Below are positions 1 through 64,000 of a stretch of 64,000 bases of DNA, one piece after another. A program made the position numbers and the translations under genes. Numbering within the stretch: the first letter of the stretch is position 1; every line of letters begins with the position of its first letter. Source of the stretch: Trigonopsis variabilis (lineage: Eukaryota; Ascomycota; Trigonopsidomycetes; Trigonopsidales; Trigonopsidaceae); NCBI GenBank assembly GCA_003707065.3, contig PPXM03000004.1, forward strand, positions 186,001 to 250,000, written 5' to 3'. The notes below the pieces were generated by a model. The model was not told the DNA's origin. It did no database searches and worked only from the letters and a program-made list of their open reading frames with translations.

Positions 1-675
1 AGATACCAAGAGCAACCTTGAAATTCTTCGACTGAAGAGCAGGAATAATCTCTTGCAACAAATTGCAGGTGGAAGCTGAGTAAACCTTCACACTGTCCGT
101 GTAAGGGGAGAGAGTGTCAAATTCAGATTCCCAATCAGAAGTAGTTTTCTATAAAAGAATAAATTACTTTCTCACCTTGTCAAAGTCAGGCGAGTCAAGT
201 CGAGATCCGCGCAAATCAAATGCATGACGCATCAACAGATCTTCTCCTCATTCGCCATTTTCTTGACATTGGTGATGACCAGCATTGATGTTAGTGAAAT
301 GTACAATAATAATTTAATAAAATTAAATCCGTCATTATTCAATCGACCGAGAACGAGTCCGAAAAGAACCGAGCGACAAACATTTGACGCCAAATATTGG
401 CACGGTTTCGCGTCTAGACCATTCGTGAAAGAATAGCGGGAAAAGAAAATCAGCGCAAAAATGCAGTCAATAAGGAAAAATTTGATGAATAAATGACAGA
501 AGTTCAGAAACTTACACAAGCACCATCAGATTCTCGTTGATCACCTAAATTGAAACCGAACTAGAAGATGGTTAAAACACATCCACGCGTAGAAAAAACA
601 TACCTGGCCAGCGGCAGAAACGCCGGTAGTAAAAGCAAAAAGAGCTGAAGCGAGAGTCTTGAAGTTGGTCCGCAT
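1..675 (-). CDS. Secreted GH17 beta-1,3-glucanase (Bgl2/Scw-like), 5' part only
   Basis: Likely exons are 604-675, 516-560 and 1-148, with the gene running off the left edge. The first exon encodes 24 residues that form a signal peptide, a hydrophobic core ending in VSAAGQ. The second gives FGFNLGDQRESDGAC. The third begins KTTSDWESEF and continues through SVKVYSASTCN and a stretch ending KVALGI. This matches the start of family 17 beta-1,3-glucanases/transglycosylases of the fungal cell wall, where an N-terminal GF.LG segment is followed by DG.CK and RVY(A/S)ASDCN. The catalytic glutamates lie beyond the window. Family members cut or remodel beta-1,3-glucan in the wall. The CK junction spans a 367-nt intron (149-515), very long for this genome. 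A further exon inside that intron cannot be excluded, but direct joining restores the family motif exactly. Family call is firm; subfamily is uncertain. Confidence 0.82.
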
Positions 676-1125
676 CTGTATGTTCTGGTTGACAAGAAAA
701 GAAAGAGTAGGATAGCCGGAATGAACTGAGATGGCTTGACATTTATTGCCGTGGCTGCACAACCAGAGTTGTGGCACAAGTGTCAAAACAACGCGTCAGC
801 CCCTCCTTGTCCAATGACCAAAATAGATTTGTAACGTTCATATGAGAATCATGTGGGAATCGTGTCGTACAGCTTTGACGATATTTGAATCTTGCATGAT
901 GGTGTGGTCTTAGACTTTGCCGAGCCTCAGTTATGTACTCGGATGTTTTGTCCGCACTTTTTCTGTTGAGTGATCAGTATCTTGAGACCCATATTACTTG
1001 GCCCTGACGTCTCATACTTGCAGGCCCCTGCATGAGAAAAAGGGGCTTTTAAGGGCGTAAGTTATAATAATTACTCATATTAATATAATACAACAAAGAC
1101 AATCTTGACAAATTTTAGAACGACT
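676..1125. other. Intergenic, nothing recognised
   Basis: This 450-base stretch lies upstream of the GH17 gene and downstream of the beta-tubulin paralogue stop. I see no coding segment, RNA gene or repeat. It presumably holds the GH17 promoter and the tubulin 3' end. Confidence 0.6.
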
Positions 1126-2724
1126 CTACTCAGCCTCATACTCTTCGTAGTCAACAGCCTCTTCTTCTTGAAAACTCTCGTCTGCTTCTGCGTTTTGATA
1201 TTGTTGATCTAAAATTAGTTAGAAAGAAGCTCTGGACTGTATACTCACATCGAGCAATAAGATCTTGCAGGTTACTTTCAGCCTCTGTGAATTCCGTTTC
1301 ATCCATCCCTTCCTGAGTATACCAATGCAAGAAGGCTTTTCTGCGAAACATAAGCTCGAATTGGTTGCTCGTCCGTGTAAATAATTCCTGGATAGCGGTA
1401 GAATTGGCGATAAAAGTTGCGGCTTTTTCGCCATCCTTCGGAGGAAGATTACAGGCAGAACTAGAGAGTTAACAAGAGGAAGAAAAAAAGCTCCCTTACG
1501 TATAGATGTTATTTGGAATCCATTCAACAAAAGATTCACTATGTTTCTGATGATAATTTGCTATTAGCGTCTCGACTTCCTCGGTGGACACCTTTCCTCT
1601 AAAAATGACCGAAGCAGTAAGATAACGACCGTGAGTAGGATCGCACGCAGCCATAAGATTATGTCCATTAAAGAGTTGTTGAATCAACTCTGGAACTGAC
1701 AGGTTTTGAAAAGCTTTAGAACCTAGAAGGAGTCAGTGAAAAACCAAGCGAGCTTACTCACGAGGAGAATATAACGGCGCGTAACCAACAATAAAAAAAT
1801 GAAGTCTGGAGAACGGAATGAGATTCACAGCCAACTTCCTTAAATCTCCGTTCAATTGACCAGGAAATCGTAATGATGTGGTCACACCGGACATTGTCAA
1901 TGCAATCAAGTGATTTAGATCTTCTATTTTTGGCGAGGGAATCTTCAAGGTTTGCTGCGCGATTTTGAACAAGGCTTCATTGTCAAAGCAAAAGGTCTCA
2001 TCGGCATACTCTACTAGCTGATGAAAAGATAAGACGGCATTATATGGCTCTGTGAGGGTATCACTCACCATGGGACTAGGCAAGACGGAATGGGTGGCGA
2101 GCATTCGATCTGGATACTCATCTCGAATGTGAGAAAGTAATAGCGTTCCTAATCCACTGCCTGTGCCTCCTCCGAGACTATGGACAAACTGGAAACCTTG
2201 AAGGGAATCGGACTGTTCAGCTTCTCTTCGAACAACGTCCAGTATAGCATCCTTTAACTCCGCTCCCTCGGTATAGAATCCTGTAGCCCAGTTGTTTCCT
2301 GCACTGCTATTTCCAGAGATGAAATTATCCGGATTGAACAAGTTTCCCAGTTCCCCACCTTTGATATGATCCAAGGTACCGGGCTCTAAATCGACTAAGA
2401 CCGCTCGAGGAACATATTTTCGAGTGCTCGTAGCATCAAAAAACACATCAAGCCGTTCAGTAAGTTCTTGAGGGGAGTTTTCAGATGCTACTCCATTATT
2501 ATCCAACTCATGGTCTGCCAGAATGGTTTCCCAGAACGAGCTGCCAATCTGGTTCCTGTTCGTTAGCGGTCTTCTTCCAAATAGATTTTATAATGCCTCA
2601 AATGCATGTCTATTCACTCCTCCTTCTTGAGTTAATCATCACTCACCCTGGTGATTAGTCCATCGTTCGTCTTCGAGCTCAACGTACCTGCTTGTCCACA
2701 CTGAATAGTAATAATCTCTCTCAT
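1126..2724 (-). CDS. Divergent beta-tubulin paralogue with a 1-nt exon
   Basis: Exons are 2688-2724, 2647 (one base), 1762-2555, 1500-1722, 1249-1460 and 1126-1208. They join in frame to 449 residues, the usual beta-tubulin size. Diagnostic parts are the MREI start, [11 protein letters not shown], the GTP-binding GGGTGSG loop, [39 protein letters not shown] and an acidic tail ending EEYEAE. It is clearly beta by the Lys in the DLRKLAVN loop and by the MREI start. It departs from normal beta in many places. The N-terminus reads IQCGQAGNQ, where beta has IQAGQCGNQ, so the usual Cys12 is Ala. [14 protein letters not shown] replaces FRPDNFVFGQSGAG. Ascomycetes normally have a conserved beta-tubulin, so this is probably a second, specialised copy. 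It would polymerise with alpha-tubulin. Introns of 39-40 nt are typical; the second is 91 nt. Confidence 0.9.
2647..2647 (-). other. Predicted single-nucleotide exon of the beta-tubulin paralogue
   Basis: Exon 1 ends GCA G before donor GTACGT. Exon 3 begins G AAC CAG after an acceptor ACAG that sits just behind a CTAAC branch site. Joining these directly loses the frame. Between them lies CTAATCACCAG, then G, then GTGAGT: an acceptor and a donor one base apart. Using that G gives GCA GGG AAC CAG, i.e. the A-G-N-Q of the conserved tubulin N-terminus, and makes the whole 1350-nt CDS frame-consistent. Flanking introns are 40 nt (2648-2687) and 91 nt (2556-2646). Confidence 0.75.
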
Positions 2725-3022
2725 TATTCAATTAACCTGGACCTTAAGCCTGCGAAAAGTTAGAACTCATTTATAATCTTGTCGTACCTCTTTGTTGGTC
2801 GGTTCTTTATTACCTCCTTCCTTTGTTGGCTAATACCGAGACCTTGAAAGCACAGCCGGGTAAATGATGTATCAAACAAATGGAAGCAATACTACCTGGT
2901 GGATTGATGTTTTCTGGCCTCTAGAAGTCCCTTAGAGATTAGCTCAGCTGATGAATATATTTAGCAAGTGGAGCTTTTACAGCTGGCTGTAGTTCTGAAG
3001 TTGCAGCGCGATTTGATCGTAG

Positions 3023-3051
3023 AGGTCCCTACCTCTACTATCAAGGGACCT
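3023..3051. repeat. 8-bp inverted repeat (hairpin)
   Basis: AGGTCCCT at 3023-3030 is mirrored by AGGGACCT at 3044-3051, a perfect 8-bp stem with a 13-base loop. It lies upstream of the tubulin paralogue. Function unknown; chance is possible in AT-rich spacer. Confidence 0.5.
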
Positions 3052-4482
3052 GAGGGTCCAGCAAGCAAGAATTTGAAATTACACTCCATAATGTAAATGC
3101 TTTGCTATGCGATGATAACGATTAATAATAAAAAAACGATCGCCGTAATGAAACATTCCAGATCCATTAGATATCTATTAGCTTTCTATAAATATATAAC
3201 GAACGGAACAATTAATGATGATGCTTACGGCTTTACTTTCTTAGCGAGTATTCCTCTCATCACTTTCTTATTTATCCTTTAGATAAGCCTTTCTTATGTC
3301 CTCGGATCTGAAAATTTTCTATCTTTTTTTTTCCTGGCAGCTTTGTTAATTCAGCTTTTCCATGTCATGACGAGACAGCTCTAATGCATTTGATCTTTCA
3401 CCGAAGTTATCTTGAACCTCTTTAAACTACTTTAGACTATGAGTCAACTTATTCAGCTATCTGAAGATCTCACACATATTACCAAGCTCTTCTCATTCCA
3501 AGCCTTTACCACTGACTATCACAAACTACTCGTGGCAGCCTTATCGAGAGCTAGATATCTTGAATAGTATCTGCGTTACGTAAATACCAGACGATCCATT
3601 TATGTTCCATGAAAGGTTCACATTAGGGGGTATACCATTCAGGGAACGAAGGACAAGTCTATTAACTTCTTCCAGGATAACCAACTGTTCAAGCTTGTAA
3701 AATGCAATCAAGTACTATTCTTGTGACCTTTGATTCGATCTACTCAATCAGTTTATGTTAAGTATTTTATTTTATATTTTTATTCTGAAAGACGATATCC
3801 AAGCGAGTTCCCAGGGTAACTTCCTAGAGCGATAACAGTTGAGACTAAATAGGTTTTCCTTGACCTCTTAATAATATTCAATCCAAACCGGAAACCATGG
3901 GTGGCAGCATTCATTGTGTATTGAGTTGACCCAAAGCTTCAGTGAGCAACATCGCATTTTGGCCTCCTTTTGTCGTTGTTTCCTTTTTTGTAATTTCTGC
4001 CGTACGAAACTAATATTGATTGAATTGCACAAATACGCGCAAGTTCTCATCTTCATCTCTAATACTGCTGCTTATGTCCCATAATTTTTGATGCACATTT
4101 TGCACCTGTTTAGGAATAAGTGAAATGAGAATACTCCTTAGTTTCTTGGAAATAGATAGGCTGTCGGATCTGACATTTTCAAGCTTTTATGCTTCCAAAC
4201 CGATGACTCGGGGTTTGAAAATGCGCTTTGGCAGTGTCAAGGATGAGTAGTTCTTGTCAGACCTATTTCACTCATTGGAAGCTCCCGAAACACTGATTCT
4301 CTCGAATGTGAGTATTTGAGTATCCAAAATCGAGAAAACACGGCGAATTCTGACATATTTACTAAATGCTTTTTAAGTGATAGAACAAGAAGTGTCGGAT
4401 TCGAGAGATCTTCTGTGACAACAAATAACTATAAATGAATACTCCAGCCAGCATAACTTTTCAACAACGTAGAATATAAGGG

Positions 4483-4500
4483 AACCCATATGTGGGTTCA
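4483..4500. repeat. 7-bp inverted repeat near the TFB2 3' end
   Basis: GAACCCA and TGGGTTC flank a TATG loop, forming a perfect short hairpin about 200 bases past the TFB2 stop. No function can be assigned. Confidence 0.4.
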
Positions 4501-4715
4501 CACATGGAGAATTAAATATGGACTTCCTAAACCACGCTAATAACACTCAGAATGTAGTTCAATTTTAATATTCTTTCTGATAATCTTAAAAACGCCTTTT
4601 TGAAGAACTGTCAAGCTCAAAATGATAACGTCTAGACGGGCTTGGCGATATCTAGTTTCTTCCTCTTCTAACGATAAAATAAAGATCCTAGGCCAGGCGA
4701 AAATCCATGTGCAAG

Positions 4716-6286
4716 TTATCTTTGATTGCGCCGCTTCAAAAACTCAATGATGGAAGCAACCCCTTGTTTGCTGACAAAGAAGCGACGGGTAGGCTTGCTT
4801 TGCCATAAAAGGACATCAAGTTCAGCAGCATAAGTAACAGCTTGGTTGAAGTCTTCCTGAGAAGCGAAGTCTGTGAAGAGGCATCCTTCAGCTGCAGACA
4901 TTCGTTCCAGTTCAAGCTGCCATAATTTAATTTGGTCAACCACTGTAGGCGGCAGAGGAGGGCCAGAAGTCTTTCTCATTTGAGGGTGAAGATGGGTATT
5001 AAGATACGAAACGATTTGTTCTGCAGTGATCCCAGTTCTCAAAGCTCGTCGGATGGATTCTCTGGTAATTTGACCAGATACCAGATTGGGAAAACGGCTT
5101 TTCAGATGAACGAAGAGGTTTAGGATGGCAATCTGAAGAGGAGAGCCTAAGAAGGTTAGCTGATTCATACAAACAATATGACTTACTGGTATAAGCATAT
5201 AATTTATAGTTGGTTTCAATAATGATAAAGCCTGTATCTGTAGGTTCTTTATCTGACGGTAATTCCTGAAAAACCGTTGATTTGGAAGATTCACCAACGT
5301 CAGACGTGAGTGACGTAGCCAATCGAGTAGGATAAAATCGACGAGATGAGGACTTTGGTTAATTAACACATCGGCTGTACTGAAACCAACCTTTCTTTGA
5401 TAAACGATGCCATAGTCACGCAAATCTTCCAACATATTAGTCTGGGTGTCGCTAAGGACGGTGAGAGAATAGTCCTGGCCAAGTTCCAAACTTCCAAGCA
5501 TGAAAATAAAATGCAAAACATCGACTGGATCCATGTTGAGATTTTCCGCCATATTAAGATAATGAAGAAGTAAAGTCCAGATTTGTGAACCAATATCTTG
5601 CAATAAAAACTGAAATCCTGCACTCGTAATCTGAACGTTTCCCTGAGAGTCATAAGACATCAGCTTACTATATTTTAAGAGACTGAGGACTCCCTCACTT
5701 GGCCTTTCCTGAGAATCGCTTCCAACCATGAAATGAAGAATGGTTTCCCACTTGTTTCGGGCGTACTCATCCAAAAATGCAATATCAACCTTATGTTTGT
5801 CCTCCGTATCTTCAGGAACACCAAAAGAAGTTGTATTTCCCCTGAGAATTAGACAGGTCTGATACTCTAATTACCCCCCAGTTAATGCCATTGTCAAGTT
5901 CTTTGAAAAGATCTTATGGAGCTGGACTTGGTCATACTTCTGAGAGATGATTCTCAGACTAGCTAATTTCTCAAAAGCCTCGATTTTCTTTCTAAATCAT
6001 TAGAGCTTGACCAGAACATGCAATGTAACCTTAAAGCAGAAGGCTTGACCGCCGCATCAAAAGCTGATCGAGGCACAGGGGTATTCAAAAATATTATATT
6101 CAAGATGAACTGCTTAGCTAGTGGAGGTAAAAGTCGGAACACAGCAAGGCATGTCGCAGGCTATGGAGCGTCAGCTTCGAAATTCAACAAAATGTCTCCA
6201 CTTACCGACTGATATAATCGTCCTAACACTGTTTCTGGAAGACCTTCAAGATATCCATTAACGCTCGATGTCGCTGTGTCGGTCAT
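4716..6286 (-). CDS. TFB2: TFIIH core subunit Tfb2 (p52)
   Basis: Six exons (6206-6286, 6030-6160, 5875-5991, 5391-5841, 5187-5352, 4716-5146) join in frame to 458 residues, normal for Tfb2 (about 450-510). Tfb2 is a structural subunit of general transcription and repair factor TFIIH in the nucleus, where it anchors and regulates the XPB-type helicase Ssl2. Visible family blocks are [31 protein letters not shown], the central [49 protein letters not shown] and the C-terminal Tfb5-binding domain with [18 protein letters not shown]. One intron (5353-5390) uses the weak donor GTTGGT and the acceptor AAAG. The start ATG at 6286 was chosen because family similarity begins there. The same frame stays open upstream, so a longer N-terminus is possible but not needed. 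Confidence 0.93.
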
Positions 6287-6974
6287 GACATTGGGCTCTA
6301 GAATGATTTGTGTCGTTTGTAACAGCTGCGTGCTGGCTATGAACCTCGCGCTGAAAAGAATACGAGCTTGGAGAGGAGCAATGTTTTCGCACCCTTAAAT
6401 AGTCGTCTACGGAACAAGTCTTCGTATCTGCTACAATTTGGACGATGATGCATCTTTGAGGCAATTCAGCTGAAAAGAATCACATGAGTTATGAGAGAAT
6501 GGAGTGAGGAGGAATAGGAAAACCTGAAATCTTTAGACAACATCATAGGCAATTTTGCTTTGAAAGTGCAACTCGTTCCTGGGATATATAATAATTATTC
6601 TACATGCAAGATTTGAGGCGGCTTGAACATATCACTAGTAAAGGAACCGACCGGCTACTTCCAAAAGCATACACTGTTCTTGTTGAATGGACGTAATCCC
6701 AGCTTAAACCACTTGTGAACCAGCTTAGTTGATTGTAAGAATCATAATTCGTGCACATATTGAGATTGCACAAGTCTATCAATCTTGCCGGTTATCCTCC
6801 GGGCATAGTATGAAAACATGTCGAGAAAATACACTACGTACTATAATAGAGAAAACAGAATTTACCAGTAGAATCTATAGATAAGCAGTATTTTGAGCCT
6901 CATGGCTAGTGGCTTTTAAAAACCATCTGTCGTGTGGAGGTCTCAACTTCTCCACGTCCATCTCATCGACCAAG
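6287..6974. other. Intergenic between TFB2 and a thioesterase, nothing firm
   Basis: This is the divergent promoter region of TFB2 and the downstream thioesterase. On the minus strand some short spliceable open segments (about 6290-6560) run towards the TFB2 start, possibly 5' leader. I could not match them to any family and do not call a gene. Confidence 0.5.
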
Positions 6975-7715
6975 ATGAAAAAGGCTTTTGATTTTGTTAA
7001 CAGGGTAAGGAGTGCAAATACTTTAAATAAGCTAATTGAAAGGTTTGGCAAGATTTTATAAATCTCAGTGGGATGGAACCCACTCTATTAGATAAGGTCC
7101 GTCTCTAGATGACAAACTGGACAACTAACATTTAGCTTAAAGTCGTGAATGCGACACCTGGCTTGGTACAGTTAGAGATGCCAGTGGAAAAAAAGCACTG
7201 TGTATGGAAAAGAACATGGAGATCCTGCTAATTGAGGTCTAGAATCGTCTCGATATTGTTCATGGAGGAACAATTGCTTGCATAGGTATGTCTAAATATA
7301 AAATCCGGTGTTTAAGTGCTGACTATATAAGTTGATTTGGCTGGTTCATTGGCTCTGAGTTCCAAGGGAATGTTTTCTACTGGGGTCTCGACTGATCTTA
7401 ATATTACTTATATTGGTTCCGGTGGTAAAGTGGGTACGTATTACAGATGATTCCAGAATTAACAATGTTAGGAGATAAACTGTTTATTGTAAGTCTAATA
7501 TGTCTGTCTATATTAACCGCTAAGGAAAGTCGACTGGATCGAATTGGTCGCTCTTTGGCCTTTACTTCGGTTTCCTTCTATTCTAGCAAAGACAAGTCTT
7601 TAGTAGCTAGAGGAAGTCACACTAAATACATTGCTCATGCAATGTCAGACGTAAGTTGAATCCGATTCTGAGCTGACTCTATAAGAAACGGAATGAGTTT
7701 CCACTGAAAGAATAG
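6975..7715 (+). CDS. Hotdog-fold acyl-CoA thioesterase (THEM2/ACOT13-like)
   Basis: Eight small exons (6975-7004, 7043-7096, 7136-7201, 7243-7285, 7332-7433, 7472-7488, 7525-7650, 7686-7715) join in frame to 155 residues, the normal size for this single-domain family. The product contains KKHCNRLDIVHGGTIA followed by VDLAGSLAL, the hotdog HGG signature with the catalytic Asp. TDLNITYIGSGGKVGD and GRSLAFTSVSFYS follow, as in human THEM2. Family members hydrolyse medium- and long-chain acyl-CoA to free fatty acid and CoA, often in mitochondria. Introns are 34-48 nt. One exon is only 17 nt. The donor after exon 2 is GTCCGT, a weak form, but reading phase and similarity support it. The gene is broken so often that no long uninterrupted reading frame exists. 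Confidence 0.88.
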
Positions 7716-7913
7716 ACTTGACAGTTCTTGAGCAATTGATACACTGTTGTGAAAGACGTACTCAGCTAAAGAGACGTTGTAGTTTCTGATAGCATAAAGA
7801 GGCTCTCCATCTGTAACGCCCGTAAGTCGCCTGAACTTGAAAGTAACACTCCCAACCTTCGAGTCTTTAGCTGAAGATCAATCTTTCTATCTTAGGGGCA
7901 GCAGCGAGCTGCA

Positions 7914-10900
7914 ATGTCACAATCTGCAGATAGTAATACTCTTGCTCGGATATTTCTCGACTTAAGGTCCAAGTAAGTAGACGAAATTTGATATTTGTGT
8001 TGACAACTTTCAAAGACAGTCCGACGTCCGAGAACAAGCTGCGGAGAATCTAAAAGAACATTTATCTACAACATCAAGAGAGTATTCAAGCGAGCAGTTT
8101 TCGCGCTATGCTAATGAGATCAACAAGCGGATCTTTGAGCTTATTCATAGTCCCGATAATAATGATCGACTTGGTGGTATAGCGGCAATTGACCATTTAA
8201 TTGATTTTGATAGCGGGGAAGAAAATACAACGAAAATCACGAGGTTTGCAAACTACCTAAGGATTGTTATTCCCTGTAATGATGCTGAGGTGATGCGTCA
8301 TGCTGCTAACTCCTTGGGTCGTCTAGCTATACCTGGAGGTACCTTGACGTCGGAGTTTGTTGATTTTGAAGTAAAGCGAGCATTGGAATGGCTTCAATTT
8401 GATAGGCAGGAGAATCGGAGACATGCTGCCGTTCTTATCATTCGGGCTTTGGCTGAAAACAGTCCTACACTTCTTTATAGCTATGTCCCACAGATTCTCG
8501 ATCTTATTTGGGTGGCCATGAGAGATCCGAAAGTTCAGATTAGAAATGATGCTGCTGAAGCTTTGAGAAGCTGTCTTGATATCATTTATCAGCGTGATAA
8601 TGCTCTTCGACAGCAATGGTTCACCAAGATCTTGGAAGAGGCTCAAAATGGTCTAAGAATTGGCACTCCAGATGCAATACATGTTAGCTTGTTAGTGTAT
8701 AAGGAGCTGATGTTAAAAGGAGGAATGTTTATGCAAGACCGATATAATGAAGTGTGTGATATTGTGCTTCAGTTGAAGAATCACAGAGATGCTCTTGTTA
8801 GAAGAACTGTTTTATCTATTATTCCTATTTTGGCTTCTTATAATCCTCAAGAATTCGTCAATTCTTACCTTCATAAATGTATGCTCTACCTCTTAGGCCA
8901 ATTGAAGAAAGAGCGCGATAGAAATCTGGTTTTTATATCTATTGGGAAAATTGCCTTTGCGGTTCGAAGTAATATGGGACCATATTTAGATGCTATTCTT
9001 GCCAGTATAAAAGAAGGACTCAGTGCCAAAGGCCGAGCAAGAAAAGAGCAAGAGCCGGCTATATTTGAGTGCATAAGTATTTTGGCTACAGCTGTTGGAC
9101 AAGCGCTTACTAAACATATGCATAAAGAGATCTTGGACTTGATATTTTCTTGTGGTCTGAGTGAACCTCTTCATCAGACATTAGTCAGTCTCGCTCATTA
9201 TATTCCTCCTCTTTTGCCTACAATTCAAGATCGATTACTCAATATCCTCAGTCTGACTCTAAGTGGTCGTCCTTTTTATCCTCCTGGAAGCCCGAATTCT
9301 AATCAACCAATGGTTCCGTCTATGGCACGAGAATACCGGGAAGCTATGCTAGCCAAAGATGGCCCAGGAAACGAAATGACAGATACTAAGCTAGTAATTC
9401 TTGCACTGAACATTTTGGGCAATTTTGATTTCAAAGGTCATGTTTTGAATGAGTTTGTCAGGGACTGTGCCATCACATATATCGAATCTGATAATGCTGA
9501 ATTACGCAAAACTGCAGCATTAACCTGCTGTCATTTATTTTTGAATGATCCCATTTGTTATCAAACAAGTGCTCATGCGATTCAGGCTGTGTGTGAAGTT
9601 TTAGACAAACTTTTATCAGTTGCCATTGGAGATCCAGTGGCAGATATTCGACTTGAGATTCTCAATTCTTTGGACTCCAAATTTGATCCTCACTTATCCC
9701 AATCTGATAATGTACGACTGCTTTTCATGGCTTTAAATGATGAAGTCTTCGCTGTTCGAGAAGCTGCCATGAAGATAGTCGGTCGATTAACTCTTATAAA
9801 TCCCGCTTATGTCATGCCCTCTCTTCGAAATGCTTTAATTCAACTTTTGACTGAACTTGAATATTCAAATATTACCCGAACTAAAGAAGAAACCGCTCGA
9901 CTGTTATCAATATTGGTCTCTTCTACTGGATCATTGACCCAAGCTTATATAAAGCCGATGATTAGAGTTTTACTCTCTCGTGCTCGAGATCCAAGCCCGA
10001 GAGTAGCGGCTAGCGTTATAACATGTTTAGGAGAATTATCTAAAGTGGGCGGGGAGGATATCAAGCCGTATCTCCCAGAATTGATGCCTCTGATTCTAGA
10101 TACTTTCCAAGATCAAAGTTCGCCTATAAAGAGAGATGCTGCCTTGAAAACACTAGGCCAGATTGCTGGCAATTCTGGCTATGTGATTGACCCACTGATT
10201 GACTATCCTCAACTTTTGGGAATGCTCGTTGGTATCTTGAAGGGAGAACAAGATATTTCCATCCGTCGAGAGACCTTAAGATTGATAGGGATTTTGGGAG
10301 CTCTTGATCCGTATAAATATCAAACTGTTGAGCGCAAAACTGAAGACCATTCAAATGAGCAAGGGACTGTAGGAACAGATATATCCTTATTGATGACTGG
10401 TGTGAGCCCTAGTTCAGAAAGTTATTGTCCAACAGTTGTCATGAATACATTGATGAATATATTACGAGACTCTTCTCTCGGAGCTCATCATACGGCAGTT
10501 ATACAAGCGATCATGTACATCTTCAAGACCTTGGGGCTGAAGTGTGTTCCATTTTTATCCCAAGTGATTCCCGGGTTTATTTCTGTTATCAGGGGATCAA
10601 CGGTTAGTATGATGCTTGAGTTTTATTTCCAGCAACTGGGAATTCTGGTCTCTATTGTGAAGCAGCACATTAGAAACTATCTGGATGATATTTTCGCTAT
10701 TATAAAAGAATTCTTCAATCATTCATCTAGATTGGAAGTTACCATTTTAGGGGTAATTGAATCCATTGCTAGGGTTTTGGAGGGTGAGTTTAAAACATTG
10801 GTTCCATCATTATTACCATTGATGTTGTCGGTCTGTGATAAAGATGTTTCGTCTAATCTTCAACCTACTCAAAAGGTACTGCAAACGTTTGTTGTTCTGG

Positions 10901-13900
10901 GTTCCAATCTTGAGGAATACCTGCATCTAGTCTTACCTGCTATTTTGCGCTTATTTGAGAGTGAAAATCGCACTGTCAAAAAAGATGCCATTCTCAATGT
11001 TGGAAAATTATGCCAGAAAGTCAATATGGTCAATATGGCCTCACGTATTGTGCATCCCCTACTCAGAGTCCTTTCCGTTCCTGATGAAGAGATAAGAAAG
11101 GCTACAATGAACACCTTATGTTCTCTTATGTTTCAGCTTGGAAGCGATTTCACTGTTTTTATTCCGGTCACTAATAAAGTAAGTTTTCCGGTGATTCTTA
11201 CTAACTTGATCTCCAGTGTTTGACTGCAAATAAAATCCAAAACCAAACCTATGATATCTTGGCCACAAAACTCATGCATGGAGATGCTTTACCTGCCAAT
11301 TTGAATCCAATGAGCAAATTCATTGAACGAGGTCCTGAGGACGTTTCTGCTGCTGACCCGCCTGCCAAGAAACTCCCCGTGAATCAAGAACATCTACGAC
11401 ATGCATGGGCTACATCTCAGAGATCCACTAAGGATGATTGGCAAGAGTGGATACGACGGCTGAGTGTTGAGTTGCTCAAGGAGTCGCCATCTCACGCGCT
11501 TCGGGCTTGTGCTGGTTTAGCTGGAGTGTACTTTCCTCTCGCGAAAGATCTTTTTAATGCTAGTTTTGTCAGCTGTTGGACGGAACTGTACGAGGAATAC
11601 CAGGACGATCTAGTTAAATCGTTAAAGACGGCGCTGACGTCTCCCAATATCCCACCTGAAATCCTTCAGACCCTCCTTAATCTAGCCGAGTTTATGGAAC
11701 ATGACGATATGCCTCTTCGAATAGACATTAGGCTTCTAGGACAATATGCGCAACGATGTCATGCGTTTGCGAAAGCTTTGCATTATAAAGAACTAGAGTT
11801 TTATCAGGAGCCGTCTCCTCAAACTATCGAAGCATTAATTGCGATAAACAATCAACTACAGCAATCGGATGCTGCAGTTGGAATTCTCAAGCATGCTCAA
11901 CAGCATCATGATTTACAACTGAAGGAGACCTGGTTTGAGAAGTTGCAGCGATGGGACGATGCCTTGGAAGCATATAATCGACGAGAAAAGGAAGAACCGA
12001 ACTCTTTGGAAGTCACAATGGGTAAAATGCGGTGTCTTCATGCTCTTGGAGAATGGGAGCTTCTATCTCAACTGGCTCAAGAAAAATGGACAAATTCCAC
12101 GAACGAAACTAAGCGGGCTGTTGCTCCATTGGCTGCTGCTGCTGCCTGGGGTTTAGGGCAATGGGAAAGAATGGATCTCTATATCAGCGTGATGAAAACA
12201 GAGTCTCCCGATCGTGCCTTTTTCAATGCTATCCTTCTCTTGCATAGGAACCACTTTCAGGAAGCTAATGCTCAAATTGTTAAGGCCCGTGACTTGCTGG
12301 TAACCGAGCTGACTGCTTTGGTGGGAGAGAGTTACAACCGAGCATACGGTGTGGTGGTACGAGTCCAAATGCTTGCTGAGCTGGAGGAAATCTTTACATA
12401 CAAACTCTCGCGACCCGGTTCTGAGCAGCAGAAGATCATGCTGAAGACGTGGAATAAACGCTTACTAGGATGTCAACGGAACGTGGATATCTGGCAACGA
12501 ATGCTCAAGGTTCGGGCATTGGTGGTCAAGCCTAAAAATGACATGGAAATGTGGATTAAGTTTGCCAACTTATGCCGTAAATCAGGGCGGTACGGCTTGG
12601 CTGAAAAGTCCTTAAGGTCATTGGTTGATGGTGAAAGTATAGACGTCTGCAGCACTCGGGCACCGCCACAAGTCGCATATGCCCATCTCAAACTGTTATG
12701 GGCGACTGGGAATCAAGATGAAGCTTTGACACACCTAAAAGATTTCACAGCATCCTTGAGTCGAGATTTAGGCATCAATCCGGCAGAAGCTGTAAACCAA
12801 GATACAAACGAAATACTTCAGAATACTGGACCTGAGAGAACGGATACTTATTTAAGGCTCTTGGCGCGTTGTTTTCTTAAACAGGGAGAATGGCAGATCG
12901 CCGTTCACGGAGACTGGGTTGAAACGGACTCGAAGTCGATCCTTTCTTCGTACTTATTGGCAACCAAATTCGACATGAACTGGTACAAGGCATGGCACAG
13001 TTGGGCGTTGGCAAACTTTGAAGTGGTATCATACCATGACCAGCACGCGCATGAGAAGCCCGTATCTGATGATTTAATTCACTTGTATGTCGTCCCAGCT
13101 ATCAAAGGATTTTTCAAATCGATAGCACTATCAGTAACAAGCTCCATTCAGGATACGCTACGGTTATTGACTTTGTGGTTCCGGTACGGAGGATACCCTG
13201 AGCCAGCTGCTACTATCAGCGATGGATTTTCCAACGTCAGTATCGATATATGGCTGGAAGTCATTCCGCAGCTCTTTTCGCGTATCCACCAACCTAATCC
13301 TGTGGTGAGAAAGCTTCTGCAAGGTCTGCTTACTGATCTTGGACGTGCTCATCCTCAAGCCCTGGTGTATCCTTTGACAGTTGCCATTAAATCTGACAGT
13401 ATTTCACGTCAGAAGGCTGCGCTTACTATTATGGACAGTATGAGAACTCATAGCCCCGTCTTGGTTGATCAAGCTGAGCTTGTTAGTCAGGAACTCATCC
13501 GAATTGCTGTGCTATGGCATGAGCAGTGGCATGAAGCACTGGAAAATGCATCTCGATTGTTTTCAGGTGATCATAATGTTGAAAAGATGTTTGCTATTTT
13601 GGAACCGCTCCATAAGATGCTCGAGCGAGGTCCCGAAACTCTAAGGGAAGTGTCGTTCCACACTGCTTTTGGCCGAGATCTACATGATGCTTATGAATGG
13701 CTCCTAAGTTTCAAACGGACTCACGATATGGCTCATTTGAACCAAGCTTGGGATATCTATTATAATATCTTCCGACGGATTACTCGGCAGCTACCACAAC
13801 TGCAATCTTTGGATCTTCAATATGTTTCGCCCAAGCTTCTGGCTTGTCACGATTTGGAATTGGCTGTTCCTGGCACTTATGTCAGTGGCAAGCCTGTGAT

Positions 13901-15135
13901 TCGCATAGCGAAATTCGATCATATCCTCACCGTCATCTCTTCCAAGCAGCGTCCAAGACGATTGAATATGAAAGGAAGTGATGGTAACAACTATCAATAC
14001 GTATTGAAAGGCCACGAAGATATTCGACAGGATGGTCTCGTGATGCAATTGTTTGGTTTGGTGAATACGTTGCTCGCAGTTGATCCTGAATGCTTTAAGC
14101 GTCACCTCAACATTCAAAGTTATCCTGCTATCCCACTCTCTCCGAAATCTGGTCTTTTAGGTTGGGTCCCTGACAGTGACACCTTCCACGTTTTGATCCG
14201 AGAATATAGGGACAGTCATAAGATTCTACTAAATATTGAGCATCGGATCATGCTTCAAATGGCTCCAGATTATGATAACCTCACCTTGCTACAGAAAGTC
14301 GAAGTTTTCATGTACGCACTTGACAACACAACCGGCCAAGATCTTTATAAAGTGCTATGGCTCAAGAGTCGGTCGTCGGAAACCTGGCTGGATCGAAGGA
14401 CTACGTATACTCGGTCGTTGGCTGTCATGTCTATGGTAGGATATATTCTTGGATTAGGTGATCGGCATCCTTCCAATTTGATGCTTGACAGGTACACTGG
14501 AAAGGTAATCCATATCGATTTCGGTGACTGTTTTGAAGCCGCCATCTTGCGAGAAAAATATCCCGAGAAAGTGCCCTTCCGGCTCACTAGAATGTTGACC
14601 TTTGCGATGGAAGTATCGGGAATCGAAGGAAGCTTTAGAATTACCTGCGAACATGTGATGAGAGTCTTGCGCGATAACAGGGATTCTCTGATGGCAATTT
14701 TGGAAGCTTTTGCTCGGGATCCCCTGATCAACTGGGGCTTTGATATTCCCACTCATAGCTTTGCCAGCTTTGAGCTGATGGAGGAAGTGAATGGCGGTCA
14801 ACCATTGACCGATGCGGATGAGGACGGCGGAGCGACGGAAGAAGAACTCACAGGTATGTATAAACAGCAAAAGAGGAGGCTAACCTCATTTTAGCTGAAG
14901 AAAAGACAAAGTCGCAGCAACGGAACGCGCGCGCCACGGTGGTACTACGTAGAATCACCGATAAGTTGACGGGCAATGATTTCCGCGGATCTCGAGACTT
15001 GACTGTCCCTGTCCAAGTGGATAAATTGATCGAGCAAGCAACCTCGGTGGAGAATCTATGCCAGCATTTCATTGGATGGTGTTCATTTTGTAAGTTGGAT
15101 GGCTGTTTGGATGGTAACTAACGAATCTAGGGTGA
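7914..15135 (+). CDS. TOR: TOR serine/threonine kinase
   Basis: Five exons (7914-7972, 8016-11178, 11217-14853, 14895-15089, 15131-15135) join in frame to 2352 residues, as expected for TOR (about 2300-2500). TOR is the catalytic subunit of TORC1/TORC2 and couples nutrients to growth. N-terminal HEAT repeats fill the first half. The FAT region follows. An FRB domain starts near residue 1833 ([20 protein letters not shown]), with its rapamycin-contact Ser near 1853 and Trp near 1919 kept at the human 66-residue spacing. The kinase has [12 protein letters not shown] near 2155 and HIDFGDCFE near 2174. The FATC tail ends GWCSFW. The terminal exon is only five bases (GG TGA): it completes the last Trp and gives the stop. 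Without that intron the protein would end in an unrelated tail. The kept FRB contacts predict rapamycin sensitivity if a suitable FKBP12 exists. Confidence 0.97.
15131..15135 (+). other. 5-nt terminal coding exon of TOR
   Basis: The upstream exon ends GGA TGG TGT TCA TTT T before donor GTAAGT. The intron has TAACTAAC and ends ATCTAG. The next bases GG TGA complete Trp and stop, giving the invariant TOR C-terminus CSFW. Reading through the donor would instead replace the essential final Trp with a non-conserved tail. Confidence 0.9.
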
Positions 15136-15223
15136 AGACATGGAATGAGAAAAGAATGTAAAATATTATTTCAGGTTGTTTTCATGTTGTATCGTAGCAT
15201 CATCATCATCATCATATCTTTAC

Positions 15224-15730
15224 TTATACAGGATTCTGGCTTCTCAACAGGTCCAGAAGGTCATTACATTGGTTGACCCAAGGAAGAAGAACAGGATGTA
15301 CATCTTGAGTCCATTTAGGAGTGAGGTCAGGGCTCCAGTAGTCCGCGTTAAACAGTTTTTCGATTTCCAGTTCGACGGTAGCTTGCTTGAGCAGATCATT
15401 GATATCTTTACCAGTCAACTGCTGGATCTGCGTCTTATACCTGGTCAATCCCCGCAGAATGCCGAGCGTTCTTCCAACCTGCATTCCAACACGAGCCCCA
15501 ACCTCGTAACCTTGATCAAATCCAGCCTGGACGCCATCATTCCGCCCTTTAACCATACCATCTAGATAGCCTTGTTGCGAGTGATCTCGATGAAGGCGAT
15601 TCACCTCAATCGGTAGGAACTCTCCAGTGTCAGATGTCGTTTTGTGGGGGTCTTCCGACGCTTTCTTCTGGACAATAATATCTTGCTGGTCGTCTTCAGC
15701 CCAAACGTCTTCCTCGTCATTTGCCGGCAT
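15224..15730 (-). CDS. YAE1: Yae1-family Fe-S adaptor protein
   Basis: Intronless, 168 residues from ATG at 15730. The centre carries HRDHSQQGYLDGMVKGRNDG followed by QAGFDQGYEVGARVG. This is the deca-GX3 pattern of spaced glycines that defines the Yae1/Lto1 families. The acidic N-terminus with DVWAEDD is also typical of Yae1. Yae1 with Lto1 acts as an adaptor that recruits the cytosolic iron-sulfur targeting complex to the ribosome-recycling ATPase Rli1/ABCE1. The gene converges on TOR, with 88 bases between the stops. It could be read as Lto1, but the N-terminus and length favour Yae1. Confidence 0.82.
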   Translation of the reverse strand: MPANDEEDVWAEDDQQDIIVQKKASEDPHKTTSDTGEFLPIEVNRLHRDHSQQGYLDGMVKGRNDGVQAGFDQGYEVGARVGMQVGRTLGILRGLTRYKTQIQQLTGKDINDLLKQATVELEIEKLFNADYWSPDLTPKWTQDVHPVLLPWVNQCNDLLDLLRSQNPV

Positions 15731-16092
15731 CGCCACGGCACAAGTCGCTAATGGAAATTACTGGAACTTACTCCTTTGAGAGTTCCAGGTTCTTTTCTTA
15801 CTAGGCTAGACTGATGAGAAGCGGTGATTACTAGTGCTTTTGACTTGACAGAGCCAAAACGTTACATTGCTCTAAAAAGCAAGGAAGTGCGTTAGACAGA
15901 CTCACGAATCTTCTTTCTACGCTGCAGACTAGATTTCAGACAGACGACAAGTTCATATTTACTTGTCAGAGCACCAGTACAGCCAACAGAAGAACGTAAG
16001 CGCTGTGGCATTTCCCTGCCTTTTTACCCTACCGTATCGATTCCAGGTGAAGAGGAATCCTTCGTGGCACGTCTCGTTTTATTATCTTGCTG
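15731..16092. other. Shared upstream region of YAE1 and AIM11
   Basis: About 360 bases between two divergent starts. It contains TTTACCCTACCG near 16021-16032, which resembles the HomolE-type CCCTACC element of fission yeast. Single occurrence, so this is weak. Confidence 0.4.
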
Positions 16093-16635
16093 ATGGCGGA
16101 CTCACAAGTACTCACCGATGAACAAAAGGTTCAAAGGAGAAAGATGCAGATCGCTGGGCTGCTTGTGGCCGGTGGATTGACTTCTTTGGCATGCTTTGGC
16201 GTCCGGCGCAGTATTCAAAAGCGCAAATGTAAGTCAGCCAAATCAAAGCCGGCTTATATAGGGTTAATGGAGATGGCAAAAGCATGCTTGAAATAATATG
16301 CGACGATGATCTACGCATAGAGCTAACAGGCAGATGTACCAGGGTATTTCTCTAAGAACATTAAGGCTCCTGATTTCAATCCTGTCCTTGATGGCATGGT
16401 GGCAGTTGGATATAGTGGTCTGTTGGCAGTTGGCTCTTCTGTTATGGGAGTGCTAGGGTTAGCAATTGGACTGGATGTCTATTCGATCCACGAGTTTGGT
16501 GACAAGATGCGCAACATGTTGGGAGCCCAGGACTTGTCGAAAATGGAAAGTGAAATGACCCCCGAAGAGAAGAAAGTCGAAAAGGAAGTAAATGATCTTT
16601 TCGAGAACGCAGCCAAATACTTTACCGGGAAGTAA
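16093..16635 (+). CDS. AIM11: Aim11-like mitochondrial membrane protein
   Basis: Two exons (16093-16228, 16334-16635) join in frame to 145 residues. There are two hydrophobic segments, roughly residues 18-37 (GLLVAGGLTSLACFGV) and 68-95 (VAVGYSGLLAVGSSVMGVLG). After the second comes LDVYSIHEFGDKMRNMLG, which closely matches the D.S(T)F.EFG.KMK.LMG block of fungal Aim11. In yeast, loss of Aim11 raises the rate of mitochondrial genome loss; its biochemical role is unknown. The 105-nt intron is longer than most here. ATG 16093 is the first in frame. The function is known only from the family. Confidence 0.75.
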
Positions 16636-16821
16636 CATTGTACATATGACCAATTGTAAATAGGACGAAACCTTATCGGTTTATCTATCACAGTGTATGA
16701 GGAACAACAATTCTGGTGAATGACTTCAAGAATAGAGCACGCTGTGCAAGCACCAATGAGTCGATAACAGTCTAGAAGACGTAATAGAATCGAGTGATCT
16801 TTCACTATGCCAATCATCCCA

Positions 16822-17559
16822 TCACAGCTCCTTTAAAATTTCGATTGCCGGTTGGAGATCTCCCATGAGCCGTGATTCGAGGCTGGTTAATCGTATACGG
16901 TCTTTGTCTTCTGTGTATGCTTCAAGAATGGCGGTATCTCGAAGGAGAAGCATGGCTTTGGTCCCCGAGGGATACGAGAGACTGACTCGGGTGAAGGCTT
17001 CGTTACCTTCGACATGACAGTTAAGGCTTTCGAATGAGGATTTCCGGAATAAGTAGAATGAAAGCAGCCGATGCACCTGACTAATGAAGATTTCCACACT
17101 AGTAAGCAAATACTGTTCAGCCAGAACTTCGATGGGAATAAACCGCGGCAAAGTCCACTTGTGCAATTGCCAGAGGTCTCCTTTGTCTCGCCTGAGGATT
17201 ATATAATGAGGATCTGAGAACTTCCCTAACGCGAAGCATTCCAATCTTATTCCTAGCATAGATTCTTGTCCTTCGGGGAGAGCATCACGCACTTTGAAAC
17301 ACGTCACACCCGTCATTCTATGAAGATTCTCTATCCATTTATCTTTAGATCCATTCAATGTCGAATTGAGGTCGGAGAATATTCGATTATCATCCACTTT
17401 GAGATCATCCAACTGCTGACTAAGGATTCGGTGCTCGATGTTCCCTTGAGATTGATTTATCACATATTCTGAACGCAAACGGGAATTTAAAATATTCTGA
17501 CGATATATCTCAGCTCTGAGATGACCGATATCATCTCTAATCGTCTCGTCTGGGTCCAT
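16822..17559 (-). CDS. Inner-kinetochore CENP-O/Mal2/Mcm21-like protein
   Basis: A single exon of 245 residues. The N-terminal third is charged and probably coiled-coil. The C-terminal two thirds have the CENP-O pattern: GIRLECFALGKFSDPHYIIL, then WQLHKWTLPRFIPIEVLAEQYL, then a hydrophobic stretch SVEIFISQVHRLLSFYL. CENP-O proteins (Mal2 in fission yeast, Mcm21 in budding yeast) pair with CENP-P through tandem RWD domains in the COMA complex at the centromere and help attach microtubules. It is somewhat shorter than Mal2 (about 300 residues), so an upstream exon may be missing, although no obvious one was seen. Similarity in this family is low, which limits certainty. Confidence 0.72.
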   Translation of the reverse strand: MDPDETIRDDIGHLRAEIYRQNILNSRLRSEYVINQSQGNIEHRILSQQLDDLKVDDNRIFSDLNSTLNGSKDKWIENLHRMTGVTCFKVRDALPEGQESMLGIRLECFALGKFSDPHYIILRRDKGDLWQLHKWTLPRFIPIEVLAEQYLLTSVEIFISQVHRLLSFYLFRKSSFESLNCHVEGNEAFTRVSLSYPSGTKAMLLLRDTAILEAYTEDKDRIRLTSLESRLMGDLQPAIEILKEL

Positions 17560-18144
17560 CTATTCACGCGGTCCGGTCCTTCAGTACTCTGAACAAACAA
17601 GCGCGTAAAGCGAACGGGCAATCAGGAAGAGACAGATAACACTTCAGACACGAGAATAGTCGTAGATTTCAAAAGGAATCCCCAATTAAGCCTCCACAGC
17701 CACGTCTGAGGATGCCAGTGGTGTTATAGTCCCCAGCAACGGCGCTTAGTTGGCGATTTGACTTGAGGTCTAGGGATAGAATTTTATTTCTACGAAGTTA
17801 CAGATACTGTTGGCAAAAGAGATGCTTAGTTCACTATAGGTTGATATCTTAATATGATAAGAATCCTTGGTACTGCACTATTGACGGTAATGCATCTCTC
17901 TGTTTCTCAAGCCGGACCTCGTGCGAAAGAAGTGCAAGAGAGCTTAATAAAAAAAAAAGACAAAAAAAACTTGAAAATTAAAGACCCCTAATACACCATC
18001 GAAGCAACTTTAGAGCCCAGACTCAGATCTGCTGGTGTATTTAAAGTCCTAATATACAGGCGTCTAGTCACAGGTCGACGCTGCAACGTCCCAAGGCGAA
18101 TCTGAACTGCTTGCCGTCGCTACAACCCTCACCACGGGCCTTCT
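17560..18144. other. Divergent promoter region with A-rich tract
   Basis: This stretch separates the CENP-O-like gene and the acetyl-CoA transporter gene. A nearly pure adenine tract lies around 17947-17969. No coding segment or RNA gene was recognised. Confidence 0.5.
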
Positions 18145-19866
18145 ATGAAAGGCACCGTCTCGTCAAAGAAACAATCGAGATCCTCCAAGTCCTCCAAAAA
18201 GCCAAAGTCAACTTCAATTGAGCCTAATATGAGCTCTGCTGCGGAATCAATAGAGCTATTGCATCGTCGAGCAACTTCCTCTGGCACCACTACTCCACCT
18301 CTCGAAGAACTACCAGAATTTTCTCTAGATGAAGGTCCTAAGCCGTCTGCCATATCGATCACATCGCTCCCTAAAGATGATCTAAGGAACTTTTCTCTCT
18401 TATGTCTCTTGTATCTTCTGCAAGGGGTACCGGTTGGTCTTGCGTTTGGTAGTGTTCCTTTTCTATTAAAGAAGAACTTGAGCTATGGACAGGTTGGTAT
18501 TTTCTCGTTAGCATCATATCCATATTCGCTTAAGTTGTTGTGGAGTCCGATTGTTGACGCCGTCTATTCTAGGAAATTTGGGCGAAGAAAGAGCTGGATA
18601 ATCCCCATTCAAACCGTCAGTGGGTTTGTCTTGATATGGCTGAGCCATAAGATTGGGCCTCTAATGGATCACGCTGAAGATAATCTGTTTCTTATCACGC
18701 TGGCTTTCTTGTTACTTGTGTTTCTCTGTGCCACTCAAGATATTGCAGTAGACGGCTTTGCATTGACCATTCTTTCTCCCCAGAACTTGCCTTATGCATC
18801 TACTGCCCAGACAATTGGATTAAATTCTGGTTATTTCATGAGCTTTACTGTCTTCCTGGCCTTCAATTCCCCTGACTTTGCCAATAAGTATTTTAGAGCA
18901 GTCCCGAGTGATACAGGGCTGATAACTTTGGCTGGTTATTTGAATTTCTGGGGCTGGAGTTATCTTGTTACTACTTTATTGGTCTATCTTTTCAAACGCG
19001 AGGATTCGACTAAAATAGAGAATAATGGTCTTCTTAGCGTGTATCGGTCAATGCTCAAAGTATTGCGTCTTCGAAGTATGTAATTGCTGTTTTTGTTGAT
19101 ATTTTCTAACTAGTTAGATGTTCAGCTATTTATCCTTGTTCACCTATTGGCCAAGTTTGGATTTCAGGCTAATGACGCAGTGACAAATCTTAAACTCCTC
19201 GAAAAGGGTCTATCTCCCGAAGATCTAGCTCTTACAGTTCTTATTGACTTTCCTTTTGAGATTATATTTGGCTACTATGCTGCAAAATGGTCTTCTGGCC
19301 CTAAACCCCTTCGACCCTGGATGTACGCCTTCGCCGGCAGGCTGCTGGCAGCTCTTCTTGCTCAAGGCATGGTATGGGTTTATCCTAAATCTGGAGCAGG
19401 AGTGGGCTACCTTCTCTTGGTTATTTTTGTCCACTGCTTCAGTAGCTTTATGAGCACTGTCCAATTCGTCTGTATTAATGCCTTCCATACTCAAATCGCT
19501 GACCCCTTAATTGGTGGTACTTATATGACTACATTGAATACAATCTCCAATCTCGGTGGCCAATGGCCAAGGTTGGTCGTCCTCTATGGCGTTGACTTCT
19601 TCACCAAGGCTACTTGCACCTTCAGCGACAGCTTGCTCCGATCAAGAGCTCTCCCTGATGGCACACTAGAACCTTTCTCGTGCTCCGTAGAAGGAGAAAG
19701 AGAACGATGCATCAAACTTGGAGGCACCTGCCGGACTGAGGTCGACGGTTACTACATCGTTAACTTGATCTGTATCACGGTTGGCGCTCTACTCTTTGTG
19801 TCTTTTATACGACCAAAGGTTTTATGGCTTCAGTCTCTTCCCGTCAGCAAATGGCGCGTTGAATAA
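18145..19866 (+). CDS. Acetyl-CoA transporter (SLC33A1/AT-1 family)
   Basis: Two exons (18145-19075, 19118-19866) with a 42-nt intron join to 559 residues. About 12 membrane segments follow a Ser-rich soluble N-terminus of 70 residues. Family blocks include LLYLLQGVPVGLAFGSVPFL, LWSPIVDAVYSRKFGRRKSW, CATQDIAVDGFALTIL and FGFQANDAVTNLKLLEKG. Later come TYMTTLNTISNLGGQWPR and a Cys-rich luminal loop. AT-1 proteins move acetyl-CoA from the cytosol into the ER lumen for acetylation of secretory proteins. In human SLC33A1 the corresponding junction reads NIQTFIIVHLIAK; here it is NVQLFILVHLLAK across the splice site, which supports the intron. Confidence 0.93.
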
Positions 19867-20010
19867 TGATCCTTTTTTGTCGTTTATCGTGTAATAAAAG
19901 AATACTGATACAATTGTGCTCCCAGTTAATATTCAAACATATTTTTGCCGCAGATATTTACAAGTGAAAAGCAGGCTTATCTATCGTGATGGTGAGACCT
20001 GTATCAATGA

Positions 20011-21520
20011 TTATGCCAAAAATATAGGAGGTTCGTCCTGAGACGATGTAAAGATAAATTCCTGGCGCATGACTTCGAAAACAATTAGTCCAATGCTAGA
20101 TCCCGGTAACATGCTCAATGTATTTCTGAAGAAGCCAGCGTAGATCCATTCTGCGAATGGAATAATCCCTGGACTATTGGCTCTCACACGTTGCACGTAA
20201 AACTTCAGCGGCTGCCGCGAGGGCATCCGGTCGGTATGAGAAATGTCACCAATGAGTTTTGCTGCCCGCTCAACCTGAGCAACGTAATTATTATGACTGG
20301 TTGCAGCCAAAGTACAAGCCTGATTCAAAGTATCAGAGTAGGCATGGTAATAGAGCTTTGTGATGGGTTTGTGACTGTCCCAGAACCTATGCAGACGCAC
20401 AAGTATGGTATCATTATCTTTTAGGTTCTTCAGAGCTTGCTGCTTCAGAAGATTCTGTTTTCTTATCTTATCGTCAAAGTCAAGAGTCTCTAGCCTAGAG
20501 AAGTGGAGCTGCTGGATTTTTGTCAGCGGATACTGGATGACTTGTAAAGCCAATGAAGCCGAGGCACCGGCCAGAAGAATAAACAATGGATACGTAGCTG
20601 CACTTGGCTTGACCGATTTTGGGTCAACTGGGTCTTGTCCATGTCTCTTCCTGAATTTCTGAGCATTTTTCTGCTCCCGATAGGCCGCATATCGGTTATA
20701 CCAGCCCCCCTTAATCGTCTCGAACGTAGAAAAAAAGATGCCGAATCCAAGGGATTCCTTTATGGCACTTAACACAAAACCAGCCATGACGCCCGAATAT
20801 CCAATCTGCTTGACTTTTTCCAGCCCATACCGCCAGAGTGACTTGTCGGGCATCTCCAGAAGTTCTGATACTTTGAATCGAGTATATATGGCGTCAATAG
20901 GAGCAGCAGCCACGCTCTGAGTGGCACCAGCAAACGCTCCAGCCATAAAGGCAACAGTTGGAGGAACCGTCCCGTCTGATAATGACTCTGATTCAACGTA
21001 GCGAAAAAAAGGAACCGACAAAAGATAGGAAGAATATAATACTGTACCAACTCTAATGAGGGTTAGTTGAGCGATAAAAATAAACCTTACAAAGAGTTTG
21101 CTAATAATGGAGGAAGAATGTGATCCGGGATTACCTTCCACCCACCACTTTTAACTGCGTCTCGTAATAATGCAAAGGTCGAGTGAGTCCCAAAGCTCCA
21201 AGGCTGACCATGATATGGACTAAGGAGACGAGGAACAAGCTGGGGCGTCAGTCTATCCGATCGCTACCACAAAAACAACTTACCAAATAGCTAAGAGTTA
21301 GAAATGACAAAAGAAAAATGACTCACTCTACTCTCGTCGGTCTAAACAATTTGACCGGAATCCTAACATAAAAGGACAGAAATTGGGCCGTTAATGCCCG
21401 AGCACCAGCAGTTGTAGCTGAGATATGAGTCTGGGCACGATTTAGGATCGAATCTTGGTGAGAGTCATCGGATTCAGTTTTAGATTTGATGCCAAAAGAT
21501 GCACTCGCTTCTGGAGCCAT
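20011..21520 (-). CDS. Atypical mitochondrial carrier family protein
   Basis: Four exons (21327-21520, 21284-21290, 21091-21239, 20011-21052) join in frame to 463 residues. The carrier signature is degenerate: one repeat has SVAAAPIDAIYTRFK and another QVIQYPLTKIQQLHF, both showing the P-x-(D/T)-x-(I/L) form of the carrier motif. Other blocks are KLFRPTRVDYLVPRLL, GWKVIPDHILPPLLANS and ESLGFGIFFSTFE. This resembles a fungal-specific set of large, divergent carriers with unknown substrate; the protein is longer than the usual 300 residues. Exon 2 is only seven bases (C TAT TTG). It is supported by CTAAC/TTAG before it, GTAAGT after it, and the restored RVDYL motif. A putative donor at GGAAG/GTAATC is not used, because reading through gives the conserved WKVIPDHILPPLL. 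Confidence 0.78.
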
Positions 21521-21851
21521 CCAGTAAAGCGTTGATCCCCCGGGTCTCGAACTGAAGGTGCTGTTAGTTCTCCAGAATGTAACAGCTACAAGAAGTGTAC
21601 TTCGGAGGGAATTGGCGACGGGCACAACGTGGCACCTCAACCAAGGCCATCACAAAGATTCTATATCCAAGAAGCCATTACAGCCTTATTAGCTGTATTC
21701 GGCTATAGAAGGCTCTGGCTTGTCTCCACAGAAAGTCAGCTAGATGTCGACTCGTAGCACATGCAACGGACCTATTTGGATTTCGCACGGGAAACTACTT
21801 ACGAACAATGAGCGATGGCGAACTGTAGGTCAATAATACCTTGTTAAGCGT
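21521..21851. other. Spacer upstream of the carrier gene
   Basis: About 330 bases between the carrier start and the stop of the C2H2 gene, both minus strand. Nothing recognisable beyond expected promoter and 3' end. Confidence 0.5.
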
Positions 21852-22414
21852 TTACTCCGTTGGATACTTTGGGTCATAAGATTCGTAGTCTTCGCCTTCG
21901 GTGTCAGGGTCTAAATCTCCTATCATAGAAGGTTTGGTACCACCAGTATAAGTACTTTGTTTAGTAGGACCCGACTCAACATCGTTTATATTGTTTGAGA
22001 TTTCGGTAGAAGATTGACTTGTCTGCGGTTCTTTGGAAGCATTTCCAAACACCCTTTTAAACCCCTTGGAGGGTTTTTTTTGCTTGTCCGACTTGTCGGT
22101 CTCCTTATCAGCAATATTTTCGGAGATGATTGACTCTGACTCATGCGTTTGATTCAAGTTCTGTGTCTGACGTCGAAGTTCCTTGTACCGTTTCCGATGC
22201 ACATGCTCATAGCTATTGATGTGATTCTCATATTCTGACATCCTTTGATATCCTTTCTGACATAACGAGCAATAAAATGATTTGGCCGCTGCTCGAGCGG
22301 ATGCGGTCTTCTGTTAGCCTGGCGATGCCAATCATCAACTCTATACTTGAGGAGAAGCATTCGAAAAGGGCCTCTAAGTCAGGCTTAGTAAAGTGAAGCA
22401 TGAAATCATACCAT
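21852..22414 (-). CDS. C2H2 zinc-finger protein, GPATCH8/ZNF804-type finger
   Basis: The main exon (21852-22310) carries one zinc finger, FYCSLCQKGYQRMSEYENHINSYEHVHRKR, with C-x2-C and H-x5-H spacing. This is the elongated finger found in GPATCH8/ZNF804 and in small fungal proteins. A lysine-rich patch (KKPSKGFKRVFG) and an acidic C-terminus follow. A tentative 5' model adds 22347-22373 and a three-base first exon holding only the ATG (22412-22414), giving 162 residues in frame. The 36- and 38-nt introns have proper ends, but their branch sites are poor, so the start remains uncertain. Such fingers bind RNA or DNA; a role in splicing or RNA metabolism is plausible, not shown. Confidence 0.6.
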
Positions 22415-22571
22415 TTTATGGTCCGCACAAAATCTTTGGACCGATTTAATAGGGCCTGTTTATGACGCGACTGGGATGATGTCTAATATTTGTGCTACAA
22501 AGCGTTACACAAACCTAAACGACACTCACTAACTTTCAAGACATACCAGAATAAAAATAGTTGTACATGTA

Positions 22572-23322
22572 CTAAGCTCGCAAGGCTCTTAGACGTTCAC
22601 CCAATGAGTCCTCCTCCTCTTCGGTAGGACCAACTTTAGTTTGAGGAACCGATGATAGATCTTGCTGGAGTTCTAATCCTGCTTCGTCGGCCACTGATTG
22701 CATCAAAAGATCAACACTTTCTTGAGGCGTAGAGATGGCCGCAGCATTTGAAGTTGTACTTTCATAATATGAAGTCGCCACATCAAGATCCTCAAACTGA
22801 GATTCAAACTTCTCCATCACAGCAGAAATTCGGTCAAGATTCATAGTAGCCATTGCTTTATCCATACTCCGGACTACATTTGCCATATTACCAGAGACCT
22901 AGGCAGTTAGTCGCGAGTCACGGTCAATTGTCTCCTTACATTTCTCATGGTCACTGCGGTCTGAACCCTGCTCGCCACACTGTCTATCCTTGAAGCCAAT
23001 CGCAATAAGTTTAACCGTTCAGTTTGTTTACGAACGGCATTTGCAGCATATAATTTGGCAATATCAGCGTTTCCTTCCTGAATTGCCTGTCTGTGAGCAC
23101 TCATCCTTTAGCGCTATGATCTCACCTTCTTTACTTTGGCTTTTTCACTATTTTCATCTCTTGCGGCCTTCGCAGCCTGTTTATTTAATTGTTTCGCCGT
23201 AAACTAAAATATCAACTTGAGCTCTGGATCCGAAAATTCTCTTTACCTTGAGCTGAAATAGCGAATCTTGGAGTTAGCTTCCGAACTTGGTTTTATAATT
23301 TCTTACTCTCTAGACCCGACAT
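22572..23322 (-). CDS. DID2: ESCRT-III protein Did2/Vps46 (CHMP1)
   Basis: Five exons (23307-23322, 23247-23266, 23126-23203, 22940-23086, 22572-22898) join to 195 residues, the family size. The N-terminus reads [20 protein letters not shown], nearly identical to fungal Did2. It is followed by the basic helix, then [24 protein letters not shown] and [20 protein letters not shown]. The C-terminal MIM1-type helix [13 protein letters not shown] binds the MIT domain of Vps4. Did2/CHMP1 recruits Vps4 to disassemble ESCRT-III on endosomes during multivesicular body sorting. Two exons are only 16 and 20 nt, so the N-terminus is easily missed by gene prediction. Confidence 0.95.
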
Positions 23323-23802
23323 TCTCTCTATTCAGATGACGATAATGGTTCGAAGCAGCGACAGCTGGAGAGGCAAGACCGTTGCTATCTGGGAAGCAGC
23401 GTCTTGGTAACGAGATCTGTATCGGGGATAGTGCTCTAATCGCAGCCATAACGATTGATCATTGTGAGCACCGGCTACGGTACCAGAATCAGGGACAGCA
23501 ACAGACATAATCTCATACATTGAGTCACATCTTTCGTCCCTGAAGAAAGATTGCCCATATTGCAATGTGACTGAAGCGAGAGACAAATCACAGTCATGAT
23601 TATCAAACACTCTGTACTAGACAGAACATTACAAAGAACGAGCCAGCTCATGCAGAATCTAGAGCAATCATCTTGGTGAAAGTAAGAGTCATCTCGCGCT
23701 GTATACTCAGAGCTTTTCGATGACTAATTCATAATCACAAACGTCACCCTTGCCATTACTAACCCGATCTTAGCACGCTAGTTACCCCACATTCTGACAC
23801 CC
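23323..23802. other. Shared upstream region of DID2 and ETR1
   Basis: Divergent promoter interval of 480 bases. A 92-codon open frame lies on the minus strand (23332-23610) but resembles nothing and has no supporting context. TGTGACTG (the complement of a HomolD box) occurs at 23566-23573, possibly by chance. Confidence 0.45.
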
Positions 23803-25011
23803 ATGGTCAACTCACCAATTAATTCATTCGCGACCTTATTTCGCCGTCATATGTCAGTCAAGGCTAGAGCAATCGTATATTCCTCTTATGGGAGTCCTAA
23901 AGATGTGCTGAAGTATGTCACCATGATGCCTGGCTTGTGAGCGTGCTAACTCTTTAAGATTGCATTCTTATGAACTCAAGGATCCTGAACCGGGCCGAGT
24001 TCTAGTGAAGTTTTTAGCGTCACCAATCAATCCTGCCGACTTGAACCAAGTGTGTAATTGTTGAATCCCATCTGACTAGTCCAGATTGAAGGTGTCTATC
24101 CTTCCAGACCACCGCTAACCAAGGACTTGGGTACTGCAGAACCTAGTGCAGTAGCCGGAAATGAAGGAGTCGTCCAAGTACTGGCCGTGGGAAACAATGT
24201 GTCTGGCTTGAAACCTGGTGATTGGGCTTTGCTGCGTCATTCCAAATTCGGCACATGGAGAACCCATGCCGACGCAGGGGTAGACGATTTGACCAAGATT
24301 GATCATGAGGGTGTCAGCATCACTCAAGCTGCCACGGTCTCTGTAAATCCTTGTACTGCTTACCGGATGCTCCGAGACTTCGCCGATATGAAACCTGGCG
24401 ATTGGTTCATTCAGAACGGCGCCAACAGTGGGGTTGGTCGTTCTGCTATCCAGTTGGGCCGTCTCTGGGGTTTCAAATCTATTAACGTAGTGCGAGATCG
24501 TCCCAATCTTGGTCAGTTAATTGATGAACTTACAAGCTTGGGGGCCGACTATGTCATTACTGAAGAGCAACTGGGTGATAAAGGCTTCAGAAATGTTATC
24601 AAAGACTGGACTAAAGATAATAAAGCGGGCATCAAGCTGGCACTCAATTGTGTTGGGGGGCCATCGACTACAAACCTATTAAGACAACTGGGACATGATG
24701 CTCATGGCGTCACCTACGGCGCAATGGCCAAACAGCCTGTTATTGTTCCTGCTAGCTTATTTATCTTCAAGAATCTTACTCTTCATGGAGAATGGGTGTC
24801 AGTATGGAGCGATAAGCACCCAGAAGAGAAGGCCGTTGTCGTCAATGAGATTCTGACTTACTATCGTGAAGGTAAACTGGTTGATGTTCCTGTGGATGTC
24901 ATCAAATTGGGTACAAATGATAGTGATGAAGCTTTCTTCAATGAGTTCTCACAAGCTCTGCAGCGTGCGACCGGAGGATACAAACACAAACAACTACTAC
25001 AGTTTGAGTGA
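23803..25011 (+). CDS. ETR1: Mitochondrial enoyl-[ACP]/enoyl-CoA reductase Etr1
   Basis: Three exons (23803-23912, 23959-24049, 24085-25011) join to 375 residues. It is an MDR-type zinc-free reductase that performs the last step of mitochondrial type II fatty acid synthesis, NADPH-dependent reduction of trans-2-enoyl thioesters. This pathway makes octanoyl-ACP for lipoate and so supports pyruvate dehydrogenase, encoded at 35-37 kb. Family features: a short basic presequence (LFRRHMS), FLASPINPADLNQIEGVYP with the catalytic Tyr, AGNEGVVQV, VSVNPCTAYRMLRDF, the nucleotide-binding QNGANSGVGRSAIQLG, and ALNCVGGPSTTNLLR. Introns are 46 and 35 nt. Confidence 0.95.
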
Positions 25012-25180
25012 TAAAGCTATGAGCTATGGCAGTTATTACAAGATTTGTCCACTGGTTGGATTAAGTAAATATCCTATAATAACGGACAATGAATCGTTCG
25101 ATACAATTGCTTCATTCCTTCGCTTTCTATAGACTTGCACTCCGCATCATCCAATATAGACGCATTATAATATCGTTTCT

Positions 25181-26700
25181 CTAAAAACGTAATCTCTCGA
25201 CAAAATCAAGTAACTGATTGTCATGCCCGTATTGAGCCGTAAATTGCATACCGACAGATAACAAGTTTTCATCGCCAGCTACCGGCACGCTCAAAGAAGG
25301 CAGGCCAGCCAGGTTAGGCGGTACTGTAAAATAATCGTTCAAATATTCAGTCGTAGATTTATCCAAACCACCCAGGGAATCCATGAAGGAAGGTGCATGT
25401 GCTGCTGTAGGAGTAATGATAAGATCAACACCATCAGCATGTCCTTTACTTTCACTCAAGATATTCGGTCCTTTGAAGACATTATCAAAATCTTCCTGTA
25501 CCATCCTTCTGACTTTCTGAGCTAGGATCAAATGTTCCTCTTTTGATCCTTCAGCTGTCGTAAAGGCACCTAACAGGAGTCTTCTCTTGACTTCGGGACC
25601 GAATCCTTGCCCCCTTGTTTCACCATATAAGATATGACCGTCGGCGTAGTCAGACTTGGCTCTAAATCCATACCTAACGCCATCATATCTGGCCAAATTC
25701 GACACAGCTTCAGCTGGTGTACAGATAAAATAAACAGGGAGACAATATCTATATGCTGGTAAGTCTATAATCTTCACTTGGTGACCCGCTTTTATTATTC
25801 GAATAACAGTTTCCTTCCACCGCTGTTTTACAATAGGATCCAAATCGTGGATATTAGCCTCTCTTGGTACTCCAATCACATATTTGTCATTATCCCGAGC
25901 TTTGGAATATATATCATCCAGTGCTTTCCGTGAAGAGAGATCGAGACAAGTAGGATCTAAGGGATCCGGTTGAGACACGACTGAATGGACATTCCTGATT
26001 ATAGCAAGCTCCTTCGCCATGTATCCAACCGTATCAAAGCTCTGGGCATATGCTATTACGCCATGCCGAGAAACAAGACCATAACTTGGTTTGAATCCAA
26101 AAACTCCACAGAACGAGGAAGGCAATCTAACTGAGCCTCCAGTATCGGTACCGAGGGCGAAGTCGCACATTTCCGAAGCCACTGCTGCTGCACTACCACC
26201 GGAAGATCCGCCTGCAACGGTTGGCTTATCATATAAAGGGTTGATTACTGGTCCATAACAGGAATATGTATTGGTAGCACTAGTACATATCAGTAAAGTC
26301 CCATAACCGGCTTACCCCATGGCAAATTCATCCATATTTGCTTTTCCAATATGCACCGCTCCTTCTTTATTCAACAACTTGATAACCGTCGCTTCAAAGG
26401 GGCTTTTATATCCTGTAAAGTCAGCTCTCGCAGATCAGAATTTTCTACCTTGGAGAATTTTTGAGGCACATGTAGTAGAGGTCCCATCAGTGCAGGCAAT
26501 ATTATCTTTTGAGGCATAGACCAGTTTCTGCAACCGTCCTAAAGTTGTTAATCTTTCTTTCATCAACTCTACCACAAACCTCGGCGGCTCGCCAGCTCTT
26601 TCCTGATTATCTCCAAAGGCCTTACGCTTATTAACGCATTGATTTTAGGGTTGACTTTTGAGATAGTATCCAAACATTGCTTGGCTGTCCTCAAAGCCAT
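25181..26700 (-). CDS. HER2: Glutamyl-tRNA(Gln) amidotransferase subunit A, mitochondrial (HER2-type)
   Basis: Four exons (26626-26700, 26449-26602, 26316-26412, 25181-26279) join to 474 residues, typical of GatA. GatA supplies ammonia to convert Glu-tRNA(Gln) to Gln-tRNA(Gln) in mitochondria. The amidase triad is present: Lys in [11 protein letters not shown], cis-Ser in [14 protein letters not shown] and the nucleophile Ser in [23 protein letters not shown] and [12 protein letters not shown] are also typical. The segment before KDNI reads [10 protein letters not shown], like the GRLIAV form of filamentous fungal HER2 and unlike bacterial GPLHGIP. The first intron is only 23 nt (26603-26625), yet it is the only junction found that keeps frame between the N-terminal INALIS and the catalytic core. 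A sequence error there is an alternative. Confidence 0.9.
26603..26625 (-). other. Apparent 23-nt intron in GatA/HER2
   Basis: On the minus strand the segment runs GTAAGG to ATCAG, with GATAAT as the only branch-like element. Both ends are phase 0. Without removal the frame passes into a stop after ASRRGLW. Confidence 0.5.
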
Positions 26701-26986
26701 GCCATCAAAAGTTTATCCGAGCCTGTATCTACGACAATCGATACACGTTTGATGCGGTCTAGTATCATCGTTGGAGACGAAATTATGCGATTTGGGTTTG
26801 TTGTTTCTTCAATATGATTTATTCTCCACAATAATCGATAGAATCTGAAATTATTCCATGTACGTAAGCAGTTCAAATTTAGCTTTCTTAGATATAGCTT
26901 TTACCTACATATTCTCTCGTGCCAGTAACAGTTACAATTAGATTTTCCCATTGGGAGAATTTTATTACTCACAGCACAGTCCAGCT

Positions 26987-27613
26987 ATGAAATCGCACTT
27001 GGAATTCATGAAAGAAGCCTTGACTATGGCCGAAAAGGCTTTCACGCATGACGAGGTTCCAGTAGGATGCGTGTTTGTTTACCAAGGAGATATTATAGCT
27101 AAAGGCATGAACGATACGAACCGGTCCCTATGCGGAACAAGGCATGCCGAATTTCTAGGGGTCGAGCATATCCTGAAGTCTCATCCTCCTGAAATTTTCT
27201 CTCAAGTCGACCTTTATGTCACTGTAGAGCCTTGCGTTATGTGCGCCTCGGCCCTACGCCAATTAGGCATTCGCGCAGTTTATTTCGGCTGTGCTAACGA
27301 TCGATTCGGTGGTTGTGGTACTGTATTGCCTATTAACTCTGCTCCTATGCCATATCCTCCTTTTAAAGTCTACCCAGGGTTCTTCAGAGAGGAGGCCATT
27401 ATGCTTCTCCGTCGATTCTACCTTCAAGAAAATGAAAAGGCTCCTGCTCCTAAACTAAAGCGCTCTCGGGCTTTGAAAACCGACTTTGAGACTCTCGACC
27501 TGTCAAAGTATGTCGAACCGCATGAAATCGAAACTCTATATGGCAGCCATCATAACTTGAGAGTGGTCACTTCTACTAAGACAGCGCAGTCTACGACAGG
27601 ACAAGGCCCATAA
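26987..27613 (+). CDS. TAD2: tRNA-specific adenosine-34 deaminase catalytic subunit Tad2
   Basis: Intronless, 208 residues from the first ATG at 26987; the frame is open a little further upstream but without ATG. Zinc-binding and catalytic cytidine-deaminase motifs are visible: TRHAE (His53, Glu55) and PCVMC (residues 82-86). GCANDRFGGCGTVL, a Tad2 hallmark, follows. With Tad3 it deaminates adenosine to inosine at the wobble position of several tRNAs and is essential. The gene shares its upstream region with GatA, another tRNA-function gene, on the opposite strand. It converges on the amidase gene with only 34 bases between stops. Confidence 0.95.
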   Translation: MKSHLEFMKEALTMAEKAFTHDEVPVGCVFVYQGDIIAKGMNDTNRSLCGTRHAEFLGVEHILKSHPPEIFSQVDLYVTVEPCVMCASALRQLGIRAVYFGCANDRFGGCGTVLPINSAPMPYPPFKVYPGFFREEAIMLLRRFYLQENEKAPAPKLKRSRALKTDFETLDLSKYVEPHEIETLYGSHHNLRVVTSTKTAQSTTGQGP

Positions 27614-27647
27614 AGTTTTGAAAATCTTTGCAGCTATTCACTGGCCT

Positions 27648-29276
27648 CTAGAGATATTTCAGAGCAGATGAAACAACATCCGCCAAAGAGAGGGCCTTCT
27701 CGTCTTCATACCTTCGGCAAACGACTTGAATTCCCACACGCCCTTGGTCATATCTCTCAGGATCGTATGCTTGCCAGAGTTTCGAATCCTTCTCTGATAA
27801 AGGAGTCACTTGAGGCTTGTCGTCTATCTCCTTGTTCGAAGTGAGCACGGGGATGGCAACAGCCGGATAATCTAATGCATTATAAGCGCTGGTGTATCCC
27901 ACATAAGTGAAATCGTGATGTGGATGTGAAGGAACTGGACTTACAGGACAAATGATAGCATCCATGACTCGGCCGCAAGCTGTTTTCTGGGCGGTTTCAT
28001 CCCAGGCTGCGTGGTATTTCAGCTGAATGGCCGCCTTTTCAGCTTGCCATGCCCAAACATCTCCTGCTCCTTTTTCTGTCGCTTTTGCATATGGTTGCAT
28101 GTAGGCAAATAAGGGCTCTTGTCCTCTTGTGGCATGAACGTACTTGCCTCCATCTGCAGTGAATATTTTATCCAATAACTGGTCTAGTTTATCGTGGTAT
28201 ATAGGCGTCCATTCTATAATTTCATGGCCTGCGGCTTTGACGGCAGCAATGGTCTTGTCCATTGCTCTGTTAACAGCCGGTGTTGGAGTGACATATCCAT
28301 CGCATTTAAATACTCCAAAGACAAGCTTTGAATGAACCGAGGGCTCGCGGTATGGTAGAGGAATAAGCTGGGGATCATATTTCCAGGGGCTTGCATTGAT
28401 AATTGCTTGAAAGAGGAACTTAACACTTGCCAAGTCATGTGACATGGGTCCACAAACTGAGGCCACATTAGGCTGTCCAGGAAGGCCAGGAACGACACCA
28501 GAAATCGGAAATCGAGCTGATGTTGGACGTAATCCATAAAGTCCAGTATAGTGACAAGGGATCCGGATACTTCCTCCGATATCTGAACCAACTCCAGCAG
28601 GAGAGCCCTTGAAAGCAATTAGCGAAGCTTCTCCTCCACTGCTACCACCTGAGGAATGTTTTAAATTGTGAGGATTGAGGGTAGGACCGTATAGATGATT
28701 ATCAGTATCAGGCATCATCATCGCTACAGGAACCGTAGTCTTAACGTAGATGACAGCTCCCAGGTCTAAAAGTATCTTGGCCACGGCTGCATCTTCTTGA
28801 TGAATAATCTCTGTAAGAGCGGCAAACCCAACAGCGCCGCTAGTTCCTTTGACCTTATGATGATCTTTAAGAGAAATTGGGACGCCATGAAGAGGACCCC
28901 AAGGGCGTCGATATTTACTATAGTAATCATCCAATTCCTTTGCACGTTCTTCCGCCCGCTCAAACATGATCTCGGTCAGGCAATTGGTCAATTGTTGAGC
29001 AACAGCAGCACGTTTGCAGAAGGCTTTAGTAACCTCAATTGCCGTCCAATGACCGGAACTAAGACGAGAAGCAAGACTAGGAAGATCCGATTCAGTAATC
29101 TCTAGTTCACTCTCGGAGAATAAACCCGAACTTTTGGCAAAGTCCACCACATTATGCTGAGATGGAGAGGGAAGCTTTTCCTTTGGAATGAGATATTCCT
29201 TTGGAATTGCGGCTTCTCGCTTGGCCCGAGCGGCTTTAGCTAATTGGACATGATCCTGAGTGTCAGACACAGTCAT
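27648..29276 (-). CDS. Fungal amidase (acetamidase-like)
   Basis: Intronless, 542 residues, the normal length for fungal general amidases. The amidase signature triad is clear: Lys in PISLKDHHKVKG, cis-Ser in HSSGGSSGGEASL and the nucleophile Ser in GSDIGGSIRIPCHYTGLYG. The N-terminal part has LASRLSSGHWTAIEVTKAFCKRA, and the C-terminal half has ICPVSPVPSHPHHDF and LDYPAVAIPV as in AmdS-type enzymes. It hydrolyses amides to carboxylate and ammonia, so a role in nitrogen scavenging is likely; the true substrate cannot be read from sequence. Several GATA-type sites lie upstream. It is only distantly related to the adjacent GatA gene although both belong to the amidase-signature superfamily. Confidence 0.93.
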   Translation of the reverse strand: MTVSDTQDHVQLAKAARAKREAAIPKEYLIPKEKLPSPSQHNVVDFAKSSGLFSESELEITESDLPSLASRLSSGHWTAIEVTKAFCKRAAVAQQLTNCLTEIMFERAEERAKELDDYYSKYRRPWGPLHGVPISLKDHHKVKGTSGAVGFAALTEIIHQEDAAVAKILLDLGAVIYVKTTVPVAMMMPDTDNHLYGPTLNPHNLKHSSGGSSGGEASLIAFKGSPAGVGSDIGGSIRIPCHYTGLYGLRPTSARFPISGVVPGLPGQPNVASVCGPMSHDLASVKFLFQAIINASPWKYDPQLIPLPYREPSVHSKLVFGVFKCDGYVTPTPAVNRAMDKTIAAVKAAGHEIIEWTPIYHDKLDQLLDKIFTADGGKYVHATRGQEPLFAYMQPYAKATEKGAGDVWAWQAEKAAIQLKYHAAWDETAQKTACGRVMDAIICPVSPVPSHPHHDFTYVGYTSAYNALDYPAVAIPVLTSNKEIDDKPQVTPLSEKDSKLWQAYDPERYDQGRVGIQVVCRRYEDEKALSLADVVSSALKYL

Positions 29277-29840
29277 TTTTGCAAAGTTAAAAGGCGGGGT
29301 AAGGTTTATATTATTTATATATCGTCTCTTTGTCGGATTTAGATGGTGTAACGTCTGTGCGACAATTATCTACTGATACAGACCAGCTGATAGGGGAGCC
29401 CGTCATATGGAGAAGCTTGATAGGGACAAGGGCCATAATTGAATGACACAAGGGCGCTTAACACTTCCCAATTTTAGACAATGGCCCTAAGCGTTTCCTC
29501 GTACTGTAAGGATGCTTTAACCCTTAAAGACACAATATAATGGACTCTAGGGCATAAGTCGGTTTGTATTCAGTTGCTACCTTATACAATCGACTCCACA
29601 ATTTTTTCATTAATATTGAGCTGGGACTTCATCTGTACATCCATCCGACTGTGAATGAAGGCGCTTCCCTTGACTAAGATCATTACCACTAATTATTCGT
29701 CCATTGGGAGACCAATGATAGCCCCAGAATCACGATTAAATGAGATAATTGATGGGAAATTGTCATATTCGATAATTAATGAAAGGCACATCTAAATACC
29801 CAGGAGAGCATCATGGACTCTTAGAACTACTTATCACTCA
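29277..29840. promoter_or_regulatory. Divergent promoter with several GATA-type motifs
   Basis: The spacer between the amidase and a C2H2 regulator holds at least four matches to the fungal GATA-factor site HGATAR. These are TGATAG at about 29390, TGATAG at about 29418, AGATAA at about 29743 and CGATAA at about 29770, plus TTATCA just before the C2H2 start. Amidase genes are often under nitrogen-catabolite GATA control (established for amdS), so the cluster is suggestive, but short motifs recur by chance in AT-rich DNA. Confidence 0.4.
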
Positions 29841-30899
29841 ATGACTCAATCTTATTATGACGATAAGTCGAATTCTTCTTGCGGCATGGAACCGTTTGAA
29901 TTTCTCGATTATTTTACTGGATGTGGCCATGATGCTCAAAACGAAGGGCTGATCACTCCTGTGGCTACCTTCCTACCTGCAGAGACGTCTCATTTCGAAC
30001 TTCCTCTGCAATCTCCGTCAGTAGAGGAGGTCCGAAATGAAACTTTGTCCTTGGCCCAACAGAACTGTGACAGCTCTATCATTTTGCGAGAGCAAATGTG
30101 TCATAACCCTTTTCTGCCGTTCGATGAAATGGATGCCGGGCATGTTGTTCATTCAATTGGAGAGCAAGAAGGTAGCATGAGTGTCAATCTGGGTCAAATT
30201 ATGACACCAACATCCTTTAATCAAGGTATCAAAAAATATGTGGATCACAACTCGTTTGAGCAACAAATATGTTCTGATTCCGGTAGCTCTTCGAGTATCT
30301 CAGACGCTATGGTTGGTACAACAGGCGCTCAAACCATTCTTAACGAATCTCAACTTATAGCTGACGGCACTGGAGGTACTAGCACTGAAGAAAGCAGTGC
30401 TAGTCCGTCTGATGCTATGAACTTCTCATCGTCTCGAATCAGTGGATCTCGCAAAAGCGCGCGAAAAAAGAGATCCACAGCATCAGTAATCTGTCCTATC
30501 TGCAATAGGAAACTGGCTAGAGATCTCCCGCGCCATATGAGAATCCATGAGGAGACGAGTCGATTTATTTGCCCATTTCCTCGGTATCGGTGCAATCATC
30601 GTCGAGGGCAGTTCAACAGAAAATATGACCAGAAAAAGCATTTTCTTCACGAGCATTTTACTTTTGACAATCCTTCTGTTCGCTCTCTCCATAACCTTTC
30701 CGAAAAAATGACTGAAAAAGGTCGCTGTCGATGCGGTGTGCGTATGGTTGCCGAAGATTGGCTCAATTATCATATCCTCCAAGAACAATGTCCAATGCTA
30801 TATGACGACGATGGAACGCTTCCGCCTCATGTGGTTGAGTTCCGGGCTAAAGCTGCTGGACAATCAGAACTAGTTCAGTCTCAAGCATGCAGCAGTTAA
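29841..30899 (+). CDS. C2H2 zinc-finger transcription-factor-like protein
   Basis: Intronless, 352 residues. The first 200 are low-complexity and Ser/Gln/acid-rich, as in activation regions. A basic stretch SRKSARKKRS precedes the fingers. The first finger is ICPICNRKLARDLPRHMRIHEE (C-x2-C, H-x3-H). The second is longer: FICPFPRYRCNHRRGQFNRKYDQKKHFLHEH. A third Cys/His group, CRCGVRMVAEDWLNYHILQEQC, may be a further finger. The paired arrangement with CPFPR..C.H.RGQFNR.YD.KKH occurs in ascomycete regulators. Targets are unknown. It is divergently transcribed from the amidase, so regulation of that gene is possible but unproven. Confidence 0.78.
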   Translation: MTQSYYDDKSNSSCGMEPFEFLDYFTGCGHDAQNEGLITPVATFLPAETSHFELPLQSPSVEEVRNETLSLAQQNCDSSIILREQMCHNPFLPFDEMDAGHVVHSIGEQEGSMSVNLGQIMTPTSFNQGIKKYVDHNSFEQQICSDSGSSSSISDAMVGTTGAQTILNESQLIADGTGGTSTEESSASPSDAMNFSSSRISGSRKSARKKRSTASVICPICNRKLARDLPRHMRIHEETSRFICPFPRYRCNHRRGQFNRKYDQKKHFLHEHFTFDNPSVRSLHNLSEKMTEKGRCRCGVRMVAEDWLNYHILQEQCPMLYDDDGTLPPHVVEFRAKAAGQSELVQSQACSS

Positions 30900-31932
30900 A
30901 GGCATCTTCTTGGGCTGCTTATGCTTTTTTTCTAATCTGGTATCTAATTTAATCATTATTGCCCTTTAATTTGCATATCGTAGGTCAAAGCTGTTCAAGT
31001 TGTCTCATGAGGCATGACTGACCTTGATATCTTGATTCCAGCTCGCGTACAGATAGCAATAAAGAGGCTTTTCTGTGCATCGATATCAAGCAAGGTCAGT
31101 AAGCAGGCATTGTCGATCCGAAATAGCTGGCAGGTTTGATGATAAGCGAGGTCTTGTCAAGCACATTAAAAATATTCAGAAAAAACCCCACATGATTATG
31201 TTTACTTCTAACAGAAAGCCCCCTGAATACAATGTTATTATGAACAAGCTTATGTTATGCCGCTCATATTATGTCGATGAACACATTCTACATACTACAA
31301 AGCAAGCTCCATCTGAGATCTGCATGGTCGACTGTGTTGGACAGCAGTGACGCTAGCCGATCAAATAATTAATTGTTAACAGTCAAAGCATAAGTACAAC
31401 GTAATATTAGATTGAAAAATGTATTATACTATCTCGCCGAATGATTCCAAATGTAGCAAAAGGTGGTCCAGGAGTGACGTAACAAGAGACTCAAGGATGA
31501 GCATGTGGGTTCCAGAGCCGAGACGGGGCTACTCAGGGAGAATGCAGAGGAAAAGTCGCAAGATCTATGAAAAAAGCTAATTCGAATACACCTACGATAT
31601 AAGTTAAACTTGTGGTTCAGCATGTAAGGTTTAAGTGAGTTTTGGACAGTAAAACAAGAATAATGATGCCCAAATAGAGAGGCAGTAATTTAGTTAGGGT
31701 CAACCGTGGTTGGCTGCAACGGGACGCCTAATACCGCAGTTGACTCGATTTCCCTCATCATCACCACCACCTCAAATCTACATCAACTCCATAGGTCTCC
31801 ACATCTTATTGAAGTGGCTCAATTGATATCAGCTGTGACTAAATAGCACTCAAGGGCAACAGTCGTAAGATCTTTTATACATTTTATTGGTAAAGTACGG
31901 AGACAAGCGGAGAATGATCCGAGACTAACTCA
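30900..31932. other. Intergenic upstream of phosphofructokinase, with a finger-like fragment
   Basis: About 1 kb. A 91-codon open frame at 31075-31350 includes GRFDDKRGLVKHIKNIQKK, reminiscent of a C2H2 finger tail, but it lacks a full finger. Otherwise nothing recognised. Confidence 0.45.
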
Positions 31933-34905
31933 ATGAAGCAAACGGAAGATAGAATGCAATCTCCATACTTGGACCCTACGGAAGAGCCGAGCCATCCAGC
32001 GGAGGCTGCATTGGACCCTGAAAGTGGAATGGCTGATGGGTTATCGTTCATATCATTAGTTACCAGTGTCCCTGAGCTCTTTCTTGACACAGTCAAGTTT
32101 TATGAAACTCTAGGATTCAAGACTTTTCGGCAATTCGATATCAGCAGTCCCATACCAAGAGACGAGTTAATTGCCTTAGACTCTATCAAGGAGAACTGGC
32201 TCCATGGTCACGGCGCTTTCTCCGGTGACCAAAGCGCCAATATTAAGGTGCGACTCGTTTCTTCATCTATGGGCTCCAATCCTTTCACTTCAGTTATTAC
32301 CGAAGGAGCCTTGGATATTAATCAGGATTGGAGGAGCTTGACGCCTTCAATGGTTTTCCATACGTCGAGGATGGATCTTGTTGTTCAAAATGTGAAGGAA
32401 TTGCCAAATGCTTCATATAAGTCATACCCATCTGATGAGTTTCCAAAGGAGCTTTACATTGTTGATCCCTTGGGAACATTGCTGGGATTTACTTCAGTCA
32501 AGAATTGCTTCTCTATTGCGGAGAGTAACGACGCTCCACCCCTTCCTTCCATTGAGCAGGAAAATGCTCCTTGCCACGGCAAGCAAGATGACTCATGCAT
32601 GTCTGATGCCCCTCGTAAGAGGATCGCGATCATGACTTCGGGCGGTGATGCCCCTGGTATGAACGCTGTTGTTCGAGCGGTCGTCCGAGCCGCCATTTAT
32701 CATCATTGCGATGCTTATGCCATATTTGAGGGCTATGAAGGCTTAGTTAATGGCGGTAATTACATTAAGAAAATGGACTGGCAAGATGTCCGTGGCTGGA
32801 TTGCCGAAGGTGGCACTCTTATCGGTACTGCTCGTTGTGCTAGCTTCCGTGAGCGCTGGGGCCGACTCAAGTCTGCAAAGAATATGATTGATAATGGAAT
32901 CGATGCTTTGATTGTTTGTGGAGGTGATGGTAGTCTTACTGGCGCTGACATCTTCCGAACCGAATGGAAATCTCTCTTGGATGAACTTGTTTCCAAGGGT
33001 GAGCTCACAAAAGAGCAAATTGCTGGTCATGAGCATCTCACAATTGCTGGAATTGTTGGGTCTATTGACAACGACTTGTCTTCTACGGATGCTACGGTAG
33101 GAGCTTTCTCATCCCTACATCGAATTTGTGAAATGATTGATAGTATCGATACTACTGCTGAATCTCATTCTCGTGCCTTCGTGGTTGAGGTCATGGGCCG
33201 TCATTGTGGTTGGCTAGGATTAATGGCTGGTGTATCTACAGGTGCGGACTTTATCTTCATCCCCGAACGACCTCCTAGTGCCCAGACTTGGGAAGATGAC
33301 ATGACTGCTGTGGTCAGCCGTCATCGTCGTCATGGAAAGCGAAAGACTCTGGTAATTGTTGCTGAAGGAGCAATCGATGACGACCTCAAGCCCATTACAT
33401 CAGAGATGGTTAAGGACGTCTTGGTATCAAAGTTAGGGCTTGACACTAGAATCACCACGCTTGGACATGTCCAACGAGGTGGTACCGCTTGTGCTTACGA
33501 CCGAATTTTGGCTACACTTCAAGGAGTGGATGCTGTGGAGGCCGTCCTACAATGTACTCCCGACACACCGTCACCAATTATAGCAGTCAAAGAGAATAAG
33601 ATCACAAGAATCAATATGATGGAAGCTGTCAAATTGACAAAGTCAGTTGCTGAAGCTATCAAGGCCAAGGACTTCGATAAGGCGATGAGCTTACGTGACA
33701 TTGATTTTCATGAATATTACGATGCATTTTTGTCGACTACTTTGATCCACGATCTCTCCAGACGAGTACCAGAAGATAAACGTCTTCGGATTGCTATTGT
33801 CCATGTCGGCGCCCCAGCTGGCGGTATGAATGCAGCTACTCGTGCCGCTGCTTCTTACTGTCTGGCTCGTGGTCATACTCCTTATGCAATTAACAATGGG
33901 TTTACAGGTCTTGTTAGACATGATTCTGTTAGAGTCTTGGATTGGTTATCTATGGAGAAATGGGGTACCAAAGGCGGCTCCGAGATCGGCACTAACCGTA
34001 ATACTCCCGATGTTGACATGGGCATGGTTGCATGGTACTTTGAAAAGTATGAGTTTGATGGTCTTATCATCATTGGAGGCTTTGAGGCGTTCACTAGTCT
34101 CTATCAGCTCGAGCAGGCTCGTCCAATCTACCCTGCTTTCCGTATTCCAATGGTGTGCGTTCCAGCAACCATTTCCAACAACGTGCCGGGGACTGAGTAC
34201 AGTGTGGGGTCCGATACATGTCTCAATGTGTTGGCCGTCTATTGCGACGCTTGCAAGCAAAGCGCTAGCGCATCTCGGCGACGAGTCTTTGTGGTTGACG
34301 TTCAAGGAGGCAATTCGGGATACATTGCTTCTTGCACTGGTCTAATTTGTGGAGCTATTGCCATTTACATTCCCGAGGAAGGTATCAATCTCCGGCTGTT
34401 GCAGGAAGATGTCGAGAATCTTCGGGAGTCGTTTGCGAATGACCAAGGAGAAGGACGGGCCGGAAAGCTTGTGATTCGCAATGAAAAAGCCTCTGACGTC
34501 TACACGGCCGAAATCATTGCCAACATCTTCCGAGACGAAGGCAAGAGGAGATTCGAAGCCCGGACAGCTATTCCTGGCCATGTGCAACAAGGTGGAATGC
34601 CCAGCCCCATGGACCGAATCCGTGCAACCCGACTAGGTATCAAAGCCTGCCAGTTCCTCGAAGACCATCAGAAAGACCGCCCTACCATTCTCAGGGCTCC
34701 GGAAACTGCAGCTGTCATTGGTGTTCAAGGCGCCAAGTTAGTCTTCAATTCCATCTCTCAACTTCATCTCCACGAGACTGAGCATGAATTCCGAAGGCCA
34801 AAGTCTCGACATTGGCTACGGGTTCGGCATTTGTGTGAGATTATCTCTGGCAACCCTGCGCACAAGAGCAAGCCTGGTGAATGGCTGATGAGCTATAAAG
34901 GTTAA
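31933..34905 (+). CDS. PFK1: 6-phosphofructokinase, fungal fused-subunit type
   Basis: Intronless, 990 residues. Residues about 35-185 form a glyoxalase-like N-terminal domain seen only in fungal PFK subunits. The catalytic half starts MTSGGDAPGMNAVVRAVVR near residue 234, with CGGDGSLTGAD and GSIDNDLSSTDATVG (proton-acceptor Asp near 378), then EVMGRHCGWLGLMAG. The second half is the diverged allosteric copy: VHVGAPAGGMNAATRAA, where GGD is replaced, ending in a GHVQQGG site for fructose-2,6-bisphosphate. It phosphorylates fructose-6-phosphate in glycolysis. Only one PFK gene is visible here; budding yeast needs alpha and beta subunits, while many fungi have one. Codon choice looks moderately biased, consistent with good expression. 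Confidence 0.97.
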   Translation: MKQTEDRMQSPYLDPTEEPSHPAEAALDPESGMADGLSFISLVTSVPELFLDTVKFYETLGFKTFRQFDISSPIPRDELIALDSIKENWLHGHGAFSGDQSANIKVRLVSSSMGSNPFTSVITEGALDINQDWRSLTPSMVFHTSRMDLVVQNVKELPNASYKSYPSDEFPKELYIVDPLGTLLGFTSVKNCFSIAESNDAPPLPSIEQENAPCHGKQDDSCMSDAPRKRIAIMTSGGDAPGMNAVVRAVVRAAIYHHCDAYAIFEGYEGLVNGGNYIKKMDWQDVRGWIAEGGTLIGTARCASFRERWGRLKSAKNMIDNGIDALIVCGGDGSLTGADIFRTEWKSLLDELVSKGELTKEQIAGHEHLTIAGIVGSIDNDLSSTDATVGAFSSLHRICEMIDSIDTTAESHSRAFVVEVMGRHCGWLGLMAGVSTGADFIFIPERPPSAQTWEDDMTAVVSRHRRHGKRKTLVIVAEGAIDDDLKPITSEMVKDVLVSKLGLDTRITTLGHVQRGGTACAYDRILATLQGVDAVEAVLQCTPDTPSPIIAVKENKITRINMMEAVKLTKSVAEAIKAKDFDKAMSLRDIDFHEYYDAFLSTTLIHDLSRRVPEDKRLRIAIVHVGAPAGGMNAATRAAASYCLARGHTPYAINNGFTGLVRHDSVRVLDWLSMEKWGTKGGSEIGTNRNTPDVDMGMVAWYFEKYEFDGLIIIGGFEAFTSLYQLEQARPIYPAFRIPMVCVPATISNNVPGTEYSVGSDTCLNVLAVYCDACKQSASASRRRVFVVDVQGGNSGYIASCTGLICGAIAIYIPEEGINLRLLQEDVENLRESFANDQGEGRAGKLVIRNEKASDVYTAEIIANIFRDEGKRRFEARTAIPGHVQQGGMPSPMDRIRATRLGIKACQFLEDHQKDRPTILRAPETAAVIGVQGAKLVFNSISQLHLHETEHEFRRPKSRHWLRVRHLCEIISGNPAHKSKPGEWLMSYKG

Positions 34906-35311
34906 GCGTTTTGTTTTTTCGATTATTCCTCTCTAGTAAGCAATGTTTTTGATGTACGATTACGTAGTAGAGGTGTGGCTGTTTGAAGAGTCGGGTGAAG
35001 CAAATCAACGGCAGGGTAAGGCTCTGAGGAGAGTCGAGAGCAAGTCTTCTTAGAGCTGAGTAGCTCAATTGTCTCGAGGCCCATTGGTCAATGGGATATA
35101 ACCCAGTTGACAACGCTTTAAAGACATTCCATTACTACTTACATAAATCGAGCAAAGTATTATACCATACCGAAAAGGCAGGCTATGTAGTAATGGGAAA
35201 GTATCAGCCGGGGTAATCAAGCGCTGCTCAGTAGTCACCTTGGCAACCCTTGTCGCGGGTGGGTGACCACCGTGGTATCAGACCCCCAAATTTTTTCCCA
35301 CTCAACACACC
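34906..35311. other. Spacer between PFK and PDH beta genes
   Basis: Both genes read rightwards. The 406 bases carry the PDH beta promoter. No extra gene or RNA recognised. Confidence 0.5.
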
Positions 35312-36704
35312 ATGACTATTATCAAACGAGGTCTCCAAGGGCTTTCAAAGGCACCTGTTCGTCGGGTAATCAGTCCCAACAGTCAATTGAGTGTCCCTCA
35401 TCTCCGTCTTGCTTCATCCCAAGGAGGCGTTGCCAAGATGACAGTCCGGGATGCTCTCAATCAGGCCATGGTGGAAGAAATGGACCGCGATAGTGATGTT
35501 TTTGTGATGGGTGAAGAAGTGGCCCAATACAATGGTGCATATAAGGTGACCAGAGGTCTATTGGATAAATTTGGAGATAAACGAGTAAGTTAATCTTGAG
35601 AGTTTCGGAACCAGATTGGAGAGGGGTACGCTGGCCACGGAGAGCGGGGCGCCGGTGGGGCGTGGATGACATCTGTCAGCTCTAGCACTCAATTTTCGGT
35701 TCGACAATAAGTTAATTCAAACATTTATTTAGTTTTATTATTTTAAAATATTTATAAAAGCTTTCGAGCTCGAAAAACACAAGGGGAAGATGGTTATGGA
35801 CTGATGACGTCTGTTCCAGCAAGATCAATAAAAGAGAAAACTAATACGATAGGTCATTGATACACCTATTACCGAAGCTGGATTTACTGGTCTCTGTGTT
35901 GGTGCTGGATTAGCTGGACTGAAGCCAATTTGCGAGTTCATGACTTGGAACTTTGCGATGCAAGCCATTGATCAGATCATCAACTCATGTGCAAAGACAT
36001 TCTACATGTCGGGAGGTCAGCAGCGATGTAGCATTGTTTTCCGTGGTCCAAATGGAGCCGCTGCTGGTGTTGGCGCCCAACACTCTCAGGACTTTACCCC
36101 ATGGTATGGTTCTATTCCCGGTCTTAAGGTGGTATCACCTTATTCATCTGAAGACGCCAAAGGTCTTCTCAAAGCTGCCATTCGAGATCCGAATCCTGTG
36201 GTCGTTCTTGAAAATGAAATCCTCTACGGCGAGGCTTTCCCAATGAGCGAAGAGGCTCAATCCCCCGACTTTGTCATTCCTATCGGCAAAGCCAAGATCG
36301 AGAAAGCTGGTAAAGATATTACAATTGTTGCTCATTCTCGAAATGTTGAGTTTGCTCTTGGTTCTGCCAAGATCTTAAAGGAACACCATAATGTTGAGGC
36401 CGAGGTCATCAATGTGCGATCCATCAAGCCCCTTGATACTGAGGCAATCATCAAGTCAGTCAAGAAGACGAACCGCATTGTTACCGTTGAGTCAGGTTTC
36501 CCAGGCTTTGGCTTTGGCGCCGAGCTCGCTGCTCTGATGATGGAGACTGAAGCTTTCGATTACCTCGACGCTCCTCTCGAACGAGTCACTGGTGCTGAGA
36601 CTCCTACTCCTTATGCCATCGAGCTCGAAAACTTCTCATTCCCAAACCCTGACGTTGTCACCAAAGCCGCTCTTAAGGCATTGTATCTGGACCAAGGCCA
36701 GTAG
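35312..36704 (+). CDS. PDB1: Pyruvate dehydrogenase E1 component subunit beta, mitochondrial
   Basis: Two exons (35312-35584, 35853-36704) join to 374 residues. The first 40 form a mitochondrial presequence rich in Arg/Ser (KRGLQ, RRVISP, RLASS). The mature part has [18 protein letters not shown], the thiamine-diphosphate contact region [67 protein letters not shown] and [14 protein letters not shown], then [14 protein letters not shown]. With the alpha subunit it decarboxylates pyruvate and passes acetyl to E2. The single intron is 268 nt, six times the local norm, and contains a GC-rich block (about 35619-35667) inside AT-rich sequence. Confidence 0.97.
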
Positions 36705-36870
36705 ATGATCGAAAATCTGCAGCGTCCCTTAAAATTATAGAATAATGAGATATGTCTTGCTTGGGAGGCAAAGAAAACCGTAGTAGCTGCCTCTACACCA
36801 CTCCGGTGAATGAGGCTGACGTCTTTTATTTTTGGTTGCCACGGACCATCGTAGAAGTTGCTTCACCACC

Positions 36871-37302
36871 ATGTCAAGGACCGTGGGTCAAGTCTACAGA
36901 AATCTTCTCCAAGCGCGCAAGCTAGCGTTCAAAGGTAAGAGTTATAAATGCTTATACTAAGTGAAGGCGATAAGAGGCTTCTTGCCGCCTCGTATGTACA
37001 AATTCAGAAGTCTTTCAGAGATAAGGCCAATGCTCCCAAGACTCAGGAAGAGTTAGCCCAGAGGCTGGAACATGGGGACGCTGTCGCCAAAGTTCTACGG
37101 GAAAATGTGATCCAAGGCGAACTCGTCAATCCTAAACAAGAGGACAAGCCTGTTTACCGTAAGAGTTGTTGCTTTGGTCTGGCTGACGGCAGATTTAAAT
37201 ATCCATGAACATACTGAACTTGGCTTCAACGATTCGATAAATGACCCACTTAAGAAAGGGGCAAATGTGCAGTTTGGTGGAAGGTGCTGTTCTGCACAAT
37301 AG
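36871..37302 (+). CDS. MZM1: Mzm1 (LYRM7), LYR-motif complex III assembly factor
   Basis: Three exons (36871-36934, 36967-37158, 37193-37302) with 32- and 34-nt introns join to 121 residues. The product begins MSRTVGQVYRNLLQARKLAF, where VYRNLL is the LYR-type motif. It continues GDKRLLAASYVQIQKSFRD, DAVAKVLRENVIQGEL and YHLNIHEHTELGFNDSI, all Mzm1 hallmarks. Mzm1 stabilises the Rieske Fe-S protein in the mitochondrial matrix before Bcs1 translocates it into complex III. The gene has no long open frame and is easily overlooked. Confidence 0.9.
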
Positions 37303-37403
37303 GCTTAGGTGGCTATCGGGTTATAACTGTAAATACTATGAGCGAAAATCTTGAAAATACGATATCTGAAGAGACAAAAACGTAGACGCCTAGTTTACAT
37401 AAA

Positions 37404-38575
37404 TTAATCTTGATATGAGGAAGTAGTCGATCGATATTTGACGGACCCAGAGCCAGGAGGAAGGGCTGGTTGTTCAGCACTTGCAATAGGAACCGTCTGT
37501 TGATCATTGGCCTGCATTGCCTCTAACCGTTCCAACTTTTCTCGGACTTTCAGTTTTTTCGCTGCTATTCGACCGTTCTCTATGTTGGTCTTTGTGCCCA
37601 TTGTCTTGGGTTTACCCCATGAGACACGTAATCGACAGCCTCTGATAACCACGTTGCCGCTGGTTGCACCAGCAGCTGCTTCAGCAGCCGCGCGAGTTTT
37701 GAAATTAACGAAGGCGCAGTGCGTCCGATGAGAGACGACGACGGATTTGATAGGGCCAAAGTCAGCAAAGTACGAGCGTATAGCGTGATCAGGTAGATCA
37801 TCTTCAACTCCAACCAAAAAAAGAGACATCACTGACTTATCCTGGGGCGGCTTGATCGATCCTCCTTCGAACAGTAAGCGCTCCACTTTTCCTCCATTAT
37901 TTGATCCTCCGTCGTCAATAGCACCCTCTGTATCTACCTCATCATGATCTGCTTCCGGCTCCTGTTCATCGAGGTCCTGGTCAGGTCTCTTGAACTTTTT
38001 AGAATTCGCTATTCGTCGTAATAGGTTCCGCGCTGCAGCATCCATTCCTTCATATTCTTGAGGTAGCTGCCCGTTTTCCGTCTTTCCTTCGCTGTTCTGT
38101 GCTATATATTGTTTAATGATTGGATTCGACACTCCTGCGTCTGACGATTCACTTGTCATCCGTAAGGCAGCGTCGCGGATAGCCAAAGGCAAACCGTACG
38201 CTAAATCCAGCATACAGCTTTGACAGCAGTTTTTCTGTCTTGAGCATGTTTGACAAATCTGAAAAAATGTTAGTTCATACGCAGAGTCTTGTACTTACCC
38301 CTGTCCGTTTATATTTTCCTCCTCTCTCTGGCATCCATCGAAATGTAGTAAAAGGCCTAGTGCATATACGACATTCCTTTCCGTACGGCTCTTTTAACAT
38401 CCGAACATATGGATTATCACCTAAGCAGGCTTCGCATACAGCTAATCGTTAGATCCGCTGAAGATCTTCCCACTTACCTGGCACATCGGAATCCTCCCAG
38501 GTTGCCTTATTAATATCGAGCCTAATCAGTCAGTTTCATCTTGTGGTCTCAAAAATTAACTTACTTTGGAGGCAT
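37404..38575 (-). CDS. SLT11: Pre-mRNA splicing factor Slt11/Ecm2 (RBM22-like)
   Basis: Four exons (38565-38575, 38478-38521, 38299-38441, 37404-38258) join to 350 residues. The N-terminus has the expected zinc-finger array: [39 protein letters not shown], then [19 protein letters not shown]. An RRM follows, about residues 213-290, with [20 protein letters not shown] as RNP2 region and [16 protein letters not shown] as RNP1 region, then VSWGKPK. Slt11/RBM22 contacts U6 and the pre-mRNA near the catalytic centre of the spliceosome. The start was set by the short MPPK exon, 11 nt long. Confidence 0.94.
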
Positions 38576-39365
38576 CCTCTAAATTTTTATGGCGTATACA
38601 AGTCAGCAAGCTTGTGTGTTGTCCAAGTCCCGCTGTAACGATCGTTGCGAGAATAAATTAGTGAGCAAGGAATTGGGTAGGCAGGCCCATGAGATAATAG
38701 ACCCTTAGACACTTTAGTAAACTCCACCGAGCGACAGTTTGCTATGAAAAGGAAAATATGGACAGTCCTTACAAGATGAGTCTGACTAAGCGAACAGATG
38801 ACTAAACAAGTAAACTAACTAATATCTTTTACAATCTACATGTGAGGACGCATGAGTGTAGGCCATTGAGCACGAGTAGTTTAGGATATTCGCTCCTGGT
38901 TAGTGAAGATATCAGAACAGATAAGTATTCCAGCGTAGGCTGTAGATGCGCCCAATGTCAACAAGTTGACGGGTTATATCGGGATCTGCTTGCATCATCG
39001 TCCACCATTCAGCGCTACTCTACACTGATAGCCAATTCTATCCTTGATCTGGATAGCTTAGCATCATAGCCATCTCACTGCCTTCTAAAGAGCTCCCTGG
39101 TTAAAACCGACGGTGTCATTTAACAGGTATCGCACAGATATCTGGGTATTAGTACGATTCGCCACGTCACGGTGGACACTAGTCCTCGGTTGCCGGAGTG
39201 TTGTGACCATTATCGTCCTGATCTCATCGTCGCCATCCTGGCCCTTCCGACCGCACGTATCGGTCTGGAATCTCGGTCAATTATCAAGCAAGCTCTCATC
39301 ACGTGACGCCACGCTCTATATAACGATGCTTTCCATGACTTTCCACGATTTCTTTACTAGACACA
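38576..39365. other. Divergent promoter of SLT11 and the peroxiredoxin
   Basis: About 790 bases without a recognisable gene. TTAGTAA at 38714-38720 matches the Yap1/Pap1 oxidative-stress site, but it is nearer SLT11 than the peroxiredoxin start. Two stronger elements next to the peroxiredoxin are listed separately. Confidence 0.5.
39299..39323 (+). promoter_or_regulatory. TCACGTGA palindrome and TATA element of the peroxiredoxin promoter
   Basis: TCACGTGA occupies 39299-39306, an E-box/CACGTG palindrome. TATATAA lies at 39317-39323, 43 bases before the ATG, implying a short leader. The same 8-mer palindrome recurs upstream of the RPS4 gene 1.2 kb away. Confidence 0.55.
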
Positions 39366-39965
39366 ATGGCCTCTTATCCTGTTCCCCAAATCCAAAAGCC
39401 CGCTCCCCACTTCAAGAAGACTGCCGTCGTCAATGGCTCCTTCGAGGAGGTTTCTCTTGATCAATTCAAGGGTAAATGGGTTGTTCTTGGTTTTATCCCC
39501 ATGGCCTTCACCTTTGTCTGCCCTACCGAGATCATTGCCTACTCGGAAGCTGTTGAGAAGTTCAAGGCCCTTGATGCTCACATTCTCTTCGCCTCCACTG
39601 ACTCTGAGTACACTCACCTTGCTTGGACTCAGACCCCCCGTCAAGATGGTGGTTTAGGAACTATCAATATCCCCCTCCTTGCCGATACAAACCACTCCCT
39701 TTCCAAGTCCTATGGTGTCCTGCTTGAGGATGAAGGTGTTGCTCTCCGTGGTATCTTCATCATCGACCCCAAGGGCATCTTACGTCAGATCACTATCAAC
39801 GACTTGCCTGTCGGCCGAAACGTCGAAGAGACCCTCCGTCTCATCGAAGCCTTCCAATTTACCGAGAAATACGGTGAAGTCTGCCCTGCTAACTGGCATG
39901 AGGGTAGTGCTACTATCAAGCCTACTCCCAAGGACTCCAAGGCCTACTTCAGCAAGGTCAAATAA
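39366..39965 (+). CDS. TSA1: Typical 2-Cys peroxiredoxin (Tsa1/Tpx1)
   Basis: Intronless, 199 residues. The peroxidatic Cys52 lies in FTFVCPTE and the resolving Cys173 in [12 protein letters not shown] and the C-terminal YF are both present, the two features that make eukaryotic 2-Cys peroxiredoxins sensitive to hyperoxidation and able to signal. The enzyme reduces hydrogen peroxide in the cytosol using thioredoxin. Codon use is strongly biased towards C-ending codons compared with neighbours, a mark of very high expression. Confidence 0.97.
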
Positions 39966-40592
39966 ATTATCAATTGTCAAATTTTAGACGAATAGATTCA
40001 TGATAAATAAGTACTTAACCGTAATTCTCTACATTTGGTCCTTGCCTGTTATTGGACCACTATCTGTTCATCAACCGTTTTCGCTGTAGCCAACCCAATT
40101 TGGCAAGTGAGGTCGCTCAACGTTGGTATGCACCTTATCCGTTACCGAGGCATTTTCCCAAGAGTTCCGTTCCGTGCTAGGAACAGAAGAAGATAGCGGT
40201 GCGATGGAAATAGGCTATTTTTAAAGGAGATTTTTCATACTCACTCATATTCGCTCATATTAGCACCAATTTAAGCGGGATCTACGAGAAGTACACTTCA
40301 GCAAGTGGAACCCTAAGAGAGACAAAGTCAGCAGTAGTTAGATTAGTGATTACATAAGTCTGGTAAACCTTTCTGTAGTCTTTGAGTGCTTTTTTGCTCC
40401 GTTGAGACCTTTGCGGTTATGGTTGAACTGCTCCCTACGCAAGATGAAATTGGCCGTGACAACGGTCGAGCAGGAGTTCAGCGACTGTAGCATTTCGCCT
40501 TGAGGGTTAATGTGTCACGTGATCCGTAAATACAGTCACAACCACGCACCTCCCTTTAGGAGCTTGGCTCTTTGCCTTTATCTCTCGACAAT
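39966..40592. other. Region between peroxiredoxin and RPS4
   Basis: About 630 bases holding the peroxiredoxin 3' end and the RPS4 promoter. No gene recognised; the promoter boxes are listed separately. Confidence 0.5.
40503..40540 (+). promoter_or_regulatory. RPS4 promoter: HomolD box with CACGTG palindrome
   Basis: CAGTCACA at 40533-40540 is an exact HomolD box, the core element that replaces TATA in fission yeast ribosomal protein promoters. It lies 53 bases before the ATG, the usual position. TCACGTGA stands at 40515-40522. AGGGTTA at 40503-40509 resembles a HomolE half. Confidence 0.7.
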
Positions 40593-41529
40593 ATGCCCAG
40601 AGGACCGTGAGTATTGAAAGACGCCGAAGCATCGAATGATTTTTGTTGGATTGCATAATATAATAGAGGACGACCTATGGAAATGTCCTTGATCCACAGA
40701 TATCCGCTGCATTCGGCATGGTTTGACAATGAAAGCTGACCATTTTAGTAAGAAGCATCTTAAACGTCTTGCCGCTCCCAAGCACTGGATGCTCGACAAA
40801 TTGTCGGGCACCTATGCTCCTCGACCTTCCCCTGGTCCTCACAAGCTTGGAGAATCTTTGCCTTTGATTGTGTTTTTGCGCAACCGCCTCAAGTACGCTC
40901 TTAACGGCCGAGAAGTTAATGCTATCGTCATGCAACGACTTGTCAAGGTTGATGGTAAGGTCCGAACTGATGCCACCTTCCCTGCTGGATTCATGGATGT
41001 CATTTCTCTTGAGAAGACTGGCGAGAACTTCCGTCTTGTCTTTGACACCAAGGGTCGTTACACCGTCCACCGTATCAAGGATGAGGAAGCCACCTATAAG
41101 CTCGGCAAAGTCAAGCGAGTTCAGCTCGGTAAGAAGGGAATCCCTTACTTGGTCACCCACGATGGCCGGACAGTCCGTTACCCCGACCCTCTCATCAAGG
41201 TCAACGACACCGTCAAGATCGATCTTGAGAGTGGAAAAATCACTGATTTCGTCAAATTTGAAACCGGTAACCTAGCTATGATTACCGGAGGTCGCAACAT
41301 TGGCCGTATCGGTATCATTACTCACCGTGAACGTCATGAGGGTGGCTTCGACATTGTCCATGTCCGTGACAGCCTTGGAAACTCTTTCGCTACTCGTCTT
41401 AGCAACGTCTTTGTTATCGGCGATGGCCCCAAGCCTTGGATCTCTCTTCCCAAGGGCAGAGGTATTAAGCTCTCGATTGCTGAGGAGCGGGACCACCGAC
41501 GCGAATTGGCTTTACAGGCCCGAGCTTAG
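40593..41529 (+). CDS. RPS4: 40S ribosomal protein S4 (eS4)
   Basis: Two exons (40593-40606, 40749-41529) join to 264 residues, as in other eukaryotes. The first exon supplies MPRGP; the 142-nt intron right after the start is typical of fungal ribosomal protein genes. The protein shows [35 protein letters not shown], the S4-type RNA-binding segment, and the KOW motif near [16 protein letters not shown], then [16 protein letters not shown]. Codon use is strongly biased, consistent with heavy translation. It is a structural protein of the small subunit. Confidence 0.98.
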
Positions 41530-41642
41530 GATAAAGGTGACCCATGTGTAATTTTTACAAAAATCGTTTCTGTGTAACAAGCGCATCGTAACATCTATAT
41601 CATTATCTATTAACATTTCCGCCCAAAGTCAACATAAGTCTA

Positions 41643-43761
41643 TCATTCTGACCATTCTTTCTGGATAAAGTCGGTTAATAATTCCTTGACCATCTGTCCT
41701 CCGTAGGGCTGTATCTTTTCATCCCAGCTAGGATCCACTACTTGGAGAAGGAATGGTTTCATAAAGTCCAGAAACACCAGATCCACCAAAAGGTCATCAT
41801 CTTCTCCGGATAAAGTTTGTTCAGCCTTCTCAACGAGAGCTGTGTAACACATATCGTCGTATTGGTCGGCGGGGTAAGATTGGGGGAAATTCGACTTGGA
41901 CAGAATCACATTTGGAAGAAGATGATAACCTTCCGGGATATGAATAGTATCATCACCGTCTGTTCCATGGTCGTCTGCTGTCACATAGCCTTTAGTAAGC
42001 TTGTAAATAATCCTCGAGTCGTCAGAAAGCTCGTCGTTGTGGCCATAAGACCATTTGTTCTTGCCCACAGATATAAGAGCATCATGAGAATCTTTAGCTT
42101 GGGCAGTGAAGAGATCTGAACTTTTCAGATGATTGCTCGAAAGATAGATGCAGTCATCTCCAGCCTCATTCGAAAGGAGGGGGTATTCACCGTAGCTATG
42201 GAGCAGTTTTTGTCTGAGATCAAAGTCTACTGGATTTTCCAGCAGCGCCCTGTTGGTGACTCCAACCACATGATCAAACCGATTCAATTTATCTTGGACA
42301 GCTTTAGCCATAGAGAAAGGGATCAGGGGAAGATAAGACCAGTTATTATCGAATGGCGAGACCATGAATGACGAGTCGCGAGTGTAATTACCTTTCATGA
42401 GATCATATCGAAGTGATCCACTGTTGATTAAAATAGCTCTAGGGCGCGTATTAATTTCTTCATCATCACCCACTAGAGTAGGGAGGATTTGTTCCTCAAG
42501 TAAGCTCAAGAGGCTATTTTCTCCAGGATAGGGAGATCGATTTAACAGGAAGTTTCTCGGAACATATCCCAATTTCTCTGTCAAATTCAGTTTGCTCCTC
42601 TCTTCCTCGATGCGTCTGCTGATATCGATACCCCTTTTAGTATGGAATGAGTTTGAGCTTTGAACAGATAAATCTGTATCAGAGTGAGCTGTGAATGAAT
42701 GAAGGTTAAAGTCAATATAGCGACGGCGGAAGGTATACTGAGGCTGACTTTGGAGGGGTTTCTGGAATCCAGAGATTGATAGCCAACCAACAGTCTCAAG
42801 AAAGCGGCCGCTTTGTAAAGCAGTACAAGATTCATCTAGAACTGAGAAGTCCCGGATATGAGAATGGCCACCGAAGATCTGGATAGGAATATTAGATCCT
42901 CGTAACTGCCGGATAGCTTTCTTGATTGTGTCCAGTTCCGACCAATACCTCACAGGACAATGGCTATTTATAAGAAATAAGTCAATCTCAAGATCAGATA
43001 TAGCTTCGATAAACCAAGGTTGTTGAACTACTTCTTCCACCGGAGTAACCACGGTATTGTTGCAATTGCCCTGAAAATCGAACAAGAACCCCATAGCCAA
43101 GACATTAAGATGTCTGTTCTTGGTTTGGAACTTATAGTAAAGACTCCCAATCGGTATAATTTCTCCGTCTCTCTTAATAGCGACATTAGACTAGATGTTA
43201 GCAACAATCAAACCTCCTCGTACTGATAGATACCGATCAAAATAATGAGGTCGAAACTTTTTGAAGGTCTGTTCGGCAACTTCACATTTATACAATTCAT
43301 GATTGCCAATAGTAACCAAGTCGATATCGGCCAAGGTGAATAGTTCCTGGCTTATTTTCCCATCCGGATATGTGGCGTCGGATAAACTGCTAATTAGACT
43401 GATCCAAACTTTCTACTTACCCCGTTCCATCGTGATGATCACCAGAATCAATCACAATAAGATCAACGCCTTTTGCATCCGCCGCGAGCCTCATATGATG
43501 GATAAAGGACTGATAGTCTCCCCAATCAGCAGAATAGTTTGGCTCCAGAATGTGCCCAGCGAGCCACCCATGACTATCTGTTGTATGGAGAAAGTTGATA
43601 TCTCCCCATATCAAAGGTCGAAGGGGACTGATGGGAACAGGAGCTGCTCCGGGCTGGGAAGTGATAGAATCGAGACCTTTGGAATACACGTTTGAAAAGC
43701 TCAAGATAATGACTCCAAATCCAACAATAAAAAAGGTCGTTGTCCCCGATAAAAGTACCAT
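41643..43761 (-). CDS. YHR202W-like metallophosphoesterase / 5'-nucleotidase
   Basis: Three exons (43421-43761, 43224-43389, 41643-43190) join to 684 residues. The N-terminus has one hydrophobic segment (TTFFIVGFGVIILSF), a signal sequence or anchor. The calcineurin-like metal sites are plain: LHTTDSHGWLAGH, VIDSGDHHDGTG, TIGNHELYK and FGGHSHIRDF. The C-terminal half resembles the 5'-nucleotidase domain, with INSGSLRYDLMKGNYT. Budding yeast Yhr202w localises to the vacuole; the substrate is unknown but AMP or related nucleotides are plausible. The second intron is only 33 nt (43191-43223) with a TGCTAAC branch site. The gene converges on RPS4. Confidence 0.88.
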
Positions 43762-44560
43762 CTAGCTGGCCTCTTTTGTGGATGACTCGGTTAGATTGGC
43801 TGGTCCGTTTGGTCCCAATGGTTGTAACAGGATCAGCCAGCGATATCCTTTTGGGGTTATCAGAAATTAAGCTCTCATCTGTCACCAGCGACAAAAAAAC
43901 TACTCTACAATGATGACAACCTACCGTTGCCCTGGTGTTTTAATCAGAGATCATAGTAGTTGCAAACATTATAAGTGCAGCAAAGTCTCCGGCTTAAATC
44001 ACGTCTCAAGTAGCACGTTGTCGAGACGAATAAAGTGGGTTCGCGCGAGGCATTTGATTAACTCCTTGCCGCTGCAGAAAACAAAAAATGCCTCCACAGA
44101 CTAATTTTCGTGCAACGAGAATTATCACTTGCTTGAAATCGAAATATCAAGCTTTCCGAACTCGCCGAGCAGTTCGACTCTCATGTCCAGCACGGGAGTC
44201 TACAGTACTTCTAAAGACCCATACATTCTCGTCTTCTGTCATAACGAATAGTCTATAATTTTCTGCACTAATAGTACTGATAGAAGGATTCTCAAAATAA
44301 TAGCGGAAGGATATTATACTGTTATATCACTGAATGATCAACGCTCAATGGCCGCGGCAACTACTTGTATTCTCCTCTATCAATCCCCCAAATTCAAACT
44401 AGCTATAAAAGAAAAACTGAAACACCGCAAAAGTAATCAGGATGCTCTCATTGATGAGCAAAGTGAAGCTCCGGTTAGCTGCTGGTCTGCTCCGGTTAGC
44501 GCCAGTAACACTCCGTAACAACATTTATTCTGTCGCCATGCAAAATTTCCTCATACTAAA
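43762..44560. other. Divergent promoter of the phosphoesterase and zuotin genes
   Basis: About 800 bases. Apart from a 12-bp direct repeat close to the zuotin start, I recognise nothing. Confidence 0.5.
44468..44500 (+). repeat. 12-bp direct repeat in the zuotin promoter
   Basis: GCTCCGGTTAGC occurs at 44468-44479 and again at 44489-44500, exactly 21 bases apart (two helical turns), 72-93 bases before the zuotin ATG. This spacing would place two bound proteins on one DNA face. No factor is known to me. Confidence 0.6.
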
Positions 44561-45865
44561 ATGTCGCTAACTTTAAAGGCTGCTCCCGCTGGAGCTTCCG
44601 AATTTACTTGTACAGCTAAACTGAGCAAACCGATCAAACGAAGAATTGAACCGGTTGGCAAATTTTTCTTAGCTCATGCCCGGCGAACTTTACGAGGACG
44701 AACCTGGTCGGAAGACGAGCAGATCCAGGCAGCTGAGAATGTCAAACAAGTCGAGGATGACGAGGAGGAGAGTGAAGACGAAGCCGAGGATCCAGACATG
44801 TTGTTGAGAGATCCTAAAGATTGGAAGGGACAAGACCATTACGCAGTTTTAGGATTGTCCAAGTATCGGTACAAGGCCACTGACGAACAGCTCCGTAAAG
44901 CTCATCGCAAGAAGGTCCTTCGCCATCACCCCGATAAAAAGGCAGCCCAGGGAGCTATTGATGAAGATAGCTTTTTCAAATGTATCCAAAAGGCGTTTGA
45001 GATTCTGTCGGATCCTGGGAAGCGTCGCCAATTTGATTCTGTGGACGAAGGAGCTAATGTTACTCCTCCTTCCAAAAAAACTCAGGGCGACTTTTTCGCT
45101 CTTTGGGGTCCTGTGTTTGAAAGCGAAGCTCGATTTTCCAAAGTTACCCCAGTGCCTCAATTAGGCGATATGTCTACCCCCAAGAAAGACGTGGATAATT
45201 TCTATAACTTTTGGTACAATTTTGACTCTTGGCGTACTTTCGAGTACCTTGACGAAGATGTTCCGGATGATACGGACAATCGAGATCACAAACGTCACAT
45301 CGAGAAGAAGAATAAGGCCGCGCGCCAAAAGCGAAAGACTGAAGATATTGCTCGACTTCAAAAGCTCGTGGATGATGCCTTGAGTGTTGATCCTCGGATT
45401 AAAAAGTTCAAAGACGATGAGAAAAAGGAGCGAGAAAGAAAGAAATGGGAACGAGAGGCCGGCTCAAGAAAGGCTGCCGAGGAAGCGAAGAAAGCAGCCG
45501 AAGAGGCAGCTGCTAAGAAAGCAGAGCAAGAACGCTTGGAAAAGGAAGAGCGGGAGAAGAACAAAAAGTCGAAAGAGGCTGCCAAGAATGCCAGAAAGAA
45601 GAACAAGCGAGTCATCAAAGGTTCAGTCAAAGACGCTAACTATTTTGCTTCCGGTGAGCCCAGTGCTGAGGCCATTGATAATGCTTTGGCTGATGTCGAG
45701 ACATTGGCTGCTGCATTTGATGATTTGGACTTGAACGAAGCTGCTCAAACGTTAAACTCTCTTAAGGACGCTGAAGCCATTACCAAATTCTGGAGGGATA
45801 CTGCCGAAAAGCTCGTCGCCGCCTCAAAGGTCAACTCTTCTTCCCTTCGAGTCATTTCTTTGTAA
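44561..45865 (+). CDS. ZUO1: Zuotin, ribosome-associated J-protein
   Basis: Intronless, 434 residues, matching fungal zuotin. A J domain spans about residues 92-162 (DHYAVLGLSKYR to ILSDPGKRRQFD), with the catalytic HPD at 123-125. The zuotin homology domain follows, with FWYNFDSWRTFEYLDED. A long charged segment rich in Lys/Ala/Glu (about 290-365) binds ribosomal RNA near the exit tunnel. A C-terminal helical bundle ends the protein. With Ssz1 it forms the RAC complex, which stimulates Ssb Hsp70 on nascent chains. No SANT domains are present, unlike animal MPP11. Confidence 0.97.
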   Translation: MSLTLKAAPAGASEFTCTAKLSKPIKRRIEPVGKFFLAHARRTLRGRTWSEDEQIQAAENVKQVEDDEEESEDEAEDPDMLLRDPKDWKGQDHYAVLGLSKYRYKATDEQLRKAHRKKVLRHHPDKKAAQGAIDEDSFFKCIQKAFEILSDPGKRRQFDSVDEGANVTPPSKKTQGDFFALWGPVFESEARFSKVTPVPQLGDMSTPKKDVDNFYNFWYNFDSWRTFEYLDEDVPDDTDNRDHKRHIEKKNKAARQKRKTEDIARLQKLVDDALSVDPRIKKFKDDEKKERERKKWEREAGSRKAAEEAKKAAEEAAAKKAEQERLEKEEREKNKKSKEAAKNARKKNKRVIKGSVKDANYFASGEPSAEAIDNALADVETLAAAFDDLDLNEAAQTLNSLKDAEAITKFWRDTAEKLVAASKVNSSSLRVISL

Positions 45866-46124
45866 CTCATGCCATAGTGTAACTTATATTAGATACAGTC
45901 ATAGACTTATAGACTTCTTCCTTTACAAGTAAACCGCATGGTGGATGTTTCATCAGTATAAATGTTCTAACTACAAAGATTTTCACTAGCCTTCACAGAC
46001 GTGCACTTTACCATCTAGTTGTACATTTGGTCTTGCGTTCTCAAGATTACTCCTTTCACAAACATGTATCTTTAAAGACAAGCTCCGACATCAAAGCAGC
46101 GACTTTTGGTGACGTATGAACCGT

Positions 46125-47415
46125 TTAATTGGCCGCTTCAGGCTTGCGAGCAACGAAAAGGAACATTGGGGTGAAGAGCTTCTGTTCTCCACCAGCAACA
46201 AGATTGACAGCAGCCTCTTCGAGAGCGCTTGCGACTTTTTGTGATCCAGGAGGGGCAATACCAACTTTTTCCATCAAATAGAGACCAGACGAGGTGACGG
46301 TCCGACCGATAGCGGACACACGAAGGAAAGTTAAGAAGTCAGTAACCGATCTAACATTTTTCCATCCTCCGGCTAGAGGAGCATACCAAGGGATTTGATC
46401 ATCTCTATCAGCCAAATCTTCCTTATGCTCAATGACAAATCCAACCTTGGTCAAGGCCTCTTCAGCGACTTCGCGCTTGAACATACGAGGTATACCATCA
46501 CCAATCTCAATGCCATGGCGGATACGACGATGTTCTTCATTATTATCGTCGTACTTGTCGGTCATTACCCATTCGTAGACCCCGAATACTCCGCCAGGCT
46601 TGAGGACTTTGTAGATCTGGCCATAGACACCTTCAAATGAGGGAGCATGAACGGTAGCCTCAATTGCATAGACAGCGTCGAATGAATTTTCGGGGAAGTC
46701 CATCTGCATAAAGTCTCCTTTAATTAAACGGACTTTATCAGCCAGGCCATTATTCTTAGCATACAGATTGCCTCGTTCAATTTCTTCATAGTTAGCAAAT
46801 TACTCCCAGGCACCTTTTCTTCCAACTTACGATAATCATTATTGTTAAGGCCAACGATCCTGCAATCGGTAAAACGAGCGATCTCAGAGGCAGGGCCTCC
46901 AACACCACAACCGACATCCAAGACAGTCATATTATCACTGAGACCCATCTTCAAAGCAAGGTAATGCTCGTGTCTGAGCAAGTTAGTGAGTTTTTTTATA
47001 GGCATACCTTGCAATAGCTTGACGGAATGGCTCGCCGGGATAAAAGCGACAAAAATGAAAAGATCGACCCCAGCCATACTCATAAACTAAGGTATTAGTC
47101 AATTGTTTGACAAAGACATACAGTCAGTGACCAAATTATAATAATGGCGTGTGAGGGTAGCATAGCTGTTCAAACGAGCCTGAAAAGTCAGATAAGCCAT
47201 TTAAATCATCCTACTTCCTGATCTTCCTCGGTATTCTTGACATTATAGTCAACATCCCAGTGTTTAAAGTATTGATCAACGGCAATTTCTTGCGCACCCT
47301 TATCTTTGTTAAGCATCGATCTCATGCCTCCAGAGGAGACGTCTTTATGCATAGCTTTAGAGAAAGCAGCATCACGTTCTTTATTTGGAGCTTCTAGAGC
47401 AACAGGTTGAGACAT
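46125..47415 (-). CDS. ERG6: Sterol 24-C-methyltransferase Erg6
   Basis: Five exons (47215-47415, 47122-47179, 47008-47086, 46831-46973, 46125-46783) join to 379 residues, close to yeast Erg6 (383). Sterol-specific blocks are present: [31 protein letters not shown] and the SAM-binding [33 protein letters not shown] and [10 protein letters not shown] follow. It methylates zymosterol to fecosterol in the ergosterol pathway, at the ER and lipid droplets. Start ATG 47415 gives [10 protein letters not shown]; the frame is open slightly upstream. Introns are 35-47 nt. It converges with zuotin. Confidence 0.97.
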
Positions 47416-47789
47416 TTTGTAAAAATAAAACGAGGGGCCAGATGGTGGGGATGCAAAAGAGATTGCCTGACTTGATATCAAAGGGGCTTATCCCATTTTG
47501 GCCGTAACGTTGACAATCGTTACTGCACTAGTCAAACAAGTCGGCTTAATCTGGGCAAGCTCACTATATATATAACTTGGGAATATATCAAGAGGAAAAG
47601 GAGAATACAACACTTTTTGTGTGAAGAATCAGCTCGTGTCTATAAGTAAGTGGAGCTTCAGTACATGTAGGAGCGTCACCTGTAGTAACATTTTACTCGC
47701 ACTGAGCTCTCTCCATCTACCCTGATATTAAGTGAGGGATCGGTTTTCAAGATTCTGTGCCTAAACAGCGTTTGAGTATTGATTACTTG
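47416..47789. other. Shared upstream region of ERG6 and the ATR kinase gene
   Basis: A 374-base divergent promoter. The ATR reading frame is open back to about 47757, so a short additional 5' exon for that gene may lie here. Nothing else recognised. Confidence 0.45.
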
Positions 47790-50700
47790 ATGAATATTGG
47801 CAGAAATTCTGCTCGTGCTCGTCCAAGTGAGATCAACCCTTCAAATGTTTTCCGACAAGTCCTAGGAGAGATCCTGGCTACGGTCTCTAGTGATGTTGAG
47901 CAAGATGAGGAGACATATCTGCATTTGATTTCGGTCGTATATCAACAGGGACTATCCACTCTTGTTCCTCCGAGGGAAGAATTCTTGGGTAAGACCACAG
48001 ACAAGAGGAGCTGATATTGACACCAGATTCTGACGAAACCAGCCAAATGAATGATTGTTTGAATGTAATTCGCCTAACAATTGCCAAAGATCCTTCGTTA
48101 TTGGTCAAGAAATTATCTCAGTCCTCTGATCTTTTATGTCGTTGGCTTATCAATCGATTAGTCCCTCTTTTGGGTGCCTTAGATCATGATCTTGAGAATT
48201 TAATTAATTGTTTTCGAGAACTGTTATCAACGTTATGCTTGTCGCTCGACAACTATAAGTTGGCATTAGATATAGTCGATGCTCTTCATGCTAATTTCAC
48301 AAGTGAGTCTTCCAGACAACGTTGTTTGTTAACCTTTAGAATTGTTGGCTGATGTCAATCCTAACAAAGGCCAAAACACTCCGATTATCATATCGAGTGC
48401 TTCCCCGGATCTTTATCTGTACACTTGTCCTTCTCGCGCTTCCGCTTTCGCCATCGCTGCCGGTATATTATCTATCCTTGCTAAACCCTTCACATTGACT
48501 AAAGATCTTCAGTTTCTGCCTAATACCACAATGACCTCGAGTAAACTGCTTGGCGCCTGGAAACTTATCTGGACTCTAGCGTCCCAAATACGAATGAGTG
48601 AGCGGGCACAAGTTAACTTATTCAATATCCTCTCATTAATTGTATCAATGCAAATGCAGGATGAATCTGTATACGATGCTCCTGGTCCTTGGGCCCGCGT
48701 TTCAGCCATTCTGGCAGCTAAGCTTCTGACTCAGAAAGAAGCTATTCCTCCTAGTTGCCAGAAATCACTTGCTAGTATCTTGATAGGTGCATCAAAGCTT
48801 GCTTTGGAAGGAAACATATATGTCCTCACTTCTATCAAGGCTCGGATAATTCCGCTCTTCAACAGATACTCAAGGGATCAGTTCACTGATGACTTTAATC
48901 AGGTGTTCGCAACAATGTACAGAGTATTTACTGGCGGCTCACTGTCATCTCAAACGACCTTTTCCTGTTCTGATAAAGACCTTGACAGCCAGTTGTCTAC
49001 GTTTCTGAGGCTGGAGTCCAAATCAACACCCCGTCCTCTGTCTTCTTGCATCTCTATCGACAAAATAATAGAAGAACTTGATATTAGCGGTATGACATGC
49101 CGGGAGGATATTAAGAATGGTCTTCAACGATGGAGTCTACATCCAATTGAAGGAGCGGATATTAGGACCGTTTCCTCGAGACTGAAACTCATTCAATATA
49201 TAGGATGTTGCTGGGAGCAAGATTTGGAACTAGATGGCGAACGGCGCGTTTGTAAAATCTGTGATCAGGGGTATTTTACTTATGCTGATGCCACAAGGAG
49301 AATTCCCGTGTCCGTCATTGAGGGCATCTTTGGTTTGTTAAAATCTCTTCCAGAACTAAATGTCGACTCTGAGTTAAGATTGGAGTTCCTTATTTGTCTT
49401 TCGCGCTGTTATCGTCATTTTCGTCCCCCAGATATCTCGCTCGATGCACCATCTTCTTTCATTGGCGAATGGCTGCTACGTTGTTTGAGGAGTTCAGTAC
49501 GTGATCTCCGCGTGATGACAGGCTTCGTTTTACCTCTGCTTTTTTCCTCAAGCCGACCCGCAAACTCTAAAATGATTCTCAATGGGCTCAATAAACTTAG
49601 TGAGTCAGCGGAGGCTTATCAAGTTGAGACTTGCATCAAAGCCTGGGGTAATGCAAGTCAACTGTCCTCCGAGCAAGACCTTAATTTATGTCTCATGCGC
49701 CTAGTTGTATGGCTAGGAAGTTCAAATACCCTATACGTTGCTGCAGCTTATCATGAACTATCCACTCTTGAGTCCGTCAAAGAACAAACACTATGGACAA
49801 TTATATCTCCTTATTGGAGCAATATCGGGCTCTATGTGGTAGACAAGATCAACACCAAGCCACAACTTATTCAACTCCTTACTGATCTGCTTGGTGTCTC
49901 CGTCAACGAGTTCCTATCTCGCACTCAACGGTTTACTTTACCTTACCTTGTTTATCGTGAAGAACAAGATGTCATAGTCAGAATGGCTCAGGCTGTCTCT
50001 AAACCGGTTCAGGATTTGCTTATCGCCAATCTTCCAGAGATATTAGCTGTCTTATTTGTCTTACCTGACGATTCAAGCCATCTGGAGAAACTGGTCATGA
50101 AACACTTGAAGGCAGCCTCTTCTAGCTTTTCTACCGTTCATCTATCAAACTTGGCTGCATCATACCCGATAGAGTGCACTTTAGAGATCCTAAAAATGGT
50201 TGATAAGCATTCACTGGAAGAGTCAGACAAAAAAGTCTATCAAGCACTTAGGGCGTTTGCTCTACTAAACTTGGGCGAGAAGGTTCGTCAACTGACCAAG
50301 GACGGCCTCGCAACTTTCTTTGATAAATTCTTGCTCGGAATCGTTGCAAAGTTTTCAGATACAATCAATGATGTGAACGGGAAAGTTTATGTGCCGCAAA
50401 AACACCAGTACATGACCGGCTTGGTATATTTGATCAAATTCTGTGGATCTTCTATTTCATTGGCAATCCCTCAGTTGACATCTTGCATAATGTCAGCTCT
50501 TCTAACTGGTGAGCTGTGTCATGTTGCTATCAGAGCTTGGATGCAGCTCTTGCAGGTAATTCGATCCGGTGATTTAAATGCACTGATTGATATCTCGTTT
50601 TGTATCGTAAAGGATAACTGGAAAAGATTCGATGACGAGACCAAGGAATTATCTGGCCAGATGCTCGAATATTTGCTTGATCAGCGTCGAGAAGTCGTTC

Positions 50701-53700
50701 AAGCATATTCTTTAGATGAACTACCAAACATGGATGATATTTTACCTGCGCTTGCGTTTAAAATGAGCAAGGAAATGAAAAAGACTCCAAGCGTCCCTAC
50801 GCAACTAGCAAATCAACTCAAAAGACTAAAGAATGACAATATATATGTGATAACTGATGGAATGAACCGATTAGAGGAATTATTGCGATCCAATGAGTCC
50901 CTGATTGTCTTCTACATTGATTCTGACTCAAGCAGGACAATGCTTATCCAAGAACTTATTTTCACTGTTTTGGATATCAACCGCAGACTGGGTATGTCTC
51001 ATGAAGATCTCGCTGCTTCATGCAGTCGCTGTTTAGGACTGATTGGTTATGTGAATCCAAACCAGGTCGGCTTAGAAGAAAAGAGGTCTCATAGTGATGT
51101 TTTATTCAATTTCAATGATATTGAAAGTGCCCAGAGATTCTCTTTTTACTTTTTGGAACATTATTTAGTCCGAGCCTTTAGATCGTCTACGGACTCTAAC
51201 TCTCAAGGATTCCTGGCATTTGCCATGCAAAATCTCCTCTCCTTCTGCAAAGTCGAAAACGCGGTGAAGCATCGTGCCGTCAAAGCTAGCGGAAAAGACT
51301 CAGGATGGTACAAGCTTTCTCCTCAGGCAAAACTGACGCTGACTCCATTCATATCATCTCGCTACATTATTACTGGTGAACTACCTCCACCTGCTAAATA
51401 TCCTATTTATACACCTGGAATGACATTTGCTCTGTGGCTTCGGACGTTTTTGGGCGACTTGCTGGTTCGCGCAGATGGACCGATCTCCCAGACCTTGTTT
51501 CATTTATTCCGAAGGATAATCAGAGTCCCTGACCTCTCAATATCAAGTTTCTTGTTGCCATATGCAGCATTAGAAATCGTCGTCAATGGCAGTACAGAGG
51601 AAGTCGATCAAATTGGTAATGAGTTATTGCTAGTTTTGAATCTCAACATAGAGCCCGATCAAGGGCTTAACTCGGAAGTAATCAAGTTTTTCTATGAAGC
51701 TGTTTTCTCCATCGTGGATTACTTTAGTCAGTGGCTACGGGATCAGAGGTTCAACTCCTGGAATCGCAGAAAAGATCCACGATCGAAACAGGACGGCAAC
51801 ACGGGCCATGATCTGAATCGGGTTGAACGGTTTCTGTCAGCTATCAATCCCAACTTGATCGGCCAGAGATCATTCCAATGTGGAGCCTATGCTAGAGCTC
51901 TACTTTATATGGAGACCTATACAAGAGAAAAAATCAAAGCTGAGAATACATCATCGGAGGAAATCACCAGTCTTTATGAGAAAATCCAAGAAGTTTACAG
52001 AACGCTCGAAGACCCGGACTCAATTATTGGGATCTCATCCAAGTTTATAGCTCCAACTCTAGACCAAGAGGCCTTGAATCATGAAACTGCACAAAGATAT
52101 TCTGAGGCCAGAGCATGCTATGAAACCTTGGTTCGCAAGGGTGATGAATCTCTGGAACTTCGGACTAAAATATTAAGCACCCTGTACCAAGCTAGGGATT
52201 ATAGTAAGTTATTTGATACACAATCTAACTCTATAGCGACTTTATTGGACCGCTTATTGTTGATGAAGGAGCAGTCATCTCAGATTCCCTTACAATGGTT
52301 AGAATATGGAATAGAAGCTTCTTGGAATCTTGGACAGTGGAATAGATTCGGGGAGTGGATTAAGATCGCTGAGTCGATCACTGAAACATCTTTTGCCTTA
52401 GATATTGGAAGAATCTTTCAAGCCATACGGGAGGACAACTTCTCTCAGGCTTCCAAAATTCTCACTCACTCTCTTAGGACTATATCAATAGATTTATCAT
52501 CCACTAAAACGGTATCCATAAGAGAGTCACATAATACGTTATTTAGAGCGAACGCTTTGATGGATATTCAGAAATATTTCGGCCTTCCTCAGCTTGGAAG
52601 TATCGACCAACAGTTACGGACCTCGTTTAATATCCTGGCTAAACGAATTGATACTTTTGGTGCTGCGACGGAAAAAAAGACGTTTCTTTTAGCTTTACAC
52701 AGAACTGTCGTCGAACTACTCAAAGTTCCAAACTCTATCAAATTTCAGAGCTCCTGCTTTCTTCTGAATGCTAAAATTACGAGAAAAGCTAAAGAATATG
52801 ACGCGTGTTATCAGAACATTATGAGGTCAATGGACGGGGAACCCGGGCGTACCCAGGTAGAATATTCCAAACTACTTTGGGCGCAGGGAAGATGTCAGGA
52901 AGCCATTCAGAGGCTTGAGAACACGATCAACTCAAACACACTTGTTGAGGAGACACTTGCAGACATGAGTCAGAAGGCCTCATCTTCCAAGTCTAACCTT
53001 ATTCTTGCTAAAGCTATTTTGAGCGATGCCAAATGGCTGGATGTCTCTGGGCAGGGAAGTGCCAAGACGATCATTGAGAAATTGGCTCAGGCTACAGCAT
53101 GTCATAAACGACTAGAGAGCTGCCATTACTACATGGGTCGTTATCTAAACAAGATTTTTGACAGCGAGAATGCTTTACCAATCGAACAACAGCAAACGAG
53201 CCATCTGAATGGAGAGGCTGTGAGCAAAATATGTTATCATTATACTATTGCTCTTCATTTTGGTGTGAAGTTCATCTATCAGACACTACCGAAGATTTTG
53301 ACTTTATGGCTAGATGGAGCTAAAGACTCAAGTTCGACTGCATGGCGCACCCAACTGAAACAGGCTTGTGGTAAGAATAGTTCCGAGAGATCATGGGCAA
53401 AAATTCTGAGCGTTCGCAAGCGCATGATAGAAACTATGACACATGCTATTCGAAACCAGTTTCACCAATTACCTAAGTATCTATTCTTTGTAGCTTTGCC
53501 TCAAATGATTTCGCGAATCGGCCAAGCTGAAGGTGACGTGCTGGATGTACTACTTGATATGATCCAAGAAATTACTGCTCAATACCCTCGTCAGGCATTA
53601 TGGCATGTGATTCCTATCACCAAGTCCTCTGATGCTCATAGACGCTCTAAAGGTGAAGCTATATTATCCAATCTGCAAGCGAAAAACTCTCTCAGTGTTT

Positions 53701-55000
53701 TCCTGCTCTCAGCTCGCCGAGTAATTGATGCTCTTTTGAGTTTGACCACTTTTAAAGTATCGTCAGAAAAGCGGAAAATCAGCTTGGCGAATGATTTGAA
53801 GTTTGATAGCTCGGTGTTTCCTTGCGATCTCGTCATACCCAACAAAGCAAACCTGATTGTGACCTTGCCTTCTCCCCAAGAAGGACTCAAGACGTACTCA
53901 CCATTCAGAAATAATCAAGTGACTATACAGAAAATGAGTGACAGTGTTGAATTGATGTCATCTTTGCAGCGGCCAAAGAAGATTACTCTTCGAGGTAGTG
54001 ACGGCAACTCCTACATGTTTCTCTGTAAACCAAACGACGACCTGAGGAAAGATGCAAGGATGATGGAGGTCAATGATATCATGAATCTTTTCCTTAAAAG
54101 AGATACAGAAGCAAGCAAGCGCAACCTTCGTATTCGCACTTATAGCGTGGTGCCTTTCACTGAAGAATCAGGCCTAATTGAATGGGTCAGAAATGTGTTG
54201 CCTATCAAAACTATAGTTTATAAGTATTTTCAAGAGAAGGGCATCGAGCATAATTTTACAAAAATTCGAGATTTTTTAGAAAAGTGCACCCCTACGACCT
54301 TTCAGGATCAATTATTGCCTCAGTTCCCTCCGGGATTATACGAATGGTACATCAAAACTTTCCCTGAGCCATCAAAATGGCTCGCGAGCAGAAATAATTA
54401 CGCTCACACTCTTGCTGTGATGTCCATGGTGGGTTTCTTAGTAGGTCTCGGAGACCGCCATTGTGAGAACATTCTTTTGGATGAGACATCGGGTGATGTT
54501 CTGCACGTCGACTTTAGTTGTCTCTTTGATAAAGCATTAGCACTAAGGCAGCCTGAATGCGTTCCCTTCCGACTAACACAAAGCCTGGTGGATGCGCTAG
54601 GCATCCCAGGCTGCAACGGGACGTTTGCGAGATCATGTGGAGTGACACAACAGATCATTCGAACGAAACAGGACTCGGTGATGTGCCTTTTAGAGGCCTT
54701 TCTCCATGATCCGATTGTGGACTGGTCCACTGACCAGCGATCTTCGAGTAGACGACGGGAAAAGGTAAGTTGGTGACACCAATAACAACTAAGACGCAGG
54801 TACTTTATAATCCAAGGGCGCCTGTAGCAGCGACATCCCCCGAGTACGCACTGGCTATTATCAAGAGCAAGATTCAGGGTGTCTACGGCACAGATTCGAT
54901 GCCATTGAGTGTGGAAGGACAGATAAATGAATTAATTACTCAAGCAACTAGCCCGGAGAATTTATGTCGGATGTATATTGGTTGGATGCCTTATGTATAA
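47790..55000 (+). CDS. MEC1: ATR/Mec1/Rad3 checkpoint kinase
   Basis: Four exons (47790-47988, 48027-48302, 48340-54764, 54800-55000) join in frame to 2366 residues, close to fission yeast Rad3 (2386). The N-terminal two thirds are helical repeats including the UME region; FAT follows. The kinase has PKKITLRGSDGNSYMFLCKP, GLGDRHCENILLDETSGDV near residue 2195 and HVDFSCLFDKAL, where the activation Gly of DFG is Ser, as is common in ATR kinases (Asn or Ser). The FATC tail ends MYIGWMPYV. ATR with its Ddc2/Rad26/ATRIP partner senses RPA-coated single-stranded DNA and drives the replication and damage checkpoint. The start ATG is the first in frame; an upstream exon is possible. The replication-fork factor Csm3 lies 4.5 kb further on. 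Confidence 0.95.
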
Positions 55001-55880
55001 TAAAAAACTGGATATCTTAATAAATGGCGATCGGGAATGGCTACAGGACAAGAGATCTAAATGACCACAAGGCAGAGCAAGGAGCTGGAAGATGAATCGA
55101 ACATGTCTTCTGGGAAAACAAGGTGATCTTAGCATTAAAAATTTCTTCGAGGTCAACTCTGCCTCTTCAGAAGAATGCAAGTCATGTAGTCAGTCATTGA
55201 TTCTGCTTTCTCGCTCTTCTTTTTCCTTTACTTATGCATATCGCCTAACAATAATACCTTTCAATGAGTATTTTATACATGAGACTCAACTTGATGAACT
55301 CAAGAAGCATTTTCTAAGAAGTAGGCTTCGCGACAGGTATGGTATCGTACGAGAAATAAGATAACTATCGAACATCATGAACATCGGCACAAGAACATGA
55401 CCCTATTGAGGAAATTCGAATATCGTGCAATCAAAGTTAAAAATGCCCAAGAAGTCATGAGACGAATCGTCCGCAAACGTTCTGAGATGTACCCAGGATA
55501 GGCGATCTTGGTAACATCCCAAAGACATCTCCAGTAAGGTTTTTGGACTCCTACGAAGGTATGCGATTTACTTTGCGATGAAGGAAAGGGCTGCCAAAGG
55601 ACAGTAGAATAGAGCAGCCTATAGCAATAAGGTCATATGCGTCTCGGCTTAAAAAAAGACGGAGACAAATGGTTGCCTATGATTTGATTCAACTGGATCA
55701 AACACACTCTATGACGAGAAAAAATACGAAGGACAAAAGACAAGTCTGGTAAAGATATGACGAACCAATACGAGCAGTGGGGAATCATCGTTTAGCGGTA
55801 CTGTGACGTCGCAAAGGCCCCATTACAGTTGGGAGAATGGAAGACAACGTGGAGAAGCCATCAGGAATAAGACGAAGACA
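55001..55880. other. Gene-free stretch between ATR and ISN1
   Basis: About 880 bases. A 90-codon open frame (55092-55364) resembles nothing. No RNA gene identified by eye. The ISN1 promoter must lie at the right end. Confidence 0.5.
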
Positions 55881-57377
55881 ATGACTTCAAGGTTAGTGAG
55901 ACAAGTCTAAAGCCTGTACTGACCAAATCAGGTACCGAGTGGAATGTAAGGGAAGAATTGAGTCTATATACTTAGAAGAGATGCCTTGAAGACTCATCGA
56001 CGTGATGGCTTCATCGAATGGATCAAGGGACTGCTGGCAGTAAGAGCGCTCATTGGGACTTATCGCTAAGCGCAGGTACCTTTTGTATTACATGCAAATC
56101 CTCAAGTATATCTTGATCTGGATCCAGAAGGCATATCTCTGGACTCTACTAGAGAAGCGCATCGGCGATACGTAGAGATCTTTCGGGACTTGGAGATTCT
56201 GATTGATGATCACAGTATGACAACCGAATTCATATGGCTAATGTGACTCTAGTTCATTATACTAGCAATTCTCGATTGGCCCAGTTGGTGCCTACGGTGG
56301 GCGCTTTTTTCACACCGCTCCCTTTAGTGGAAGCGTTTGATATCCAGGACACTAAGCGATCGATTTCCTCGAGACGGTTAGTCTCTCCCAGTTTCAATGA
56401 TGTTCGGTCGATTCTCAATACTGCGCAAGCTTTAAGTTTAGCCGAGCTGGATGGAAATCATCAGCCTAAATTAAAATTGATCACTTTTGATGGAGATTTA
56501 ACTCTGGTGAGTGTTCACGTTCATCAACCTAGCGCCTAGCTTACTAGACAGTATGAAGATGGAGCTAGGCTTACCAGTGATAGCCCAGTGATTCCTTATA
56601 TTCTTCGTTTAATGAAGCGAGGTATCTTAGTAGGAATCGTCACGGCAGCGGGATACTCTGATATACAAGGGGCGAAATACTACTATCGCTTACAGGGCTT
56701 ATTGGATGCCATAGCTACCGATCCGACTTTAAGTAGTGAATCTTCCAGATTATTCGTCATGGGAGGTGAAGCCAATTACTTGTTTTCATTTGACGCTAAA
56801 ACATCCTCTCTGCAGTGGATTGAGCCTGGCCGGTGGAAATCTGAGGAGATGAAAAACTGGAATCCCGAGTCGATTAACTATCTACTTGATGCAGCTGAGA
56901 ACGTCTTAGAGGCTAGTAGGGCAATTCTCAACTTGTCCGCCGCGGTCATCAGAAAAGAGCTTGCCGTCGGTAAGTTGGAAACAAAACAGAAAGGCCTTAA
57001 TCTAACATTAATATTTAGGCCTTGTACCACTACCAGGTCAAACTCTTCCTCGAGAATTACTTGAAGAAGTAGTGCTAGGAACCCAGCGACATCTTGATTA
57101 CGTCATGAAGTCCAATAACTTGAAATTCTCGGCCTTTAATGGCGGCAGCGATGTTTGGGTGGATGTAGGCGACAAGGCCGTTGGAGTTAAATGCCTACAA
57201 AAGTATCTAGGCAATATTGATGGGAAGGAGACCCTTCATATTGGTGATCAGTTTAAATCGTTGGGTGCAAATGATTTTAAAGCTAGATTGGTCGCTTGTA
57301 CAAGCTGGATAGCCGGGCCTCATGAGACTGTCGATTTTTTGCAAGAGTTGGAAACTTACATGAATCGTGCAGTATGA
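55881..57377 (+). CDS. ISN1: IMP-specific 5'-nucleotidase
   Basis: Seven exons (55881-55891, 55932-55945, 55981-56039, 56076-56214, 56253-56506, 56552-56969, 57019-57377) join in frame to 417 residues (yeast Isn1 is 450). The start reads MTSRYRVEYALKTHRRDGFI, then EWIKGLLAVPFVLHA, as in fungal Isn1. The HAD-type nucleophile motif DGD lies in LITFDGDLTLYEDG, split by an intron. GIVTAAGYSDIQGAKYYYRL, DVWVDVGDKAVGV and HIGDQFKSLGANDFKAR complete the active site. It dephosphorylates IMP to inosine in purine turnover. Exons 1 and 2 are only 11 and 14 nt; the acceptor of exon 3 is GAAGAG. Confidence 0.94.
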
Positions 57378-57426
57378 AGATATGTGTGTAGCAAGATCGT
57401 TATATAATACAAATGACTAAACAGTT

Positions 57427-59283
57427 TCAACCTGACTCACCCGTTGAAATCAACGTTTGAAGGACTTGACGAACTGGTTTCTCTTCAGGACCCCAGTCCA
57501 CGACCAGTTCCCCAACAGATAACCGTAGCTGGTGTTGTTGAAAATCTAGTTTAAGTTGAGATTTTTTATTGTTGGATAGAGTGATCAAGACAGATCCACC
57601 ATGGGCCTCAATTTGAGCTGGGAAGCTCTTCTTGATGTAACTGAGACCGTACTTTGCAAAAATCATCTCGAGCCAAGCAAATAAGTCGTTCAAGCCGTAG
57701 AAATCGCACTCCAGAATATCATTATCCTCATCACAAGCCAACTCGCATTTGAAGAGACCAGATGGCTTCTGGATAAAGTCACGAATATAAATGGTAACAA
57801 AGAGCGCAGAATCTAGTAAAACTGAGATTTTTGAATAAGGAGGCGAAAATAAAGACTTCATGGTCAGATGTGAGTTAGGATCAGGGTACCCAACGAATCT
57901 ATGAGCATCGTAAACGAAATTAAGGCCAAACTTATTCAAATGACTAATCAAGGGACGAAGGCCAGATAGTGTGTCGGCGTATAGCCGAGAGTGAAGGTAT
58001 ACTCGCAAGATAGGAAGGAAAACAGGATTAGAAAGGAAACAGGATTGTAGGCGAGAAGATAATAAAGGCTCTGGTTCGCGTTTACGAAGAGCGAGATTCG
58101 AATGGAAACTCTCACAGAGGGCTTCATATAATAGAGCCAGCAATAGTTCTGCCCACTTGTTATCACTAGGATCTGTCGGACAGTCTTTTAGCTCGGTTGG
58201 GTCCACTAATCCGATAGACAGTCGAGCATTGTCTGATAGCTTGATGAATACTTTATTATCATCAATCCAGATATTGGCTAGGTTAAGAATCCTCACTTCT
58301 TTTTGCAGCACTTCCAATATCTCCTTTTCAAGAATCAATTTCTGGCGGAGCTGAATGGATTCGAGAATATCTTGTGGAGAAGACGGCGAAGCATATAAAT
58401 ACCGGCCAGTAGCGTGGAACTCGTCGCTCGACGATAGTTCATCATCACAGAATTTTCGCAATATCTCAACACATATCGAGTCTTTCGCCAAAGGTTCTTT
58501 TTCTTCTAGCCGTAATGTGTTATCATCTTCTCGCACTAATAGTGCGATACCAGGATTCTCCATTGACGAACCTCCTTGAATATTAGAATGTGACAATCAA
58601 CTTCGTACTCACCATCACTAAACCCATATTTAACTCCTATACCTCGACGGTCACCGATTTTCATCTTGCAGAGAATCATTCCATGATCACTAAGTTTGCC
58701 GATAGTTTTCCAGTATTCCTGTTCATTCTCAGCGGATTTTAAAAGTTTTTGTGAACCATCAGATAATAATTTGGAAATATTCCTCACGCTCTCGTTCAAA
58801 ATTGTCTCCGAGACCCGTGAATTATCAGGTATGGGAGAGGCCATCACTCTCACCGAGTCCAAGGTCCCTATAGCTACTTTCTCTCGAAGTACAGGTGACA
58901 TAGATGATGTACCAGACGAAGGTCGATCTTTGGATATCAAAAGGGAAACGAAATCTAGCGCTAGAGCCGATTCATTCCTTGCTTGACTAATCAAATCCAA
59001 TAACTTCCCGCTTCCCTCTTCCAGCGACGCGACCAAATTTGCGTCCCGATGTCTTTGCTCATTTGACACCGTAGCCGCCGTCTTGTCAGACCCATTCTCT
59101 ATCTCCTCCCTTAATGTCTCTTCTTTCAAATCGATAAATGACCCTCGCTCCTCGGTAATTCGAGCAATTCGTTCAGCCAGTGTGCGCTCACTATGAGAGT
59201 TAGTAACGGAAAAACCAACAAATAGCTCACTTTTTCGATCCTAAGGTTAACAACGATAAATCGAGATCCTCCTCTTCTGCCAT
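57427..59283 (-). CDS. MED17: Mediator head subunit Med17 (Srb4)
   Basis: Three exons (59231-59283, 58613-59190, 57427-58574) join to 592 residues. The N-terminus MAEEEDLDLSLLTLGSKN and RTLAERIARITEERGSF correspond to the conserved start with the R.L..RI..I..ERG block. LALDFVSLLISKDRPSSGTS and EQEYWKTIGKLSDHGMILC follow, then GIGVKYGFSDGG. Med17 is the scaffold of the Mediator head module and is needed for nearly all RNA polymerase II transcription. The introns are 40 and 38 nt. It converges on ISN1, with 49 bases between stops. Confidence 0.9.
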
Positions 59284-59447
59284 GTAGTAGGATCAGATCT
59301 GTAGCGGTGAATTAAATCGATTTGGTAACGCTCGCCTATTAACTACTTCAGTTCTGCGGTCTCCATCATTCAAGCTACGCCGAATATTTCTAAAAGGGTG
59401 AGTGACATTTCTGTGATTACCCATCCATAAATTATCATACATATCCT

Positions 59448-60495
59448 CTACATACCCATTTCCCGTAATATCTCCAACTCATCCGCATATTGTTCATCAG
59501 GATCATTGTGGACTTGCTTGATAGGCGACTGCGTTTCCTTCGACTCATCTAACTCTTCCCTGGCTAGAGCCTCCCAGGCCTCATCATCATCAAATGGAAT
59601 AGGCTTGTTCTTTGTCGAGTCACACACAGACACGGGGTTAACACGTCTGGGAGCGACTGTTCTCAATGGATCGTCGTCGACACTGTCTGCCTGAGGGCCA
59701 GGCCAAACTGCCTTTTCTGAGTCATTTACTCCTATGACTTCGACGTCGTCATTATCATTATCAACACGAGTTGGCGGTAGAACCCTCGAACGCTGCAGTT
59801 CTAGCAGGTTCTGGACGGCCTGTGAAGAGGGATTAAATACCGAACCTTGGTTGATCGCAGAGTTATCAGTCGAGTGCTCTGTCCTGGGAAGAGCAATATT
59901 AGAGGTTTCGTGGAAGTCCTGGCCGAGAGAATTTGTAGCTAGCCTATGGGCAGGAAGGCTAGACTCTTCTCTGTCGTTAGTGGTATTATAGCGCAGTTCA
60001 TGAATCCAATTTTCCCGAAAATCGGCTACTGCACGTTTATGACCCAATGCTTCCGTTATTGATAAGAAATCGACAAACTTTGCCTTGGGAAATAGCCTAT
60101 GAGCCCACAATTGATATGTCTCAACGAGTCTCGTCAAGTTGTTTATCTAAATTAGTTAAACTAGTATTTTCTCTTCACGAACTTCGTGCCCTTTACCCTT
60201 GAACTTGAAATTCTTGGTAATCTTTTTCTGAATAACCGGTAAACCTTCTGGAGATAAAAGCCTTCAATAAGTCTCGTTATCCATTCAAGACTTACCGTTC
60301 CACATCCAACTTGGCCGAGGGTTTTCGTTTTCGAATGACGACGTCCTCATCAATTCCAGCATCCACCTGAAAGTCATCATTATTCATAAGATCAGGAGTC
60401 TCATTTATAGCGTCGCCATTATGCTCCTCGCGATTTAACTGAGTAGACTGCAAATCTGGCAGATACTCTCCCCATTCCGCCAACGTATCGGCCAT
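59448..60495 (-). CDS. CSM3: Replication fork protection factor Csm3/Swi3 (TIPIN)
   Basis: Three exons (60296-60495, 60183-60261, 59448-60146) join to 325 residues. The Swi3 domain is intact: KRKPSAKLDVERLLSPEGLP, then KNFKFKGKGHE, INNLTRLVETYQLWAHRLFP and KAKFVDFLSITEALGHKR. The acidic, low-complexity C-terminus (DNDNDDVEV, DDDEAWEALAREEL) probably holds the RPA-binding motif, as in TIPIN. Csm3 pairs with Tof1/Swi1 at the replication fork, pauses forks and helps activate the checkpoint through ATR, which is encoded nearby. The second intron has the unusual donor GTTCGT, but family phase supports it. Confidence 0.92.
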
Positions 60496-60704
60496 AATCT
60501 GAATAGCTTCCAAGGATCGCAGACGCGCGCGTAGTAACGCGACAAGAAATTAGTATACGTATTACTCGCAACACCGTTACATTGACTGTAAACTTGAGAA
60601 CGAGTAAATTACTGGGTTCTGATTGGGTATTGCCATGGGAGAGAACAGTACTAACATCTGTTCCTCTGCTTTCCAAGTTCGTCTTTTGAACGCACCCTAT
60701 AATC

Positions 60705-61342
60705 ATGAGTCAAGACGCTGAATATGAAGTATGAAATATAGTATAGCTTGGAAATACTAATGGTTAGGTGATTGATACTGATCCCCACTTCGGCCGTGTG
60801 GTTCGATATTTCCGGTTGTCAGACTATGGACTTTGGGCCGCTTGCACTGCTGCTGGACCTGCCATTTATGCTCTTTTCGACAAAGTCGATCCAATTAATT
60901 ACGAGATGTCACCTAGCGGGATAAAAAAACTTTCTCCTGTTCCGTCATTACGACTGGCTGCTGGTTTAGGATGCGTTGGAGGTTTCCTTTGGGCTTATAC
61001 TCGGAGTTCTAGTAAGTCAACCATAATATAACATGTTTTTAACCATATTTAGCACGTTTTTGGGGTTGGAGGGAGAATGACCGGGAAGTGCGAAAAGACC
61101 GATATGAAATTAAATCTCGATTGGCTAAAGGCCTTAGCCCTTATGGAGAATCAAGCATGAGCGCACGATTGCAAGATGCTGCAGCCAAAAACTCTACATA
61201 TTCTCAGACTCGTTTCGGATTCTTTCCTTGGTTCAACTTTGTCAATCACCCCTTCCACGGAGTCGATATCAAGAAGTATTATGAAGTTCGTCCGGGAGAG
61301 GAAAGCTGGGGATTTAATCTTCCCACACCGGAATCTGCATAA
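60705..61342 (+). CDS. NADH:ubiquinone oxidoreductase (complex I) 21-kDa subunit
   Basis: Three exons (60705-60728, 60768-61011, 61053-61342) join to 185 residues. The product shows VIDTDPHFGRVVRYFRLSDY, a hydrophobic helix, YEMSPSGIKKLSPVPSLRLA with a second membrane segment, WGWRENDREVRKDRYEIKSR, and FGFFPWFNFVNHPFHGVDIK. This matches the fungal 21-kDa accessory subunit (NUXM/Nuo-21 type). It belongs to the inner-membrane arm of respiratory complex I. Its presence implies a functional complex I, which S. cerevisiae and S. pombe lack. Confidence 0.9.
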
Positions 61343-61558
61343 ATGGTGTATAACACTAAATAGGGATAGTATGTTTTAAGAGAGTCTTCCACCAGATTTA
61401 ATTTGTACCTGTAGTTCAGACATAATGTTTTAGTTTTACAAAGTTCATATCGAACGTTACTATGTTGCATTGTATTTTTATTTGATAAGGTCGAAATCTT
61501 TATCCACTCAATAGGGTGCCTCGATAATTCGTTCACTTCTTCACTTGTGCTCAGATTC

Positions 61559-64000
61559 ATGACCCAAGAAATTCTCAAGAGCATCGAGATCTTGAATGAA
61601 CGGTATCAATCTCGGGATGGATTGAATTTGAATGATACAGATGATGGTGTTTATGTGCGAAAAACCCCGTCCAAGGATCAAATCGAGGATCTACTGCGCC
61701 ATCAGTTCATGACTCCTTCAGCAGACTTCAGTAAATCATGGCTCGATAGGTTACAGCGGTAAGATGATCTTCGTAAAATTTAACCACTAACATAAATAGG
61801 ATTCCGTCGATAGAACTGACTGATCTCTATGACAAGCTATTCATCCTGCCCATGGCTCAGTCGCGGACCGCCACTAGGTTCGTAAGGGCTGGATTAGAGG
61901 GAAAGGTAGTTGGATATGAAGAATATCCTACAGATCTTGGTTCATCCGAAGCTACGGCTAGAAATTCCTTATCAATGGGACGCCAAATCAATCATAAAGC
62001 CAATTTTACATCTGGAAAATCAGGATATATGCCATTCGTCCCAGGAGGGCTTGAATGGGATTCAGCTAAGAATACTGACTCCTCAGCTGATAGTGTTCTA
62101 TTAAAAGACAAAGATGGCCTATTTACATGTGGCCCTGGGATGCGGAGAGGACTGTTGGAAGAGAACATTGATGAGTATTCAGCGAGACTACTAAAGGCTA
62201 GTGAAGCTATACCTGAACTTGATGAGCTGGAACAAGACGAAGAGCCTATTGAGTCGGACCACGAAGATGAAATCGTCGCTGATGAGATTACGGGGTTGGA
62301 TCTCTCTGATGAGCCCAAAAAACCGAAATTAGCAGGAGATATAGACTTTTCTGCTATTGATGATCTTTTACCTTCTGATAACAGTTATCTGAGTGCACAG
62401 ATTGCTGTTTCCTCTGCAAGCACTCGGCCTAAACGACAAAAAGAATGGGCGCACATGGTTGATATAAATGAAACTATACCTAATTTTGATGAATTGGTTC
62501 CAGATATGGCTAGGAGATATCCCTTCGAGCTTGATACGTTTCAAAAGGAGGCGGTCTATCATTTGGAACAGGGCGACTCTGTTTTCGTTGCTGCTCACAC
62601 TTCGGCAGGTAAGACGGTTGTTGCAGAATATGCTATTGCTATGGCCGAAAGAAATATGACCAAGTGTATCTATACATCGCCCATTAAAGCCTTAAGTAAT
62701 CAGAAGTTCCGCGATTTTCGAAATGAATTTGAAAGCGTTGGTATATTTACTGGAGATGTTCAAATCAATCCCGAAGGAAGTTGTTTGATTATGACTACGG
62801 AAATCTTGAGAAGCATGCTTTATAGAGGGGCTGATGTGATTAGAGATGTGGAGTTTGTGATATTTGATGAAGTGCATTACATAAACGATATGGAACGAGG
62901 AGTTGTGTGGGAGGAAGTTATTATTATGTTACCCGAACATGTCAAATTAATTCTTTTATCAGCAACAGTGCCTAATACTTATGAATTTGCTAGTTGGGTG
63001 GGACGAACAAAGAGGAAGAATATCTATGTTATCTCGACTTCTCACCGTCCGGTCCCGCTAGAACACTACCTTTATTGCAACCAGCGTTTAGTCAAAATTG
63101 TTGATGAGAATAAGAAGTTCCTAGAGGAAGGAATGAAAGAGATCAAGACTTTAATGAATCCTCATGCTCAGAAACAGGACAAACTGCCGACCTTGGTAGC
63201 ATCTAATGCTAGAGGAGGACGAGCTGGAAGAGGATCGCCAAATCAACGAGGAGGAAGAGGGCAAGGGTCTTCCGCTCGAGGTCTGAGAGGTTCCTATGGT
63301 GGCGCTAACAATTTCGGTCAAAGGAATTCTTATGCTAGGGGGAATACAAATCCTGATAGAGGAATATTCCTCCCATTGACCAAACGCTTAAGACAAGATA
63401 AGCTTCTCCCAGCTGTCATCTTTGTGTTCTCTAAGAAGAGATGCGAGGAATACGCAGAGTCATTGACGAGCGTGGACTACTGCACTGCAAAAGAAAAATC
63501 AGAGGTACATCTATTCTGTGACAAGGCCTTGAGCCGATTACGAGCGGAAGACCGAGCATTGCCGCAAATTTTAAGAGTTCGTGAACTGCTCGGTCGGGGA
63601 ATCGCCGTTCATCATGGTGGACTATTGCCTATTGTGAAGGAAATAGTCGAGATGATGTTTGCAAAGGGCATTGTTAAGATTTTATTTGCTACTGAGACCT
63701 TTGCTATGGGACTCAACCTGCCTACTAAAACTGTTGTCTTTTCCGGGTTCAGAAAACATGACGGTCGAAATTTTAGGAACCTTTTGCCAGGAGAGTATAC
63801 ACAAATGGCTGGACGAGCCGGACGAAGAGGTCTTGACACGACGGGTATGGTCATCACCATGTTGACTGGCGATGTTCCACCATCACCGAATGAACTGAGC
63901 ACAATGATGGTCGGACAGCCCACACGTTTGCAATCACAGTTCAGATTGACTTATAATATGATACTGAACTTATTGCGGATTGAGGCATTGAAAGTCGAAG
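61559..64000 (+). CDS. SKI2: Ski2 RNA helicase of the exosome-assisting SKI complex, 3' end missing
   Basis: Exons 61559-61758 and 61800 to the right edge; about 800 residues are visible. An N-terminal Ski3/Ski8-binding region (FVPGGLEWDSAKNTDSSADS) precedes the DExH core. The core has AAHTSAGKTVVAEYA near residue 330, YTSPIKALSNQKFRDF, FDEVHYIND (motif II DEVH), LILLSATVPN, SHRPVPLEHYL, FATETFAMGLNLP and QMAGRAGRRGLDTTG. An RG-rich insert, around 63205-63350, lies between the RecA-like domains, as in other fungal Ski2 proteins. Ski2 threads mRNA into the cytoplasmic exosome for 3'-to-5' decay and antiviral defence. The helical, arch and C-terminal domains lie beyond the window. Confidence 0.95.

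Follow-up and report, generated by a model that had tools for sequence, protein, structure and literature searches.

Results

The window (the whole 64,000-nt stretch of Trigonopsis variabilis DNA analysed in this study) carries on its minus strand, at 2724..1126, a beta-tubulin paralogue with a spliced length of 1,350 nt and a 449-aa ORF according to our splice model, in which five introns are removed (2687-2648, 2646-2556, 1761-1723, 1499-1461 and 1248-1209). Exon 1 (2688..2724, 37 nt) holds 12 codons and the first base of codon 13, and is placed by the splice model, by the intron phases and by the N-terminal match to tubulins, which is free of gaps in the alignments shown. Intron 1 (2648..2687, 40 nt, phase 1) begins at CAG/GTACGT (the slash marks the splice site), contains the putative branch site CTAAT with branch A 2655, and ends in CAG. 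What follows as exon 2 (2647..2647) is 1 nt, a G which is the middle base of Gly13, and it is the only choice that gives CGQAGNQ with canonical introns. Intron 2 (2556..2646, 91 nt, phase 2) begins at AGG/GTGAGT, contains the putative branch site CTAAC (branch A 2563) and also ends in CAG, while exon 3 (1762..2555, 794 nt) opens with the third base of codon 13, followed by AACCAG (Asn14-Gln15). The remaining parts, likewise on the minus strand, are intron 3 (1723..1761, 39 nt, phase 1, GTGAGT), exon 4 (1500..1722, 223 nt), intron 4 (1461..1499, 39 nt, phase 2, GTAAGG), exon 5 (1249..1460, 212 nt; exons 4 and 5 both as given by the splice model), intron 5 (1209..1248, 40 nt, phase 1, GTGAGT) and exon 6 (1126..1208, 83 nt including the stop TAG), which encodes the acidic tail.

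Codon 13 is therefore assembled from one G each of exons 1, 2 and 3 (positions 2688, 2647 and 2555), with introns 1 and 2 splitting the same codon (Gly13, G/G/G) first in phase 1 and then in phase 2. The layout is of the type AG-N-GT, CAG/G/GTGAGT at 2650-2641, with a single base directly between AG and GT. An earlier note on this DNA had described at this place an acceptor CTAATCACCAG, a single G (2647) and a donor GTGAGT, and these are present at the coordinates it gave; its statement that inclusion of this G restores AGNQ and the frame of a 449-residue tubulin holds in the splice model, which yields CGQAGNQ exactly.

The identity of the protein is well supported, with the Pfam Tubulin model PF00091 scoring 201.6 bits (cut-off 33) on the first 278 residues of the paralogue, and with PDB beta-tubulin chains matching it over residues 1-442. 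Residues 9-17 are aligned with no gap in the five alignments shown, which are the best 5 of 170 PDB matches. A chain of 5mjs, which we take to be a fission yeast tubulin structure, is 67% identical to the paralogue over the first 278 columns. A fungal source of the DNA is likely from the top PDB matches, from the shortness of the introns and from neighbouring genes of the sterol methyltransferase and STL11 types. All of the beta-tubulin hallmarks are present (the MREI start, GQ(A/C)GNQ, GGGTGSG, the acidic tail and the full length). The paralogue has Cys9/Ala12 (window 2700-2698 and 2691-2689, minus strand) where the compared beta-tubulin chain has Ala9/Cys12, and His168 (2092-2090, minus strand) where that chain has Phe. 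Because of these departures at conserved positions (9, 12 and 168), the paralogue may be a specialised isotype.

For the region between 2724 and 2554, all single introns and all intron pairs of at least 25 nt with GT-AG, GC-AG or AT-AC ends were tried as parses. The frame is kept by 13 single introns (six GT-AG and seven AT-AC), none of which gives the exact conserved N-terminal protein and motif, while among the 286 frame-keeping two-intron parses exactly one yields the conserved protein, namely the pair flanking G2647. When two-step GT-AG/GT-AG excisions were considered, nested ones included, 2 of 1,273 were exact, and these are the same intron pair removed in both orders. The six GT-AG single introns in frame run from donor 2701 or 2683 to 2574, 2571 or 2556, so the claim of the earlier note that no other canonical splice pair keeps the frame was wrong, even if none of the six restores the motif. 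Base 2647 is thus required for frame and motif together; in-frame alternatives do exist, and the nearest of them carries an inserted Thr (AG-T-NQ).

Splice-site strength was judged against a training set of 37 predicted introns of the window lying outside the tubulin gene, none longer than 60 nt and each flanked on either side by a coding-like exon of 30 nt or more; these are the 45 better-supported introns minus three tubulin introns and minus five introns longer than 60 nt. Within this set intron 1 takes percentile 46 for its donor, 43 for its branch site and 62 for its acceptor, the corresponding values for intron 2 being 57, 76 and 22. Both introns flanking G2647 therefore score within the range of the 37 other, predicted introns of the window, and branch sites are present in both, as the earlier note had said.

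Site 2647 ranks first among the 376 AG-N-GT sites on both strands of the window by the sum of acceptor, branch and donor scores. When the 132-nt segment was dinucleotide-shuffled 20,000 times with its ends held constant, an internal AG-N-GT of any kind arose in 17.1% of the shuffles and one plausible in all three signals in 0.45%; the observed score sum was reached in none of the 20,000. In the real sequence of the window, 13 of the 376 sites are plausible (six with N = G), site 2647 being counted in, and from this the expected number of plausible AG-N-GT sites per intron interior is 0.0070, or 0.0032 with N = G. The string YAGGGTRAGT occurs once in the window (at site 2647) against 0.33 expected, and at least once in 30 of 100 shuffles, and is therefore unremarkable alone; what stands out at 2647 is its strength combined with the branch site, and its placement. 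When introns 1 and 2 were compared with the rest of the window DNA, only short similarities were found, the best being 13 nt (E 0.064).

The gene finder was written for this analysis and had no minimum exon length. Its first run over-called introns and merged genes, giving also exons of 1 nt (15131) and 0 nt (55931/55932), so the statistics were taken only from a stricter run and from models trained without the tubulin gene. The conservative run predicted 22 genes and 73 introns in the window, 45 of the latter having a coding-like exon of 30 nt or more to either side; the length of these 45 is 29-47 nt in 40 instances and 129-315 nt in five. Of the 57 internal exons in that run, G2647 is the only one of 1 nt. 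Models trained without the tubulin gene chose the one-base exon again, in both length settings; it was also chosen in the first and in the conservative run, although their seed sets contained intron 1 and that choice is consequently not independent. When one or both introns were forbidden, the finder score fell by a modest 2.7-6.6 log units, and under these restrictions the replacement path still treated G2647 as exonic four times out of four in the short-intron setting and once out of four in the all-intron setting. As the finder is crude (besides the spurious 1-nt and 0-nt exons, it placed a false intron, 1591-1547, inside tubulin in both the first and the tubulin-excluded run, and in the all-intron setting of the latter the gene start was mis-set), the support that it lends to the exon is weak. 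It also predicts a 7-nt exon at 21290-21284 on the minus strand, between introns 21326-21291 and 21283-21240.

If the exon were skipped through the canonical 132-nt intron (2687-2556), a stop would follow after 34 aa. Stops come after 41 aa when intron 1 alone is retained, after 13 aa when intron 2 alone is retained and after 30 aa when both are. Since every one of these forms truncates the product, correct splicing is all-or-none for the protein, and the products of skipping and retention are predicted to be null for tubulin. The competing 132-nt intron is of equal strength by score, with 15.9 against 15.4 for intron 1 and 16.4 for intron 2 (training median 14.7). The argument that 132 nt is too long for one intron here was considered and rejected: the intron of RPS4 (40607-40748, plus strand) is 142 nt and that of PDH E1 beta (35585-35852, plus strand) 268 nt, far above the 29-47 nt into which most introns found in the window fall, and both are confirmed by comparison of the spliced protein with solved relatives, the junction being ungapped. 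Length is therefore no argument for two introns, and intron 2 with 91 nt is itself outside the range of 29-47 nt that holds for 40 of the 45 better-supported introns. In neither the 142-nt nor the 268-nt intron is there an AG-N-GT so placed that each part would have about 30 nt or more.

Relatives were sought in viral contigs, in which no tubulin was found, and in genome contigs, which gave four distant tubulins, none of them a close relative; codon 13 is uninterrupted in all four, but the sample is biased, since GQ(A/C)GNQ(I/V)G, one of the two patterns used to find them, spanned that codon. Two of the four (L001:4001-4825 and L002:4001-4834) are intronless and 54-55% identical to the paralogue. 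Both contigs are binned as bacterial, L001 (72 kb) in a Methylococcaceae MAG and L002 (1.55 Mb) as Polyangia, and their tubulins could be either bacterial tubulins or contamination; the other two look like eukaryotic contamination.

Discussion

We consider it probable (approx. 0.84) that this is an intact but divergent paralogue of beta-tubulin in which two ordinary U2-type introns split the codon of Gly13, leaving its middle G as a constitutive one-nucleotide exon. That this is the only exact canonical parse is a property of the DNA, while its use in the cell is something that we infer; the one-nucleotide exon which the earlier note proposed is the best-supported reading of the sequence.

The most serious competitor is that there is only one canonical intron, 2687-2556 (132 nt), and that a base has been lost at its junction, be it by a mistake in sequencing or assembly or by a genuine lesion, with the internal AG-G-GT present by chance. 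Such an intron has strong canonical ends (15.9 against the training median of 14.7), long introns of 142 and 268 nt are present in the window, and the missing base would adjoin a G. However, the error would have to fall in the short span of codon 13 and leave the 449-aa frame otherwise intact, and in the window the stop-to-stop ORFs that reach 200 aa, 25 in number and admittedly a selected set, amount to 36,804 nt of open frame. In addition, a plausible AG-N-GT able to rescue the frame arose by chance in only 0.45% of the shuffles and an equally strong one in 0 of 20,000, and we regard the deletion as quite unlikely. A single canonical intron 2683-2556 with donor TAC/GTTGAG has GT-AG ends and keeps the frame (450 aa), adding a Thr between Gly13 and Asn14. 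Its donor, however, scores -3.2, under all 37 training donors (minimum 1.9), and lies only 4 nt from the far better CAG/GTACGT; the inserted Thr lowers the Pfam tubulin score from 201.6 to 193.8 bits (a loss of 7.8), and no residue is found at its position in the five PDB alignments shown (the best 5 of 170 matches) or in the four fetched relatives, which form the biased sample described above. This intron is thus extremely unlikely to be the one in use.

The extra G in GCAG-G-GAACC can be taken either as the first base of intron 1 or as the last base of intron 2, so that a single non-canonical intron, GT-CA (2687-2557) or TA-AG (2686-2556), gives the same mRNA. As mRNA and protein are then identical to those of the one-nucleotide exon, cDNA alone cannot discriminate between them, and a read mapper would probably place junction reads over one non-canonical intron. 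For the same reason, the junction GCAGGGAACCAG, which the earlier note suggested as a check, cannot prove the exon. To our knowledge neither GT-CA nor TA-AG is a standard spliceosomal intron class, and since fully canonical sites are available in the same stretch, we judge this explanation very unlikely. In a nested spliceosomal twin intron (stwintron), the inner intron splits the splice signal of the outer one and not a single exonic nucleotide remains; stwintrons are numerous in some fungi and likewise need two ordered reactions, as described in the accessible part of the literature on them. Among the 1,273 GT-AG two-step excisions, however, no nested one gives the exact protein, which comes from the consecutive pair only; we give a stwintron next to no chance here.

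Returning to the one-nucleotide exon, acceptor 1 and donor 2 overlap in the few bases CAGGGTGAGT (CAG/G/GTGAGT), and their simultaneous use is probably impossible, which suggests that the introns would be removed sequentially. The stepwise removal suggested in the earlier note is workable on paper in either order. If intron 1 were removed first, donor 2 would still read CAGG/GTGAGT, because exon 1 likewise ends in CAG, while if intron 2 were removed first, acceptor 1 would read CACCAG/GGAACC. As for origin, following what Nelson and Syed suggested for CYP621A, one base may have been lost at an existing splice junction, after which a cryptic AGGGT within the intron may have been recruited.

The closest known case is CYP621A of Fusarium, where a one-nucleotide exon is reported for 20 orthologues, with 18 SRA reads; the paper describes it as the first one-nucleotide exon in a fungal gene and proposes a base loss followed by adoption of a cryptic AGGGT (PMC12940212). 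The tubulin gene closely resembles CYP621A in being a nuclear fungal gene with an exon G, predicted in the case of tubulin, in the form AG-G-GT (AGGGT), in the position of this G as second base of a Gly codon that belongs to a conserved motif, with phase 1 upstream and phase 2 downstream, and in the length of the joint intron (139 nt for CYP621A in F. graminearum, 132 nt for tubulin). Unlike CYP621A with its 20 orthologues and SRA reads, the tubulin case belongs to another gene family, concerns one gene and is known here from DNA (PMC12940212).

In Arabidopsis APC11 the exon base is A, located 333 nt into a 422-nt intervening stretch, and substituting that base in a GFP reporter gave the proof of the exon (PMC4674806). 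Both genes have a constitutive single-base exon between GT-AG introns that is required for the frame, predicted in the case of tubulin, while APC11 differs in its base A and in being an unrelated gene of another kingdom (PMC4674806). The one-nucleotide microexon of VPS55 in land plants shares with tubulin the GTRAGT donor and the single-base exon, predicted in tubulin; it was overlooked by annotation, and in contrast to tubulin it lies in a plant gene, is supported by RNA-seq and RT-PCR and is widely conserved (PMC8831610). Stwintrons are similar in that two ordered splicing reactions take place within one long intervening sequence, but a stwintron leaves no exon base and its inner intron splits the splice signal, which is not so at the tubulin site; placozoan mitochondrial cox1 with its one-base exon is an organellar case (both as far as the accessible literature describes them). 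The earlier note spoke of very few genes and named APC11; with VPS55 (PMC8831610) and CYP621A (PMC12940212), more genes are known than that. The tubulin exon is therefore probably rare and not unique, joining nuclear one-nucleotide exons already described. No tubulin with a one-nucleotide exon was found among the matches listed in the open-licence literature and, as far as that literature reaches, tubulin would be the second fungal nuclear gene family with such an exon.

One-nucleotide exons mark the lower limit of spliceosomal exon definition, and annotation software misses them. If the exon in tubulin is real, a second fungal family with the AG/G/GT Gly layout of CYP621A would suggest a recurring route and not isolated freaks, and further such exons would be hidden in genes filed as frameshifted. 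To speculate, the one-nucleotide exon might act as a built-in on/off switch for tubulin, with the ratio of stepwise to one-step splicing (through the 132-nt intron, with skipping) setting the amount of protein, and tubulin and CYP621A might together represent a repeated fungal route to AG/G/GT Gly-codon exons; we hold this combined idea to be unlikely. The short flanking sequence would also make a compact reporter for sequential splicing.

A smaller observation concerns another part of the window. At 7004 on the plus strand, upstream of a TOR-like gene, the sequence TTAACAG/G/GTAAGG is another AG-G-GT with fair scores, 7th of the 376 sites.
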